Of a stretch of DNA of 45,213 nt, positions 1 to 45,213 are shown one piece after another. Origin of the DNA: an uncultured Erysipelotrichaceae bacterium (lineage in GTDB: Bacteria; Bacillota_I; Bacilli_A; RF39; UBA660); NCBI GenBank assembly GCA_902767245.1, contig CACXGO010000029.1:95598-140810 (forward strand). Reading direction: 5' to 3'. The position numbers were made by a program, and so were the translations under genes. Each line of letters starts with the position of its first letter. Position 1 is the first letter of the stretch. Below the pieces are notes generated by a model that made no database searches, was not told the origin of the DNA, and saw nothing but the letters and a program-made list of their open reading frames with translations.

Positions 1-2604
1 ATTATTATTATACTTTCCTCTATATTCAGTTATTATATGATTGGTCAAGTAAAATCCAAATGCTTCATATTCAAAATCCATTAATTCACGTTTTGAATAG
101 TCAACACTAAACTCTAAAATTGGTTTTGGTATTTCATCACTTTGAACAGCAATCTCAGCATAGTTTATTAATTGATCAAGTGAATTAATCAAAGTTTTTG
201 TATTGTATCCAAATTCAACTAATGCACCAGATAAAATTAAGCTTTCAAGCGTTTTTTTGTTTACACTTTTACCATATACTCTTTTAATAAAGTCAAATAT
301 ATCTTTATAATTACCTTTTTTTCTTTCTTCAATTATGGTATTTACTGATGCTATTCCAAGATTTTTAATAGCAGAAAGTGGAAATCTAAGTCCAAATTCT
401 TCAATAACATAACTATTAGAACTGGTTAAAACACTTGGTTTCAATATTTCCAATCCTGATTCTTTACATTCATAAATATATGATGCAGTTTTTTCACTTC
501 CACTAACCATTGATAAAAGGTTTTTCATAAAATACTTATAATAATGAGCTTTTAAATAGGCCATTTCAAAAGCAATTTTAGAATAAGCAACAGAATGAGC
601 CCGGTTAAAACCATATTCCGCAAATTTTAAAATCAAATTGTATATTTTTTCGGCTTTAACCTTTTCATGACCAAGTTTAACACTATTTTCAATAAATTTT
701 TTCTTCTCGGCTAGTAATATTTCTTCTTTTTTCTTACTCATTGCCTTCCTTAAAAGATCAGCTTCTGCTAATGAATAACCCGCCAGTTTAGAAGCAATTT
801 GCATAATTTGTTCTTGATAAATAATAATCCCGTAAGTTGGTTTTAAAATATCAATTAAAGCATCATCGATATAATCAATTTTTTCCGTGCCATTTTTACG
901 TTTAATATAAGAGTCAATGTTTTTCATTGGACCTGGACGATAAAGTGCTATGGCAGCAACAACATCCTCAAAATTAGTTGGTTTAAACTTTCTTAAAAAA
1001 TTCATCATTCCTTCAGACTCAAATTGAAAAATACCGGTTGTCTTAGCTCTATTAAATATAGAAATAGTAGCTTTATCATTTAAAGGAATATCATTTAAAT
1101 TTATTTTGATGTTATCCTTTTCTAAATCTTTTAAAGTATCATTCAATAATGTCAAATTCCTTAAAGCTAAAAAATCCATTTTAAGTAAACCTAAGCTTTC
1201 TAAATATTCCATTGAATAACCAGTAATATAAAAATTTTCATGATTTTTTTCTAGAGGAATTACTTCGTCTAAGTCAATTTCTGACATAACAATACCTGCT
1301 GCATGAATTGAAGTATGACGTTTAAGCCCCTCAAGTTTCATCGCAACTTTATATAGATGTTTTAAATCATCATTGATTTTTAATGCTTTCTTTAATTTTT
1401 CATTATTATTATAATTATCAATAAGACTAAGATTAGAATTTATAAAAGAAGCTAAGTATTCAACATCTATATTCATAACACGGCCTAAATCACGAATTAT
1501 TTGTTTAGATCCGAGTGTTCCATAAGTAATTATTGGAGCCACTTTTTTTTCACCGTATTTTTGAATACAATAATCAATTACTTCCCCACGACGATTGAAT
1601 TCAAAATCAACATCAATATCAGGCATACTTATTCTTTCAGGGTTTAAAAAGCGTTCAAAGAGCAAATTATATTTTAAGGGATCTATTTCAGTTATATTTA
1701 ATAAATATGAAACAAGTGATCCTGCAGCACTACCTCTCCCCGCTCCTACTAAAATCCCATTTTCTTTAGCAAATTTAACATAATCTTGAACGATTAGGAA
1801 GTAGTTACAAAATCCCATTTTATTAATAATATCTAATTCATATTTAAGTCTTTCCTGATATAAAGATCCAACTTTAGAACCAAATATTCGTTTTAAACCA
1901 TCAATACATAATTTTTTTAAATATGTATAACTATCCATATTATCTGGACATTTATAAATTGGAAGCAAATTTGTTTCATATTCTAATTCCAGATTGCAAG
2001 AATCAATAACATATTTGTTATTTTCATTCATTAATTTTGTATCTAATTTTAAATATAAATCATCTAAATCTAATTCAAATGGTTCCTTTAACCCATCTTT
2101 AATTCCATATAAATATTTAATATACTCACAATCTTCTTCATTTAAGTAAAGGACTTTGTTCATATAAAGTTTATTGGTTTCTTTGATTAAATATTTTTCA
2201 TCTTCATTTTTAAAAGAAATAAAGATTTCTTCATAAAATTTTGCAAGTTTTTCATATATTTCTTTTGATTCATAAGGAACTATACAAATTAAGTCATTGG
2301 CATGATCCTCTAAATAAGAAATTGTTTTTTCATTTGAAGTGATTTTCAAAAGGTTTTTATAACCTTTAAAATTTTTAGCATATAGAATAATGACAAAATT
2401 ATTAATATTTACTTCTAAACCAATTATTGGTTTTATATTATTTTTTTTACAAGCATTATAAAATTCCATTACTCCGTACATATTACTATCTGCAATATTA
2501 AGAGTGGTCAAATGATTCTTTAAAGCAAAGTTAACTAAATCATTTACTTTTATCATACTTGATAATAATGAATACTCAGTTTTTATATTTAAAGGTGTAA
2601 TCAT
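1..2604 (-). CDS. dnaE: DNA polymerase III subunit alpha (DnaE type), 3' end outside the window
   Basis: Replicative C-family DNA polymerase. The 868 codons present contain the family signature GAGRGSAAGS, the catalytic aspartates in PDIDVDF (D329, D331), a third candidate aspartate D477 in KMDFLALR, and the fingers-region motif YRPGPM. The finger and tandem-helix regions continue to the window edge and no stop codon is reached, so the C-terminal OB-fold region is missing here. The N-terminal PHP domain is recognisable (TEYSLL, IADSNMYG), but the usual metal-binding HxHT and TDH motifs read NIKT and ADSN. A PHP nuclease activity is therefore unlikely. Start: ATG at 2604 preceded by GGAAGTGAT. 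It has its own promoter, divergent from rpmB. DnaE rather than PolC is chosen because no exonuclease insert is seen. Confidence 0.95.
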   Translation of the reverse strand, partial: MITPLNIKTEYSLLSSMIKVNDLVNFALKNHLTTLNIADSNMYGVMEFYNACKKNNIKPIIGLEVNINNFVIILYAKNFKGYKNLLKITSNEKTISYLEDHANDLICIVPYESKEIYEKLAKFYEEIFISFKNEDEKYLIKETNKLYMNKVLYLNEEDCEYIKYLYGIKDGLKEPFELDLDDLYLKLDTKLMNENNKYVIDSCNLELEYETNLLPIYKCPDNMDSYTYLKKLCIDGLKRIFGSKVGSLYQERLKYELDIINKMGFCNYFLIVQDYVKFAKENGILVGAGRGSAAGSLVSYLLNITEIDPLKYNLLFERFLNPERISMPDIDVDFEFNRRGEVIDYCIQKYGEKKVAPIITYGTLGSKQIIRDLGRVMNIDVEYLASFINSNLSLIDNYNNNEKLKKALKINDDLKHLYKVAMKLEGLKRHTSIHAAGIVMSEIDLDEVIPLEKNHENFYITGYSMEYLESLGLLKMDFLALRNLTLLNDTLKDLEKDNIKINLNDIPLNDKATISIFNRAKTTGIFQFESEGMMNFLRKFKPTNFEDVVAAIALYRPGPMKNIDSYIKRKNGTEKIDYIDDALIDILKPTYGIIIYQEQIMQIASKLAGYSLAEADLLRKAMSKKKEEILLAEKKKFIENSVKLGHEKVKAEKIYNLILKFAEYGFNRAHSVAYSKIAFEMAYLKAHYYKYFMKNLLSMVSGSEKTASYIYECKESGLEILKPSVLTSSNSYVIEEFGLRFPLSAIKNLGIASVNTIIEERKKGNYKDIFDFIKRVYGKSVNKKTLESLILSGALVEFGYNTKTLINSLDQLINYAEIAVQSDEIPKPILEFSVDYSKRELMDFEYEAFGFYLTNHIITEYRGKYNNN

Positions 2605-2623
2605 CTAATCACTTCCTAGTTCA

Positions 2624-2652
2624 ATTGTACTATAAATTAGTTTTTTTGTTAA
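2624..2652 (-). promoter_or_regulatory. dnaE promoter
   Basis: On the minus strand, TTAACA, a 17-base spacer and TACAAT lie about 20 bases upstream of the dnaE ribosome binding site. The call rests on match to the sigma-A consensus only. Confidence 0.5.
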
Positions 2653-2659
2653 TAAATAT

Positions 2660-2688
2660 TTGACTTATAAGCAATATTATGATAAAGT
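2660..2688 (+). promoter_or_regulatory. rpmB promoter
   Basis: TTGACT, 17 bases and TAAAGT with an upstream TGn (extended -10), ahead of the GGAAGGAG ribosome binding site of rpmB. Confidence 0.5.
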
Positions 2689-2725
2689 TATTAAAGCAAG
2701 TTAATTAACTGGAAGGAGTGTTAAT

Positions 2726-2905
2726 ATGGCAAGAAAATGTACAACTAAAACACCATTACATGGAAATAGAAGAAGTCATGCATGTAATGCAACAAAACAT
2801 GCTCAAAAACCAAATCTACAAAAAGTAAATGTTAATGGAGTTACTGTTAGAATGAGTGCTCGTGAAATTCGCGCTTCTAAAAAAGATGTTAAAGTTTCAG
2901 AATAA
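2726..2905 (+). CDS. rpmB: 50S ribosomal protein L28
   Basis: A 59-residue, basic ribosomal protein of the large subunit. It starts MARKCTTKTPLHGN, in place of the usual MARKC...GN start of L28, and continues with the family core SHA.NATK....KPNLQK and MSAREIRA. The length fits the roughly 60-residue family. ATG at 2726 follows GGAAGGAG with 9 bases spacing. It is monocistronic: its own promoter lies upstream and a hairpin terminator directly after the TAA. Only one Cys of a zinc-type pair sits at the N-terminus (C5), and C20 lies further in. Whether these bind metal cannot be judged. Confidence 0.93.
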   Translation: MARKCTTKTPLHGNRRSHACNATKHAQKPNLQKVNVNGVTVRMSAREIRASKKDVKVSE

Positions 2906-2907
2906 TT

Positions 2908-2932
2908 AGATAAATTGATATTTATCTTTTTT
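2908..2932 (+). terminator. rpmB terminator
   Basis: 8-bp stem AGATAAAT/ATTTATCT with a 4-base loop, followed by a run of T. Confidence 0.75.
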
Positions 2933-2938
2933 CATGTA

Positions 2939-2965
2939 AAAATGGCAAGTATTTCTTGCCATTTT
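2939..2965 (-). terminator. ABC-F gene terminator
   Basis: Stem AAATGGCAAG/CTTGCCATTT with a 5-base loop. It overlaps the stop codon of the ABC-F gene and, being flanked by A and T runs on both sides, may act for both strands between convergent rpmB and the ABC-F gene. Confidence 0.8.
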
Positions 2966-4586
2966 ATTTTGCCTCTTCTAAAGATTCATAATGCTCAACT
3001 ATTTTTTGATCATAATATACTATTTTTCCCTCTGGCAATATAAGTAATCTTTCAATGCCAAGATTGTTAACAAATTGCACATTATGAGATACAACTATCA
3101 TTGCTCCAGCATAATTTTTGAAAACTTGAGCAATTAATTCTTGGGTTTCAGGATCAAGATGATTAGTTGGCTCATCCAATAATAACATGTTAGCTCCACT
3201 TAATGAAATTTTAGCTAAAGCTACTCTACTTCTTTCGCCAGGTGATAGAATAGAAACTTTTTTATAGATATCATCACCAAAAAATAAAAATTTAGACAGT
3301 ATATTACGAAGTTGATTTTGATTAAAACCCAAATTTGATAAATTATCTATAATTGAAGTTTCATTGTCTAACAGTTCTAATTCTTGAGCATAATAACCTA
3401 AATTAGTTTTATTACCAAACTTTATTTCGCCACTATCTGGTTTTAATATCCCCATTATTAGCTTCAGCAAAGTAGATTTTCCAACCCCATTTTCACCAAT
3501 TATTAAAAATTTTTCACCTGCAGTTAATTCAAAATATAAATGATTAATAATATTTTTAGATGCCCTTTTATCATATTTAAATGATAAATCAGTTATTTTT
3601 AAAGGTTGTTTTGATTCTTCTTGATTCATGATAACATTAAAATTTATGGTTTTATTTCTATCTAAAATTTGAATTTTTTGTTTTTTTAATCTTTCTAATT
3701 TTTTTTCACGGTCTTGAGCCATTCTCTTTCTTTTACCTGATGAAGTTGCATATTTATTGACAATTTCTTGTAATTTTTTTTCTTCTCTTTCTTGAATTTG
3801 AGCTTGCTTTAAAAAATTTGCTTCGCGTTCTGCCTCTAGTTTTTTAAATTTGTCATAATTACCATCAAATAATTCTAATCTATGAGTTCTTTTATCTAAA
3901 AACAAGGTTTTTGTTGTTACTTGATTTAAAAAATCAACATCATGTGAAATTACCAAAACAGTACCATTATAATCTTTTAGATAATTAATCACATAATTTT
4001 TACTTTCCTTATCTAGGTGATTAGTCGGTTCATCTAGTAAAATTACTTCCGGCTTTGAATACAAAAGCTTTGCAAAAGCAACTTTTGATTTTTGACCACC
4101 AGATAGTTCTTTAATTCTTTTATTTAAAACATCGTCATGAATATTCATGCCATCAATAATTTTTAAGAGAACTGCCTCGGCATTATATTGATCCCAATAG
4201 TCAAGTTCCTTTTGGACTTTATTAATTTCTTTAAATATTTTATTTTGATTGCAGTTTGGAGTTGCTAATTCGTTATATAGATTTTGTAATTTAGAGTTTA
4301 ATTCATCAATAGGTCTAGCAAGTAATAGGTAATCTAATACATTAATATCTGTGTTTTCTATATCATCTGTTACTACTTGAGGAAGCCAATTTATCCGACT
4401 ACCACGTTTTAGTATAACTTCTCCTGCAGACGGATATTCAAGCCCCATAATGATTTTAAATAATGTGCTTTTACCAGCTCCATTTACACCAACCACACTT
4501 ATTTTTTCATTATCCGGAATATTTATATTTACATTTTCAAACAAAATTTGTGTTCCAAAGGACATTGTTAAATTTTTTATTTGCAT
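2964..4586 (-). CDS. ABC-F family ATP-binding protein
   Basis: Soluble twin-ATPase of the ABC-F group, which act on the ribosome (translation factors or antibiotic protection). Two nucleotide-binding domains are visible. Domain 1 has GVNGAGKS, signature LSGGQKSK and LLDEPTNHLD. Domain 2 has GENGVGKST, LSPGERSR and LLDEPTNHLD. They are joined by a charged helical linker rich in Lys/Glu (roughly residues 245-320), the P-site interaction region in this family. There are no membrane segments. The ATG at 4586 is preferred over the one at 4592 because GAGG lies 8 bases before it. The subfamily (YdiF/Uup/YbiT-like versus a resistance protein) cannot be fixed by eye. Housekeeping-type neighbours argue against an acquired resistance gene. 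Confidence 0.9.
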   Translation of the reverse strand: MQIKNLTMSFGTQILFENVNINIPDNEKISVVGVNGAGKSTLFKIIMGLEYPSAGEVILKRGSRINWLPQVVTDDIENTDINVLDYLLLARPIDELNSKLQNLYNELATPNCNQNKIFKEINKVQKELDYWDQYNAEAVLLKIIDGMNIHDDVLNKRIKELSGGQKSKVAFAKLLYSKPEVILLDEPTNHLDKESKNYVINYLKDYNGTVLVISHDVDFLNQVTTKTLFLDKRTHRLELFDGNYDKFKKLEAEREANFLKQAQIQEREEKKLQEIVNKYATSSGKRKRMAQDREKKLERLKKQKIQILDRNKTINFNVIMNQEESKQPLKITDLSFKYDKRASKNIINHLYFELTAGEKFLIIGENGVGKSTLLKLIMGILKPDSGEIKFGNKTNLGYYAQELELLDNETSIIDNLSNLGFNQNQLRNILSKFLFFGDDIYKKVSILSPGERSRVALAKISLSGANMLLLDEPTNHLDPETQELIAQVFKNYAGAMIVVSHNVQFVNNLGIERLLILPEGKIVYYDQKIVEHYESLEEAK

Positions 4587-4620
4587 ATTCATAACCTCAA
4601 CTAAAATATCAAGTATTTAA

Positions 4621-4629
4621 ATTATAACA
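4621..4629 (-). promoter_or_regulatory. Extended -10 promoter for the ABC-F gene
   Basis: TGTTATAAT on the minus strand (TGn plus consensus -10), placed directly in the T run of the preceding terminator. No good -35 element is seen. Confidence 0.45.
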
Positions 4630-4635
4630 AAAAAA

Positions 4636-4654
4636 ATAGCTATTTACTAGCTAT
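4636..4654 (-). terminator. Terminator of the 150-residue gene
   Basis: Stem ATAGCTA/TAGCTAT around the TAG stop codon, followed on the minus strand by a T run. Confidence 0.6.
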
Positions 4655-5092
4655 CATTATTTCTTCTTTGGTTGGTTTTCCATTTGGTTCTAAATTAACC
4701 CAACTTAAATTTTCATATATATAATATGGTAAAGAATTATCATTTGATATATCAAATAAATCAACATTATCTTTTAACCATTTGTTACTTGTTATCAATT
4801 CTTTATAAATCTTATTAATATCATTTTGATTTAATACTTCTTTATATCCCATATATTTTAAAGCTTCCTCTAAATTCACAGCATGTTTAATATAAATTGG
4901 ATCTTTATATTGAGCCGGTGTTTGAAGTTCAAAAATCGAATAATTTGGAGATGAATAAACAATATCACAAGCTTCACCTTTATCATTAATAATGAATAAC
5001 ATGCCGCGAATAAAACCAAATTCACGAGATATAACTTCACCAGCATAAACTTGTTTTCTTTTAACACTTTTTAAAGGATTTTTATTTAACAT
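4640..5092 (-). CDS. Hypothetical protein, 150 residues
   Basis: Not recognised. The protein is soluble and mixed alpha/beta by appearance, without signal peptide or membrane segment, and has one Cys (C42). It has a basic N-terminus (KNPLKSVKRKQ) and an acidic, aromatic C-terminal half. ATG at 5092 has a strong GGAGGAG site and a near-perfect sigma-A promoter upstream (TTGACA-17-TATAAT), and the gene ends in a terminator. It is therefore a well-expressed single-gene unit between ileS and the ABC-F gene. Nothing in the sequence suggests a specific function. Confidence 0.75.
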   Translation of the reverse strand: MLNKNPLKSVKRKQVYAGEVISREFGFIRGMLFIINDKGEACDIVYSSPNYSIFELQTPAQYKDPIYIKHAVNLEEALKYMGYKEVLNQNDINKIYKELITSNKWLKDNVDLFDISNDNSLPYYIYENLSWVNLEPNGKPTKEEIMIASK

Positions 5093-5115
5093 ATTCTCTC
5101 CTCCATTAATGACTT

Positions 5116-5144
5116 ATTATAAATATGTTGGTTAGCATTGTCAA
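5116..5144 (-). promoter_or_regulatory. Consensus promoter of the 150-residue gene
   Basis: TTGACA, 17 bases, TATAAT on the minus strand: a perfect sigma-A consensus. Confidence 0.75.
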
Positions 5145-5167
5145 ATAAAAATTTAATTTTTTTAAAC

Positions 5168-5198
5168 AAAAAGCACTTTTAATTCAAAAGTGCTTTTT
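5168..5198 (-). terminator. ileS terminator
   Basis: 13-bp stem built on AGCACTTTT/AAAAGTGCT, with a 5-base loop and flanking A and T runs, about 60 bases beyond the ileS stop. Confidence 0.8.
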
Positions 5199-5258
5199 CT
5201 AATTTTGGATAAATTTTCTTTATCCATTATTAATATATGTGAAATTTAAAATAATATA

Positions 5259-8200
5259 CTATTTTTTTACAACATCAAATTTAAATTCATATCCATTTAC
5301 ATCCGTGGCTTCAACTTTAAGCTCTTTTTTGATAATGTTTTCAGTTAAAGTTTCATTTTTAATATATTCATTAAATTTAGTAAATGTTTCTTCAACTTTA
5401 GAATCCGCTTCATAATAAATATCAATGCGATCAACAATATTAAAATCTTTGGCTTTTCTTAATTGTTGAACTTTAGAAACAATTTCACGAGCAATTCCTT
5501 CTAATATTAAATCTTCAGTTAACTCTGTATTCAAAATAATGAAATTATTATTTTCATAACCAACATTGAAGCCTTCTTTAGATGAAATTCTAATATCCGC
5601 CATATCACTTGAAACAGTATAGTTTTCCCCATTAACCATTATTTCTATTGTTTCATTATTACGAAGTTTATTAATATCTTCTAAAGTTAAATTTGCTAAA
5701 GATTCACTAAAGTATTTAATATTTCCTCCAAATATAGGTCCAGCAATCTTAAAGTTTGGTTTTACCATAAAATTCATATATTCAGAAACATCACTTATAA
5801 ATACTACTTCTTTAACATTTAATTCTTCTTTTATTAAATCGGTCAAATCACCTATTAATGATTTATTTGCACCATCAATTAAAGCTTCCTTAAGTGGTTG
5901 ACGAACTTTTATTTTTGCTTCTTCACGAACATAACGACCAATTGAGATTAATGTTCTTACTAAATCCATTTTGTTTTCAATGTTTTCATTGATTAAATCC
6001 TTAGAAGCAACTGGGAAGTCTTCTAAATGAACTGACTCTTTACCAGTTAATTTTTTAAATATTTCTTCTGAAGTATAAGGAATTACTGGAGCTATTAATT
6101 TACAAAGATTAGTTAAAACTTCATAAGTCGTTATATAAACACTTTTTTTAGAATTATCAAGTTCACTACCCCAGAATCTATTTCTATTTCTCCTTATGTA
6201 CCAATTAGATAAATCTTCTGATACAAAAGCAGTTACTTCTCTTACTACTTCATTTAAGTCATATTGATCATATGCTTTAGTTACAGTATCTACCAATTTA
6301 TTATATTTAGAAATTAGCCATTTATCTATTTCTTCCCTATTTTCATAATCAACTTGGCAGTTATTAATATCTATATTATCAATATTTGCATATGTTTGAA
6401 AGAATGAATATGTATTTTTTAGAGGATTAAAGAATTTGCTATGTACCTCTTTAAGACCTTCTTCATCAAATTTAAGTGGTGTCCATGTTGGTGATACATA
6501 AGCCAAATAAAATCTAACAGTATCTGCTCCATATTTATGCATAATTGTAAATGGTTCAACTGCATTTCCTCTTGACTTATGCATTTTTTGACCATATTTA
6601 TCAAGTAATAATTCATTTACTAAAACATTTTTGTATGGACTTTTTCCAGTTAAAAATACACCAATTACAATAAGTGAATAGAACCAGCCTCGAGTTTGAT
6701 CAATTCCTTCGGCTATGAAGTCAGCTGGATATTGTGATTCCCATAATTCTTTGTTTTCAAATGGATAATGATATTGAGCAAAAGGCATTGCACCTGAATC
6801 AAACCAACAATCAATAACATCTTTTACTCTTGTCATTGATTCACCACATTTTGGACATTTAATATGAATATCATCAACATATGGTCTATGTAAATCAATG
6901 GTTTTCGGATCAACTTTTTCAATTGCTTTTTCTTTTAATTCTTCTCTAGAACCTATCATTTCATCATGACCACATGAACATCTCCAAAGTGGAAGTGGCG
7001 TTCCCCAATATCTACTTCTTGAAATAGCCCAATCATTCATATTTTCAAGCCAATTACCAAAACGTTTTTCACCAACAAATGTTGGATACCAATTCACTTT
7101 TTTATTTTCTTCAATTATTTTTTCTTGAAGGCGAGTTACTTCTAAATAAAATGATGGACGTGAATAATATACTAGTGGACTATCACATCTCCAACAATGC
7201 GGATAATCATGTTTAATCTTTTGTTTCTTAAATAGTTTATCGTTTGCTTTTAGCCAGTCAATAACAACTAAGTCAGCTTCAAAAATATTCATACCTTTCC
7301 ATAAACCAGCCACATATTTAGCATCTTCACCAACTGGGTTTATATAAGGTAATTTATATTTTTTACCTACTTTAGCATCATCTTCACCAAAAGCTGGTGC
7401 TATATGAACAATACCAGTTCCATCTGTCATCGTGACATAATTATCACATGTAACAAAGAAAGCTTTTCCATTTACTTTAATATCATCACTTGGAATTAGT
7501 TGTTCATATTCTGTATATTCTAAATCCTTACCTTTATATGCTTCAAGTACTTCATACTCTTCACCTAAAACTGCATTTACTAAAGAATCAGCAAGAATAA
7601 ATTTATACCCTTTTGAACTAACTTTAACATATTTTTCATCAGGATTAACACATAATGCAACATTTGAAATTAATGTCCATGGAGTTGTTGTCCACACCAA
7701 AAAGTATGCATCTTCATCTTTTTTCTTAAATGGAACGATAACTGTATTAGCATCTATTTCTTTATATCCTTGAGCTACTTCATGAGAAGCAAGTCCAGTT
7801 CCACATCTTGGACACCAAGGTACTATTTTTACACCCTCATAAAATAAGCCTTCATCAAAAAACTTTTTTAAAATCCACCATTCAGTTTCAATATAATTAT
7901 TATCGTAAGTAATATATCTATTATCTAAATCGATAAATTGACCCATTTCTTCAGTTAATTTTCTAAATGTATTTTCATTATCCCAAACTGTTTCTCTACA
8001 TAACTTATTAAATGCTTCAATTCCATATTTTTCAATATCTGATTTACCCGTAAAACCAAGCTTTTTTTCAACATTAACTTCTACTGGAAGACCATGCGTA
8101 TCCCATCCAATTTTTCTTAATACTTTTGATCCTTTCATTGTATGATATTTACAAAATGAGTCTTTTAAAAATTTAGCAACCATATGGTGAAGTCCTGGCA

Positions 8201-8360
8201 TACCATTTGCAGTAGCAGGTCCATCATAAAATACCCAATTATCATTATCTTTGCGATTTTCAATGGTTTTATCTAGAATGTTTTCTTTCTTCCACTCTTT
8301 TAAAATACTAGTTTCTACTTCATAAACATCTCTTTTATCAAGTTCTTCAAATTTTTTCAT
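5259..8360 (-). CDS. ileS: Isoleucyl-tRNA synthetase, type 2 (IleRS2)
   Basis: Charges tRNA-Ile; class I synthetase of 1033 residues. The length and the motifs (ANGMPGLHHM near 51-60, WDTHGLPVEVNVEKKLG) match the eukaryote-like IleRS2 rather than the shorter bacterial type 1. The HIGH motif is inverted: G56-L57-H58-H59 in place of HxGH. The KMSKS loop reads K592-M-H-K-S596. The CP1 editing domain is present (TTPWTLISNVAL, GTGIVHIAPAFGEDD). CxxC pairs occur at WCPRCG and CWRCD. IleRS2 enzymes are usually insensitive to mupirocin (family knowledge, not shown here). It is controlled by a T-box leader with an AUC specifier and lies downstream of sepF-divIVA as in Bacillus. ATG at 8360 follows AAAGGGTG. 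Confidence 0.97.
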   Translation of the reverse strand: MKKFEELDKRDVYEVETSILKEWKKENILDKTIENRKDNDNWVFYDGPATANGMPGLHHMVAKFLKDSFCKYHTMKGSKVLRKIGWDTHGLPVEVNVEKKLGFTGKSDIEKYGIEAFNKLCRETVWDNENTFRKLTEEMGQFIDLDNRYITYDNNYIETEWWILKKFFDEGLFYEGVKIVPWCPRCGTGLASHEVAQGYKEIDANTVIVPFKKKDEDAYFLVWTTTPWTLISNVALCVNPDEKYVKVSSKGYKFILADSLVNAVLGEEYEVLEAYKGKDLEYTEYEQLIPSDDIKVNGKAFFVTCDNYVTMTDGTGIVHIAPAFGEDDAKVGKKYKLPYINPVGEDAKYVAGLWKGMNIFEADLVVIDWLKANDKLFKKQKIKHDYPHCWRCDSPLVYYSRPSFYLEVTRLQEKIIEENKKVNWYPTFVGEKRFGNWLENMNDWAISRSRYWGTPLPLWRCSCGHDEMIGSREELKEKAIEKVDPKTIDLHRPYVDDIHIKCPKCGESMTRVKDVIDCWFDSGAMPFAQYHYPFENKELWESQYPADFIAEGIDQTRGWFYSLIVIGVFLTGKSPYKNVLVNELLLDKYGQKMHKSRGNAVEPFTIMHKYGADTVRFYLAYVSPTWTPLKFDEEGLKEVHSKFFNPLKNTYSFFQTYANIDNIDINNCQVDYENREEIDKWLISKYNKLVDTVTKAYDQYDLNEVVREVTAFVSEDLSNWYIRRNRNRFWGSELDNSKKSVYITTYEVLTNLCKLIAPVIPYTSEEIFKKLTGKESVHLEDFPVASKDLINENIENKMDLVRTLISIGRYVREEAKIKVRQPLKEALIDGANKSLIGDLTDLIKEELNVKEVVFISDVSEYMNFMVKPNFKIAGPIFGGNIKYFSESLANLTLEDINKLRNNETIEIMVNGENYTVSSDMADIRISSKEGFNVGYENNNFIILNTELTEDLILEGIAREIVSKVQQLRKAKDFNIVDRIDIYYEADSKVEETFTKFNEYIKNETLTENIIKKELKVEATDVNGYEFKFDVVKK

Positions 8361-8382
8361 GTTTTCACCCTTTCCAATAAAA

Positions 8383-8592
8383 AAATCACATCCATATAAG
8401 GACGTGATTTACGTGTTACCACCTTAATTTATAGTATTTCTACTACCTCAAAAACTATAACGCGTTACCGTTTTAACTTTTAATTAAAATCATCCAGAGT
8501 GATCTTTATTAACATAACTTGTCAATTTTCACCAAATATTGACTCTCTAAAAAGTATTTATTAATAACGTCTCTTTCACTTGATTTATCTAT
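8383..8592 (-). promoter_or_regulatory. T-box riboswitch of ileS (AUC specifier)
   Basis: tRNA-sensing leader. On the minus strand the order is: stem I elements AGAGAC and GGTGAAAA (about 8530-8575), a specifier ATC within AAGATCACTCTGG (about 8493-8505) that matches Ile, the T-box core AAGGTGGTAACACG (8412-8425), and a terminator stem AAATCACGTCC/GGATGTGATTT (8383-8410) with a T run. A preceding GGTAACGCG (about 8461-8469) repeats part of the core. Uncharged tRNA-Ile would favour the antiterminator. Confidence 0.93.
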
Positions 8593-8596
8593 CAAG

Positions 8597-8625
8597 ATTA
8601 TATATATTTTTTTTAGTTATGTCAA
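8597..8625 (-). promoter_or_regulatory. Consensus promoter of the ileS leader
   Basis: TTGACA, 17 bases, TATAAT on the minus strand. The -35 starts in the base next to the T run of the divIVA terminator. Confidence 0.85.
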
Positions 8626-8632
8626 GAAAAAA

Positions 8633-8658
8633 AGACAAACTATAATTCAATTTTGTCT
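8633..8658 (-). terminator. divIVA terminator
   Basis: 7-bp stem AGACAAA/TTTGTCT spanning the divIVA stop codon, followed by seven T. It abuts the ileS promoter. Confidence 0.65.
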
Positions 8659-9098
8659 AGTTCTTCTATTACTTCTAATTGTGCTTCAACAATATTCCTA
8701 ATACGGCGTTTAAAAATATTGACATTTCGTCTTAACATAAGAGCTTCATCTTTTGTTTTTTCTGCTTTTAATAAAGACTCATTTACAATACGATTGGCAT
8801 TATTTTTAGCTTCTTCTAAAATAGTATCACGTTCTTGATAAGCCATTGTACGCATCTGGTCAGCTGTTTTCTGAGCCATATAAATTGCTTTGCTTAGTGT
8901 CTGTTCCATTTGTTGATATTGACCTATCTTTTCGCGCATTTTTTCAGTTTCTGCTAATTTTCTTTCAAGTTCCTTAATCTTTTTATCCTTTTCTTTTGAT
9001 TCATTAATTATAATGCCAACTTGATCTATTATTTCATCTAGAAACTGATTTACTTCACGCGGATTGTAGCCGTCTGGAACCCGTGTAAATTTTTCCAT
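8640..9098 (-). CDS. divIVA: Cell-pole/septum protein DivIVA
   Basis: Membrane-curvature-sensing coiled-coil protein that recruits division and wall-growth factors to septa and poles. The N-terminal lipid-binding domain is seen in FTRVPDGYNPREVNQFLDEI (residues 4-23), followed by heptad-rich coiled coil to the C-terminus. At 152 residues it is near the Bacillus length (about 164). ATG at 9098 has a GGTGATTT site. It follows sepF by 15 bases and precedes ileS, an order kept in many Bacilli. It is the last gene of the rnhB-90aa-sepF-divIVA unit. Confidence 0.93.
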   Translation of the reverse strand: MEKFTRVPDGYNPREVNQFLDEIIDQVGIIINESKEKDKKIKELERKLAETEKMREKIGQYQQMEQTLSKAIYMAQKTADQMRTMAYQERDTILEEAKNNANRIVNESLLKAEKTKDEALMLRRNVNIFKRRIRNIVEAQLEVIEELDKIEL

Positions 9099-9113
9099 AA
9101 ATCACCTTCAAAA

Positions 9114-9524
9114 TTAAATTTCTACTTTTATATCATCATTATCGTGAGTATTTTTGCTATCTTTATCTTCGGTTATTTTACCTTGAATATTTACATTATT
9201 TGGTGTACATAAAAATATTCCACCACCAATTTTTTGAATATCTCCATTAAGAGCATAAATTGTTCCACTCAAAAAATCTACTATTCTTTTTGCTTGATCA
9301 GATGTCACTCTTTTTAAATTGACAACAACAGTATGTCTTGATTTTAAATGGTCAGCAATTTGCTGAGATTCTGAATAAGCTCTTGGTTCTAACAAAATCA
9401 TTTTGCTATTGCCATCATTTTCTTGTAATACTTCCTCTGGTTTTAAATTATAATATTCATCACCATTATTAGTTGTTTTAAAATTATCATCTTCTTCAGA
9501 TGTAAACCATTTTTTTAATCCCAT
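9114..9524 (-). CDS. sepF: Cell division protein SepF
   Basis: FtsZ-binding protein that tethers the Z ring to the membrane. The N-terminal amphipathic helix [13 protein letters not shown] fits the membrane anchor. An acidic linker follows, then the SepF core ([53 protein letters not shown]). The start at 9524 is chosen because GGAGG lies 7 bases before it. A longer reading to 9569 has no ribosome site. The protein is 136 residues and ends in an acidic tail. It lies directly upstream of divIVA. Confidence 0.93.
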
Positions 9525-9582
9525 TATAAATCCTCCATATTCTAGATACATTTTATCACATTTATTCAAAGTTGTAAAACAA

Positions 9583-9855
9583 TTAATCCCATTTTTTCAA
9601 AAATGTTGCATTTCTTTCTAAATCCATGCTTTCCTTCTTCTCTAAAGCATTTTTCTTTTGCTCTTCCAAATCAACTTTTTCACCTGTTATATTTTCAATT
9701 TTTGATTGATATCGCTCGTCGGCAATATCTTGAAATCTAACTCTACCCAATTGTTCTTGATTAGTACCTTTTAATCTTTTTGCACTTCTTTCTTCAGCAA
9801 TTTTTTCTGCTTCTTTCAAATTTTTATTATTCAAATAATTATTCCAACCAATCAT
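9583..9855 (-). CDS. Hypothetical charged helical protein, 90 residues
   Basis: Not recognised. The protein is highly charged and mostly helical by composition (many K/E/Q), with no Cys, signal or membrane segment. Notable stretches are [15 protein letters not shown] in the middle and [11 protein letters not shown] at the end. Its ATG overlaps the rnhB stop by 4 bases (ATGA), so translation is coupled to RNase HII, and it is followed after about 58 bases by sepF. The position between rnhB and sepF gives no firm clue. Confidence 0.75.
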
Positions 9856-10475
9856 ATTTCTTTCCTCTCTAAAATATCCTTAACTGGGCCATAAGTTAAT
9901 CTATAGCCATCAAATATTCCGTATTTATTAATTGCTTCTAGATGTTTTTTTGTTGGATATCCTTTATGAGAAGCAAATCCATATAAAGGATACTCTTTAT
10001 CTAATTCATACATCATAGCATCTCTTGTTACTTTAGCAACAACACTAGCTGCTGCAATATTAATACTCTTAGCATCACCTTTTATTATTGGCAAAACAGG
10101 GATATCTAAATTAATTTTCATAGCATCAGTTAAAACATAATCCATATTTATTTGTTTTCTTACTTCCTCAATTGCAATTGTCATTGCTTTACGACTTGCT
10201 TCTAAAATATTGATTTCATCAATTTCTTTTGCAGAAACTATTCCAATTCCATATGCAATTGCATGATCTTTTATATACGCGGCATATAAATTTCTCTTTT
10301 TTTCACTTAATTTTTTAGAATCATTTAAACCATCAAGTTTAAAATCTGGACCAAGCACACAACAAGCAGCAACTACTGGTCCAACTAAAGGACCTCGTCC
10401 TACTTCATCTGTCCCACCTATTAATTTATATCCTTCCGCTTCTAAACGATTTTCATACTCTCTTAAATCATTCAT
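9852..10475 (-). CDS. rnhB: Ribonuclease HII
   Basis: Cuts RNA in RNA-DNA hybrids and removes misincorporated ribonucleotides. The signature GGTDEVGRGPLVGPVV carries the first catalytic Asp-Glu pair. Others lie in YVLTDAM (D) and SVVAKVTRD (D). The C-terminal FASHKGYPT is typical. The start is taken at the ATG 10475, preceded by AGTGATTAAA like the ffh start. A GTG at 10484 is the alternative and adds three residues. The window also has RNase HIII (rnhC), so both types coexist. Confidence 0.95.
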   Translation of the reverse strand: MNDLREYENRLEAEGYKLIGGTDEVGRGPLVGPVVAACCVLGPDFKLDGLNDSKKLSEKKRNLYAAYIKDHAIAYGIGIVSAKEIDEINILEASRKAMTIAIEEVRKQINMDYVLTDAMKINLDIPVLPIIKGDAKSINIAAASVVAKVTRDAMMYELDKEYPLYGFASHKGYPTKKHLEAINKYGIFDGYRLTYGPVKDILERKEI

Positions 10476-10491
10476 TTTAATCACTATAATA

Positions 10492-10521
10492 ATTATAACT
10501 TTTTACTCTATTAAAAATCAA
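10492..10521 (-). promoter_or_regulatory. rnhB operon promoter
   Basis: TTGATT, 18 bases, TATAAT on the minus strand. It lies between the terminator of the leuS relic and rnhB. Confidence 0.55.
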
Positions 10522-10534
10522 GAAGTTAATAAAA

Positions 10535-10558
10535 AAAGTAAACACTTCTGTTTACTTT
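10535..10558 (-). terminator. Terminator after the leuS relic
   Basis: 10-bp stem AAAGTAAACA/TGTTTACTTT with a 4-base loop and a T run, including the TAA stop of the relic. Confidence 0.8.
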
Positions 10559-11490
10559 ACAACAATATTTATAAGTTTTTCTGGTACAATTATAACTTTA
10601 TCTATTTTTCCATCTAGATATAATTTAACATTAGTAATATTCTTGGCAATTTCTAGCATTTCTTCTTTACTAGTACTCCTATTAACAATCGTTTTGCCTC
10701 TTGTTTTTCCATTTACTTGAATAACTAATTCAAAAAACTTTTCTTTATTTTTACACTTTTTATAGGTTGGCCATTTAGACATTAAAATACTATTTTTTTG
10801 ATTTAAATATGTATTCCATATTTCTTCCGTTACAAATGGAACAATTGGATTTAATAATTTCATTAAATTAATTGCATATTCCATATTTAACTTACCTAAT
10901 TTATAGACTTCTTTAAGGAATATCATGATTTTACTTATAGCTATATTTATATTAAAGCTTTCATAATTAATTGTTACTTCATTAATCGTTTTATTATATA
11001 GTTCTTCTAATTCTAAAGTTTCTTCTAAAACAACTTTGTTTTGCTCAAAAAAATGATATAGACGATCAATAAATTTTTTGGCTCCATCTAATCCTTCCTC
11101 ATAAAAAACTTGAGTTTTATTAATTGGACCCATGAATAAAATATAAAATCTTACTGCATCTGCACCATATTCATCTATAAACTCTTTTAAATAGTTAGCA
11201 TCATTAATTTTCTTATTGGTGTCTTGATTTAAAATAATTCCAGGTATAATAGAATTACTTTCATTGTCACTAATATCAATAATTCCAAGGTTACTTAAAA
11301 TAATATTGTCACTCATAACAGTGTTTAAATTTTTATTTTCTTGCATTTTTTTAAATCGATAAATAGCATCAGATAATAAAAACTTTTTTATATGGCAAGA
11401 AATATTATCTTTAATAGATTCTTCTACTGATTTAATATTATTTTGATAGAAAAGAACCCATTTTTTCTCTACTTTTGTAAAATTATAAAT
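10552..11490 (-). pseudogene. Leucyl-tRNA synthetase relic with intact C-terminal domain
   Basis: An open frame runs from 11490 to the stop at 10552. It begins like LeuRS (YNFTKVEKKWVLFYQNN, compare YNHKEIEKKWQ). It then keeps a worn version of the HIGH-region helix (CHIKKFLLSDAIYRFKKMQ, compare GHPEGYTATDIIARYKRMQ). It then jumps after about 40 unrelated residues to the anticodon-binding and C-terminal domains. Those are well kept: YGADAVRFYILFMGP, EEGLDGAKKFIDRL, VIQVNGKTRGK, VIIVPEKLINIVV. The catalytic core, editing domain and KMSKS are gone. No ATG/GTG/TTG precedes the ATG at 11346, which lacks a ribosome site. If translated from there it gives 264 residues. It could be a pseudogene or a stand-alone tRNA-binding remnant. 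A functional leuS must lie elsewhere. Confidence 0.7.
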
Positions 11491-11836
11491 GTTGTTTCAC
11501 TTCTTTCTTCTTATAAAAATAACCTATTATAAGATAAAAAACAATTATAAAAATACCCAAGCACAAAAAAGCAACAATAAATTTAAGATAAACATTTTCA
11601 ATAAATTGCATTATGGTATATGTAATTGCGCAAATAAATGAATCAGTAAAAGCTAATATGAAAGCAAAAAGCTTTTTATTTTGATCTTTGAAAGTTAATT
11701 TAAACTTAGCACTCATTATTTTTGCAGCTCTAGAATCAAAAATTTGTGATACTTTCTTTTTGTTGAAAACAACAAATATTAAATAGAAGATAAAGACTAA
11801 TATAAATGCAATAATAAAACTTCTTATTTTATCCAT
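11483..11836 (-). CDS. Small membrane protein, 117 residues
   Basis: Function not recognised. Three hydrophobic segments are visible: near residues 5-24 (IIAFILVFIFYLIFVVF), 57-77 and 85-107. A basic loop lies between the first two, and there is a Lys-rich C-terminus. The start at 11836 is chosen for its GGAGG site 6 bases ahead. A GTG at 11869 would add eleven residues but lies in a hairpin. The last codons overlap the LeuRS relic frame. It is probably expressed from the pyk-GH31 transcript or by read-through of the hairpin in front. Confidence 0.7.
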   Translation of the reverse strand: MDKIRSFIIAFILVFIFYLIFVVFNKKKVSQIFDSRAAKIMSAKFKLTFKDQNKKLFAFILAFTDSFICAITYTIMQFIENVYLKFIVAFLCLGIFIIVFYLIIGYFYKKKEVKQHL

Positions 11837-11847
11837 TTTTTCCTCCA

Positions 11848-11879
11848 AAAAAGTAATATGATTATCCACATTACTTTTT
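11848..11879 (-). terminator. Hairpin after the GH31 gene
   Basis: 13-bp stem AAAAAGTAATGTG/CATATTACTTTTT (one G-T pair) with a 6-base loop. The T run is in the 3' arm, and the next gene's GGAGG follows at once. Confidence 0.55.
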
Positions 11880-11909
11880 AATTATAATATTATTTTTAAA
11901 TTTTAGCAA

Positions 11910-14309
11910 TTAAACTGGAGCAATATATTCAAGTAATTTTAAGAATAAATTTATAAATCTTGGTTCTAAACCGGATTTTTTTAATTTGCGCAACTCAATA
12001 CGCTTTTTACGATTATCCATATTTGAAAATACTATTTCATCAATTTTATTTTTAAGTTCTGTTTCAATTAATAAGTCAGAAATAATTCCTTCAACATCAT
12101 CATTTAAAACTCTAAAATTAGAAACTTCAATATCTTTTCCATAACATTTAATATTTATTTGTGAATTAACACTAATATTGTTTAATTCAATAACTAAATC
12201 ATAACCATCAGCATATTTTTTTATTTCACAAGGTTCTAAATTGACTTTAGCATCGATATTTACATTTTCACGAGTATTTCTTAATATTAATTTGTAATTA
12301 CGGTTAGTCATACTACTTGTAGTATTTCCTTCTTTTGGACTTATATTAATCTCATAATTATCTTTTAGATATTTATAAGTAATCTCCGTTTGAAATGAAA
12401 CATTATTCTTATAACTGTCAGAAATTCCATCATCTTCATATAAAATATAACTATTGCTATCTCCAGGGAAGAATTGAATTTCAAGATTAACTGGATTATC
12501 TAAATCATTAATATTTTCATTAATTCCCATTGGAATTATTGCTCCCGCTTTAGCAAAAACAGGATATGTTTCATCACTATAAAAAAGAACATATTTTTTA
12601 TTACCTAAAAATTTCTTACCATTATAAAAGTCATACCATATTCCTCCTGGAAGAAAGAAACGATGAACAACACGCTTCATTATTTCTTCTTTTCGGTGTA
12701 AAATTGGAGAAATAAATAACTCACTTCCTAAGAAGTATTCAAGTCGATAAAAATTGTCATCATACAAGTCTGGATATCTATAAAAAATTGGTTCAATTAA
12801 TGGTATCCCTTGACTTGAAAATTTGAAACCTTCAGTATATAAGTAAGGTACTAGTTTTTGACGACTCATCATAAAATCGCGCGCAATTACAAAAGTATGA
12901 TAATCCCATTTCCAAGGTTCTCTTTTATAAAACTTCCCTTTTGATGATCCAAGTAAGAAAATTGGACTGAAAGTTGCTAATTGAACAAACCTTAAATATA
13001 ATTCAGATTCTTCAATGCCACCACTAAATCCACCATAAGCATGCGTAGCCCAACTGATACCACGGTTAGCTAGATTTATATTGTATTCGCACATTTTTGA
13101 TAATGTCTGCCAGTCAACCTTAGAAGAACCAGTTGATATAATTGGATAGCGATGTGGAGCAATAAACGAATCATACGATAATATCAATGATCTTTTGTTA
13201 TTTATTACTTTCATATCCAAACTATGATAATGATTTAAATAGAATTTCATACTTGGGTTAGAAGGATTATCTATTCTAAAAAAATCAACATTTAAATTTG
13301 TTAATGAATGAACAAAAATTTTTAAATAGATATCTAAAAATTTAGGATTAAATATATCAAATGGAATATTACCTTTCTTATTTGCTTCAATATATTTAAC
13401 TGCTGTTTCATAGAATTGCTCATATTTTCTAATATCATCATTTGGATTTAAAGTTAAACCAAAATGAATTTTATTATTATGTAAATAACTAATCATTTTA
13501 GATGGTTCTTTAAAATTGTTTAAATCAAATGTAAAACCGGTTTTGATATTTCTTTCTTTTCCTTCAGAATTAATATGCCATTCATTATTTAAAACAATTA
13601 CTGAAATTGGAACCTTTTTATTTTGAAAACTACTTAAAAGTGAACTTAAAGTATAATCATTATAATTAAAATCTTTATACCACCAAATTCCTAATGAATA
13701 TCTTGGAACTAACGCTGGATAACCTGTTATTTTATAGTAATCTACCAAACATTGATAAAATAAATTACCATATGCAAAAACATATATATCTATATTTTCT
13801 TTTCCTTTTGTCAATGTGCCATCTTCATTAAAAACCATTAAGCCAGAATCATCTAATGTTGTAAATCCATCTGTTGAATATAAACTTTTAGTTTTCAAAA
13901 ATGTATTATTTTTATCGAATTCTCCACATGGTGAAGGATAGCTTCTAACTTCAGGATGTTTATAATACCATGTTTTATCGGTTTCAGGAACATATATTTT
14001 TAAATTTGATGTTGGGTTCAAAGGATTAGATGAAAATTTTGATTCTTTTTGATAAGATAATACAAAAAATCTAGTTTGAATTTGTAAAAATTTATCGTCA
14101 CCTTGAATATAAAATTCTGGTCTTGGTAAATTACGATACCAAACTCTTTCGCTTGGTCTATCTTCAAAATCTCCATTAGCACTATATTCTAATCTAATCA
14201 ATGATTCAGTTAAAACGGTAAAACGATATTTTTTACCTTTAATTACTGATTCACTATTTCCTTTTGAATAGTCAAGATTAAATTTAAATTGTGAACCTAA
14301 ATTATACAT
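11910..14309 (-). CDS. Glycoside hydrolase family 31-like protein lacking key active-site residues
   Basis: 799 residues, cytoplasmic (no signal), with an N-terminal beta domain, a central barrel and C-terminal beta domains as in GH31 alpha-glucosidases. Family landmarks: IVLNNEWHI, VDFFRIDNPS, HRYPI...W, ESELYLRFVQLATFSP, REPWKWD, FLPGGIWYDFYNG, YEDDG. The nucleophile position D347 is kept. The acid/base Asp expected after the Gly in the GD motif is Ser (G394-S395). Other sugar-contact positions are also changed: expected Asp is N241, the HD pair reads H423-A424, and the Arg and His of an RxH motif are L452 and G454. It is likely catalytically dead or altered. ATG at 14309 follows GGGTGAT. 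It lies 13 bases after pyk, so the two are co-transcribed. Confidence 0.85.
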   Translation of the reverse strand: MYNLGSQFKFNLDYSKGNSESVIKGKKYRFTVLTESLIRLEYSANGDFEDRPSERVWYRNLPRPEFYIQGDDKFLQIQTRFFVLSYQKESKFSSNPLNPTSNLKIYVPETDKTWYYKHPEVRSYPSPCGEFDKNNTFLKTKSLYSTDGFTTLDDSGLMVFNEDGTLTKGKENIDIYVFAYGNLFYQCLVDYYKITGYPALVPRYSLGIWWYKDFNYNDYTLSSLLSSFQNKKVPISVIVLNNEWHINSEGKERNIKTGFTFDLNNFKEPSKMISYLHNNKIHFGLTLNPNDDIRKYEQFYETAVKYIEANKKGNIPFDIFNPKFLDIYLKIFVHSLTNLNVDFFRIDNPSNPSMKFYLNHYHSLDMKVINNKRSLILSYDSFIAPHRYPIISTGSSKVDWQTLSKMCEYNINLANRGISWATHAYGGFSGGIEESELYLRFVQLATFSPIFLLGSSKGKFYKREPWKWDYHTFVIARDFMMSRQKLVPYLYTEGFKFSSQGIPLIEPIFYRYPDLYDDNFYRLEYFLGSELFISPILHRKEEIMKRVVHRFFLPGGIWYDFYNGKKFLGNKKYVLFYSDETYPVFAKAGAIIPMGINENINDLDNPVNLEIQFFPGDSNSYILYEDDGISDSYKNNVSFQTEITYKYLKDNYEINISPKEGNTTSSMTNRNYKLILRNTRENVNIDAKVNLEPCEIKKYADGYDLVIELNNISVNSQINIKCYGKDIEVSNFRVLNDDVEGIISDLLIETELKNKIDEIVFSNMDNRKKRIELRKLKKSGLEPRFINLFLKLLEYIAPV

Positions 14310-14322
14310 TGTATCACCCTTT

Positions 14323-15738
14323 TTATATTTTTGTTATTTGCATAAAATTTGTTTCAATATGATCCTTAAATGGATAACTTCCCGTTATAATTATTTTATC
14401 GTTTTCGTTTAAATCTAGTTTTTCTTTCGCCAATTTTGTTACTTTTTCCATTATTTTATCTAAACTATTTAACTCATCTATATGAATTGGAACCACTCCA
14501 AAATAAAGATTCAATGATTTTATAGTTTGAATATCTGGACTTGCAGCTAAAATCAAACATTTAGGACGAAATCTGCTTATTTTTCTGGCCGTTGCTCCAC
14601 TTAATGTTGGTGTGACAATTGCCTTAGCGTTTAAACGACTTGAAGCCTCAGCAACGCTATAAGCAATAAGACCTGTAATATTCTCTTTTTCTGTTCTATA
14701 AGCCCTATCTAAAAAATTTAAGTAGTCAATATTATCTTCAGTTGAAGCAATTATTTTTGACATCATTTTTAAAGTTTCAAGTGGATATTTTCCAATTGTT
14801 GTTTCACCGCTAAGCATTACTGCATCAGTTCCATCAAGCACCGCATTAGCAACATCACTTACTTCTGCTCTAGTTGGCCGCGCTTCAGTTGACATTGTTG
14901 CCATCATTTCAGTTGCAACAATGCTAATTTTTCCTAAAGCGTGACATTTATTAATAATCATTTTTTGAATACTTGGAACACGTTCTATTGGAACTTCAAT
15001 ACCCAAGTCTCCTCTTGCAACCATAATTCCATCACTTAAATTAATGATATCATCTAATTCATCTAAAGATTCTCGAGTTTCAATTTTACTAATTAGTTGA
15101 ATATGATTATTATTATTTTCAATCAATATATCATTTACGCATAATACATCTTCGTGATTTCTAACACTTGAAATTGCTATATAATCAATGTCTGGATTTT
15201 GACAAGCAAAAACAATATTATCATAATCATTTGGTGTTAAAAATGGAATATTATATGTTATGTTAGAAATTATTTTCCTATTTTCTCTAATCTTTCCTCC
15301 AAGATTAACATTACAAATTAAATATTCTTCGTGTTTTTCTATAACCTCTAACTCAACTGATCCATCATTTAATTTTAATAAGTTCCCTACTCTTGTTTCG
15401 TGAACAAAATTACTATAATTTGTTGAAAATTTAGTATTATCACCTACAATATGATCACGGTAAATTCGAATTTTAGAATCTTTTTTTAATTCTATTTCTT
15501 CGCTTTTTAATTTTTCAACCACAATGTTATTTCCTTGAGTATCTAACATTATTGAAACATATGTATTAAGTTCATTGTTTATTTTTTTTAATTCTTCAAT
15601 TATTTCTAAGCATTCATCTCTTTTGGTATAACTCATATTAATTCTTAATACATCTAAGCCATTTTTAACTAATTCTTTTAAGGTATCAAAATCTTTACAG
15701 CTTGGTCCGTAGGTTGCTATAATTTTTGTCTTTTCCAT
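14323..15738 (-). CDS. pyk: Pyruvate kinase
   Basis: Last ATP-forming step of glycolysis (phosphoenolpyruvate + ADP to pyruvate). Motifs: KIIATYGPSC at the N-terminus, VLRINMSY, ISKIETRESLDELDDII, the magnesium/substrate segment MVARGDLGIEVP, and the C-terminal domain start TLSGATARKISRFRP. At 471 residues it has the basic three-domain form and lacks the extra C-terminal phosphohistidine-like domain found in Bacillus. The start at 15738 is chosen because GGTGGAG lies just ahead. A GTG reading at 15747 overlaps that site. It is first gene of an operon with the GH31-like protein. Confidence 0.96.
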   Translation of the reverse strand: MEKTKIIATYGPSCKDFDTLKELVKNGLDVLRINMSYTKRDECLEIIEELKKINNELNTYVSIMLDTQGNNIVVEKLKSEEIELKKDSKIRIYRDHIVGDNTKFSTNYSNFVHETRVGNLLKLNDGSVELEVIEKHEEYLICNVNLGGKIRENRKIISNITYNIPFLTPNDYDNIVFACQNPDIDYIAISSVRNHEDVLCVNDILIENNNNHIQLISKIETRESLDELDDIINLSDGIMVARGDLGIEVPIERVPSIQKMIINKCHALGKISIVATEMMATMSTEARPTRAEVSDVANAVLDGTDAVMLSGETTIGKYPLETLKMMSKIIASTEDNIDYLNFLDRAYRTEKENITGLIAYSVAEASSRLNAKAIVTPTLSGATARKISRFRPKCLILAASPDIQTIKSLNLYFGVVPIHIDELNSLDKIMEKVTKLAKEKLDLNENDKIIITGSYPFKDHIETNFMQITKI

Positions 15739-15755
15739 ATACTCCACCTATTATA

Positions 15756-15764
15756 ATTATAACA
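15756..15764 (-). promoter_or_regulatory. Extended -10 promoter of pyk
   Basis: TGTTATAAT on the minus strand, 17 bases upstream of the ribosome site region; no clear -35. Confidence 0.45.
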
Positions 15765-15807
15765 AATATTGGTTTATTTAGATAGTATTAATTTGATTTT
15801 TCAAAAA

Positions 15808-15839
15808 AAATATTTCTAAAGAAATATTTAGAAATATTT
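15808..15839 (-). terminator. Terminator of the mraY-surface protein unit
   Basis: Stem AAATATTTCT/AGAAATATTT with T run on the minus strand, beginning at the stop codon of the surface protein gene. Confidence 0.65.
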
Positions 15840-17842
15840 TAATTTGCTATTACATATATTTTTATCATACTTTTGATTTCAATAAATTTACTAGTTGATT
15901 GTGTTGCAGTTTGACTTAGCGCAACTGAACCATTAGTTTTCTTATTAGCTGTTATAATCCAATCATAATGATCAGTAGCTACAAATGTGCTAGGATTTGC
16001 ACTGTTAACAGAAGGGCTTGAACTAGCACTAAACCAATTCTTCCAACAAGTATTATCATCAGAACCACACCAACCACCACCAGTTGTGGTTTTCCCTTGA
16101 CCACTTGCACTTGTTCTTGTAAGCTGCTTAATTGTGCCACATGCTTTTGTTAGGTATAAATTAATTCGTATTGTTTGCCCTACTTTCATTGTAATAGTTT
16201 GCCCTGGACTAATAGTCTGGCCATTAAGTTTTGCCGTAAAACCAGCTGCATTATGGCCACACCAATTAGCAATTTCACTAGTATCATTTGGATCTGGACT
16301 CCAATTGCTACTTACAACCGGTTTTTCACGAACATTGATTGTAATTGTTTTATCAATAGTACTATCTTTCACGCGAACTCTAATAGTAGCAGTTCCTATT
16401 TTTTTGCCAACAACAACATTATCATTTAATGCTATTATGTCATCACCTGATACTAATTCATAATAAAGTTCTTTTTCATTAGCATTAGAAGGTGTTATTG
16501 TAACAGGAATAGTATATGTTTCTCCAACTTGAATCTCTTTACTAGTAGGAAGTGAAATGTCTGTAATTGTAGATATTCGCTTACCTTCACAAGAAATCAT
16601 TGTCGTATTTCCGGCAACATCTTGAATTTTTACACTTGCACCTTCTAAATCCATAACATACTTGAAGGTGTTAGTTGACATTATTTCAGTATATCCATAA
16701 CTTGTATAATAACTATATCCCTTAATTCCAGTATCATCTTTGGCATTTACAAAATATGTAACTACCCCACCTTGTTGTGTTGCACTACAAGTTCCTGTTG
16801 GTGCAGTTCTTTCAATATTTTTAACTACTACTTTTTTTTCAGTATAATCGCCATATTTATCATAAATTTTAAAGGTTGTGGTGCCATTTTCCCTAACTTC
16901 ATATTCAGGATTTTCATCATATGATATTAGTCCATTTGGAAAAACTGTATGAGAATAATTAGAACCTTTTATTTTTAAAGTTATTACTACTTTATCTTTA
17001 GTTTCCTTTTCTGGAGAAACACTTGATGAAACAATTATGTTTGCATTTTTACTTATAACTGAGACTATTCTTTTTTTAGATGTTGATAATCCCTTAGAGT
17101 TCATTACAGTATAAACTATTTCATATTCACCAATTACATTTGAATTCACATTGCTTTTTTTAATAACTTTGTTAGTAATATTTCCATCTTGTTTATCTGT
17201 TGCTGTATACCCAGGTTCTACATAAGAACTTCCTTGTTTTATTATAATGTTCTCATCGCCTGTTAAAGTAATTGTTGGTGCGTCTGAACTTTCAATATCA
17301 CCAACGATAATATAACGATTAACTGTTTCTTTTAAAACACCTTTATCATATACAAGGTAAGCCATTATATAAAAACCAGGATAATTTTTATAATTAGTTT
17401 CTCTTTTAACTTCATAATTTGATTCATATCCAGGATCTACAAATGCTGTATTATTCTGAATAATTAACGGATTAGCTCCTGCTAACTCAATATATTTACC
17501 ATTTGACTTTTTCATTGAAGCACTTTTATAAGAATCACATATCAAATAAGCTTCATATTTAAAAACACCATTGTTATTTACAATATTAACTCCACTATCT
17601 TTATTACAATCATAGGTTTCCTTTACACCCATTTTTGATAAAGTAAAATAATACTGCTCTTTTACTTCAATAAAATTATTTTGAACCAAGCTTTTGGCAG
17701 TCGCCAACATACTTGTTTCTAATCGTTCATATTTACTTTTATTATTAAAAACTTTAATACCTATAAAAAAAAGTATTATTAAAACTATTAGTATAACTAC
17801 TACTTTTTTTGATACTTTTATTTTTTTGTCATCTTTATACAT
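15839..17842 (-). CDS. Membrane-anchored surface protein with Ig-like domains
   Basis: 667 residues. A short basic cytoplasmic N-terminus is followed by one membrane helix (about residues 12-31, VVVILIVLIILFFIGI), so most of the chain is outside. Two stretches share the DUF5011/HYR-type Ig pattern: FVDPGYESNYEVK (partial), and the fuller YVEPGYTATDKQDGNITNKV...GEYEIVYTVMNSKG. A Big_2-like domain follows (ISLPTSKEIQVGETYTIPVTI...GTATIRVRVKD). The last 130 residues hold Cys-rich loops (WCGHNAAG, WCGSDDNTCWKNW) of unknown type. There is no LPxTG. The start at 17842 shares its A with the mraY stop (TAATG), so translation is coupled to mraY. Role unknown; adhesion or envelope structure is an inference. 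Confidence 0.8.
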   Translation of the reverse strand: MYKDDKKIKVSKKVVVILIVLIILFFIGIKVFNNKSKYERLETSMLATAKSLVQNNFIEVKEQYYFTLSKMGVKETYDCNKDSGVNIVNNNGVFKYEAYLICDSYKSASMKKSNGKYIELAGANPLIIQNNTAFVDPGYESNYEVKRETNYKNYPGFYIMAYLVYDKGVLKETVNRYIIVGDIESSDAPTITLTGDENIIIKQGSSYVEPGYTATDKQDGNITNKVIKKSNVNSNVIGEYEIVYTVMNSKGLSTSKKRIVSVISKNANIIVSSSVSPEKETKDKVVITLKIKGSNYSHTVFPNGLISYDENPEYEVRENGTTTFKIYDKYGDYTEKKVVVKNIERTAPTGTCSATQQGGVVTYFVNAKDDTGIKGYSYYTSYGYTEIMSTNTFKYVMDLEGASVKIQDVAGNTTMISCEGKRISTITDISLPTSKEIQVGETYTIPVTITPSNANEKELYYELVSGDDIIALNDNVVVGKKIGTATIRVRVKDSTIDKTITINVREKPVVSSNWSPDPNDTSEIANWCGHNAAGFTAKLNGQTISPGQTITMKVGQTIRINLYLTKACGTIKQLTRTSASGQGKTTTGGGWCGSDDNTCWKNWFSASSSPSVNSANPSTFVATDHYDWIITANKKTNGSVALSQTATQSTSKFIEIKSMIKIYVIAN

Positions 17843-18834
17843 TAAATCCACACTCCAAATACTATTGCCATCATACTTAAAATTAGACCACAAACCCAGA
17901 ATGTTTTTACAATATCATTTTCCTTCCAACCAAGTTTTTCAAAATGATGATGTAATGGAGTCATTAAAAATACTTTTTTCTTTCTAAATATTACCGATAA
18001 TGTTTGAATAATACTACTTAAAGTCTCAATTACAAATACACCTGCAATTATAACTAATGTAAGTTCATGATTAGTTATTATTGCAATCGAAGCCATTGTT
18101 GCTCCTAGGCAAAGAGAACCAGTATCTCCCATTATAACTTTAGCAGGATGCGTATTAAAAAACAAAAATGCTAGTAGAGCTCCAACAAGAATAAAACAGA
18201 AAACTGCTATATCTTCATATCCATAAACATGTTTTGAATTCCATGCAATTAAACCAAAAGTTAAAAACGCAATTAATGAAAGCCCTCCAGCTAAACCATC
18301 TAATCCATCAGTCAAATTAACTGCATTACTACTTGCGAGCAACATAAATAGTACAAAAAGTCCATAAAACCACCCCATATTAATGCTGATACCAAGAGTT
18401 GAAATTGTAAGTGTTGGTTCATGCCCACTGTTTATAAATATGTAAAAGAATACTAATGCAATTATTAATTGTCCAAATAGTTTTTGAAGCTGGGTTAAGC
18501 CTTTGTTGTTATGTCTTTTAATAATTAAAAAATCGTCTAAAAAACCAACTAAAGCATAACCAAAAAAAACAAATAGTACAATAAATAAATTTTCAGTAAA
18601 TGCTATTTTTTTTAACATAAGTAAAACAAAAATAGTCAAAATGGTGGGAATTATAAATATAAGCCCTCCCATCGTTGGAACACCACTTTTTTCTTTATGT
18701 TGTTCCATTAAATAATCGCTTAAATTTTGTCTTACTTTTAATTTTTTTAACATTGGTATTAAGAAATAGCCAAAAATTATTGCAATTATAAATGCAATCA
18801 TCATGGCTAAAACACTTTTTGCTAGCACTAGCAT
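17842..18834 (-). CDS. mraY: Phospho-N-acetylmuramoyl-pentapeptide transferase MraY
   Basis: Integral membrane enzyme that makes lipid I for peptidoglycan. Family motifs: TMGGLIF, the catalytic-loop segments FLIIKRHNNKGLTQLQK and NAVNLTDGLDGLAGG, GDTGSLCLGA, and the HHH motif in MTPLHHHFEKLGW. About ten membrane helices. At 330 residues it matches the family. The start at 18834 follows GAGGAGA with its own promoter just before; the longer reading to 18882 runs through the promoter. It is not in a dcw cluster. The gene downstream is instead a surface protein. Confidence 0.96.
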   Translation of the reverse strand: MLVLAKSVLAMMIAFIIAIIFGYFLIPMLKKLKVRQNLSDYLMEQHKEKSGVPTMGGLIFIIPTILTIFVLLMLKKIAFTENLFIVLFVFFGYALVGFLDDFLIIKRHNNKGLTQLQKLFGQLIIALVFFYIFINSGHEPTLTISTLGISINMGWFYGLFVLFMLLASSNAVNLTDGLDGLAGGLSLIAFLTFGLIAWNSKHVYGYEDIAVFCFILVGALLAFLFFNTHPAKVIMGDTGSLCLGATMASIAIITNHELTLVIIAGVFVIETLSSIIQTLSVIFRKKKVFLMTPLHHHFEKLGWKENDIVKTFWVCGLILSMMAIVFGVWI

Positions 18835-18853
18835 ATAACCATCTCCTCTTTTT

Positions 18854-18882
18854 ATTTTACTATAAAAATAAAAATGTATCAA
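18854..18882 (-). promoter_or_regulatory. mraY promoter
   Basis: TTGATA, 17 bases, TAAAAT on the minus strand. Confidence 0.65.
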
Positions 18883-18898
18883 TAATGTTTACATTTAA

Positions 18899-18929
18899 AA
18901 AAGTTTATAAGCCAAACTTATAAACTTTT
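18899..18929 (-). terminator. Aquaporin gene terminator
   Basis: 13-bp stem AAAAGTTTATAAG/CTTATAAACTTTT with a 5-base loop and T run, reaching into the stop codon. Confidence 0.8.
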
Positions 18930-19578
18930 ACTTTTTATCATTTAAAACAAAACGATAAAAACAACTTGCTAAAGCAGCACCCAAAAGTGGTCCAACAATA
19001 AATACCCATACTTGATTTGCTGCTACACCACCTTGAAGAATAGCTGGAGCTAAGCTTCTTGCTGGATTAACACTTGTACCAGTAAATGGAATACCAATTA
19101 AATGAACCAAAGTTAAGGTTAAACCAATTACAATTCCTGCAATATTTGTATGTTCTTTTTTAGATGTTACTGCTAAAATAACTGTTACAAAAATAAATGT
19201 TAGTATGACTTCAACTGCTAAAGCTATTTTAAAGCTAGTTGCAAATTGACTAGTGCCATATGTATTAGCACCTAAAGCATTAAAACTCTTTAATAATAAT
19301 CCAAGTACTGCCGATCCAGCAAAAGCTCCTGCTATTTGTGCAATAACATAACCAACAAAATCTTTAAAACTCATTTTTTTAGTTAAAAGCATTGCTAATG
19401 AAACTGCTGGATTAATATGACAACCTGATATATTACCGATTGAATAAGCCATTGCAACTATAACCAATCCAAAAGCTAGAGATGTTGCAACAATATTTGC
19501 TTCAGTTACTACTGCTACGCCACAAGCTACACAAACTAAAACAAAAGTACCTACAAATTCCGAAATATACTTTTTCAT
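18928..19578 (-). CDS. Aquaporin (MIP family, AqpZ-like water channel)
   Basis: Membrane channel with six helices and two half-helix NPA boxes: SGCHINPAVS and GTSVNPARS. The segment HLIGIPFTGTSVNPARS, with His before and Arg after the second box, resembles the narrow AqpZ selectivity filter rather than the wider glycerol facilitator filter. Water is therefore the likely substrate. At 216 residues it is slightly shorter than E. coli AqpZ. ATG at 19578 follows GGAGG. Single-gene unit with extended -10 promoter and terminator. Confidence 0.92.
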   Translation of the reverse strand: MKKYISEFVGTFVLVCVACGVAVVTEANIVATSLAFGLVIVAMAYSIGNISGCHINPAVSLAMLLTKKMSFKDFVGYVIAQIAGAFAGSAVLGLLLKSFNALGANTYGTSQFATSFKIALAVEVILTFIFVTVILAVTSKKEHTNIAGIVIGLTLTLVHLIGIPFTGTSVNPARSLAPAILQGGVAANQVWVFIVGPLLGAALASCFYRFVLNDKK

Positions 19579-19597
19579 TATGTTACCTCCTAAATTA

Positions 19598-19606
19598 ATT
19601 ATAACA
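19598..19606 (-). promoter_or_regulatory. Extended -10 promoter of the aquaporin gene
   Basis: TGTTATAAT on the minus strand with a weak -35. It lies between the cotD-like terminator and the aquaporin start. Confidence 0.5.
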
Positions 19607-19620
19607 TAATAAATAAAAAA

Positions 19621-19640
19621 AGATAAGCTTTTGCTTATCT
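19621..19640 (-). terminator. Terminator of the CotD-like gene
   Basis: 8-bp stem AGATAAGC/GCTTATCT, loop of four, followed by seven T. Confidence 0.8.
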
Positions 19641-19874
19641 AAAATTACAGCAAGATCCTGGATCTTGATTACATATAATATTTTCTTCTGAGCAAGAATA
19701 TTCTGGTCTATAAGTATGTCTATAAATATGTTTATTTATTATATGCGTATGAATTGGGCATACATGTGGTACCTCATAAAAAAATTCTCTTTCAACACAC
19801 TTATTAATTGCAGGTTCAATTACTTCTTGCATTCTGCATTCAGGTTCACGATTACAACATTGATTGTTAAACAT
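19635..19874 (-). CDS. CotD-like spore coat protein
   Basis: 79 residues, rich in Cys (9) and His (5). The core FYEVPHVCPIHTHIINKHIYRHTY follows the CotD pattern (VPHxHPxHTxxVNHxxxxHxHYxPHT) of inner spore coat proteins. It is flanked by Cys pairs at both ends (QCCNREPEC, SCCNF). ATG at 19874 has a perfect AGGAGG. Own terminator. A CATAAAATA at 19896-19904 resembles the -10 of mother-cell sigma factors (CATAnnnTA), but no matching -35 was found. If the call is right, the organism or its ancestor makes endospores. The alternative is a metal-binding small protein of unknown role. Confidence 0.65.
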   Translation of the reverse strand: MFNNQCCNREPECRMQEVIEPAINKCVEREFFYEVPHVCPIHTHIINKHIYRHTYRPEYSCSEENIICNQDPGSCCNFR

Positions 19875-19916
19875 CTTTGTTCCTCCTATCTAGTCTATTT
19901 TATGATGCCAAAAAAA

Positions 19917-19938
19917 ATAGGAATGTGTATATTCCTAT
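19917..19938 (-). terminator. ffh terminator
   Basis: 8-bp stem ATAGGAAT/ATTCCTAT with a 6-base loop and T run on the minus strand. Confidence 0.75.
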
Positions 19939-19947
19939 CTTTTTTAG

Positions 19948-21255
19948 TTAAAATGGTAATTTCATATTTCCATTGCCCATATTTTTCATCATTGTTTTCA
20001 TTTGCTCAAATTGATTTAAAAGGCGGTTAACCTCACTTACTTCACGACCACTACCCTTGGCAATTCTTTGTTTACGACTTGCTTTTAATACTTCAGGATG
20101 TCTTCTTTCATATGGCGTCATTGATAATACAATTGCTTCTATATGAGCCATATCTTTAGGATTAATTTCAACATTACCTAATCCCATTTTTTTAGCTCCT
20201 GGAATTAATTTGATTAAATTTTCTAGTGGACCAAGTCTTTTTATTTGCCTTAAATTATTTAAAAAATCATTTAAATCATAAGTCCCTTTGCGCATTTTTT
20301 TAGATAAATCTTTAGCTTCATCTTCATTTATAACCGACTCTGCTTTTTCAAGCATAGTCATAATATCGCCCATTCCTAAAATACGAGTTGCCATTCGATC
20401 GGGATAAAATTCTTCTAAACCATCCATTTTTTCACTAACACCAATCATTTTTATTGGAACATTAGTTAAATGACGAACAGATAAAGCAACTCCACCTCTA
20501 GTATCACCATCTAATTTAGTTAAAATAGCCCCTGTTAAAGGAAGAGATTCATTAAAGCCAGTTATGACATTAATAGCATCTTGTCCCATCATACTATCAA
20601 TAACGAGTAGAATCTCACTGAATTTAAAATTACTGCTAATCTTTTTTAGTTCTTCCATTAAAGTTTCATCGATATGTAAGCGGCCAGCTGTATCAACTAA
20701 TATATAATTAAAACCATTTGACTTGGCATAATTAACAGCATTAGTAATAATTTCAACTGGATTCTTCTGACCTTCTTCATAAACTTCAATATTAAGCTCA
20801 CGACCGATTTGCTTTAATTGGTCAATAGCAGCTGGACGATAAATATCACAAGCAACCATCAATGGTTTCTTATTATATTTTTTTCTTAGTAAGTTTGCTA
20901 ATTTTCCAATTGCAGTTGTTTTTCCACTACCTTGTAAACCTACAAGCATAAGCATATTAAAAGACCCATCTGTTACAAGTGGAGCTTGATTACCACCAAG
21001 TAGTTCAACAAGCTCATCTTTAACAATTTTGACAAATTGTTCACTTGGTTTTAAACTCTTTTGAACTTCTTCGCCCAAAGCTTTTTCTTTTACTTTATTT
21101 GTAAATTCTTTAACAACAGTATAGTTAACATCTGCTTCAAGTAATGCTAAACGAATGTCACGTACAATTTCACTGATATTTTCTTCTGTTATTTTTCCAT
21201 ATCCTTTTATTTTGCTAACAACCGCTTGCAAACGGTCACCTAATGATTCAAACAT
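19948..21255 (-). CDS. ffh: Signal recognition particle protein Ffh
   Basis: SRP54 GTPase that targets nascent membrane proteins. It has an N domain, then the G domain with GLQGSGKTT (G1), DTAGRLHID (G3) and TKLDGDTRGG (G4). The M domain has the RNA-binding motif GSGREVSEVNRLLNQF and a short Met-rich tail. At 435 residues it is slightly under the usual 440-450. ATG at 21255 follows AGGTGAT; a GTG three codons upstream overlaps that site. No ylxM or rpsP neighbour. Confidence 0.97.
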   Translation of the reverse strand: MFESLGDRLQAVVSKIKGYGKITEENISEIVRDIRLALLEADVNYTVVKEFTNKVKEKALGEEVQKSLKPSEQFVKIVKDELVELLGGNQAPLVTDGSFNMLMLVGLQGSGKTTAIGKLANLLRKKYNKKPLMVACDIYRPAAIDQLKQIGRELNIEVYEEGQKNPVEIITNAVNYAKSNGFNYILVDTAGRLHIDETLMEELKKISSNFKFSEILLVIDSMMGQDAINVITGFNESLPLTGAILTKLDGDTRGGVALSVRHLTNVPIKMIGVSEKMDGLEEFYPDRMATRILGMGDIMTMLEKAESVINEDEAKDLSKKMRKGTYDLNDFLNNLRQIKRLGPLENLIKLIPGAKKMGLGNVEINPKDMAHIEAIVLSMTPYERRHPEVLKASRKQRIAKGSGREVSEVNRLLNQFEQMKTMMKNMGNGNMKLPF

Positions 21256-21291
21256 TTTAATCACCTATTTCATTATACCTAAAAAAGTAAA

Positions 21292-21316
21292 AAAAAATCA
21301 ATAATTTTGATTTTTT
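21292..21316 (-). terminator. Terminator of the camelysin-like gene
   Basis: Stem AAAAAATCAA/TTGATTTTTT with a 5-base loop, directly after the TAA. Confidence 0.6.
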
Positions 21317-21886
21317 TTATTGAACTTGCTGTCCCACAACATTTATTGTAAATGACATACTTTTATCTGCATCGGCATTATCAGCAGTCACTGAAGAACT
21401 ATTTCCATAAGGCCATTCCCAAGTAATTGTTTTTGATGTTGATCCACCAGCTGCTAATGTGCTAGTTATACTATATCCATTAGCTCTAATATTAGTAGTC
21501 ACATTATCAACTTTAAATACCAAATTAGTTGGTACATTTGAAAAGTTGGAAAATGTTATTGTATAATCAACATCTAAATCACTATTTGTAGCTGTTAAAT
21601 TAATTGGTATTGTACCACTGGTTCCTGGTGCAATCGTTGAATTAAGTGTTGTTGATGATTGCGTTGGTGTAAGAGCAACCGAGAAACTAGAAGTTTGGTT
21701 GTTAGCTTTAAAATCCCACCTTGCCATAGTAACGTTAACAGTTCCAGAAAGTGTCGATTGATAGAATGCATAACTACCAATCAAAATCATGAAAACACCA
21801 ATAAAAAGTAAAGCTATAGCAATAATAAGAATACGGCGTCTTTTTTCTTCAGATTTATAATGCATTTCATTATCAATTCTTGCCAT
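21317..21886 (-). CDS. Exported TasA/camelysin-like protein
   Basis: 189 residues. The N-terminus is basic (KSEEKRRR) and is followed by a hydrophobic helix and the segment GSYAFYQSTLSGTVNVTMARWDF. This resembles the SipW-type signal region of TasA/camelysin proteins (GTYAYF then an aromatic-rich W-F motif). The mature part is Ser/Thr/Asn-rich beta sequence, with a closing TVDK-like ADADKSMSFTINVVGQ. The start at 21886 uses GGAAGTGA; a GTG at 21904 would add six residues. It could be an extracellular fibre or matrix subunit; no sipW lies nearby. It has its own promoter and terminator between ffh and frr. Confidence 0.7.
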   Translation of the reverse strand: MARIDNEMHYKSEEKRRRILIIAIALLFIGVFMILIGSYAFYQSTLSGTVNVTMARWDFKANNQTSSFSVALTPTQSSTTLNSTIAPGTSGTIPINLTATNSDLDVDYTITFSNFSNVPTNLVFKVDNVTTNIRANGYSITSTLAAGGSTSKTITWEWPYGNSSSVTADNADADKSMSFTINVVGQQVQ

Positions 21887-21929
21887 AGTTTCACTTCCTT
21901 CCACTTATAGTCTACCTATTTTCAAATCT

Positions 21930-21959
21930 ATTATACCCCAACCATATAAACAAATTCAA
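21930..21959 (-). promoter_or_regulatory. Promoter of the camelysin-like gene
   Basis: TTGAAT, 18 bases, TATAAT on the minus strand. Confidence 0.55.
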
Positions 21960-21980
21960 TAGCACTTTACACAAAAAAAA

Positions 21981-22011
21981 GAATTAATGTAAATTAAAAG
22001 CTCATTAATTC
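21981..22011 (-). terminator. frr / rnf operon terminator
   Basis: 9-bp stem GAATTAATG/CATTAATTC followed by eight T on the minus strand. It overlaps the frr stop region. Confidence 0.7.
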
Positions 22012-22536
22012 ATTTTCTTTTTCTTTCAATTTGTCATCTACTAATTTATTAAATTTATCAATTAACTCTTGAACTTCTTCATTTCCACTCTTTTTTTCAT
22101 CATCTGTAATTTCAAGTTTTTTAATATCATTATTAGCATCTTGGCGTATATTTCTTAATGCAATTCTTGCTTCTTCTGACATCGCTTTAACTTGTTTTAC
22201 ATATTCTTTTCTTGTTTCTTCTGTTAAAGGTGGAATATTTAAAATAATAACTTCGCCATTATTATTTGGTGTAAGCCCTATATTTGATTCATAAATGGCT
22301 TTTTCGATTGCTGTTAAACAAGATTTATCATATGGCTTAATACATATTTGACGCGCTTCTGGAATTGAAATTGTTGCAAGTTGCATAAGTGGTGTATCAA
22401 CACCATAATATGAAACCAATATATTATTAACTATTCCTGCACTTGCACGACCAGCTCGGACATTTGCAAATCTTTTTTCCATATTTTCAATTGAAGATTC
22501 CATACGCATACTTGCTTCCATTAAAATATCATCCAT
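21994..22536 (-). CDS. frr: Ribosome recycling factor
   Basis: Splits post-termination ribosomes together with EF-G. Family features: RFANVRAGRAS, YYGVDTPLMQLATISIPEAR, NNNGEVIILNIPPLTEETRKEYVK, and a three-helix bundle. 180 residues. The start at 22536 is preferred because GGAGG lies 7 bases ahead; an ATG two codons earlier abuts that site. It lies 25 bases after rnfB with no terminator between them, so it may be the last gene of the rnf transcript. This is unlike its usual pyrH neighbourhood. Confidence 0.96.
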   Translation of the reverse strand: MDDILMEASMRMESSIENMEKRFANVRAGRASAGIVNNILVSYYGVDTPLMQLATISIPEARQICIKPYDKSCLTAIEKAIYESNIGLTPNNNGEVIILNIPPLTEETRKEYVKQVKAMSEEARIALRNIRQDANNDIKKLEITDDEKKSGNEEVQELIDKFNKLVDDKLKEKENELMSF

Positions 22537-22560
22537 TTTCATCCCTCCAAAATAATTATA

Positions 22561-22839
22561 TTACAATTTTTCTTTATTTACAATGTGATTAGCAATGTAT
22601 TTTTCAAGTTCAACTTTTTTTTCACCTTTTAAGGGTCGACATTTTAAATATTCATTAAAATCTTTTTTTATTGCCAATGCCATTCCCTCACATGAACCAT
22701 GACCACAGCCTCCACAGTTATATCCTGGTAATCTTTTCTTTAGTTCCTCTATTTGTTTATCTTTAAGCATATTATTTGCAAAAGATAAAATAAGTCCAAG
22801 TATTAAAGCTGTTAATGTTAAAATTATAATCCCTTGCAT
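22561..22839 (-). CDS. rnfB: Short RnfB: membrane anchor plus one Fe-S motif
   Basis: RnfB normally takes electrons from ferredoxin through an N-terminal helix, a CxxCxxxxC domain and two or more ferredoxin-type 4Fe-4S modules. This 92-residue copy has the helix (residues 3-20) and the motif LPGYNCGGCGHGSC with C42, C45 and C50 plus C67, and ends there. The ferredoxin modules are absent, with no continuation in any frame before frr. The start at 22839 is chosen because AAAGGA lies 8 bases ahead; an ATG at 22848 has no spacing. It overlaps the 34-residue peptide gene. It may rely on a partner ferredoxin protein encoded elsewhere. Confidence 0.85.
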   Translation of the reverse strand: MQGIIILTLTALILGLILSFANNMLKDKQIEELKKRLPGYNCGGCGHGSCEGMALAIKKDFNEYLKCRPLKGEKKVELEKYIANHIVNKEKL

Positions 22840-22928
22840 TTTCCACATCCTTTACAATTATGACTTTTTACTTTACAAGATAAAAACAAATATAAAATTA
22901 TTAGAATAAATAAAACTATAAACGGCAT
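22824..22928 (-). CDS. 34-residue Cys-rich membrane peptide in the rnf operon
   Basis: A short gene starting two bases after the rnfA stop: ATG at 22928, with CGAGG about 10 bases ahead inside rnfA. It ends in TAA within rnfB (16-base overlap). The product has one hydrophobic helix (MPFIVLFILIILYLFLSC, residues 1-18) and a basic tail with HNCKGCGKCKG, four Cys in all (C18, C25, C28, C31). The layout is like FeoB-associated Cys-rich membrane proteins and like NqrM, which supplies iron for the intramembrane cluster of Na+-NQR. A role in maturing the RnfA/RnfE cluster is inference. Confidence 0.7.
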   Translation of the reverse strand: MPFIVLFILIILYLFLSCKVKSHNCKGCGKCKGL

Positions 22929-22929
22929 T

Positions 22930-23493
22930 TTAACCAAACCTCGAAAACAATATCGCCATAATTGTAGCAACAATTAAAGCAATTGGATAGTCCTTAAATG
23001 ATTTAGGAATAGCGCCATTATCTAAACGCTCTCTTATTGTTGAGAGTGTATATATTACCACTAAATAACCAAGTGAACTTGCAAAGGAATAAACAAGTAT
23101 TTCTATAAGATTATAGTTACTATTAATACCTACTAAAACGGTTCCTAAAACGGCACAATTAGTTGTTATTAGCGGTAAATATATACCTAAATTTTCATAT
23201 AAAGTACTATTGACCTTTTTTATAAATAATTCAACCAATTTAACTAAACAAGCAATAATCAAGATAAACATTAAAGTTCTTAAATATGTAGCATCAAATG
23301 GTACTAAAATATATTTATATATCAAATATGAAAATATGCTAGAAATAACAGTTACAAAGACAACTGAAGTCCCCATAAAAAACGAATTTTTACGCTTATT
23401 TGATGTTCCTAAAAATGAACAAAGACCTAAAAATTTTGTTAAAACAATGTTTTCTGTTAAAAATCCAACTATAAAAATATTAATTAGAGACAT
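22930..23493 (-). CDS. rnfA: Rnf electron transport complex subunit RnfA
   Basis: Membrane subunit with about six helices, homologous to RnfE and to NqrE. It carries the half-sites for the intramembrane 2Fe-2S cluster: C25 in ENIVLTKFLGLCSFLG and C113 in LPLITTNCAVLG. 187 residues, close to the usual 190. ATG at 23493 with GGAGG, overlapping the end of rnfE by 14 bases. Confidence 0.95.
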   Translation of the reverse strand: MSLINIFIVGFLTENIVLTKFLGLCSFLGTSNKRKNSFFMGTSVVFVTVISSIFSYLIYKYILVPFDATYLRTLMFILIIACLVKLVELFIKKVNSTLYENLGIYLPLITTNCAVLGTVLVGINSNYNLIEILVYSFASSLGYLVVIYTLSTIRERLDNGAIPKSFKDYPIALIVATIMAILFSRFG

Positions 23494-24124
23494 TTTTCTT
23501 CCTCCTTGATTTCATGAAATTAATAAAGGCAAGCAATAAGGCCAAAGCTAAAAATGCCCCTGCTGGTTTAACCATAATATTTATTGGTGTAAATGCTGGA
23601 AGTACATTTTCAATAACTAAATTTTGACCAAAGATTTTAGCTAAACCATCATTACTCAAAATTGTAATTGAATTATTCCCAAATAACTCACGAACTAAAC
23701 CAATAATCATAAGTGCCATTGTAAAACCAAGTCCCGTTCCAATTGCATCTAGAATACTATTTTTGACTGATTCTTTAGAAGCAACTTCTAGTGCTCTACC
23801 AAAAATAATACAATTAACAGTTATCAAAGGTAAATAAATACTTAAAACATCATAAAGTCCTGGAAGCTCATTTTTTAAAACTATTTCTATTGCAGTTACA
23901 AATGTTCCAATTATTAAAATAAATACTGGTATTTTTACTAAATCAGGTACTATTTTTTTTATTAAAGAAATTATAAAATTTGAACCAAGTAAAACAACTA
24001 AAACACAAAGTCCCATCACATAAGATTTTTCAAATGTCGTTGTAACAGCTAAAGCAGGACAAAGTCCCAATAACAAAACAAATATTGCGTTTTCTTTAGT
24101 TATTCCATTCCATATTTTTTTCAT
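23480..24124 (-). CDS. rnfE: Rnf electron transport complex subunit RnfE
   Basis: Membrane subunit paired with RnfA. Motifs: GITKENAIFVLLLGLCPALAV (C22) and LPLITVNCIIFGRAL (C105) for the shared intramembrane cluster. About six helices and a basic C-terminus (KSRRKKN). 214 residues. ATG at 24124 follows GGAGG located inside the preceding small gene, with which it overlaps as ATGA. Confidence 0.95.
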   Translation of the reverse strand: MKKIWNGITKENAIFVLLLGLCPALAVTTTFEKSYVMGLCVLVVLLGSNFIISLIKKIVPDLVKIPVFILIIGTFVTAIEIVLKNELPGLYDVLSIYLPLITVNCIIFGRALEVASKESVKNSILDAIGTGLGFTMALMIIGLVRELFGNNSITILSNDGLAKIFGQNLVIENVLPAFTPINIMVKPAGAFLALALLLAFINFMKSRRKKNVSN

Positions 24125-24222
24125 ATATTTCCTCCATAAAAATTATATAAAAGATACATTATAATTGCGCAAACTAAAGTTATTAAAACTAATACTAAAA
24201 TCGCTTTAAAATCATTTTTCAT
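24121..24222 (-). CDS. 33-residue membrane peptide between rnfDG and rnfE
   Basis: ATG at 24222, three bases after the rnfD-rnfG stop, with GGGG ahead, and TGA overlapping the rnfE start by 4 bases. The product has the form MKNDFK, one helix (AILVLVLITLVCAIIMYLLY) and NFYGGNI. It resembles the N-terminal anchor helix of RnfG and sits exactly where rnfG is found in the common CDGEAB order. However, the fused RnfG domain already has its own helix. It could be a small subunit of the complex or a leftover of a duplicated rnfG start. Confidence 0.6.
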   Translation of the reverse strand: MKNDFKAILVLVLITLVCAIIMYLLYNFYGGNI

Positions 24223-24225
24223 AAA

Positions 24226-25647
24226 CTACCCCATATAATCATTTAAAACATTTCTTGCAAGTTTTTTAATTGCCGTTGAAGTAATAGTTGCTCCGCTTAC
24301 AGTATCTATATCTTCAACTTCACTTTTGTTTTTAAATTTATCAACATAATTGCTTTCTTCAACTTTTGAATAGAAACTATCATTTTGTTCTAAAATATTG
24401 ATTTTTTCAATTTTTGAATCTTTTATAATTACTTCTGCTTTAATCAAACTTGAATAACCTTTCTCAGTAACAATATAGGTTGTTGCATCATTTTTGGTTT
24501 CCTTAGAAATTATATTAAAGTTTGGATCAACATTAACTTTATTCTCTTTAGTTTCAGCAATATAAAGTGAAAGTCCTAAAATAAGCATTATTTGAACAAG
24601 AACTAGAATTGCAATTTTTTTATAACCAAATCTTGCATATGCACCTAATCGATCAATCATAATAACAAACATATTCATAATTAAAATGCTTGTTAAAACC
24701 CCTTCTGGAGCATTTGTCAAATATCTAAATACAACTGTTAAAATTCCAAGAAAAATTCCATATATTACTTGAGCAATTGGTGTTGTTGGGCTTGTAACTG
24801 GATCTGTTGCCATAAAAATAGCTCCAAAGAAAAGTCCCCCACTTAATATTTGAAATGTTGGGTACCATAGAGTTGCATCATTTAAACTACCAATAATATA
24901 AGTCATTACAAATACTGTTCCAATATATGTAATTGGAATACGCCATTTTATTGCTTTTTTATAAACTAAATATAAAAATCCAAGGATGCACAAAAAGGCA
25001 CTAGTTTCTCCTAATGCTCCAGGAATTGATCCAAAAAAGAAATTCCAAAGAGTCCCATATGGCTTTACTAAAGCATCATATGTTCCAATTGTTTCAATAG
25101 TTGCATAATTACTTAATGGTGTAGATTTTGAAATAGCATCAACTTCATAACTATTTAAATATCCACCATTATTTGTAATAGTTACAGCAAAAATGGTAAT
25201 TATAAATAGTCTTCCAATTAAAGCCGGATTAAAAATATTATATCCAAGTCCTCCAAATACAATTTTACCAATTAATGATGATATTAAAGCACCTACTATA
25301 AGTATCCAAATTGGAGTATTAATTGGAAGAATTAAAGCTAAAAATAAACCTGGAAAAATACTATATTTTGTTTTTAAATGATAACCAATATTTTTGGGTT
25401 CCTTTTTAATTAAAATTCCATATAAATATTCTGTAAAAAAAGTAACAAAAACTGATACAAATATCATTATAAGTGGTAATAACATTTGATAAATTGTTGA
25501 TTTTCCATTAATATATGGAACTATTCCATTCTTATAAAAAGAATAAAGTATTATTGGAATAAGAGCTATTAAAAGATTATTCATAATATTGTTTGTTTTA
25601 TTTTCTGTTTTTAAAAACGGACCTTCTTTAATATGAATTTCTTTCAT
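24226..25647 (-). CDS. Fused RnfD-RnfG subunit
   Basis: 473 residues joining two Rnf subunits. Residues 1-335 are RnfD/NqrB-like, with about ten helices, the flavin-attachment segment DAISKSTPL (T176), GYNIFNPALIGR and FGAIFMATDPVTSPTTP. A helix at 343-363 (KIAILVLVQIMLILGLSLYI) and an extracytoplasmic FMN-binding domain follow (about 390-470), ending in DTVSGATITSTA with the flavinylation Thr T454. This domain is the RnfG part, shorter than usual. Both covalent FMN sites (family knowledge; attachment by ApbE, not in window) are thus in one chain. ATG at 25647 shares a base with the rnfC stop and has GGAAGTGA ahead. Confidence 0.9.
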   Translation of the reverse strand: MKEIHIKEGPFLKTENKTNNIMNNLLIALIPIILYSFYKNGIVPYINGKSTIYQMLLPLIMIFVSVFVTFFTEYLYGILIKKEPKNIGYHLKTKYSIFPGLFLALILPINTPIWILIVGALISSLIGKIVFGGLGYNIFNPALIGRLFIITIFAVTITNNGGYLNSYEVDAISKSTPLSNYATIETIGTYDALVKPYGTLWNFFFGSIPGALGETSAFLCILGFLYLVYKKAIKWRIPITYIGTVFVMTYIIGSLNDATLWYPTFQILSGGLFFGAIFMATDPVTSPTTPIAQVIYGIFLGILTVVFRYLTNAPEGVLTSILIMNMFVIMIDRLGAYARFGYKKIAILVLVQIMLILGLSLYIAETKENKVNVDPNFNIISKETKNDATTYIVTEKGYSSLIKAEVIIKDSKIEKINILEQNDSFYSKVEESNYVDKFKNKSEVEDIDTVSGATITSTAIKKLARNVLNDYMG

Positions 25648-26915
25648 TATCTCACTTCCTTTATTTTTTCTTTAGCTAATTTTACACATTCTCTTATATT
25701 TAAACGTGATGGACATATATATGAACATGAACCACATTCAATGCATTTATCAGTATTTAATTTTTTTAGCGTTTCAATATTATTTAAATTATCTTTAATT
25801 ATAACCGGTGAAAGCTTAGCAGGACAGACTTGAACACATTTACCACATCTAATACATGGAAGTGCTAATTCATTAACAGGACTCTTAATTACTAGTACAC
25901 AATTTAAATTTGGAGTAATTATTAAATCATCACTTGGTAATGATGTTCCCATCATAGGTCCCCCAGCAATAAAAGTTATATCTTTGGCTCTTTTATAACC
26001 TTCAATTGATTCAATTATTTCTTTTACTGGTGTTCCAACCTTAACAACAATATTTTGTGGTGCTTTAAGCATTTCACCAGCAAATGTCACAGTCCTTTCA
26101 GTTAATGCCCGATTATATTTTAATGCGCTATAAATGGCATAAATAGTAGAAATATTATTAATTACAACACCAAGTTCAATTGGCAAGCGATCATAGTCTT
26201 CTTTAATAATTTTTTTAACAAGCATACGCTCCCATCCCATTGGATACATATCATCAACCAAAAATAGTTTTACTCTTAAATATGTACCAATGTGATTATT
26301 AAATGCATTTATTAGTTCAGAATTGTTTTTCTTTACTGCAATATAGCATTCTTCTATTTCATTAATTGTTAATATGGCATCAATTGCTTCTAATATTTCC
26401 TCTGTAAAATTAAGACCTAATATTTGATCTGCTGTAATATATGGCTCACATTCAACGGCATTAACTATTAAAGTGTTAATTTTTCTTTTTGTATCATATT
26501 TTGCATATGTTGGAAATCCAGCTCCACCCATACCAATAATTCCTTTTTCTTTAATGATTTCAAGAAACTCTTTTTTAGAAAAATCAGTTATTTTTTTACT
26601 TTTTTTAACATTTAATTCAGAATCTTTAAAATCATTTTCAATTTTAACACATTTTACTTTTTCACCATTATAACAAATATGTTCTTCAAAACCGACAACT
26701 ATACCTGAAACACTTGAAAGAATAGGAATTTTAAATGTTCCCTTTCTTCTTCCAACAATACTTCCTTTATTTACATAGTCACCTTTTTGAACTAAAACTG
26801 TTATATTAGTATCGCCAGCATTAATTAACGGTATATAAACATAATTTGGACGCATATATTTTGCTAATGAATGCTCTAATGTTTTTTTCTTGTATTTTGG
26901 TAAATGTAAAGCCAT
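25647..26915 (-). CDS. rnfC: Rnf electron transport complex subunit RnfC
   Basis: Peripheral NADH/FMN-binding subunit of Rnf. Features: a barrel-sandwich start (INAGDTNITVLVQKGDYVNKGSIVG), the NADH/FMN site segments KGIIGMGGAGFPTYAK and NAVECEPYITAD, and two 4Fe-4S motifs, CIRCGKCVQVCP and CIECGSCSYICP, near the C-terminus. 422 residues, within family range. The start at 26915 is chosen for GGAG 10 bases ahead; an ATG at 26930 lacks a site. First gene of the rnfC-DG-33aa-E-A-34aa-B(-frr) operon. Confidence 0.95.
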   Translation of the reverse strand: MALHLPKYKKKTLEHSLAKYMRPNYVYIPLINAGDTNITVLVQKGDYVNKGSIVGRRKGTFKIPILSSVSGIVVGFEEHICYNGEKVKCVKIENDFKDSELNVKKSKKITDFSKKEFLEIIKEKGIIGMGGAGFPTYAKYDTKRKINTLIVNAVECEPYITADQILGLNFTEEILEAIDAILTINEIEECYIAVKKNNSELINAFNNHIGTYLRVKLFLVDDMYPMGWERMLVKKIIKEDYDRLPIELGVVINNISTIYAIYSALKYNRALTERTVTFAGEMLKAPQNIVVKVGTPVKEIIESIEGYKRAKDITFIAGGPMMGTSLPSDDLIITPNLNCVLVIKSPVNELALPCIRCGKCVQVCPAKLSPVIIKDNLNNIETLKKLNTDKCIECGSCSYICPSRLNIRECVKLAKEKIKEVR

Positions 26916-26975
26916 TAAGACCAACTCCATTCTAATATAGATTATACATTGTTTTAAAAATTTTTTAAAGCCTAA

Positions 26976-27006
26976 AAAATGACAAGTATATTAAACTTGT
27001 CATTTT
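26976..27006 (-). terminator. Terminator after the histidine kinase
   Basis: 11-bp stem AAAATGACAAG/CTTGTCATTTT, 9-base loop. It separates the two-component genes from the rnf operon, with TATAAT at 26941-26946 just beyond as a possible rnf -10. Confidence 0.75.
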
Positions 27007-28256
27007 ATTATAAATGTTACACCATTTTTTTCGTTTTTGACACTTATATCATATTTAATAAGCATAAGTGACTTTTTTACAATTGAAAGTCCTAATCCAA
27101 ATTGACCTTTTGCGCCTTTTGTATAGGGATTAAATATATTATTTACAATATCTTCATCTATTTTTTCACCATCATTAAATAGTATTATTTTTTTAGATTT
27201 TATTGTTACTTTTATATTGTTTTTAGTATAGCGCATGAAATTTGTAAAAATATTATCAAAAATAGTTTCCCAAAGTTCATAAGAACCATTAAAAGTTGTA
27301 TTCTTATCAGCATAAATAATTTCCCATTTTATATCTGGACGCTGAAGTTGAAATTTTTTTACAACATCTTTAATAACATCTTGCAAATCTATTTTATTTA
27401 AGACCATTTTTTTATCCTTAAGATAATTTAGCTTATTTAAATATAAAAGTGAATTAACCTTTTGTTCTAATTTTAAAGTTTCTTCTTTTATAATATCAAT
27501 TCCATCTTCTGGTTTTGTCACATTATCTTCAATTCCTTCAATATAAGATTTTATAACGGCAATAGGTGTTTTAAAATCGTGAGATATGTTTTGATACATT
27601 TGATTTTTATAGTCTTCGGCTTCTTCTAATGTGAGTTTCATATTATCGATAGCATTTGAAAGAATTATAAATTCATCATCTAATTTAAACAGATAATCAT
27701 CTTTATAGTCTTTATTAGCTAAATTATCAATTTTCTTTTTTAAATGTTCTATTTTATTAATGATTAAATTATTCCACCAATATATTATAGCAACAATTAT
27801 TAAAGAAACGATAATTATAATTGGGATTAAAACTTTTGAAACATCCTTTCTTATCTCAATTATAAAATTGTTTGTTGTCAAAGCAATTTTATAGTAATTA
27901 AAATCGCGATAAGTTGAATAATAATAAGTTTTACCACTATAAGTAAACTTCCCGTGAGTATTATTAATATTTTTCATAATTGAGGTTACATCTAAAGATA
28001 TTATGTCAGAAAAATTGTTTGAAACATATGTTTTTTCATTATAGACATAAATGTATCCAATATCATTATTAGTAGCATTTACAATATCATTTCTTGATAT
28101 AATTAATGACTGCCTTAGTGTTTGATACATTCTTTCTTCATATATAGGTAGTAATTGTTTAGGGAGAATAAGTAACAATGCTATAAATATTATTGCAACG
28201 ATTAAAACAATAATAGCAAGCAGTTGTTTGTAAAGTGTTAATTTCATAGTTTTCAT
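27000..28256 (-). CDS. Sensor histidine kinase
   Basis: 418-residue membrane kinase. Helix 1 is at about residues 9-31, followed by an extracellular domain of about 110 residues (rich in N/Y, with YVYNEKTYVSNN) and helix 2 near 142-164. Then come a HAMP-like segment, the dimerisation/phospho-acceptor motif ISHDFKTPIAVIKSYIEG, the N box (DNIFTNFMRYTKN), and a G box FGLGLSIVKKSL with a weak G1 box (NDGEKI). ATG at 28256 overlaps the regulator stop by 4 bases (ATGA). The signal sensed is unknown. It lies next to the rnf operon but is separated from it by a terminator. Confidence 0.92.
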   Translation of the reverse strand: MKTMKLTLYKQLLAIIVLIVAIIFIALLLILPKQLLPIYEERMYQTLRQSLIISRNDIVNATNNDIGYIYVYNEKTYVSNNFSDIISLDVTSIMKNINNTHGKFTYSGKTYYYSTYRDFNYYKIALTTNNFIIEIRKDVSKVLIPIIIIVSLIIVAIIYWWNNLIINKIEHLKKKIDNLANKDYKDDYLFKLDDEFIILSNAIDNMKLTLEEAEDYKNQMYQNISHDFKTPIAVIKSYIEGIEDNVTKPEDGIDIIKEETLKLEQKVNSLLYLNKLNYLKDKKMVLNKIDLQDVIKDVVKKFQLQRPDIKWEIIYADKNTTFNGSYELWETIFDNIFTNFMRYTKNNIKVTIKSKKIILFNDGEKIDEDIVNNIFNPYTKGAKGQFGLGLSIVKKSLMLIKYDISVKNEKNGVTFIIK

Positions 28257-28909
28257 GATAAACGATATCCGAATCCATAAAGAGTATTAATATTTAGCTT
28301 TGGTAGTTTCTTCCTGACTCTTCTAATTAAATCATCAACAACGCGATCATTTCCAAAATAGTCAGTACCCCAAACATTCTTTAAAATTTCCTCACGACTA
28401 AATGATTTATTTTTATTATCTATAAAAAATAATACTAAATCATACTCTAAAGTTGTAAGATTAATTTCTTTATTCTCTTCTAAAATGATTCTTCTTTCTT
28501 TATCAATTTCATATGTTTCATAAATTGTTTTTGATTGATTTTTTGAATAAACTCTTTTTATCATATTGTTAACACGTAAAACAAGTTCTTTGGGAGAATA
28601 TGGTTTTGTGATATAGTCATCACTTCCAAGCTCAAGACCAATAATTTTATCTAATTCTTGATCACGAGCTGATGTGAAAATTACTGGCACTATTTCATCT
28701 TTTTCGCGGATTTTTTTTATAATATCATAGCCACTAATATCATCACCTAGCATAATATCTAAAATCCAAAGTGAAATGTTATTACCAACATAATTAATAG
28801 CATCACGCCCATTATAAAATGATATTACTTCATAACCAGCATTTTCTAAATAAGCCTTAACAATATTATTTAAATTTATTTCATCTTCAACAAGACATAT
28901 TTTATACAT
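28253..28909 (-). CDS. OmpR-family response regulator
   Basis: DNA-binding partner of the adjacent kinase. The receiver domain has the acidic pocket (VEDE), a phospho-acceptor Asp in LWILDIMLGD, Thr/Ser in FTSARD and Lys in YITKPYSPKEL. The C-terminal winged helix has the typical LTTLEYDLVLFFIDNKNKSFSREEIL and RVVDDLIRRVRKKL...LYGFGYRL. 218 residues. The start at 28909 uses GAGGTG ahead; a GTG at 28918 lies inside that site. Confidence 0.93.
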   Translation of the reverse strand: MYKICLVEDEINLNNIVKAYLENAGYEVISFYNGRDAINYVGNNISLWILDIMLGDDISGYDIIKKIREKDEIVPVIFTSARDQELDKIIGLELGSDDYITKPYSPKELVLRVNNMIKRVYSKNQSKTIYETYEIDKERRIILEENKEINLTTLEYDLVLFFIDNKNKSFSREEILKNVWGTDYFGNDRVVDDLIRRVRKKLPKLNINTLYGFGYRLS

Positions 28910-28927
28910 ACTTTGCACCTCTTTATC

Positions 28928-28936
28928 ATTATAGCA
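28928..28936 (-). promoter_or_regulatory. Extended -10 promoter of the two-component genes
   Basis: TGCTATAAT on the minus strand, about 19 bases before the regulator ATG; weak -35. The rest of 28937-29104 holds nothing else I can support. Confidence 0.5.
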
Positions 28937-29108
28937 TATTAATTCTTATAGAATCACCTCTTTACTTTTGTTTTTATATTTCGGAGTGTATAATTTTTAA
29001 TTTTTTTTATTTCTTTGTTTATTCTATAAATATCACCTGCCTTCATTTTCATTATAAAAAATCTTTTTGGGAACATTACCTAATGATTGTGGGAAATTAT
29101 GGCAGAAA

Positions 29109-29132
29109 AAAAGTAAACAAATGTTTACTTTT
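29109..29132 (-). terminator. lysS terminator
   Basis: 10-bp stem AAAAGTAAAC/GTTTACTTTT with a 4-base loop, overlapping the stop codon, with T run. Confidence 0.8.
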
Positions 29133-30594
29133 CGTTTTGTCTCATTAATGGGAACAAAACAACATCCCTGATTGAAGGTACATTATAAATTAGCATAAGT
29201 AAGCGATCAATTCCAAAACCTAACCCAGAAATTGGTGGCATTCCTTGTTCCATCGCACCCATAAATGATTCATCAATTTCCATTGTTTCATCATCACCTT
29301 GTTCTTTAGCAACAAGTTGATCTTCAAATGCTTGTCTTTGAATAATTGGATTAACAAGTTCTGAATAAGCTTTACAAAGTTCTGTTCCTCCAGCTACAAC
29401 TTGAAATACATCAATTATTTTATTATTTTTATCATTTCTTCTAGCAAGAGGTATTAAAACCGCTGGATAATTATAAATAACTGTTGGTTCTATAATATCA
29501 GCACGAATAGTTCTCTTATATGTAAAATCAATTATTTGACTTAATGAATGATAGTCTTCTAATTCATTTTTAGTAAATAGACCTTTTTTGATAATCTTTT
29601 CTTTTAATTCATTTGGATCTTCAATTTCAAGAAAATCAAATCCTAAAATTTCAGTTAATCTTTCAACATAATTAATTTTATTAAAATCTTTGCCAAAATC
29701 TAAAGTATGACCTTGATACTCAATAGTAGTTGTTCCAATCAATTCAAGCATTAAATTTCTAACAAATCCTTGATAAAATTTCAAATTATCTTCAAAATTC
29801 CAATATGAGGCATACCACTCTACTTGTGTAAATTCTTGTAAATGTTCAGTATCCATACCTTCATTTCTAAAACATTTTGCAACTTCATAAACGCGATTAA
29901 ATCCAGCCGCAATACACTGTTTTAAATATGTTTCTGGTGCAATTCTTAAATTGAGATCAATATCTAAAGCATTATGATGAGTATAAAATGGTCTAGCAGC
30001 AGCTCCACAAACAGCACTTTGTAAAATTGGAGTTTCAACTTGTAAAAAGCCATTTTCACCTAAATATTTGTGAATAAATGAATAAAGTTTACTACGACCT
30101 AAAAATACTTTTCTAGAGTCTTCATTAGAAATTAAGTCAACATATCTTTGACGATATTTTTCCTCAATGTCAGTTAAACCATGAAATTTTTCTGGAAGCG
30201 GTTTTAAAGCTTTACCTAAAAATTCAAAACTATCAGCTCTTAATGTTTTTTCACCTGTTTGAGTTGTAAACATTTCACCTTTAGCTCCAATGAAGTCTCC
30301 AACATCAATCATTGTTTTAAAGAAATTATATTTTTCTTCTCCAACTAAATCAATTTTAATTGAAAGTTGTAAATCTCCTTCTAAATCACGAATTCTTAGA
30401 AAACTTAATTTTCCCATTTTACGCATAAAAACAATTCTACCAGCAACACTTACATCTTTTGTTCCATCTTCAAGTAAGGCTGCTTCAAATAAACGATGGC
30501 TTATTTCATATCTTTCAGGATAAGGATTGCAATATTTTGCAATTTCTACTAATTTATCTCTTCTTACCTGTTCTTGTTCACTATATTCTTTCAT
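29125..30594 (-). CDS. lysS: Lysyl-tRNA synthetase, class II
   Basis: Charges tRNA-Lys. N-terminal OB-fold anticodon domain (VSVAGRIVFMRKMGKLSFLRIRD), then class II motifs: motif 1 around FLQVETPILQ, motif 2 in VYEVAKCFRNEGMDTEHLQEFTQVEWY, motif 3 GFGIDRLLMLI. 489 residues, typical. ATG at 30594 follows GAGGTG and overlaps the RDD gene stop as ATGA. Last gene of the dusB-RDD-lysS operon; dusB-lysS adjacency is also known from Bacillus. Confidence 0.97.
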   Translation of the reverse strand: MKEYSEQEQVRRDKLVEIAKYCNPYPERYEISHRLFEAALLEDGTKDVSVAGRIVFMRKMGKLSFLRIRDLEGDLQLSIKIDLVGEEKYNFFKTMIDVGDFIGAKGEMFTTQTGEKTLRADSFEFLGKALKPLPEKFHGLTDIEEKYRQRYVDLISNEDSRKVFLGRSKLYSFIHKYLGENGFLQVETPILQSAVCGAAARPFYTHHNALDIDLNLRIAPETYLKQCIAAGFNRVYEVAKCFRNEGMDTEHLQEFTQVEWYASYWNFEDNLKFYQGFVRNLMLELIGTTTIEYQGHTLDFGKDFNKINYVERLTEILGFDFLEIEDPNELKEKIIKKGLFTKNELEDYHSLSQIIDFTYKRTIRADIIEPTVIYNYPAVLIPLARRNDKNNKIIDVFQVVAGGTELCKAYSELVNPIIQRQAFEDQLVAKEQGDDETMEIDESFMGAMEQGMPPISGLGFGIDRLLMLIYNVPSIRDVVLFPLMRQNEK

Positions 30595-31163
30595 CTTTTC
30601 ACCTCTATAACTTTTGTTTTTGTAATTTTATCATGAATTGTTTCACCTTTAATTAATAACATTAAAAAGCAAACAATCCAATAAATGAATTGAACAAAAA
30701 ATAAAATTGTTTCAACTCTAGAATACCAAATTGCATTTAAAATGTAAAGTAAAATTGATAGTAGAATCATTAAGAATAACCCTGAATTTAAAGTAGAACG
30801 GATAATATAAGTATTTAATGTGATTTTTTCGTCACTTATTAATCTCACTTTTCTTATATGTTGTCCAACTGTTTGACCATTTAAATAAGCCGGTATAAGT
30901 ATAAAATAAATAGTTATAATTACAATCATAATTATATAATACTTGACCATCCCTCGTTCAATTTCAAAGGTTATTTTATTAATTTCGTTTTTTTGCTCAA
31001 CTGTAAATTCACTATATTTTTTTACACCCGACTCAATTTTAGCTATTTCATAGTATTTATCTTTTATTTCATTGCTAAGAGGAAAAGCACTAATTGTAAA
31101 TGAAATAATAAAAATTAAAACAAAAATATCTAAAATTGCCGCAGTTATTCTTCTATATCGCAA
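30591..31163 (-). CDS. RDD family membrane protein
   Basis: 190 residues with about four helices. It starts MRYRRITAAILDIF and keeps the family's RR..A..D pattern, and later GQTVGQHIRKVRLI and the end HDKITKTKVI. Function in general unknown; some relatives take part in ion or solute transport. Starts at TTG 31163, preceded by GAGGTGG, and overlaps the dusB end by 19 bases. Translational coupling to both neighbours suggests a fixed operon. Confidence 0.85.
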   Translation of the reverse strand: MRYRRITAAILDIFVLIFIISFTISAFPLSNEIKDKYYEIAKIESGVKKYSEFTVEQKNEINKITFEIERGMVKYYIIMIVIITIYFILIPAYLNGQTVGQHIRKVRLISDEKITLNTYIIRSTLNSGLFLMILLSILLYILNAIWYSRVETILFFVQFIYWIVCFLMLLIKGETIHDKITKTKVIEVKR

Positions 31164-32140
31164 TTTGATTCCACCTCATATTCTTTTAAAAGTTCTAAAA
31201 CTTCTTCTTTAGTTGATACTTGTTGTAATTTGATTTTGATTTTTTTTACTCCAGGCATACCTTTCAAATACCAAGCAAAATGACTTCTCATTTCCAAACA
31301 AGCCACTTTTTCACCTTTTTGAGAAATAAGAAAATCCAAATGAGTCTTTATCATATTAAGTTTTTCTTCTATACTTACATCTCTAGGTTCAATTCCTTTT
31401 TCTAAATAATCAATACATTCTTTAATAAGCCAAGGATTACCTAGTATTCCTCTTCCTATCATAACCGCATCACAGCCAGTATAATCAAGCATTTTTTTGG
31501 CATCATAGCAGGATTTTATGTCACCATTTCCAATTACAGGAATATTAACACTTTCTTTGACTTTCTTTATTATTTCTAAGTCTACATTACCAGCATAACC
31601 TTGACTTCTAGTTCGACCATGAATTGCAATAGCTTTTGCTCCTGCTTCTTCACATATTTTGGCGATTTCAACTGCATTGATACTTTTTTGATCCCAACCA
31701 CTTCTAATTTTGACAGTAACTGGTATTGAAACAGCTTCAACTACACTTGAAACAATTTCCTTAACTTTTATTGGATTTTTTAAAAGAGCACTACCTGCTT
31801 GCGATTTTAAAGCAATTTTTGGTACAGGGCATCCCATATTTATATCAATTAATTTAATTTGGTGTAAATCTAATAAAATACGTGCTGCTTTCGCCATAGT
31901 TTTAGGATTAGAACCAAATATTTGAACAGCAACAGGTATATTTAAATTTTCTATACCATTTAACATTTCTAAAGTTTTTTTGTTTTTTCTTACAATAGCT
32001 TCTGCACTAAGTAATTCCGTAATGGCATACCCTAAACCCATTTTTTCGCATATTTTAATGTATGCAGGATTGGATATCCCCGCCATTGGAGCTAAAACAA
32101 TTTGATTTTTTATTTCAACATTGCCAATTTTAAAAAGCAT
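31145..32140 (-). CDS. dusB: tRNA-dihydrouridine synthase DusB
   Basis: FMN-dependent reductase making dihydrouridine in tRNA D-loops. TIM-barrel motifs: LAPMAGISNPAY, DINMGCPVPKIALKSQAGSAL (catalytic Cys in NMGCP), VTVKIRSGWD, AIHGRTRSQGY, PVIGNGDI and VMIGRGILGNPW. The C-terminal helical domain is short. 331 residues. The start at 32140 follows GGAAGTGAT; a TTG at 32155 overlaps that site. Heads the dusB-RDD-lysS operon. Confidence 0.95.
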   Translation of the reverse strand: MLFKIGNVEIKNQIVLAPMAGISNPAYIKICEKMGLGYAITELLSAEAIVRKNKKTLEMLNGIENLNIPVAVQIFGSNPKTMAKAARILLDLHQIKLIDINMGCPVPKIALKSQAGSALLKNPIKVKEIVSSVVEAVSIPVTVKIRSGWDQKSINAVEIAKICEEAGAKAIAIHGRTRSQGYAGNVDLEIIKKVKESVNIPVIGNGDIKSCYDAKKMLDYTGCDAVMIGRGILGNPWLIKECIDYLEKGIEPRDVSIEEKLNMIKTHLDFLISQKGEKVACLEMRSHFAWYLKGMPGVKKIKIKLQQVSTKEEVLELLKEYEVESNCDIEE

Positions 32141-32165
32141 ATTAATCACTTCCAAAACTACATTA

Positions 32166-32194
32166 ATTATATTATATTTGATATTTATTTACAA
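32166..32194 (-). promoter_or_regulatory. dusB operon promoter
   Basis: TTGTAA, 17 bases, TATAAT on the minus strand, just after the clpC terminator. Confidence 0.6.
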
Positions 32195-32197
32195 GAA

Positions 32198-32221
32198 AAA
32201 GTCATGTTTAAACATGACTTT
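32198..32221 (-). terminator. clpC terminator
   Basis: 9-bp stem AAAGTCATG/CATGACTTT with a 6-base loop and T run. Confidence 0.75.
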
Positions 32222-34479
32222 TAACTTGCTAATAATACTATATCATTTTTATTAGTAGAAATAATTTCATCAATTAAACTTGATTCTATTTTATCTTTAA
32301 TATATTTATCAATTTTTCTTGCACCAAATAAATTATAATCAATATGATTTAATATATCTTTTTTAATTTTATTATCATATTTTACTTTTACTCCACGTTC
32401 AGCATATTTATCTACTAAACTATTTAATTTTTTAGAAATGATGTTATTTATATCAGTTTCATTTAGATAATTAAATTTAATAATACTATCAATTCGATTT
32501 ATAAATGATAAAGAATAATGTTCTTTTAAATCATTAATGCTTTTTTGGTTACTAAAACCTATTTTATTATTCTCATAGCCTACATTTGATGTCATTATAA
32601 TAACATAATTATTAAAGTGAACTATTCTTCCCATAGAATCTTTAATATAACTTTGATCTAATATTTGCAAGAAAAGATTTAAAACATCAGAATGAGCTTT
32701 TTCAATTTCATCTAATATAATGACTCCACTTGTATGTTCACGAATGTCTTCTAAAACATTGTGATTATCTTCATAGCCAACATATCCTGGTGGAGCACCA
32801 ATTATTTTGCTAACAGTATGTGGAAGTGAATATTCACTCATATCTAGTTTAATGATATTTTTACTTAAAATCTTAGCTGTTTCTAAAGCTAACATTGTTT
32901 TACCAACTCCTGTTGGCCCCACAAACATCATTGAATAACATTTTTGATCATCTTTAAATCCAAGTTTTAGGCGTTTAGAAAGTTTAATTACTGATTCTAG
33001 TGCTTCAGCTTGACCAATTATTCTATTTTTTAATTGATTTTCAATATTTTTTAAGATTTTTGGATTATCTGCGACAATTTCATAAATTGGCATTTTTGTT
33101 TTATGAGAAATCACACTTGCTATATCATTAATAGTTACTTCTTTTTGAGCTTTCATTACTTTTAATTCTAACCTATTTATTTTATTAATAAGTTCTTTTT
33201 CTCTTTCTTTAAGTTCATACAATTTCTTTGTATTTTTTAATTCCTTTTTTTCAGAAGATTTTAGTTCTACAAGCTTTTGAACCAAATTATTATATTTTTT
33301 ACTACCTACATTTTCATGAACACTTATGTTAGCTAATACTTCATCTAATATATCTATAGCAGCATCTGGTTCACTGCGATCATATATATATTTATCAGCA
33401 AATTCAACGATTTTTTCAATCATTTCATCACTAATTTTTACATGATGATAATCAGTATAAATATGTTTTATGTTTTTTAAAATATTAATCGTTTGCTCTT
33501 TTGTGGGGGCTTCAATTAATACTTTTTGAAATCTTCGTTCTAAAGCATGATCATGTTCAATAAACTTTTTATACTCTTCTAAAGTAGTTGCTCCAATTAC
33601 CTTTACTTTATTTCTAGCTAATGCTGGTTTAAAAATATTAGAAGCATCAATTGCACCTTCAGCTCCACCGGCACCAACCAATGTATGAATCTCATCAATA
33701 AAAAGAATAATATCATCATTTTCCTCAACTTCTTTGATTACTTTTTTAATTCTTTCTTCAAATTCACCTCGATATTTTGTTCCGGCAACAGCACTAGCCA
33801 TATCTAAACTAATAATTCTTTTATTTTTTAAATTGTTAGGAACACATCCATTAACAATTCTCCTGGCTAGTTCTTCAACAATTGCCGTTTTACCAACCCC
33901 TGCTTTACCAATCAATATTGGATTGTTTTTTGTCCTTCGTGATAAAATTTCTTCGATTCTTTCTATTTCTTCCTCACGATCTATTGCAGGGTCAAGTTCT
34001 AAAGCTTTAGCTTTTTTATTTAAATCAATTCCAAGTTCATCTAATAGTAATTTTTTACTCTTTTTCACTTTTTTATTTATAACTAATATATCATCTAAAT
34101 TTATGTCTAATTCAATTAATATGCGATATGCAATACCATCACCTTCAAGGATTAAATTGTTGAAAATTGAATCAATATTGACTTCGCGATTATCTTCATT
34201 AGCTTCATATATTGAATTTTCAATTATCTTTTTTAAAAGAGGTGTATAAATAAACATATCAGTAACTGAATCCCCATAACCAATCGTTTCAATAATCTCG
34301 TTTTTAACTTTTTCATATGTTAATCCTTGATTTGAAAGTTTTTTTGAAACATTGTTTTTAAAATGCATAATTGCAAGTAATACATGTTCTGTTCCAATGA
34401 AGGAATGTTTTAAAGCTACCATTTCGTCATGAGCAAGCATTAATACTTTACGAGCATCTTCTGTAAAATTTTTAAACAT
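32221..34479 (-). CDS. clpC: ATP-dependent Clp protease ATPase subunit ClpC
   Basis: Hsp100 unfoldase feeding ClpP. It has N-terminal Clp_N repeats (FTEDARKVLMLAHDE, GTEHVLLAI), then AAA domain 1 with GKAGVGKT and FIDEIHTLVGAG. A short coiled M-domain-like segment follows at about 395-445. AAA domain 2 has GPTGVGKT, ILDEIEKAH, and the loop IGF in NNKIGFSNQ that fits the ClpP-docking tripeptide. 752 residues, shorter than B. subtilis ClpC (about 810), mainly at the C-terminus and N-domain linker. ATG at 34479 with GGAGGG. No ctsR, mcsA or mcsB upstream, and no CtsR heptad repeat seen, so control differs from Bacillus. Confidence 0.94.
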   Translation of the reverse strand: MFKNFTEDARKVLMLAHDEMVALKHSFIGTEHVLLAIMHFKNNVSKKLSNQGLTYEKVKNEIIETIGYGDSVTDMFIYTPLLKKIIENSIYEANEDNREVNIDSIFNNLILEGDGIAYRILIELDINLDDILVINKKVKKSKKLLLDELGIDLNKKAKALELDPAIDREEEIERIEEILSRRTKNNPILIGKAGVGKTAIVEELARRIVNGCVPNNLKNKRIISLDMASAVAGTKYRGEFEERIKKVIKEVEENDDIILFIDEIHTLVGAGGAEGAIDASNIFKPALARNKVKVIGATTLEEYKKFIEHDHALERRFQKVLIEAPTKEQTINILKNIKHIYTDYHHVKISDEMIEKIVEFADKYIYDRSEPDAAIDILDEVLANISVHENVGSKKYNNLVQKLVELKSSEKKELKNTKKLYELKEREKELINKINRLELKVMKAQKEVTINDIASVISHKTKMPIYEIVADNPKILKNIENQLKNRIIGQAEALESVIKLSKRLKLGFKDDQKCYSMMFVGPTGVGKTMLALETAKILSKNIIKLDMSEYSLPHTVSKIIGAPPGYVGYEDNHNVLEDIREHTSGVIILDEIEKAHSDVLNLFLQILDQSYIKDSMGRIVHFNNYVIIMTSNVGYENNKIGFSNQKSINDLKEHYSLSFINRIDSIIKFNYLNETDINNIISKKLNSLVDKYAERGVKVKYDNKIKKDILNHIDYNLFGARKIDKYIKDKIESSLIDEIISTNKNDIVLLAS

Positions 34480-34541
34480 TTTTTCCCTCCATAATTATTC
34501 TATGAATATTATGAACATTTAATATGATTTTTAAACAAGAA

Positions 34542-34571
34542 AAAAATCTAAAACTTTCGCTTTAGATTTTT
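34542..34571 (-). terminator. trxA terminator
   Basis: 11-bp stem AAAAATCTAAA/TTTAGATTTTT with an 8-base loop and T run. Confidence 0.75.
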
Positions 34572-34861
34572 GTTGATAACCAATTCTTTAAATCAGCTAG
34601 TTCTTGATAACCAATTTTTTTATCAATAACTTCACCATCTTTAAATAAATATAATGCTGGAATACTCATAATACCATAATTCCTTGCAATATCCTCAAAT
34701 AAATCAACATTTACTTTTATAACATTATATTCTTTGCTTATTTCTTCCAAATTTGGACTTAGCATTTTACATGGTCCACACCAATCAGCATAAAAATCAA
34801 CTAAAACCAATCCTTTGGCAATAAGTTCATTAAAATTTTCTTCTTTACTGAGCAATTTCAT
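34562..34861 (-). CDS. trxA: Thioredoxin
   Basis: Dithiol reductant of 99 residues with the active site ADWCGPCK near residue 30, the preceding VLVDFYA strand, the cis-Pro segment MSIPALYLFKDG and the closing G....L..WL helix. ATG at 34861 with GGAGG, starting inside the end of the cvpA-like gene (17-base overlap), so translation is coupled. Confidence 0.95.
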   Translation of the reverse strand: MKLLSKEENFNELIAKGLVLVDFYADWCGPCKMLSPNLEEISKEYNVIKVNVDLFEDIARNYGIMSIPALYLFKDGEVIDKKIGYQELADLKNWLSTKI

Positions 34862-35651
34862 CTGTTTCTTCCTCCATTTCTTCAGTTTCTTCTAAATCTT
34901 TAACACCTTCTATATTATTTTCTAATTCTTCAGGTTCGTTTGTTAATCTATATTTTTGTAAAATACTTTCAACATCGTTTATTTGAATCTTGCCTTTTTC
35001 AATTAATTTATCAACTGAATCAATTGAAATAATCTTATATTTTAGAAATAAATCCAAGCTTTCTAAATTAAATGTTTCAGCATCTTCACCATCATAAGTT
35101 TCTTTTAACCTTTCAAAATCTTTAATCATTACTAAAGAATCATCTGAAATACTGGATAAAATCGGAGTTTCTTTTAATATTGGATCACGATATTTTGAAT
35201 TCTGCATCTCTACAATATTAAATACTGAAAGTGAAAACACATACAAAAACACAAAACTTATAACATACCCTTCAACTATTCCAATTAATAATCCTGCTAT
35301 TTTTGATGGTATTGTTAAAATAATTGTTGCCTTAAATATTTTTTCAATTAATTTTGATATTTTAATAAATATTTTTAGTAAAATTCCAAGTACAATTAAA
35401 ACAATCAGAAAAGCAATTACTTCATAAAATAAAATATTAATAACTGAAATATTTTTGAAAAAACCACCAAATTTAAAAAACGGAAGATTTTCATATAAAA
35501 GAACTGAAACATAATTTTTAAAGGTAAATGCCAAAATAACTATTAAAATTGTTCCCACAAATGAAACAATTGAATGAACAAAACCACGTTTAAATCCTAC
35601 TATAGCAAATATAATAATTATTAATATTATAAGAGCATCAATAATATTCAT
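34845..35651 (-). CDS. CvpA family membrane protein
   Basis: 268 residues. It starts MNIIDALIILIIIIFAIVGFKRGFVHSIVSFVG, the CvpA/YshB opening (D-x-x-I-hydrophobic stretch, G-x-x-RG). Four membrane helices in the first 135 residues are followed by a long soluble, acidic C-terminal region that ends in many Glu (EETEEMEEETDE). The tail is longer than in CvpA of E. coli. Role in colicin V export/cell-envelope functions is known for the family but ill-defined. It is divergent from rnhC and upstream of trxA, as in the Bacillus rnhC-zapA-cvpA-...-trxA region. ATG at 35651 with GGAGG. Confidence 0.85.
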   Translation of the reverse strand: MNIIDALIILIIIIFAIVGFKRGFVHSIVSFVGTILIVILAFTFKNYVSVLLYENLPFFKFGGFFKNISVINILFYEVIAFLIVLIVLGILLKIFIKISKLIEKIFKATIILTIPSKIAGLLIGIVEGYVISFVFLYVFSLSVFNIVEMQNSKYRDPILKETPILSSISDDSLVMIKDFERLKETYDGEDAETFNLESLDLFLKYKIISIDSVDKLIEKGKIQINDVESILQKYRLTNEPEELENNIEGVKDLEETEEMEEETDEIAQ

Positions 35652-35716
35652 ATATTTCCTCCTAGTTAAATTATATTATATTTTTTTAATAAAATAAAGC
35701 CAAATGAAAAAAAGTG

Positions 35717-35725
35717 TGGTAAAAT
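35717..35725 (+). promoter_or_regulatory. Extended -10 promoter of rnhC
   Basis: TGGTAAAAT, TGn plus -10, about 25 bases before the rnhC start; weak -35. A minus-strand TATAAT cluster for the cvpA-like gene lies at about 35670-35682. Confidence 0.45.
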
Positions 35726-35749
35726 AATTATGATAGGGAGCGTGTTAAA

Positions 35750-36694
35750 ATGACCATAACTGTTAAAATAACTGAAAAAACGAAAGAAATGATGATTGAT
35801 TTTTATAAAGATCATCTTCGTCCTAAAACACCACAATATGCTGTTTTTCAAGCTGAAGATGGTGATACCGTATTAACTTTATATGAATCAGGAAAAGCTG
35901 TTTTTCAAGGAAAAGATGCTGATTTAGCAAGTGAGTATTGGATTGAAACTGAAAAAATTAATGCTGGAGTTGTACATTATACTAATAGTGACGAAAATAA
36001 AAAAGACAAAAAAGAAATAAAACGTGACTATAAACTATATAATGCCTCAACTGTTGGTTCTGATGAAGTTGGAACCGGTGATTATTTTGGTCCAATTGTT
36101 GTAACTGCTTGCTATGTTAATAAAAGTAATATTCCTTTTTTAGAAGAACTTGGAGTTCGCGATTCTAAAAAATTAACTGACGAAAAAATTTTAGAGATTG
36201 TACCTCAGATAATTAAAGTAATCCCATATAACACTGTTATTTTATCAAATACTGAGTATAATGAACGTTATAGTTCTAATATTAATATGAATGCAATTAA
36301 AGCAATTATGCACAATAAAGTATTAAATAATATAACTAAGGAAAATCCTGATTATGAATATGCCGTTGTTGATCAGTTTACATATCCTAATGCCTATTTC
36401 AGTTATTTAAAAACAAACCCATGCATTTTTAGAAATGTAACTTTTTTAACAAAAGCTGAAGATCAAGTTCTTTCAGTTGCTTGTGCATCAGTTATAAGTC
36501 GTTATGTATTTTTAAAAGAAATGGGTAAAATATGTAAAGAAGTTGGTTGTTTAATTCCTAAAGGAGCATCAACAGCTGTTGATGAATGTGGACTTAAGAT
36601 AGTTCAAGAACATGGTTTTGATAAATTAAAAGAAATTGCAAAATTAAACTTTAAAAATACTGATAAAATCAAAGCATTAATGAAAGAAGCATAA
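35750..36694 (+). CDS. rnhC: Ribonuclease HIII
   Basis: Hydrolyses RNA in RNA-DNA hybrids. 314 residues, with an N-terminal TBP-like (DUF3378) substrate-binding domain (TPQYAVFQAEDGDTVLTLYESGKAVFQG) and a catalytic domain with GSDEVGTGDYFGPIVV, where type HII has DEVGRGP. Other motifs are VRDSKKLTD, VVDQF and ASVISRYVFL. ATG at 35750 with AGGGAG. One of few plus-strand genes, divergent from cvpA as in Bacillus. Coexists with RNase HII in this genome. Confidence 0.96.
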   Translation: MTITVKITEKTKEMMIDFYKDHLRPKTPQYAVFQAEDGDTVLTLYESGKAVFQGKDADLASEYWIETEKINAGVVHYTNSDENKKDKKEIKRDYKLYNASTVGSDEVGTGDYFGPIVVTACYVNKSNIPFLEELGVRDSKKLTDEKILEIVPQIIKVIPYNTVILSNTEYNERYSSNINMNAIKAIMHNKVLNNITKENPDYEYAVVDQFTYPNAYFSYLKTNPCIFRNVTFLTKAEDQVLSVACASVISRYVFLKEMGKICKEVGCLIPKGASTAVDECGLKIVQEHGFDKLKEIAKLNFKNTDKIKALMKEA

Positions 36695-36695
36695 A

Positions 36696-36721
36696 AAAAA
36701 CATTGGATAACCAATGTTTTT
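36696..36721. terminator. Shared terminator of rnhC and the pilin gene
   Basis: 11-bp stem AAAAACATTGG/CCAATGTTTTT with a 4-base loop between convergent genes; A and T runs on both sides. Confidence 0.85.
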
Positions 36722-36917
36722 ATTTGTCTACACAAACTCCTTCGCCAGGACTTGAACCTTCAACATAAACCTTGTCAAACATAGCACAAGAAGATTTTGT
36801 AATTGAATCTTGCAAGTATCCACCAAGCAATTTAACTAAACTTACAACAATTACACTTATAACTGCAATGATAAGTAAATATTCAACTAATGCTTGACCT
36901 TTATTATTTAACTTCAT
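36720..36917 (-). CDS. Flp-type pilin
   Basis: 65-residue class III-type prepilin. A short basic leader ends KLNNKG, then mature QALVEYLLIIAVISVIVVSLVKLLG: Glu at mature position 5 and the hydrophobic helix typical of Flp/Tad pilins. Cleavage would fall after G7. The tail has two Cys (C43, C62), which could form a disulphide. ATG at 36917 with GGAGG. No tad export genes or prepilin peptidase lie in the window; a DUF192 gene, often found near tad loci, is divergent next to it. Confidence 0.85.
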   Translation of the reverse strand: MKLNNKGQALVEYLLIIAVISVIVVSLVKLLGGYLQDSITKSSCAMFDKVYVEGSSPGEGVCVDK

Positions 36918-36966
36918 AATTAAATCCTCCGCTATCTTTATCTAATATAAGTTTAACCTTTTTTTC

Positions 36967-36996
36967 TTGTTTTGTCAAATGTTTTTATGTTAAAAT
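36967..36996 (+). promoter_or_regulatory. Promoter of the DUF192 gene
   Basis: TTGTTT, 18 bases, TAAAAT with TGn in front. The -10 ends only 4 bases before the ATG, so the transcript may start at or within the first codons. Confidence 0.5.
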
Positions 36997-37000
36997 ATAT

Positions 37001-37297
37001 ATGGTGAAATGTGTGAAAAATTGTGTTAAATTTAAAGATCGTTTAATTGGAAATATGTTCCATAAAAATATCACTGATATGTGTTTTCCAAAATGTAATA
37101 GCATTCACACTTTTTTTATGTTTAAACCAATTGATGTTTATATGACTGATAAAAATAATAAGATATTATATATTTATAAAAGTTTAAAACCATATAGAAT
37201 TGTTTGGCCCAAAAAAAATATTTATTATACATATGAAACTAGTATAGATAAATATAATTTTAAAATTAATGACATTTTTAAAGAAAGAAAGAATTAA
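37001..37297 (+). CDS. DUF192 family protein
   Basis: 98 residues with the family hallmark CNSIHTFFMFKPIDVYMTDKNNKIL, then SLKPYRIVWPKK. This corresponds to the DUF192 order: a short N-terminal R-x-x-G, the CNSIHTFFM strand, IDV-(L/F)-D, and LKPW. Molecular role unknown; often encoded near tad/Flp pilus genes, which fits the neighbour here. There is no ribosome site before the ATG at 37001 and the promoter abuts it. A leaderless start at ATG 37001 or GTG 37004 is possible. Extra Cys residues lie near the N-terminus (C4, C8). Confidence 0.82.
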   Translation: MVKCVKNCVKFKDRLIGNMFHKNITDMCFPKCNSIHTFFMFKPIDVYMTDKNNKILYIYKSLKPYRIVWPKKNIYYTYETSIDKYNFKINDIFKERKN

Positions 37298-37314
37298 AAA
37301 CTCTTTCTTTCTTT
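37280..37314. terminator. Shared terminator between convergent genes
   Basis: 13-bp stem AAAGAAAGAAAGA/TCTTTCTTTCTTT with a 9-base loop. Serves the DUF192 gene (+) and the 104-residue gene (-). Confidence 0.85.
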
Positions 37315-37608
37315 TTTAAATATATAATCTCCTAATGAAACTTCCCTAGTCACTTCTACTTTGTCTTCTTTATAACCATATGCATTACCTGATTCATCAT
37401 AAACTAAATTATAATCTTCTGGCACAAAATAGTTATAAGCTATAACACCATTTGCATACTCTTGACTAGTTAAAATTGCTGGAACTTTTTCAATACTAAC
37501 TTCCTCTACTTTTACCGGAACCTTTACTAATTCAAGTGCCATCCCTGCTGAAAGTGCAAGAAAAAATCCACCTGTTAATAATAATCTACTTTTTTTATCT
37601 TTATTCAT
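37294..37608 (-). CDS. Hypothetical exported/anchored protein, 104 residues
   Basis: Not recognised. It has a basic start (MNKDKKSR) and a hydrophobic stretch LLLTGGFFLALSAGMALELV that fits a signal peptide or anchor. The outer part of about 75 residues is acidic and Tyr-rich (YANGVIAYNYFVPEDYNLVYDE), ending in KKERKSF. The start at 37608 is chosen because AAGGA lies 7 bases ahead; an ATG at 37614 has no spacing. Own promoter and a shared terminator. Function unknown. Confidence 0.7.
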   Translation of the reverse strand: MNKDKKSRLLLTGGFFLALSAGMALELVKVPVKVEEVSIEKVPAILTSQEYANGVIAYNYFVPEDYNLVYDESGNAYGYKEDKVEVTREVSLGDYIFKKERKSF

Positions 37609-37631
37609 ATTCATTCCTTCTCAAGAATAAT

Positions 37632-37659
37632 ATGATATCATTTTTAGATAATTTGTCAA
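37632..37659 (-). promoter_or_regulatory. Promoter of the 104-residue gene
   Basis: TTGACA, 16 bases, TATCAT with TGn ahead, on the minus strand. Confidence 0.6.
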
Positions 37660-37660
37660 A

Positions 37661-38932
37661 TTAGTCCCTATATTCAAATTCTAAATCAAGAATTCTAACA
37701 TTATCTCCATCTTGAGCTCCAAGTTCTTTTAATTTATCATCTATTCCTAGTTTTCGAAGTTTATTTGCAAATCTTAAAACTGATTCATCGGTTTGAAATT
37801 TAGTCATTTTTAAAATCTTTTCAACTTTTTCGCCACTTATTACCCAAGTATTACCATCTTTTGTTATTTCAAATGGTTGTTCTTCTTTAAATTTGTATAA
37901 TACATGACTTTCAAATTTTTCATCTTCATATAATGGAGTTTTTTTGATTTCATCTAATAAATCAGCTAAACGATAAAGAACTTTATCAATTCCTTCTTTA
38001 GTTATAGTAGAAATTGGAAATATTTCTACATCAACTTTAGCTTTAAATTTTTCTAAATTTTCTTTAGCATTTGGTAAATCCATTTTATTTGCAATTACAA
38101 TTTGTTTTTTAGTTAATAAATTTGTTTTAAAGTTTTCTAATTCTTTATTTATAATTAAATAGTCTTCATATGGATCGCGACCTTCACTTGAACCCATATC
38201 AACAATATGAGCAATAACTCTTGTTCTTTCAATATGCTTTAAAAATTCATCACCTAAGCCTTCACCTAAAGAAGCACCTTCAATTAAACCTGGTAAATCT
38301 GCAACAACAAAAGAACGATTATCATTTGTTGTTACAACACCTAAATTAGGAACCAAAGTTGTAAAATGATATGCTCCTATTTTTGGCCTTGCTTTTGATA
38401 TACAAGAAATAAATGTTGATTTCCCAACACTAGGCATTCCAACCAAACCAACATCTGCTAAAAGCTTTAATTCAACTTTAACTTTCCTCGTTTCGCCTGG
38501 TTCTCCATTTTCAGCATAGCTTGGGCATAGATTTGAACGAGTTGCTAATGCCATATTTCCACGACCACCACGGCCACCTTTTGCAACTAATATTTCATCA
38601 TTATTTTTAACTAAGTCCCCTAAAATTAGGCCTGTTTCTTGATCGGTTATTATAGTACCAACCGGGACTTTGACAATAACATCTGAAGCACTAGCTCCAG
38701 TCATTCCCTTTCCAAGTCCATTTTCACCTTTATCGCCTCTTATAACACGACGATATCTTAAATCAATTAAAGTATTTAAGCCTTCATCAGCTTTAAATAT
38801 AATATTTCCACCATGGCCTCCATTTCCACCATATGGGCCACCCATTTCAACATATTTTTCACGACGGTATGCCATACAGCCATTACCACCATTACCAGCA
38901 ATTAGTTCTACTGTTACTTCATCAAGAAACAT
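37661..38932 (-). CDS. obg: GTPase Obg (CgtA)
   Basis: Ribosome-assembly and stress-linked GTPase. The Gly-rich Obg fold has GNGGNGCMAYRREKYVEMGGPYGGNGG. The G domain has GMPSVGKS, DLPGLIEGA and NKMDLP. The C-terminal OCT domain follows (PFEITKDGNTWVISGEKVEKIL). 423 residues. The start at 38932 follows GAGGTGAT; a longer reading to 38962 runs into the promoter region. In Bacillus obg follows rpmA after spo0B. Here obg lies beyond fhs and no spo0B is present. Confidence 0.97.
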   Translation of the reverse strand: MFLDEVTVELIAGNGGNGCMAYRREKYVEMGGPYGGNGGHGGNIIFKADEGLNTLIDLRYRRVIRGDKGENGLGKGMTGASASDVIVKVPVGTIITDQETGLILGDLVKNNDEILVAKGGRGGRGNMALATRSNLCPSYAENGEPGETRKVKVELKLLADVGLVGMPSVGKSTFISCISKARPKIGAYHFTTLVPNLGVVTTNDNRSFVVADLPGLIEGASLGEGLGDEFLKHIERTRVIAHIVDMGSSEGRDPYEDYLIINKELENFKTNLLTKKQIVIANKMDLPNAKENLEKFKAKVDVEIFPISTITKEGIDKVLYRLADLLDEIKKTPLYEDEKFESHVLYKFKEEQPFEITKDGNTWVISGEKVEKILKMTKFQTDESVLRFANKLRKLGIDDKLKELGAQDGDNVRILDLEFEYRD

Positions 38933-38965
38933 AATTATCACCTCTTTTATTACTACTGGCATTTG

Positions 38966-38974
38966 ATTATAACA
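38966..38974 (-). promoter_or_regulatory. Extended -10 promoter of obg
   Basis: TGTTATAAT on the minus strand, directly following the T run of the terminator at 38980-38999. Confidence 0.45.
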
Positions 38975-38979
38975 AAAAA

Positions 38980-38999
38980 AGATATTTAAATCAATATCT
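38980..38999 (-). terminator. Terminator of the 40-residue gene
   Basis: 7-bp stem AGATATT/AATATCT, 6-base loop, seven T. It includes the TAG stop. Confidence 0.65.
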
Positions 39000-39120
39000 A
39001 TTTATTTCCTTTAAGAGTGATACCTAATAAAATCACAATTATAACAACTAAACCAATAATTATGTAGTTTAGATTGCCAGATGTAGTTTGATTTGTAACT
39101 GTTATAAGAAATTGTTTCAC
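38998..39120 (-). CDS. 40-residue single-helix membrane peptide
   Basis: Short gene with GTG start at 39120, an AGGTGAT site 5 bases ahead, a good promoter (TTGTTA-17-TATAAT) and its own terminator. The product is a polar N-terminus MKQFLITVTNQTTSGNLN followed by a helix (YIIIGLVVIIVILLGI) and TLKGNK. It resembles the tail of a surface protein but lacks LPxTG. Not recognised; possibly a small membrane protein or type I toxin-like peptide, without evidence for either. A complete expression unit argues that it is real. Confidence 0.65.
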   Translation of the reverse strand: MKQFLITVTNQTTSGNLNYIIIGLVVIIVILLGITLKGNK

Positions 39121-39138
39121 TACTATCACCTATAATAA

Positions 39139-39167
39139 ATTATATCAAATTTAACAAATTATAACAA
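39139..39167 (-). promoter_or_regulatory. Promoter of the 40-residue gene
   Basis: TTGTTA, 17 bases, TATAAT with TGA ahead of it, on the minus strand. Confidence 0.6.
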
Positions 39168-39170
39168 TAA

Positions 39171-39195
39171 AAAGTCATGTTAATTACATGACTTT
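39171..39195 (-). terminator. fhs terminator
   Basis: 10-bp stem AAAGTCATGT/ACATGACTTT with a 5-base loop and T run. Confidence 0.8.
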
Positions 39196-39200
39196 ACATT

Positions 39201-40859
39201 TTAATATAAACCACTGATTTTTCCGTTTTTGCTAATCTTCATTTTTAAATATGCTGGTTCTTTTGATAGCCCTGGCATTGTCATAATATTTCCCATCAAG
39301 CAAACAATAAAACCTGCTCCTGACGATAATCTAACATCTGTTACAGTCATTGTAAATCCCTTTGGAGCACCTAAAACTTTTTGATCATCAGTCAATGAAT
39401 ATTGAGTCTTGGCAATGCAAACTGGAAGAGATGCAAAACCATTTTTCTCGTATTCTTTGATTTTTTCTTTAGCTAATTCTCCAAAATCAACTTTAGATGC
39501 ATGATATATTTCATGACATATAGTTTCAATTTTTGATTTAATACTGCTTTCATAATCATAAAGCGGCTTATAATCTACCTTTTGATTACATAATTCTATA
39601 ATCTTTTCTGCTAATTTAATGCCACCTAGTGATCCTTTGCTAAAGCATTCTGAAATTTCAAATAAAACTCCCATTTTTTCAACATATTCTTTGACAAATT
39701 TTATTTCTTTTTCAGTGTCAAAATCAAACTTATTTAAACACACAATAATATTTTTAGTGTACTTTTGCATATTTAAAATATGTGTTTTTAAGTTTTCAAT
39801 ACCTTTTTTTATAGCCTCAATATTTTCTTTATTGATATCTTCTTTTATGACTCCACCATTATATTTCATACTGCGAATTGTAGCATTAATAACTATTGCA
39901 TTCGGTTTTAAATTAGCAAGTGGACACTTAATATCTAAAAACTTTTCTGCTCCTAAATCAGCTCCAAATCCTGCTTCTGTAACCACATAATCAGCAAGTT
40001 TTAGACCCATTTTAGTTGCAATAATACTATTGCATCCATGTGCAATGTTAGCAAAAGGTCCACCATGAATAATGGCTGGATTATTTTCTAAAGTTTGAAC
40101 TAAATTTGGTTTAATGGCATCTTTTAAAACTAAAGCTAAGGCATCAACACATTTTAAATCACGTGCAAAAATCATTTTACCATTTTGGTTGTAACCAATT
40201 AAAATATTTCCTAGTCTTCTTTTTAAATCAGTTATATCAGTGGCAAGGCATAGAATCGCCATAATTTCACTTGCTACTGTAATATTATACTTATCATTTC
40301 TTTCTAATCCTTTATTATCATATTTTAAAATAACATTACGGACTGCTCTATCGTTAAGATCAACGCATCTTTGAAATGCAATTCTATTCAAATCTAATCT
40401 CAAAGCATTTCCTTGAAAAATGTGATTATCAATAATAGCGCAAAGCAAATTATTACATGTTTCAACAGCATGAATATCACCTGTAAAATGCAAATTTATA
40501 TCTTCCATAGGAACAACTTGGGCATAACCACCACCAGTAGCTCCACCTTTTATGCCAAAAACTGGACCTAAAGACGGTTCTCTTAAAACAACTACACTTT
40601 TTTTACCAATTCTATTTAAAGCGTCATTGATTCCAATACTCATCGTAGTTTTACCTTCACCAAATGGAGTTGGATTAGTACTAGTAACTAAAATTAATTT
40701 CCCGTTATTTTTTCTTTCTAATTTCTTCGTTATATCTAAACTAATCTTAGCTTTAGTCTTACCATAACATTCTAAATATCTACTACTAATATCTAACTTT
40801 TTAGCAATTTTTCTAATGTCAAGTTTTTTTGCTTTATTACTTATTTCTATATCTGTCAT
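39201..40859 (-). CDS. fhs: Formate--tetrahydrofolate ligase
   Basis: Makes 10-formyl-tetrahydrofolate from formate with ATP for purine and formyl-Met synthesis. 552 residues. P-loop-like TSTNPTPFGEGKTTMSIG, then LREPSLGPVFGIKGGATGGGYAQVVPMEDINLHFTGD, HGGPFANIAHGCNS and VVTEAGFGADLGAEKFLDIKC, all family hallmarks. ATG at 40859 with GGAGGTG. Single-gene unit by its flanking terminators. Confidence 0.97.
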   Translation of the reverse strand: MTDIEISNKAKKLDIRKIAKKLDISSRYLECYGKTKAKISLDITKKLERKNNGKLILVTSTNPTPFGEGKTTMSIGINDALNRIGKKSVVVLREPSLGPVFGIKGGATGGGYAQVVPMEDINLHFTGDIHAVETCNNLLCAIIDNHIFQGNALRLDLNRIAFQRCVDLNDRAVRNVILKYDNKGLERNDKYNITVASEIMAILCLATDITDLKRRLGNILIGYNQNGKMIFARDLKCVDALALVLKDAIKPNLVQTLENNPAIIHGGPFANIAHGCNSIIATKMGLKLADYVVTEAGFGADLGAEKFLDIKCPLANLKPNAIVINATIRSMKYNGGVIKEDINKENIEAIKKGIENLKTHILNMQKYTKNIIVCLNKFDFDTEKEIKFVKEYVEKMGVLFEISECFSKGSLGGIKLAEKIIELCNQKVDYKPLYDYESSIKSKIETICHEIYHASKVDFGELAKEKIKEYEKNGFASLPVCIAKTQYSLTDDQKVLGAPKGFTMTVTDVRLSSGAGFIVCLMGNIMTMPGLSKEPAYLKMKISKNGKISGLY

Positions 40860-40915
40860 AAAGCACCTCCAATTTATTTATATTATATAATAATTATATA
40901 CTTTTTTCTATAAAA

Positions 40916-40936
40916 AAAACACTTTTAAAGTGTTTT
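40916..40936 (-). terminator. rpmA operon terminator
   Basis: Stem AAAACACTT/AAGTGTTTT with a tight loop and eight T on the minus strand. Confidence 0.75.
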
Positions 40937-41222
40937 AATTTTCAGGATAAACACTTACTTGTTTACGATCTTTACCTAAACGTTCAAATCTTACAACGCC
41001 AGGAACTTTAGCATAAACTGTGTCATCACTACCAATACCAACGTTTTTACCTGGATAAATCTTAGTACCACGTTGACGATATAATATAGAGCCACCTGTA
41101 ACGAATTCGCCATCAGCAGCTTTAGCACCTAATCTCTTTGATTCTGAATCACGGCCGTTCTTAGTAGAACCTTGTCCTTTTTTATGAGCTAATAATTGAA
41201 TATTCAATTCCATTAGTTTCAT
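40935..41222 (-). CDS. rpmA: 50S ribosomal protein L27
   Basis: 95-residue large-subunit protein near the peptidyl-transferase centre. It has the Firmicutes-type N-terminal extension: [25 protein letters not shown]. Processing by Prp would expose AHKKG, the usual mature start. The core is [25 protein letters not shown] at 41222 with GGAGG 8 bases ahead. Directly follows prp. Confidence 0.96.
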
Positions 41223-41522
41223 CTAAAGCACCTCCTCATTTATTTTAATATATTTTTTATAATCTTTTTCTAATTCTTTTAATAATTCTGTCATATTTAA
41301 TAATAAAGTATCAACTAAATTACTATGTTTTTTTACATTTATTTCAATTAGGCCAGCATCTGATTTAAAATCAATTGCTTCACTATCTAATCTAATAATT
41401 GCATTTATTGTTGTTGTTGCAATGCTTGTTACACTTGCGCAAACAATATCTTTGCCGAACTCTTCATAATCGGCATGGCCTTTAATTGTAATTTGATTTT
41501 TTTTAATATTTACTCTAATCAT
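41223..41522 (-). CDS. prp: Ribosomal-processing cysteine protease Prp
   Basis: Removes the N-terminal extension of L27 before ribosome assembly. 99 residues with the active-site pattern IKGHADYEEFGKDIVCASVTS: His in GHA and Cys in VCAS. Located between rplU and rpmA as in Bacillus (ysxB) and Staphylococcus. The extended L27 next to it confirms the substrate. ATG at 41522 shortly after the rplU stop. Confidence 0.94.
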   Translation of the reverse strand: MIRVNIKKNQITIKGHADYEEFGKDIVCASVTSIATTTINAIIRLDSEAIDFKSDAGLIEINVKKHSNLVDTLLLNMTELLKELEKDYKKYIKINEEVL

Positions 41523-41524
41523 AA

Positions 41525-41824
41525 TTAACCTAAGATTTTCTTAATCTCAACTTTTGTATATGGTTGACGATGTCCTTGAGTACGACGATAATTTTTCTTT
41601 TGGTTATATTTGAAAACTTTAATTTTCTTATTTTTTCCATGTTTAATTACTTCGCCTTCAACTTTTGCTCCTTCAACATAAGGATAGCCAACATTATCAT
41701 TAACCATTAAAACTTTGTCAAACTTTACTTTAGATCCAGCTTCAGCATCTAATTTTTCAATATATAGAACTGTGCCTTCTTCAACATAGTATTGTTTGCC
41801 ACCTGTTTCGATAATTGCTTTCAT
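41525..41824 (-). CDS. rplU: 50S ribosomal protein L21
   Basis: 99-residue large-subunit protein: [64 protein letters not shown], all canonical. ATG at 41824 with GGAGG. First gene of rplU-prp-rpmA, with a structured leader and strong promoter ahead. Confidence 0.97.
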
Positions 41825-41829
41825 TTTCT

Positions 41830-41920
41830 AACCTCCTAATCTTCTAAGACTCGCCTTGAAGGTAACAATCGTTTTAAAACCTTTTTAGTGCGGTTGTAGA
41901 GTGAGGCTCTACACATCAAA
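41830..41920 (-). promoter_or_regulatory. L21-type leader RNA of rplU
   Basis: About 90 bases of untranslated leader between promoter and rplU with a clear hairpin TGTAGAG/CTCTACA (41895-41913) and further pairing potential downstream (GGTTTTAAAACGATTGTTACC at 41861-41881 and surrounding). Position and hairpin fit the L21 leader known in Firmicutes, thought to mediate autoregulation by L21. The fold is by eye only. Confidence 0.6.
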
Positions 41921-41922
41921 TA

Positions 41923-41951
41923 ATTTTAGCATAATTATTAGGTGATGTCAA
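41923..41951 (-). promoter_or_regulatory. rplU operon promoter
   Basis: TTGACA, 17 bases, TAAAAT with TGC ahead (extended -10) on the minus strand. Confidence 0.8.
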
Positions 41952-41976
41952 ACATTTTTTGTTGATTTTAAAGAAA

Positions 41977-41996
41977 AAAGTCAAGGTCATGACTTT
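41977..41996 (-). terminator. Terminator after the spoIVFB-like gene
   Basis: 7-bp stem AAAGTCA/TGACTTT, 6-base loop, T run on the minus strand; spans the TGA stop. Confidence 0.65.
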
Positions 41997-42709
41997 AAAA
42001 ATTTTCCTTTTAAAATTTCTTTTTCGGTAACTAATTTATTATTAATATTTAGGTAATGATAATAATCTTTTTTAAATTTCTCTAATTTTGATACAATTTT
42101 TACTTTTTTAAACTTAAAATCATATAAATAACGTTCATATAAAAACTTTATAAATAAAAGTTCATGATTTTTAAGTTCATTTTTTAACTTTGATATCAAT
42201 AATAATATAAATATAAAGTACAATAATTCTTTCTTTAAAAAAGAAGAAAAAAGAAGAAAAAATCCAAGAAAATATGAAATATAAATACTAATTATATGGC
42301 TTTTTTTAAATGAAATAAATTTATTAAAAGCAATATTTAATATTTTATAGCCATCAAGAGGATAAATAGGAATTAAGTTTATAAATAAAATAATATTACT
42401 ATATGAAAAGAATAAATCATTTTTTATAAAAGCTACAAAAATAATTTGAAATAATGGACCCATAATTGCTATTATTAACTCTTCTATTAAAGGCTTATTT
42501 AATAACTCATTAAAAATTGTTAGTCCACCAAATGGTAAAATTACAATTTTTTCAATATGCCATTTTAATAATATAGCAGTAAGAACATGCCCTATTTCAT
42601 GAATAATTATAATTGTCATAAAAATTATTGTTTCTTTAAAATATCCTGTTATAAATGCTATTAATAAGCTTAGATATGTCAAAGGATGAATTTTAAATGA
42701 AATCTTCAT
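41987..42709 (-). CDS. M50 intramembrane metalloprotease, SpoIVFB-like
   Basis: Membrane-embedded zinc protease of 240 residues. The HExxH motif is in IIIIHEIGHVLTAILL, and the third ligand region is NLIPIYPLDGYKIL (family NPxPxxPLDG form, Asp ligand). Six or so helices are followed by a basic soluble tail of about 50 residues without the CBS domain of B. subtilis SpoIVFB. It lies just upstream of rplU, exactly as spoIVFB in Bacillus, and overlaps the M23-like gene by 17 bases. The known role of SpoIVFB is to process pro-sigma-K during sporulation. Whether that holds here is inference. Confidence 0.85.
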   Translation of the reverse strand: MKISFKIHPLTYLSLLIAFITGYFKETIIFMTIIIIHEIGHVLTAILLKWHIEKIVILPFGGLTIFNELLNKPLIEELIIAIMGPLFQIIFVAFIKNDLFFSYSNIILFINLIPIYPLDGYKILNIAFNKFISFKKSHIISIYISYFLGFFLLFSSFLKKELLYFIFILLLISKLKNELKNHELLFIKFLYERYLYDFKFKKVKIVSKLEKFKKDYYHYLNINNKLVTEKEILKGKFLKS

Positions 42710-43205
42710 AATTTAAATATTCTCCGTTTTTAGTAAAATATAAAAGCAATTTTTGATCGACTTCACCAATATAACTACCAGCTTCAATATGGTCATATAA
42801 CTTAACCCCAATATGTTTTAACATACAATATGTTACTTCAACATCTTTTTGATCAACAATAATGCAATTTTGATTATCTTTCTTTCCAATAAAAATAATC
42901 AATCCTTCACCAATACTTGGAATTAAATTGTTATCAACATTAAGTAAAATTCCATTGTTATACTGTGTTAACGAACTATAATTAATTTTTTCTGAAAAAA
43001 CAGGTTTTTCCTTAATAAATGATTTAAATGGAATAGGATTTCCAAATAAAGATTCATATTTAGAAGCAATATTTGTAAATGAAAAACTATTATTTAAAAC
43101 ATGAACTTGAAACCAATTTTTAAAATCCTCACTACTTTTAAATGAAATTATAGTCACTAAAAATATAATTATTGTTATCATTAAATGTAAAAGTTTCTTT
43201 AACAC
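42693..43205 (-). CDS. M23-like membrane protein, SpoIVFA-like
   Basis: 170 residues: a helix near residues 7-25 (LHLMITIIIFLVTIISF), a linker, then a degenerate LytM/M23 beta domain (IPSIGEGLIIFIGKKD, VTYCMLKHIGVKLYDHIEAGSYIGEV). The zinc-binding HxxxD and HxH residues of active M23 enzymes are not seen, so it is probably a non-enzymatic partner. SpoIVFA of Bacillus, which anchors SpoIVFB, has the same layout and position. GTG at 43205 with GGTGAT ahead is the likely start; a TTG at 43217 is an alternative. Confidence 0.72.
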   Translation of the reverse strand: MLKKLLHLMITIIIFLVTIISFKSSEDFKNWFQVHVLNNSFSFTNIASKYESLFGNPIPFKSFIKEKPVFSEKINYSSLTQYNNGILLNVDNNLIPSIGEGLIIFIGKKDNQNCIIVDQKDVEVTYCMLKHIGVKLYDHIEAGSYIGEVDQKLLLYFTKNGEYLNYEDFI

Positions 43206-43248
43206 ATTTATCACCAATTAATTTTATGTTTAAAATTCTTTATAAAGA

Positions 43249-43821
43249 CTACCATTTTTTTAAAATTATAACATTTGAAATATTATTGAAATCCACTGGT
43301 GTTTTAATTAAAACTTTTGAATCACCTAAATCAGAAAATATTATATTTTCAACTTCACCAACATAAATACCAGATGGATAAATATAACCTATTCCTGTAG
43401 TTACAATTCTACTTCCTACTTCAATCTTTTTTTTACTCACATTTTTCATTATTAAATAATTGTTATTATATTCATCTAACAAACCATAAACACTATTATC
43501 ATCAACCTTTACTGATACTTTGTTTTGATTATTAGTAATTAATCTAATTACACTATTATCATCATTTACTTCAAAAACAATTCCAACTAAAGCATTACTA
43601 TTAATAGCAATATCTCCCTCTTCTATTCCGTTATTATTACCTTTATCAATGGTTATTTCAGCCAAGGAATTTTTAAGGACAACATTAGCATTAAGTTCCT
43701 TAAAAGTTTCACTATATTCATTACTAACTTTAATAATATTGTTATTATAAGAAATCACATTTAAATATAAAATAAGAATAAAAATTAATGTTATACTTAC
43801 TAAAATTAAGTATTTTTTCAA
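43249..43821 (-). CDS. mreC: Rod shape-determining protein MreC
   Basis: Scaffold for lateral wall synthesis. 190 residues: a membrane helix at the N-terminus, a short coiled coil, then MreC beta domains (AEITIDKGNNNGIEEGDIAINSNALVGIV, SVIRLITNNQNKVSVKV, VGSRIVTTGIGYIYPSGIYVGEV). Shorter than the usual 270-290, mainly in the coiled coil and C-terminus. Likely starts at TTG 43821, immediately after the radC stop with GGAG 9 bases ahead; ATGs at 43836 or 43842 inside radC are alternatives. mreB is absent before it and mreD after it. Confidence 0.88.
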   Translation of the reverse strand: MKKYLILVSITLIFILILYLNVISYNNNIIKVSNEYSETFKELNANVVLKNSLAEITIDKGNNNGIEEGDIAINSNALVGIVFEVNDDNSVIRLITNNQNKVSVKVDDNSVYGLLDEYNNNYLIMKNVSKKKIEVGSRIVTTGIGYIYPSGIYVGEVENIIFSDLGDSKVLIKTPVDFNNISNVIILKKW

Positions 43822-43822
43822 G

Positions 43823-44506
43823 TTAAATTGCTCCATTCTCATAAAAACTATAATAATTATTTTCACAAATTATAATATGATCTATTACCGGTATTCCGTG
43901 TAAAAGTCCAATTCTTACTAGGTTATTAGTAAGAATTTTATCTTCATTACTTGGATTAATATTACCACTTGGATGATTATGAATACAAATAATTGATGAT
44001 GCACTTAACATATATGCTTCTTTAAATATTTCTCTTGGGTGAACTAAACTATGATCAAGTGTTCCTTTAAAAAGAAGTTTTACTTTAATTACTTTCTTGC
44101 TTGCATCTAAATATATGGCATAAAAACATTCTTGCATACAGTCACTAAAAATGCTTTTAAAATAGTTGAAAATCTTTTCAGAATTATTGATTCTTATATC
44201 AATTAATTCTTTTCTTTTAATTCTTTTTGATAATTCAATTGCTGCTAGAATAATACATATTTTAGATGGACCAAGACCACTTATGTGAGCAAGTTTTTCA
44301 TAATTTAAATCTTTTAATTCACATATATCTTCTAATTCAGATAAGATTTTATTACTAATTTCACGAGCACTATAATATTTATTACCACTACCAATTAAAA
44401 TGGTAAGAATTTCTTCATTAGTTAAGTTTTGAACACCATATTTTTTCATTTTTTCTCTTGGTCTTTCCCATTTAGGAAGATTTTTGATGCTATTTATATT
44501 CTTCAT
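43823..44506 (-). CDS. radC: RadC family JAB domain protein
   Basis: 227 residues. The N-terminal helix-hairpin-helix part (LAHISGLGPSKICIILAAIELSKR) is followed by a JAB/MPN metalloprotease-like domain with HNHPSGNINPSNED (H-x-H...D zinc motif) and the upstream Glu in VHPREIFKEAYML. The true function of RadC is unsettled. Often encoded before mreB in Firmicutes. ATG at 44506 overlaps the preceding gene by 17 bases; longer readings to 44557 lie inside that gene. Confidence 0.93.
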   Translation of the reverse strand: MKNINSIKNLPKWERPREKMKKYGVQNLTNEEILTILIGSGNKYYSAREISNKILSELEDICELKDLNYEKLAHISGLGPSKICIILAAIELSKRIKRKELIDIRINNSEKIFNYFKSIFSDCMQECFYAIYLDASKKVIKVKLLFKGTLDHSLVHPREIFKEAYMLSASSIICIHNHPSGNINPSNEDKILTNNLVRIGLLHGIPVIDHIIICENNYYSFYENGAI

Positions 44507-44927
44507 ATTTATGCACCAACTGTTTACAAATATTTTTGATTGTTTCACCTTTTTCAACTTTAGACATTAAATAGTCATATTGATTTAATACTTCTAAAAA
44601 TCGATAATCAGTAATTTCTTTTTCTTTAATATAAATACTATAATTAAGCGATTTAAAATACTTTTCAATCATATTTAGGTTTTCTTTGTTGGTTGTAAAA
44701 CATACATAAACATAATATTTTTCGTTTATTCTTTCAAATGTATATGCTTCTAATTTTTCCGTATTTTTTTGCATATTATTATAATTAGAATAAACCCCTT
44801 GTTGAACAAAATATATTTTGTTTATTTCTTTTGATACCTCTTTTTCTTCATACTTGCTAAAAATAAACAAAGAAAATGCTACTCCTGTTATAATTGCAAG
44901 TAAAATAACTGCAATAACTTTTTTCAA
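44490..44927 (-). CDS. SPOR-like membrane-anchored protein, 145 residues
   Basis: Starts at TTG 44927 with AGGTGAT ahead (the GTG at 44936 overlaps it). An N-terminal helix (KKVIAVILLAIITGVAFSLFIF) is followed by an extracellular region with IYFVQQGVYSNYNNMQKNTEKLEAY...KYYVYVCFTTNKENLNMIEKYFKSLNYSIYIKEKEI. This has the length and strand-helix order of a SPOR (peptidoglycan-binding) domain. Distance from known SPOR sequences is large, so the call is tentative. First gene of the radC-mreC-spoIVFA/B-like unit, which fits a role in wall growth or sporulation. Confidence 0.5.
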   Translation of the reverse strand: MKKVIAVILLAIITGVAFSLFIFSKYEEKEVSKEINKIYFVQQGVYSNYNNMQKNTEKLEAYTFERINEKYYVYVCFTTNKENLNMIEKYFKSLNYSIYIKEKEITDYRFLEVLNQYDYLMSKVEKGETIKNICKQLVHKYEEYK

Positions 44928-45002
44928 ACATATCACCTAAAAATAATATACTTTGCTAGTTTGTCTTTTCCTGTCGAGAAAGAAAAAAATTCTGTAAAAT
45001 TA

Positions 45003-45031
45003 TTGCAAATGATTTTAGTTTGTGTTATTAT
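45003..45031 (+). promoter_or_regulatory. Promoter of the tRNA cluster
   Basis: TTGCAA, 17 bases, TATTAT with TGT ahead, 18 bases before the first tRNA. Confidence 0.6.
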
Positions 45032-45049
45032 ATAGCAGTAATGACAAAT

Positions 45050-45125
45050 GGACCCTTAGCACAACGGTTAGTGCATCCGGCTCATAACCGGGGGGTTGTA
45101 GGTTCGAATCCTACAGGGTCCACCA
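45050..45125 (+). tRNA. tRNA with CAT anticodon (Ile2 more likely than elongator Met)
   Basis: 76 bases with encoded CCA. Acceptor GGACCCT/AGGGTCC, D arm GCAC/GTGC, anticodon loop CTCATAA on a CCGG/CCGG stem, T arm TGTAG/CTACA with TTCGAAT. The G1-C72 pair excludes initiator tRNA-fMet. The GGACC acceptor and CTCATAA loop look like tRNA-Ile2, in which C34 is changed to lysidine to read AUA. Elongator tRNA-Met is the alternative. Confidence 0.93.
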
Positions 45126-45129
45126 CTTT

Positions 45130-45213
45130 GCAGGTGTGGCGAAATTGGCAGACGCACTAGACTTAGGATCTAGCGGTTTATCCATGGGGGTTCAAGTCCC
45201 TTCACCTGCACCA
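45130..45213 (+). tRNA. tRNA-Leu (TAG anticodon)
   Basis: 84 bases, class II form with long variable arm. Acceptor GCAGGTG/CACCTGC, anticodon loop CTTAGGA on CTAGA/TCTAG, T loop TTCAAGT, encoded CCA as the last three bases of the window. Confidence 0.95.

Follow-up and report, generated by a model that had tools for sequence, protein, structure and literature searches.

According to the available part of a review (PMC12174285), which is also the source of the NqrM details used below, NqrM seems to be needed for insertion of the 2Fe-2S cluster into NQR. In that part, NqrM is named for NQR only, no assembly factor is named for Rnf, and the making of the intramembrane 2Fe-2S cluster of Rnf is left unexplained. 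The ferredoxin domain of RnfB is described there with two to seven clusters, and the Rnf structures described have a long RnfB. The literature we found, with most subscription papers outside its coverage, contains no mention of a short RnfB or of a Cys peptide accompanying Rnf.

The rnf operon of the window (the whole 45,213-nucleotide stretch analysed here) encodes both. Its genes all lie on the minus strand, in the order rnfC, rnfD-RnfG FMN fusion, 33-aa ORF, rnfE, rnfA, peptide and short rnfB, with the following features:

25647..26930, minus strand: rnfC, 427 aa, TIGR01945 above cut-off
24226..25647, minus strand: rnfD with the RnfG FMN-binding domain fused at its C-terminus (PF03116 and PF04205)
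24121..24222, minus strand: second micro-ORF, 33 aa, one helix, at the rnfG place and conserved in the window's family
23480..24124, minus strand: rnfE, 214 aa, both cluster Cys motifs present
22930..23493, minus strand: rnfA, 187 aa, both cluster Cys present (C25, C113)
22939..22942, minus strand: GAGG, Shine-Dalgarno-like, for the peptide, within the 3' end of rnfA (sequence read directly)
22824..22928, minus strand: peptide gene, 34 aa, supported by its ORF, same-place conservation, pN/pS and three invariant Cys in alignment A5
22848..22853, minus strand: AAAGGA, Shine-Dalgarno-like, for rnfB, within the peptide coding sequence (sequence read directly)
22561..22839, minus strand: rnfB, short form, 92 aa, an N-terminal helix and one 4Fe-4S domain (PF04060), without the ferredoxin domain

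RnfA and RnfE of the window retain their Cys motifs for binding of the intramembrane 2Fe-2S cluster. The peptide encoded between rnfA and rnfB (MPFIVLFILIILYLFLSCKVKSHNCKGCGKCKGL; 34 codons, ORF 22928-22824 on the minus strand) consists, as read directly, of one hydrophobic helix at about residues 2-17, a basic stretch and a tail with four Cys (C18, C25, C28 and C31) arranged as C18...C25-x2-C28-x2-C31. By the positive-inside rule, this tail would lie on the cytoplasmic side. The peptide ATG follows the rnfA stop after one base, and the 3' end of the gene overlaps rnfB, which starts at 22839, by 16 nt. The GAGG motif is 10 nt upstream of the peptide gene, and relatives show a similar AGG or GGAGG. 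Moreover, the AAAGGA motif of rnfB overlaps the Lys-Gly codons of the peptide, with a comparable arrangement in relatives. The two overlapping genes probably have translation signals in common.

RnfG is split in the window's family: its FMN-binding domain is joined to the C-terminus of RnfD, and a one-helix ORF is left at the rnfG place. This ORF is conserved, with 29-36 aa in the family and a consensus of approximately K..ILxLTLTALICSxLLYLV, and the 33-aa micro-ORF at 24121-24222 probably encodes the N-terminal helix of RnfG as a separate peptide. The fusion is of mechanistic interest, since the RnfG FMN domain is believed to swing between RnfA/E and RnfD. Elsewhere in the window (19635-19874, minus strand), a 79-aa ORF rich in Cys and His resembles a spore-coat-type protein.

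RnfA searches covered first 60 relatives and then 386 family genomes, and the DNA downstream of rnfA was inspected. One contig among the 56 family genomes with rnfA ends inside the gap, leaving 55 readable operons. A short ORF of about 30-44 codons, encoding a single hydrophobic stretch and a Cys tail, is found at the same place in 52 of them, the exceptions being G140, G144 and G153. The sister genome G001, whose RnfA is 84% identical, carries the ORF at the same place, and the comparison with the window gives pS 0.64 and pN 0.24. Pooled over 17 close pairs, some of which have a member in common, the proportions of changed synonymous and nonsynonymous sites are pS 0.44 and pN 0.18 as uncorrected counts (pN/pS 0.41). 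Because of this same-place conservation and the excess of pS over pN, the peptide ORF is a protein-coding gene under purifying selection, with conservation far beyond chance. Three Cys are invariant in the family alignment A5 (23 sequences), and Cys are still conserved in operons whose RnfA is about 50% identical. The tail spacing is C-x2-C-x(2-5)-C, varying from x2 to x5, and the tail often has further Cys or His. The sequence-only reading had proposed a real gene below the usual gene-calling length, for which one-helix Cys ORFs in the rnfA-rnfB gaps of relatives and a synonymous-site bias would speak; such ORFs, with frame and Cys conserved, and such a bias were found. Its four-Cys motif survives as the three invariant Cys, while the fourth Cys is not conserved.

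A gene of this kind might also encode no functional protein, the ORF being held open by the need for the rnfB ribosome-binding site and by overlap with its neighbors. The Cys-tail codons do double as the Shine-Dalgarno-like site of rnfB in the window's family. However, the pN/pS ratio and the persistence of the Cys at such RnfA divergence argue against this explanation, and it is contradicted by homologues of 55-95 aa encoded at a distance from rnf; we consider it highly improbable.

The peptide resembles NqrM (PF04400, DUF539), the Na+-NQR maturation factor, in being small, with one helix, a basic exit and a Cys-rich tail containing a C-x(1-2)-C pair, and in the location of its gene, next to an operon for a redox pump; the two pumps are homologous and have intramembrane 2Fe-2S sites of one kind. 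The single N-terminal helix with a Cys tail, predicted to be cytoplasmic, was read directly from the sequences. In contrast, the peptide is shorter, lacks the GSCGG motif, has a first Cys that is not conserved, and is encoded beside rnf, unlike NqrM beside nqr. PF04400 matched neither the window peptide nor members of A1 and A4. None of the 60 relatives gave a match, versus 22 of 150 Pseudomonadota, whose matches indicate that the model works. Nothing was found in Bacilli or in mostly Bacteroidota genomes, a result that alone proves little, since control genomes were silent too. NqrM was not found in the searched Bacilli even with NQR present; NQR operons of Bacilli were seen at L158, L160 and L231-L239, and no nqrM (PF04400) was detected in G056 and G058, which hold L158 and L160.

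NqrM proteins were gathered through PF04400 in Pseudomonadota (alignment A3) and compared with the peptide by hhalign. G-S-C-G and a C-x-C/C-x2-C pair are invariant in A3, whereas GSCGG and four conserved Cys are absent from A4 and A5, which have three invariant Cys. The default run gave an E value of 6e-5 and a probability of 65%, which looked suggestive; however, when the columns behind the helix were shuffled, 28 of 100 such controls reached its score of 24.1. NqrM homology was rejected on this control. Because shuffled tails can score as high, the similarity is one of helix hydrophobicity and a general Cys-tail look. The earlier suggestion of an NqrM counterpart for Rnf thus keeps the one-helix-plus-Cys build and the dedication to Rnf described below, but not membership of the NqrM family.

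In other Bacilli, the corresponding site encodes a longer form of 52-82 aa, in which N-K-K-T-P-x-P is followed, often after E-G-C, by C-x2-C-x4-C. Its alignment, A4, has one invariant Pro and three invariant Cys and matches A5 with an hhalign probability of 92%, and the positions agree too. The A4 profile (peptide threshold E 1e-6) and RnfA were both run on 395 class Bacilli genomes; many genomes in the set are incomplete MAGs. Outside the window's family, whose short peptide forms escape the A4 profile, 207 genomes had an RnfA-like protein (a count that takes in NqrE) and 178 had the peptide; both were present in 176, the peptide only in 2 and the RnfA-like protein only in 31. The Fisher p value stays under 1e-40 for every plausible count of family members in the set, although the genomes are not independent and the figure says only that the link is strong. 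The two peptide-only genomes, without an RnfA match, are 85-86% complete.

The 31 genomes with an RnfA-like protein only are varied. By reading, eight are NQR-only and six have a long RnfB with a ferredoxin domain (G619, G663, G715, G751, G838 and G843). Four more are presumed NQR-only, from the genus of one of the eight, and one is presumed to have a long RnfB, being congeneric with four of the six. G873 has a broken rnfA. Below the threshold, G630, G801 and G758 carry a divergent linked peptide, and G608, G704 and G798 give a weak unlinked match. The other five are G583, G745, G769, G781 and G847, four of which are at most 84% complete.

Furthermore, 50 genomes were searched whole: 44 non-Bacilli with Rnf or NQR, five of Erysipelotrichales type, and that of L034. 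None of the 44 gave a convincing peptide, the one match at E 3.5e-4 containing an in-frame stop. All five Erysipelotrichales-type genomes were positive, and L034, which has a short RnfB and no linked copy, has an unlinked one. The peptide therefore occurs with Rnf and, apart from the two genomes above, not without it. Collectively, conservation, position and co-occurrence show the gene to encode a small membrane protein dedicated to the Rnf of class Bacilli. The co-occurrence is partly one ancestral state retained in the lineage; its weight lies in repeated joint losses of Rnf and peptide and in two rnf replacements. The 44 non-Bacilli genomes and the NQR-only Bacilli also indicate that an RnfA/RnfE-type 2Fe-2S site has no general need of the peptide. 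The idea of a general factor for such sites is weakened accordingly, as neither clostridial Rnf nor the NQR of Bacilli with NQR only is accompanied by the peptide.

No Pfam or NCBIfam model scored above cut-off for the window peptide, and no convincing family emerged for its relatives. The FeoB-associated Cys-rich membrane protein (PF12669) has a similar build of one helix and a Cys tail in Bacillota. A small metal protein of this type might have been recruited beside rnf for metal supply or redox sensing, with an indirect tie to Rnf, and weak PF12669 matches from 8 of 20 A1 members (best E 3.6e-5) point that way. However, the peptides of G011 and G045 (21.0 and 16.6 bits) do not reach the cut-off of 27 bits, PF12669 proteins above the cut-off lie elsewhere in the genomes and do not follow Rnf, and the co-occurrence of the peptide with Rnf is nearly perfect. 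No peptide gene was found beside feoB: linked copies lie between rnfA and rnfB, and the unlinked copies read have other neighbors. Membership of this family was rejected, since the peptide scores below cut-off and follows Rnf rather than feoB, and we regard a recruited protein of this type as unlikely. Among other candidates, the LITAF-like zinc ribbon (PF10601) weakly matches the helix-Cys part of the window peptide (20.1 bits versus a cut-off of 23.8), but only over a 27-residue part of the 70-position domain. RnfB, encoded by the neighboring gene, also has one helix followed by Cys; the peptide as a split-off part of RnfB was rejected, because the adjacent RnfB has a helix and a cluster motif of its own. 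A search of solved structures with A4 found no relative (best E 0.12).

The length of the RnfB encoded after rnfA is bimodal, at about 85-131 aa in the Bacilli type and 223-338 aa in the rest. The short form, with one helix, one 4Fe-4S domain and no ferredoxin domain, is found in the window and in most rnf loci of Bacilli. Among the operons read, a true rnfA-adjacent peptide occurs only with short RnfB, and 73 short forms with the peptide were counted by script. The single row of a long RnfB with a peptide (L110) was an out-of-frame artefact, and the RnfB of spirochaetal L039 is long on inspection. The peptide was absent from the six inspected Bacilli with a long clostridial-type RnfB and from the eight inspected NQR-only Bacilli. 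In the RnfA tree, made by a quick method and with modest support in places, rows with short RnfB cluster separately, and Bacilli with long RnfB are placed among clostridial sequences. The latter form two groups (L210, L211, L214, L215, L212 and L229) with clostridial-type RnfB and without the peptide, and their rnf is probably a replacement by horizontal transfer. The peptide thus tracks Rnf with short RnfB, and this pairing is the strongest correlate found. As a separate observation, a NuoE-like and a NuoG/HydA-like gene lie ahead of the rnf operon at L159 (G047), which suggests a different electron-input module.

Strict pairing with short RnfB suits a subunit and an assembly factor equally well. 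As a micro-subunit of Bacilli-type Rnf, the peptide would stay in the mature complex beside short RnfB and stabilize or complete the module for electron input, which in other Rnf complexes is the RnfB ferredoxin domain; its Cys tail might carry a metal site. The two length classes of RnfB, the lack of the peptide in both long-RnfB groups of Bacilli with clostridial-like RnfA, and the gene overlap with probably common translation signals are consistent with such a role. In contrast, 34-80 residues are too few to replace a two-cluster ferredoxin domain, the Cys spacing is variable with only three Cys invariant, and the available part of the review (PMC12174285) mentions no such subunit for the Rnf structures, which have long RnfB. 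A micro-subunit is possible rather than probable, and nearly as likely as an assembly factor because the pairing with short RnfB is so strong.

Gene location and copy number also speak against a fixed subunit. In clades f3, f5, f16 and f22, the operons read have rnfB directly after rnfA, and the peptide gene lies elsewhere, still only with Rnf; equating the lack of a linked copy with absence of the protein was wrong, since copies exist elsewhere in the genome. By names assigned by eye, the gene adjoins dCMP deaminase in f3, f5 and f16 and lies between uracil-DNA-glycosylase-like and phosphoglucomutase-like genes in f22; Asp-tRNA synthetase, copper ATPase and rhomboid genes were also read beside unlinked copies. 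The first two contexts are conserved (L204 and L207-L209; L196, L197, L199, L205 and L206). The deaminase was dropped as a functional clue: in G054, a single stretch contains rnf, peptide, rnfB and dCMP deaminase, the last just downstream of the linked operon, so the adjacency of deaminase and peptide gene is probably left over from an ancestral gene order. Moreover, copy number is out of step with the number of rnf operons, with one peptide copy for two operons in G038 and two copies for one RnfA match in G588. Collectively, unlinked location and copy numbers argue, though not decisively, for action in trans.

The peptide probably helps to build or operate Rnf with short RnfB in one way or the other. 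As the most likely reading, we give about even chances to the peptide being an Rnf-dedicated assembly or iron/Fe-S factor that would act in trans, with predicted transient metal binding. This assembly-factor reading draws on the build, the trans location, the variable Cys spacing and the NqrM precedent. The helix would anchor the peptide in the membrane, and the tail, with its three invariant Cys and often more Cys or His, would briefly bind iron or an Fe-S precursor. The recipient of the iron or Fe-S would be either the 2Fe-2S site that RnfA/RnfE hold within the membrane or the one 4Fe-4S domain of short RnfB. Such action in trans would parallel that proposed for NqrM with NQR and does not imply common ancestry. 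Transient metal binding fits better than a fixed electron-transfer cluster, because the Cys spacing varies and the fourth Cys is not conserved.

The gene is probably missed by genome annotation, since no Pfam or NCBIfam model exceeds its cut-off and most copies in the window's family have fewer than 45 codons. As nearly all Bacilli with Rnf have it, organisms of Erysipelotrichales type among them, the peptide is a testable candidate for an assembly factor. Its presence also distinguishes a form of Rnf in which the ferredoxin domain of RnfB is missing, which raises the question of the electron donor. More doubtfully, class Bacilli may have a distinct, undescribed type of Rnf, in which RnfB has lost the ferredoxin domain and the peptide, bearing a metal or Fe-S site, is indispensable to the electron-input module. 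If so, electrons would enter the Rnf of Bacilli in a way unlike that in the Rnf complexes studied so far.
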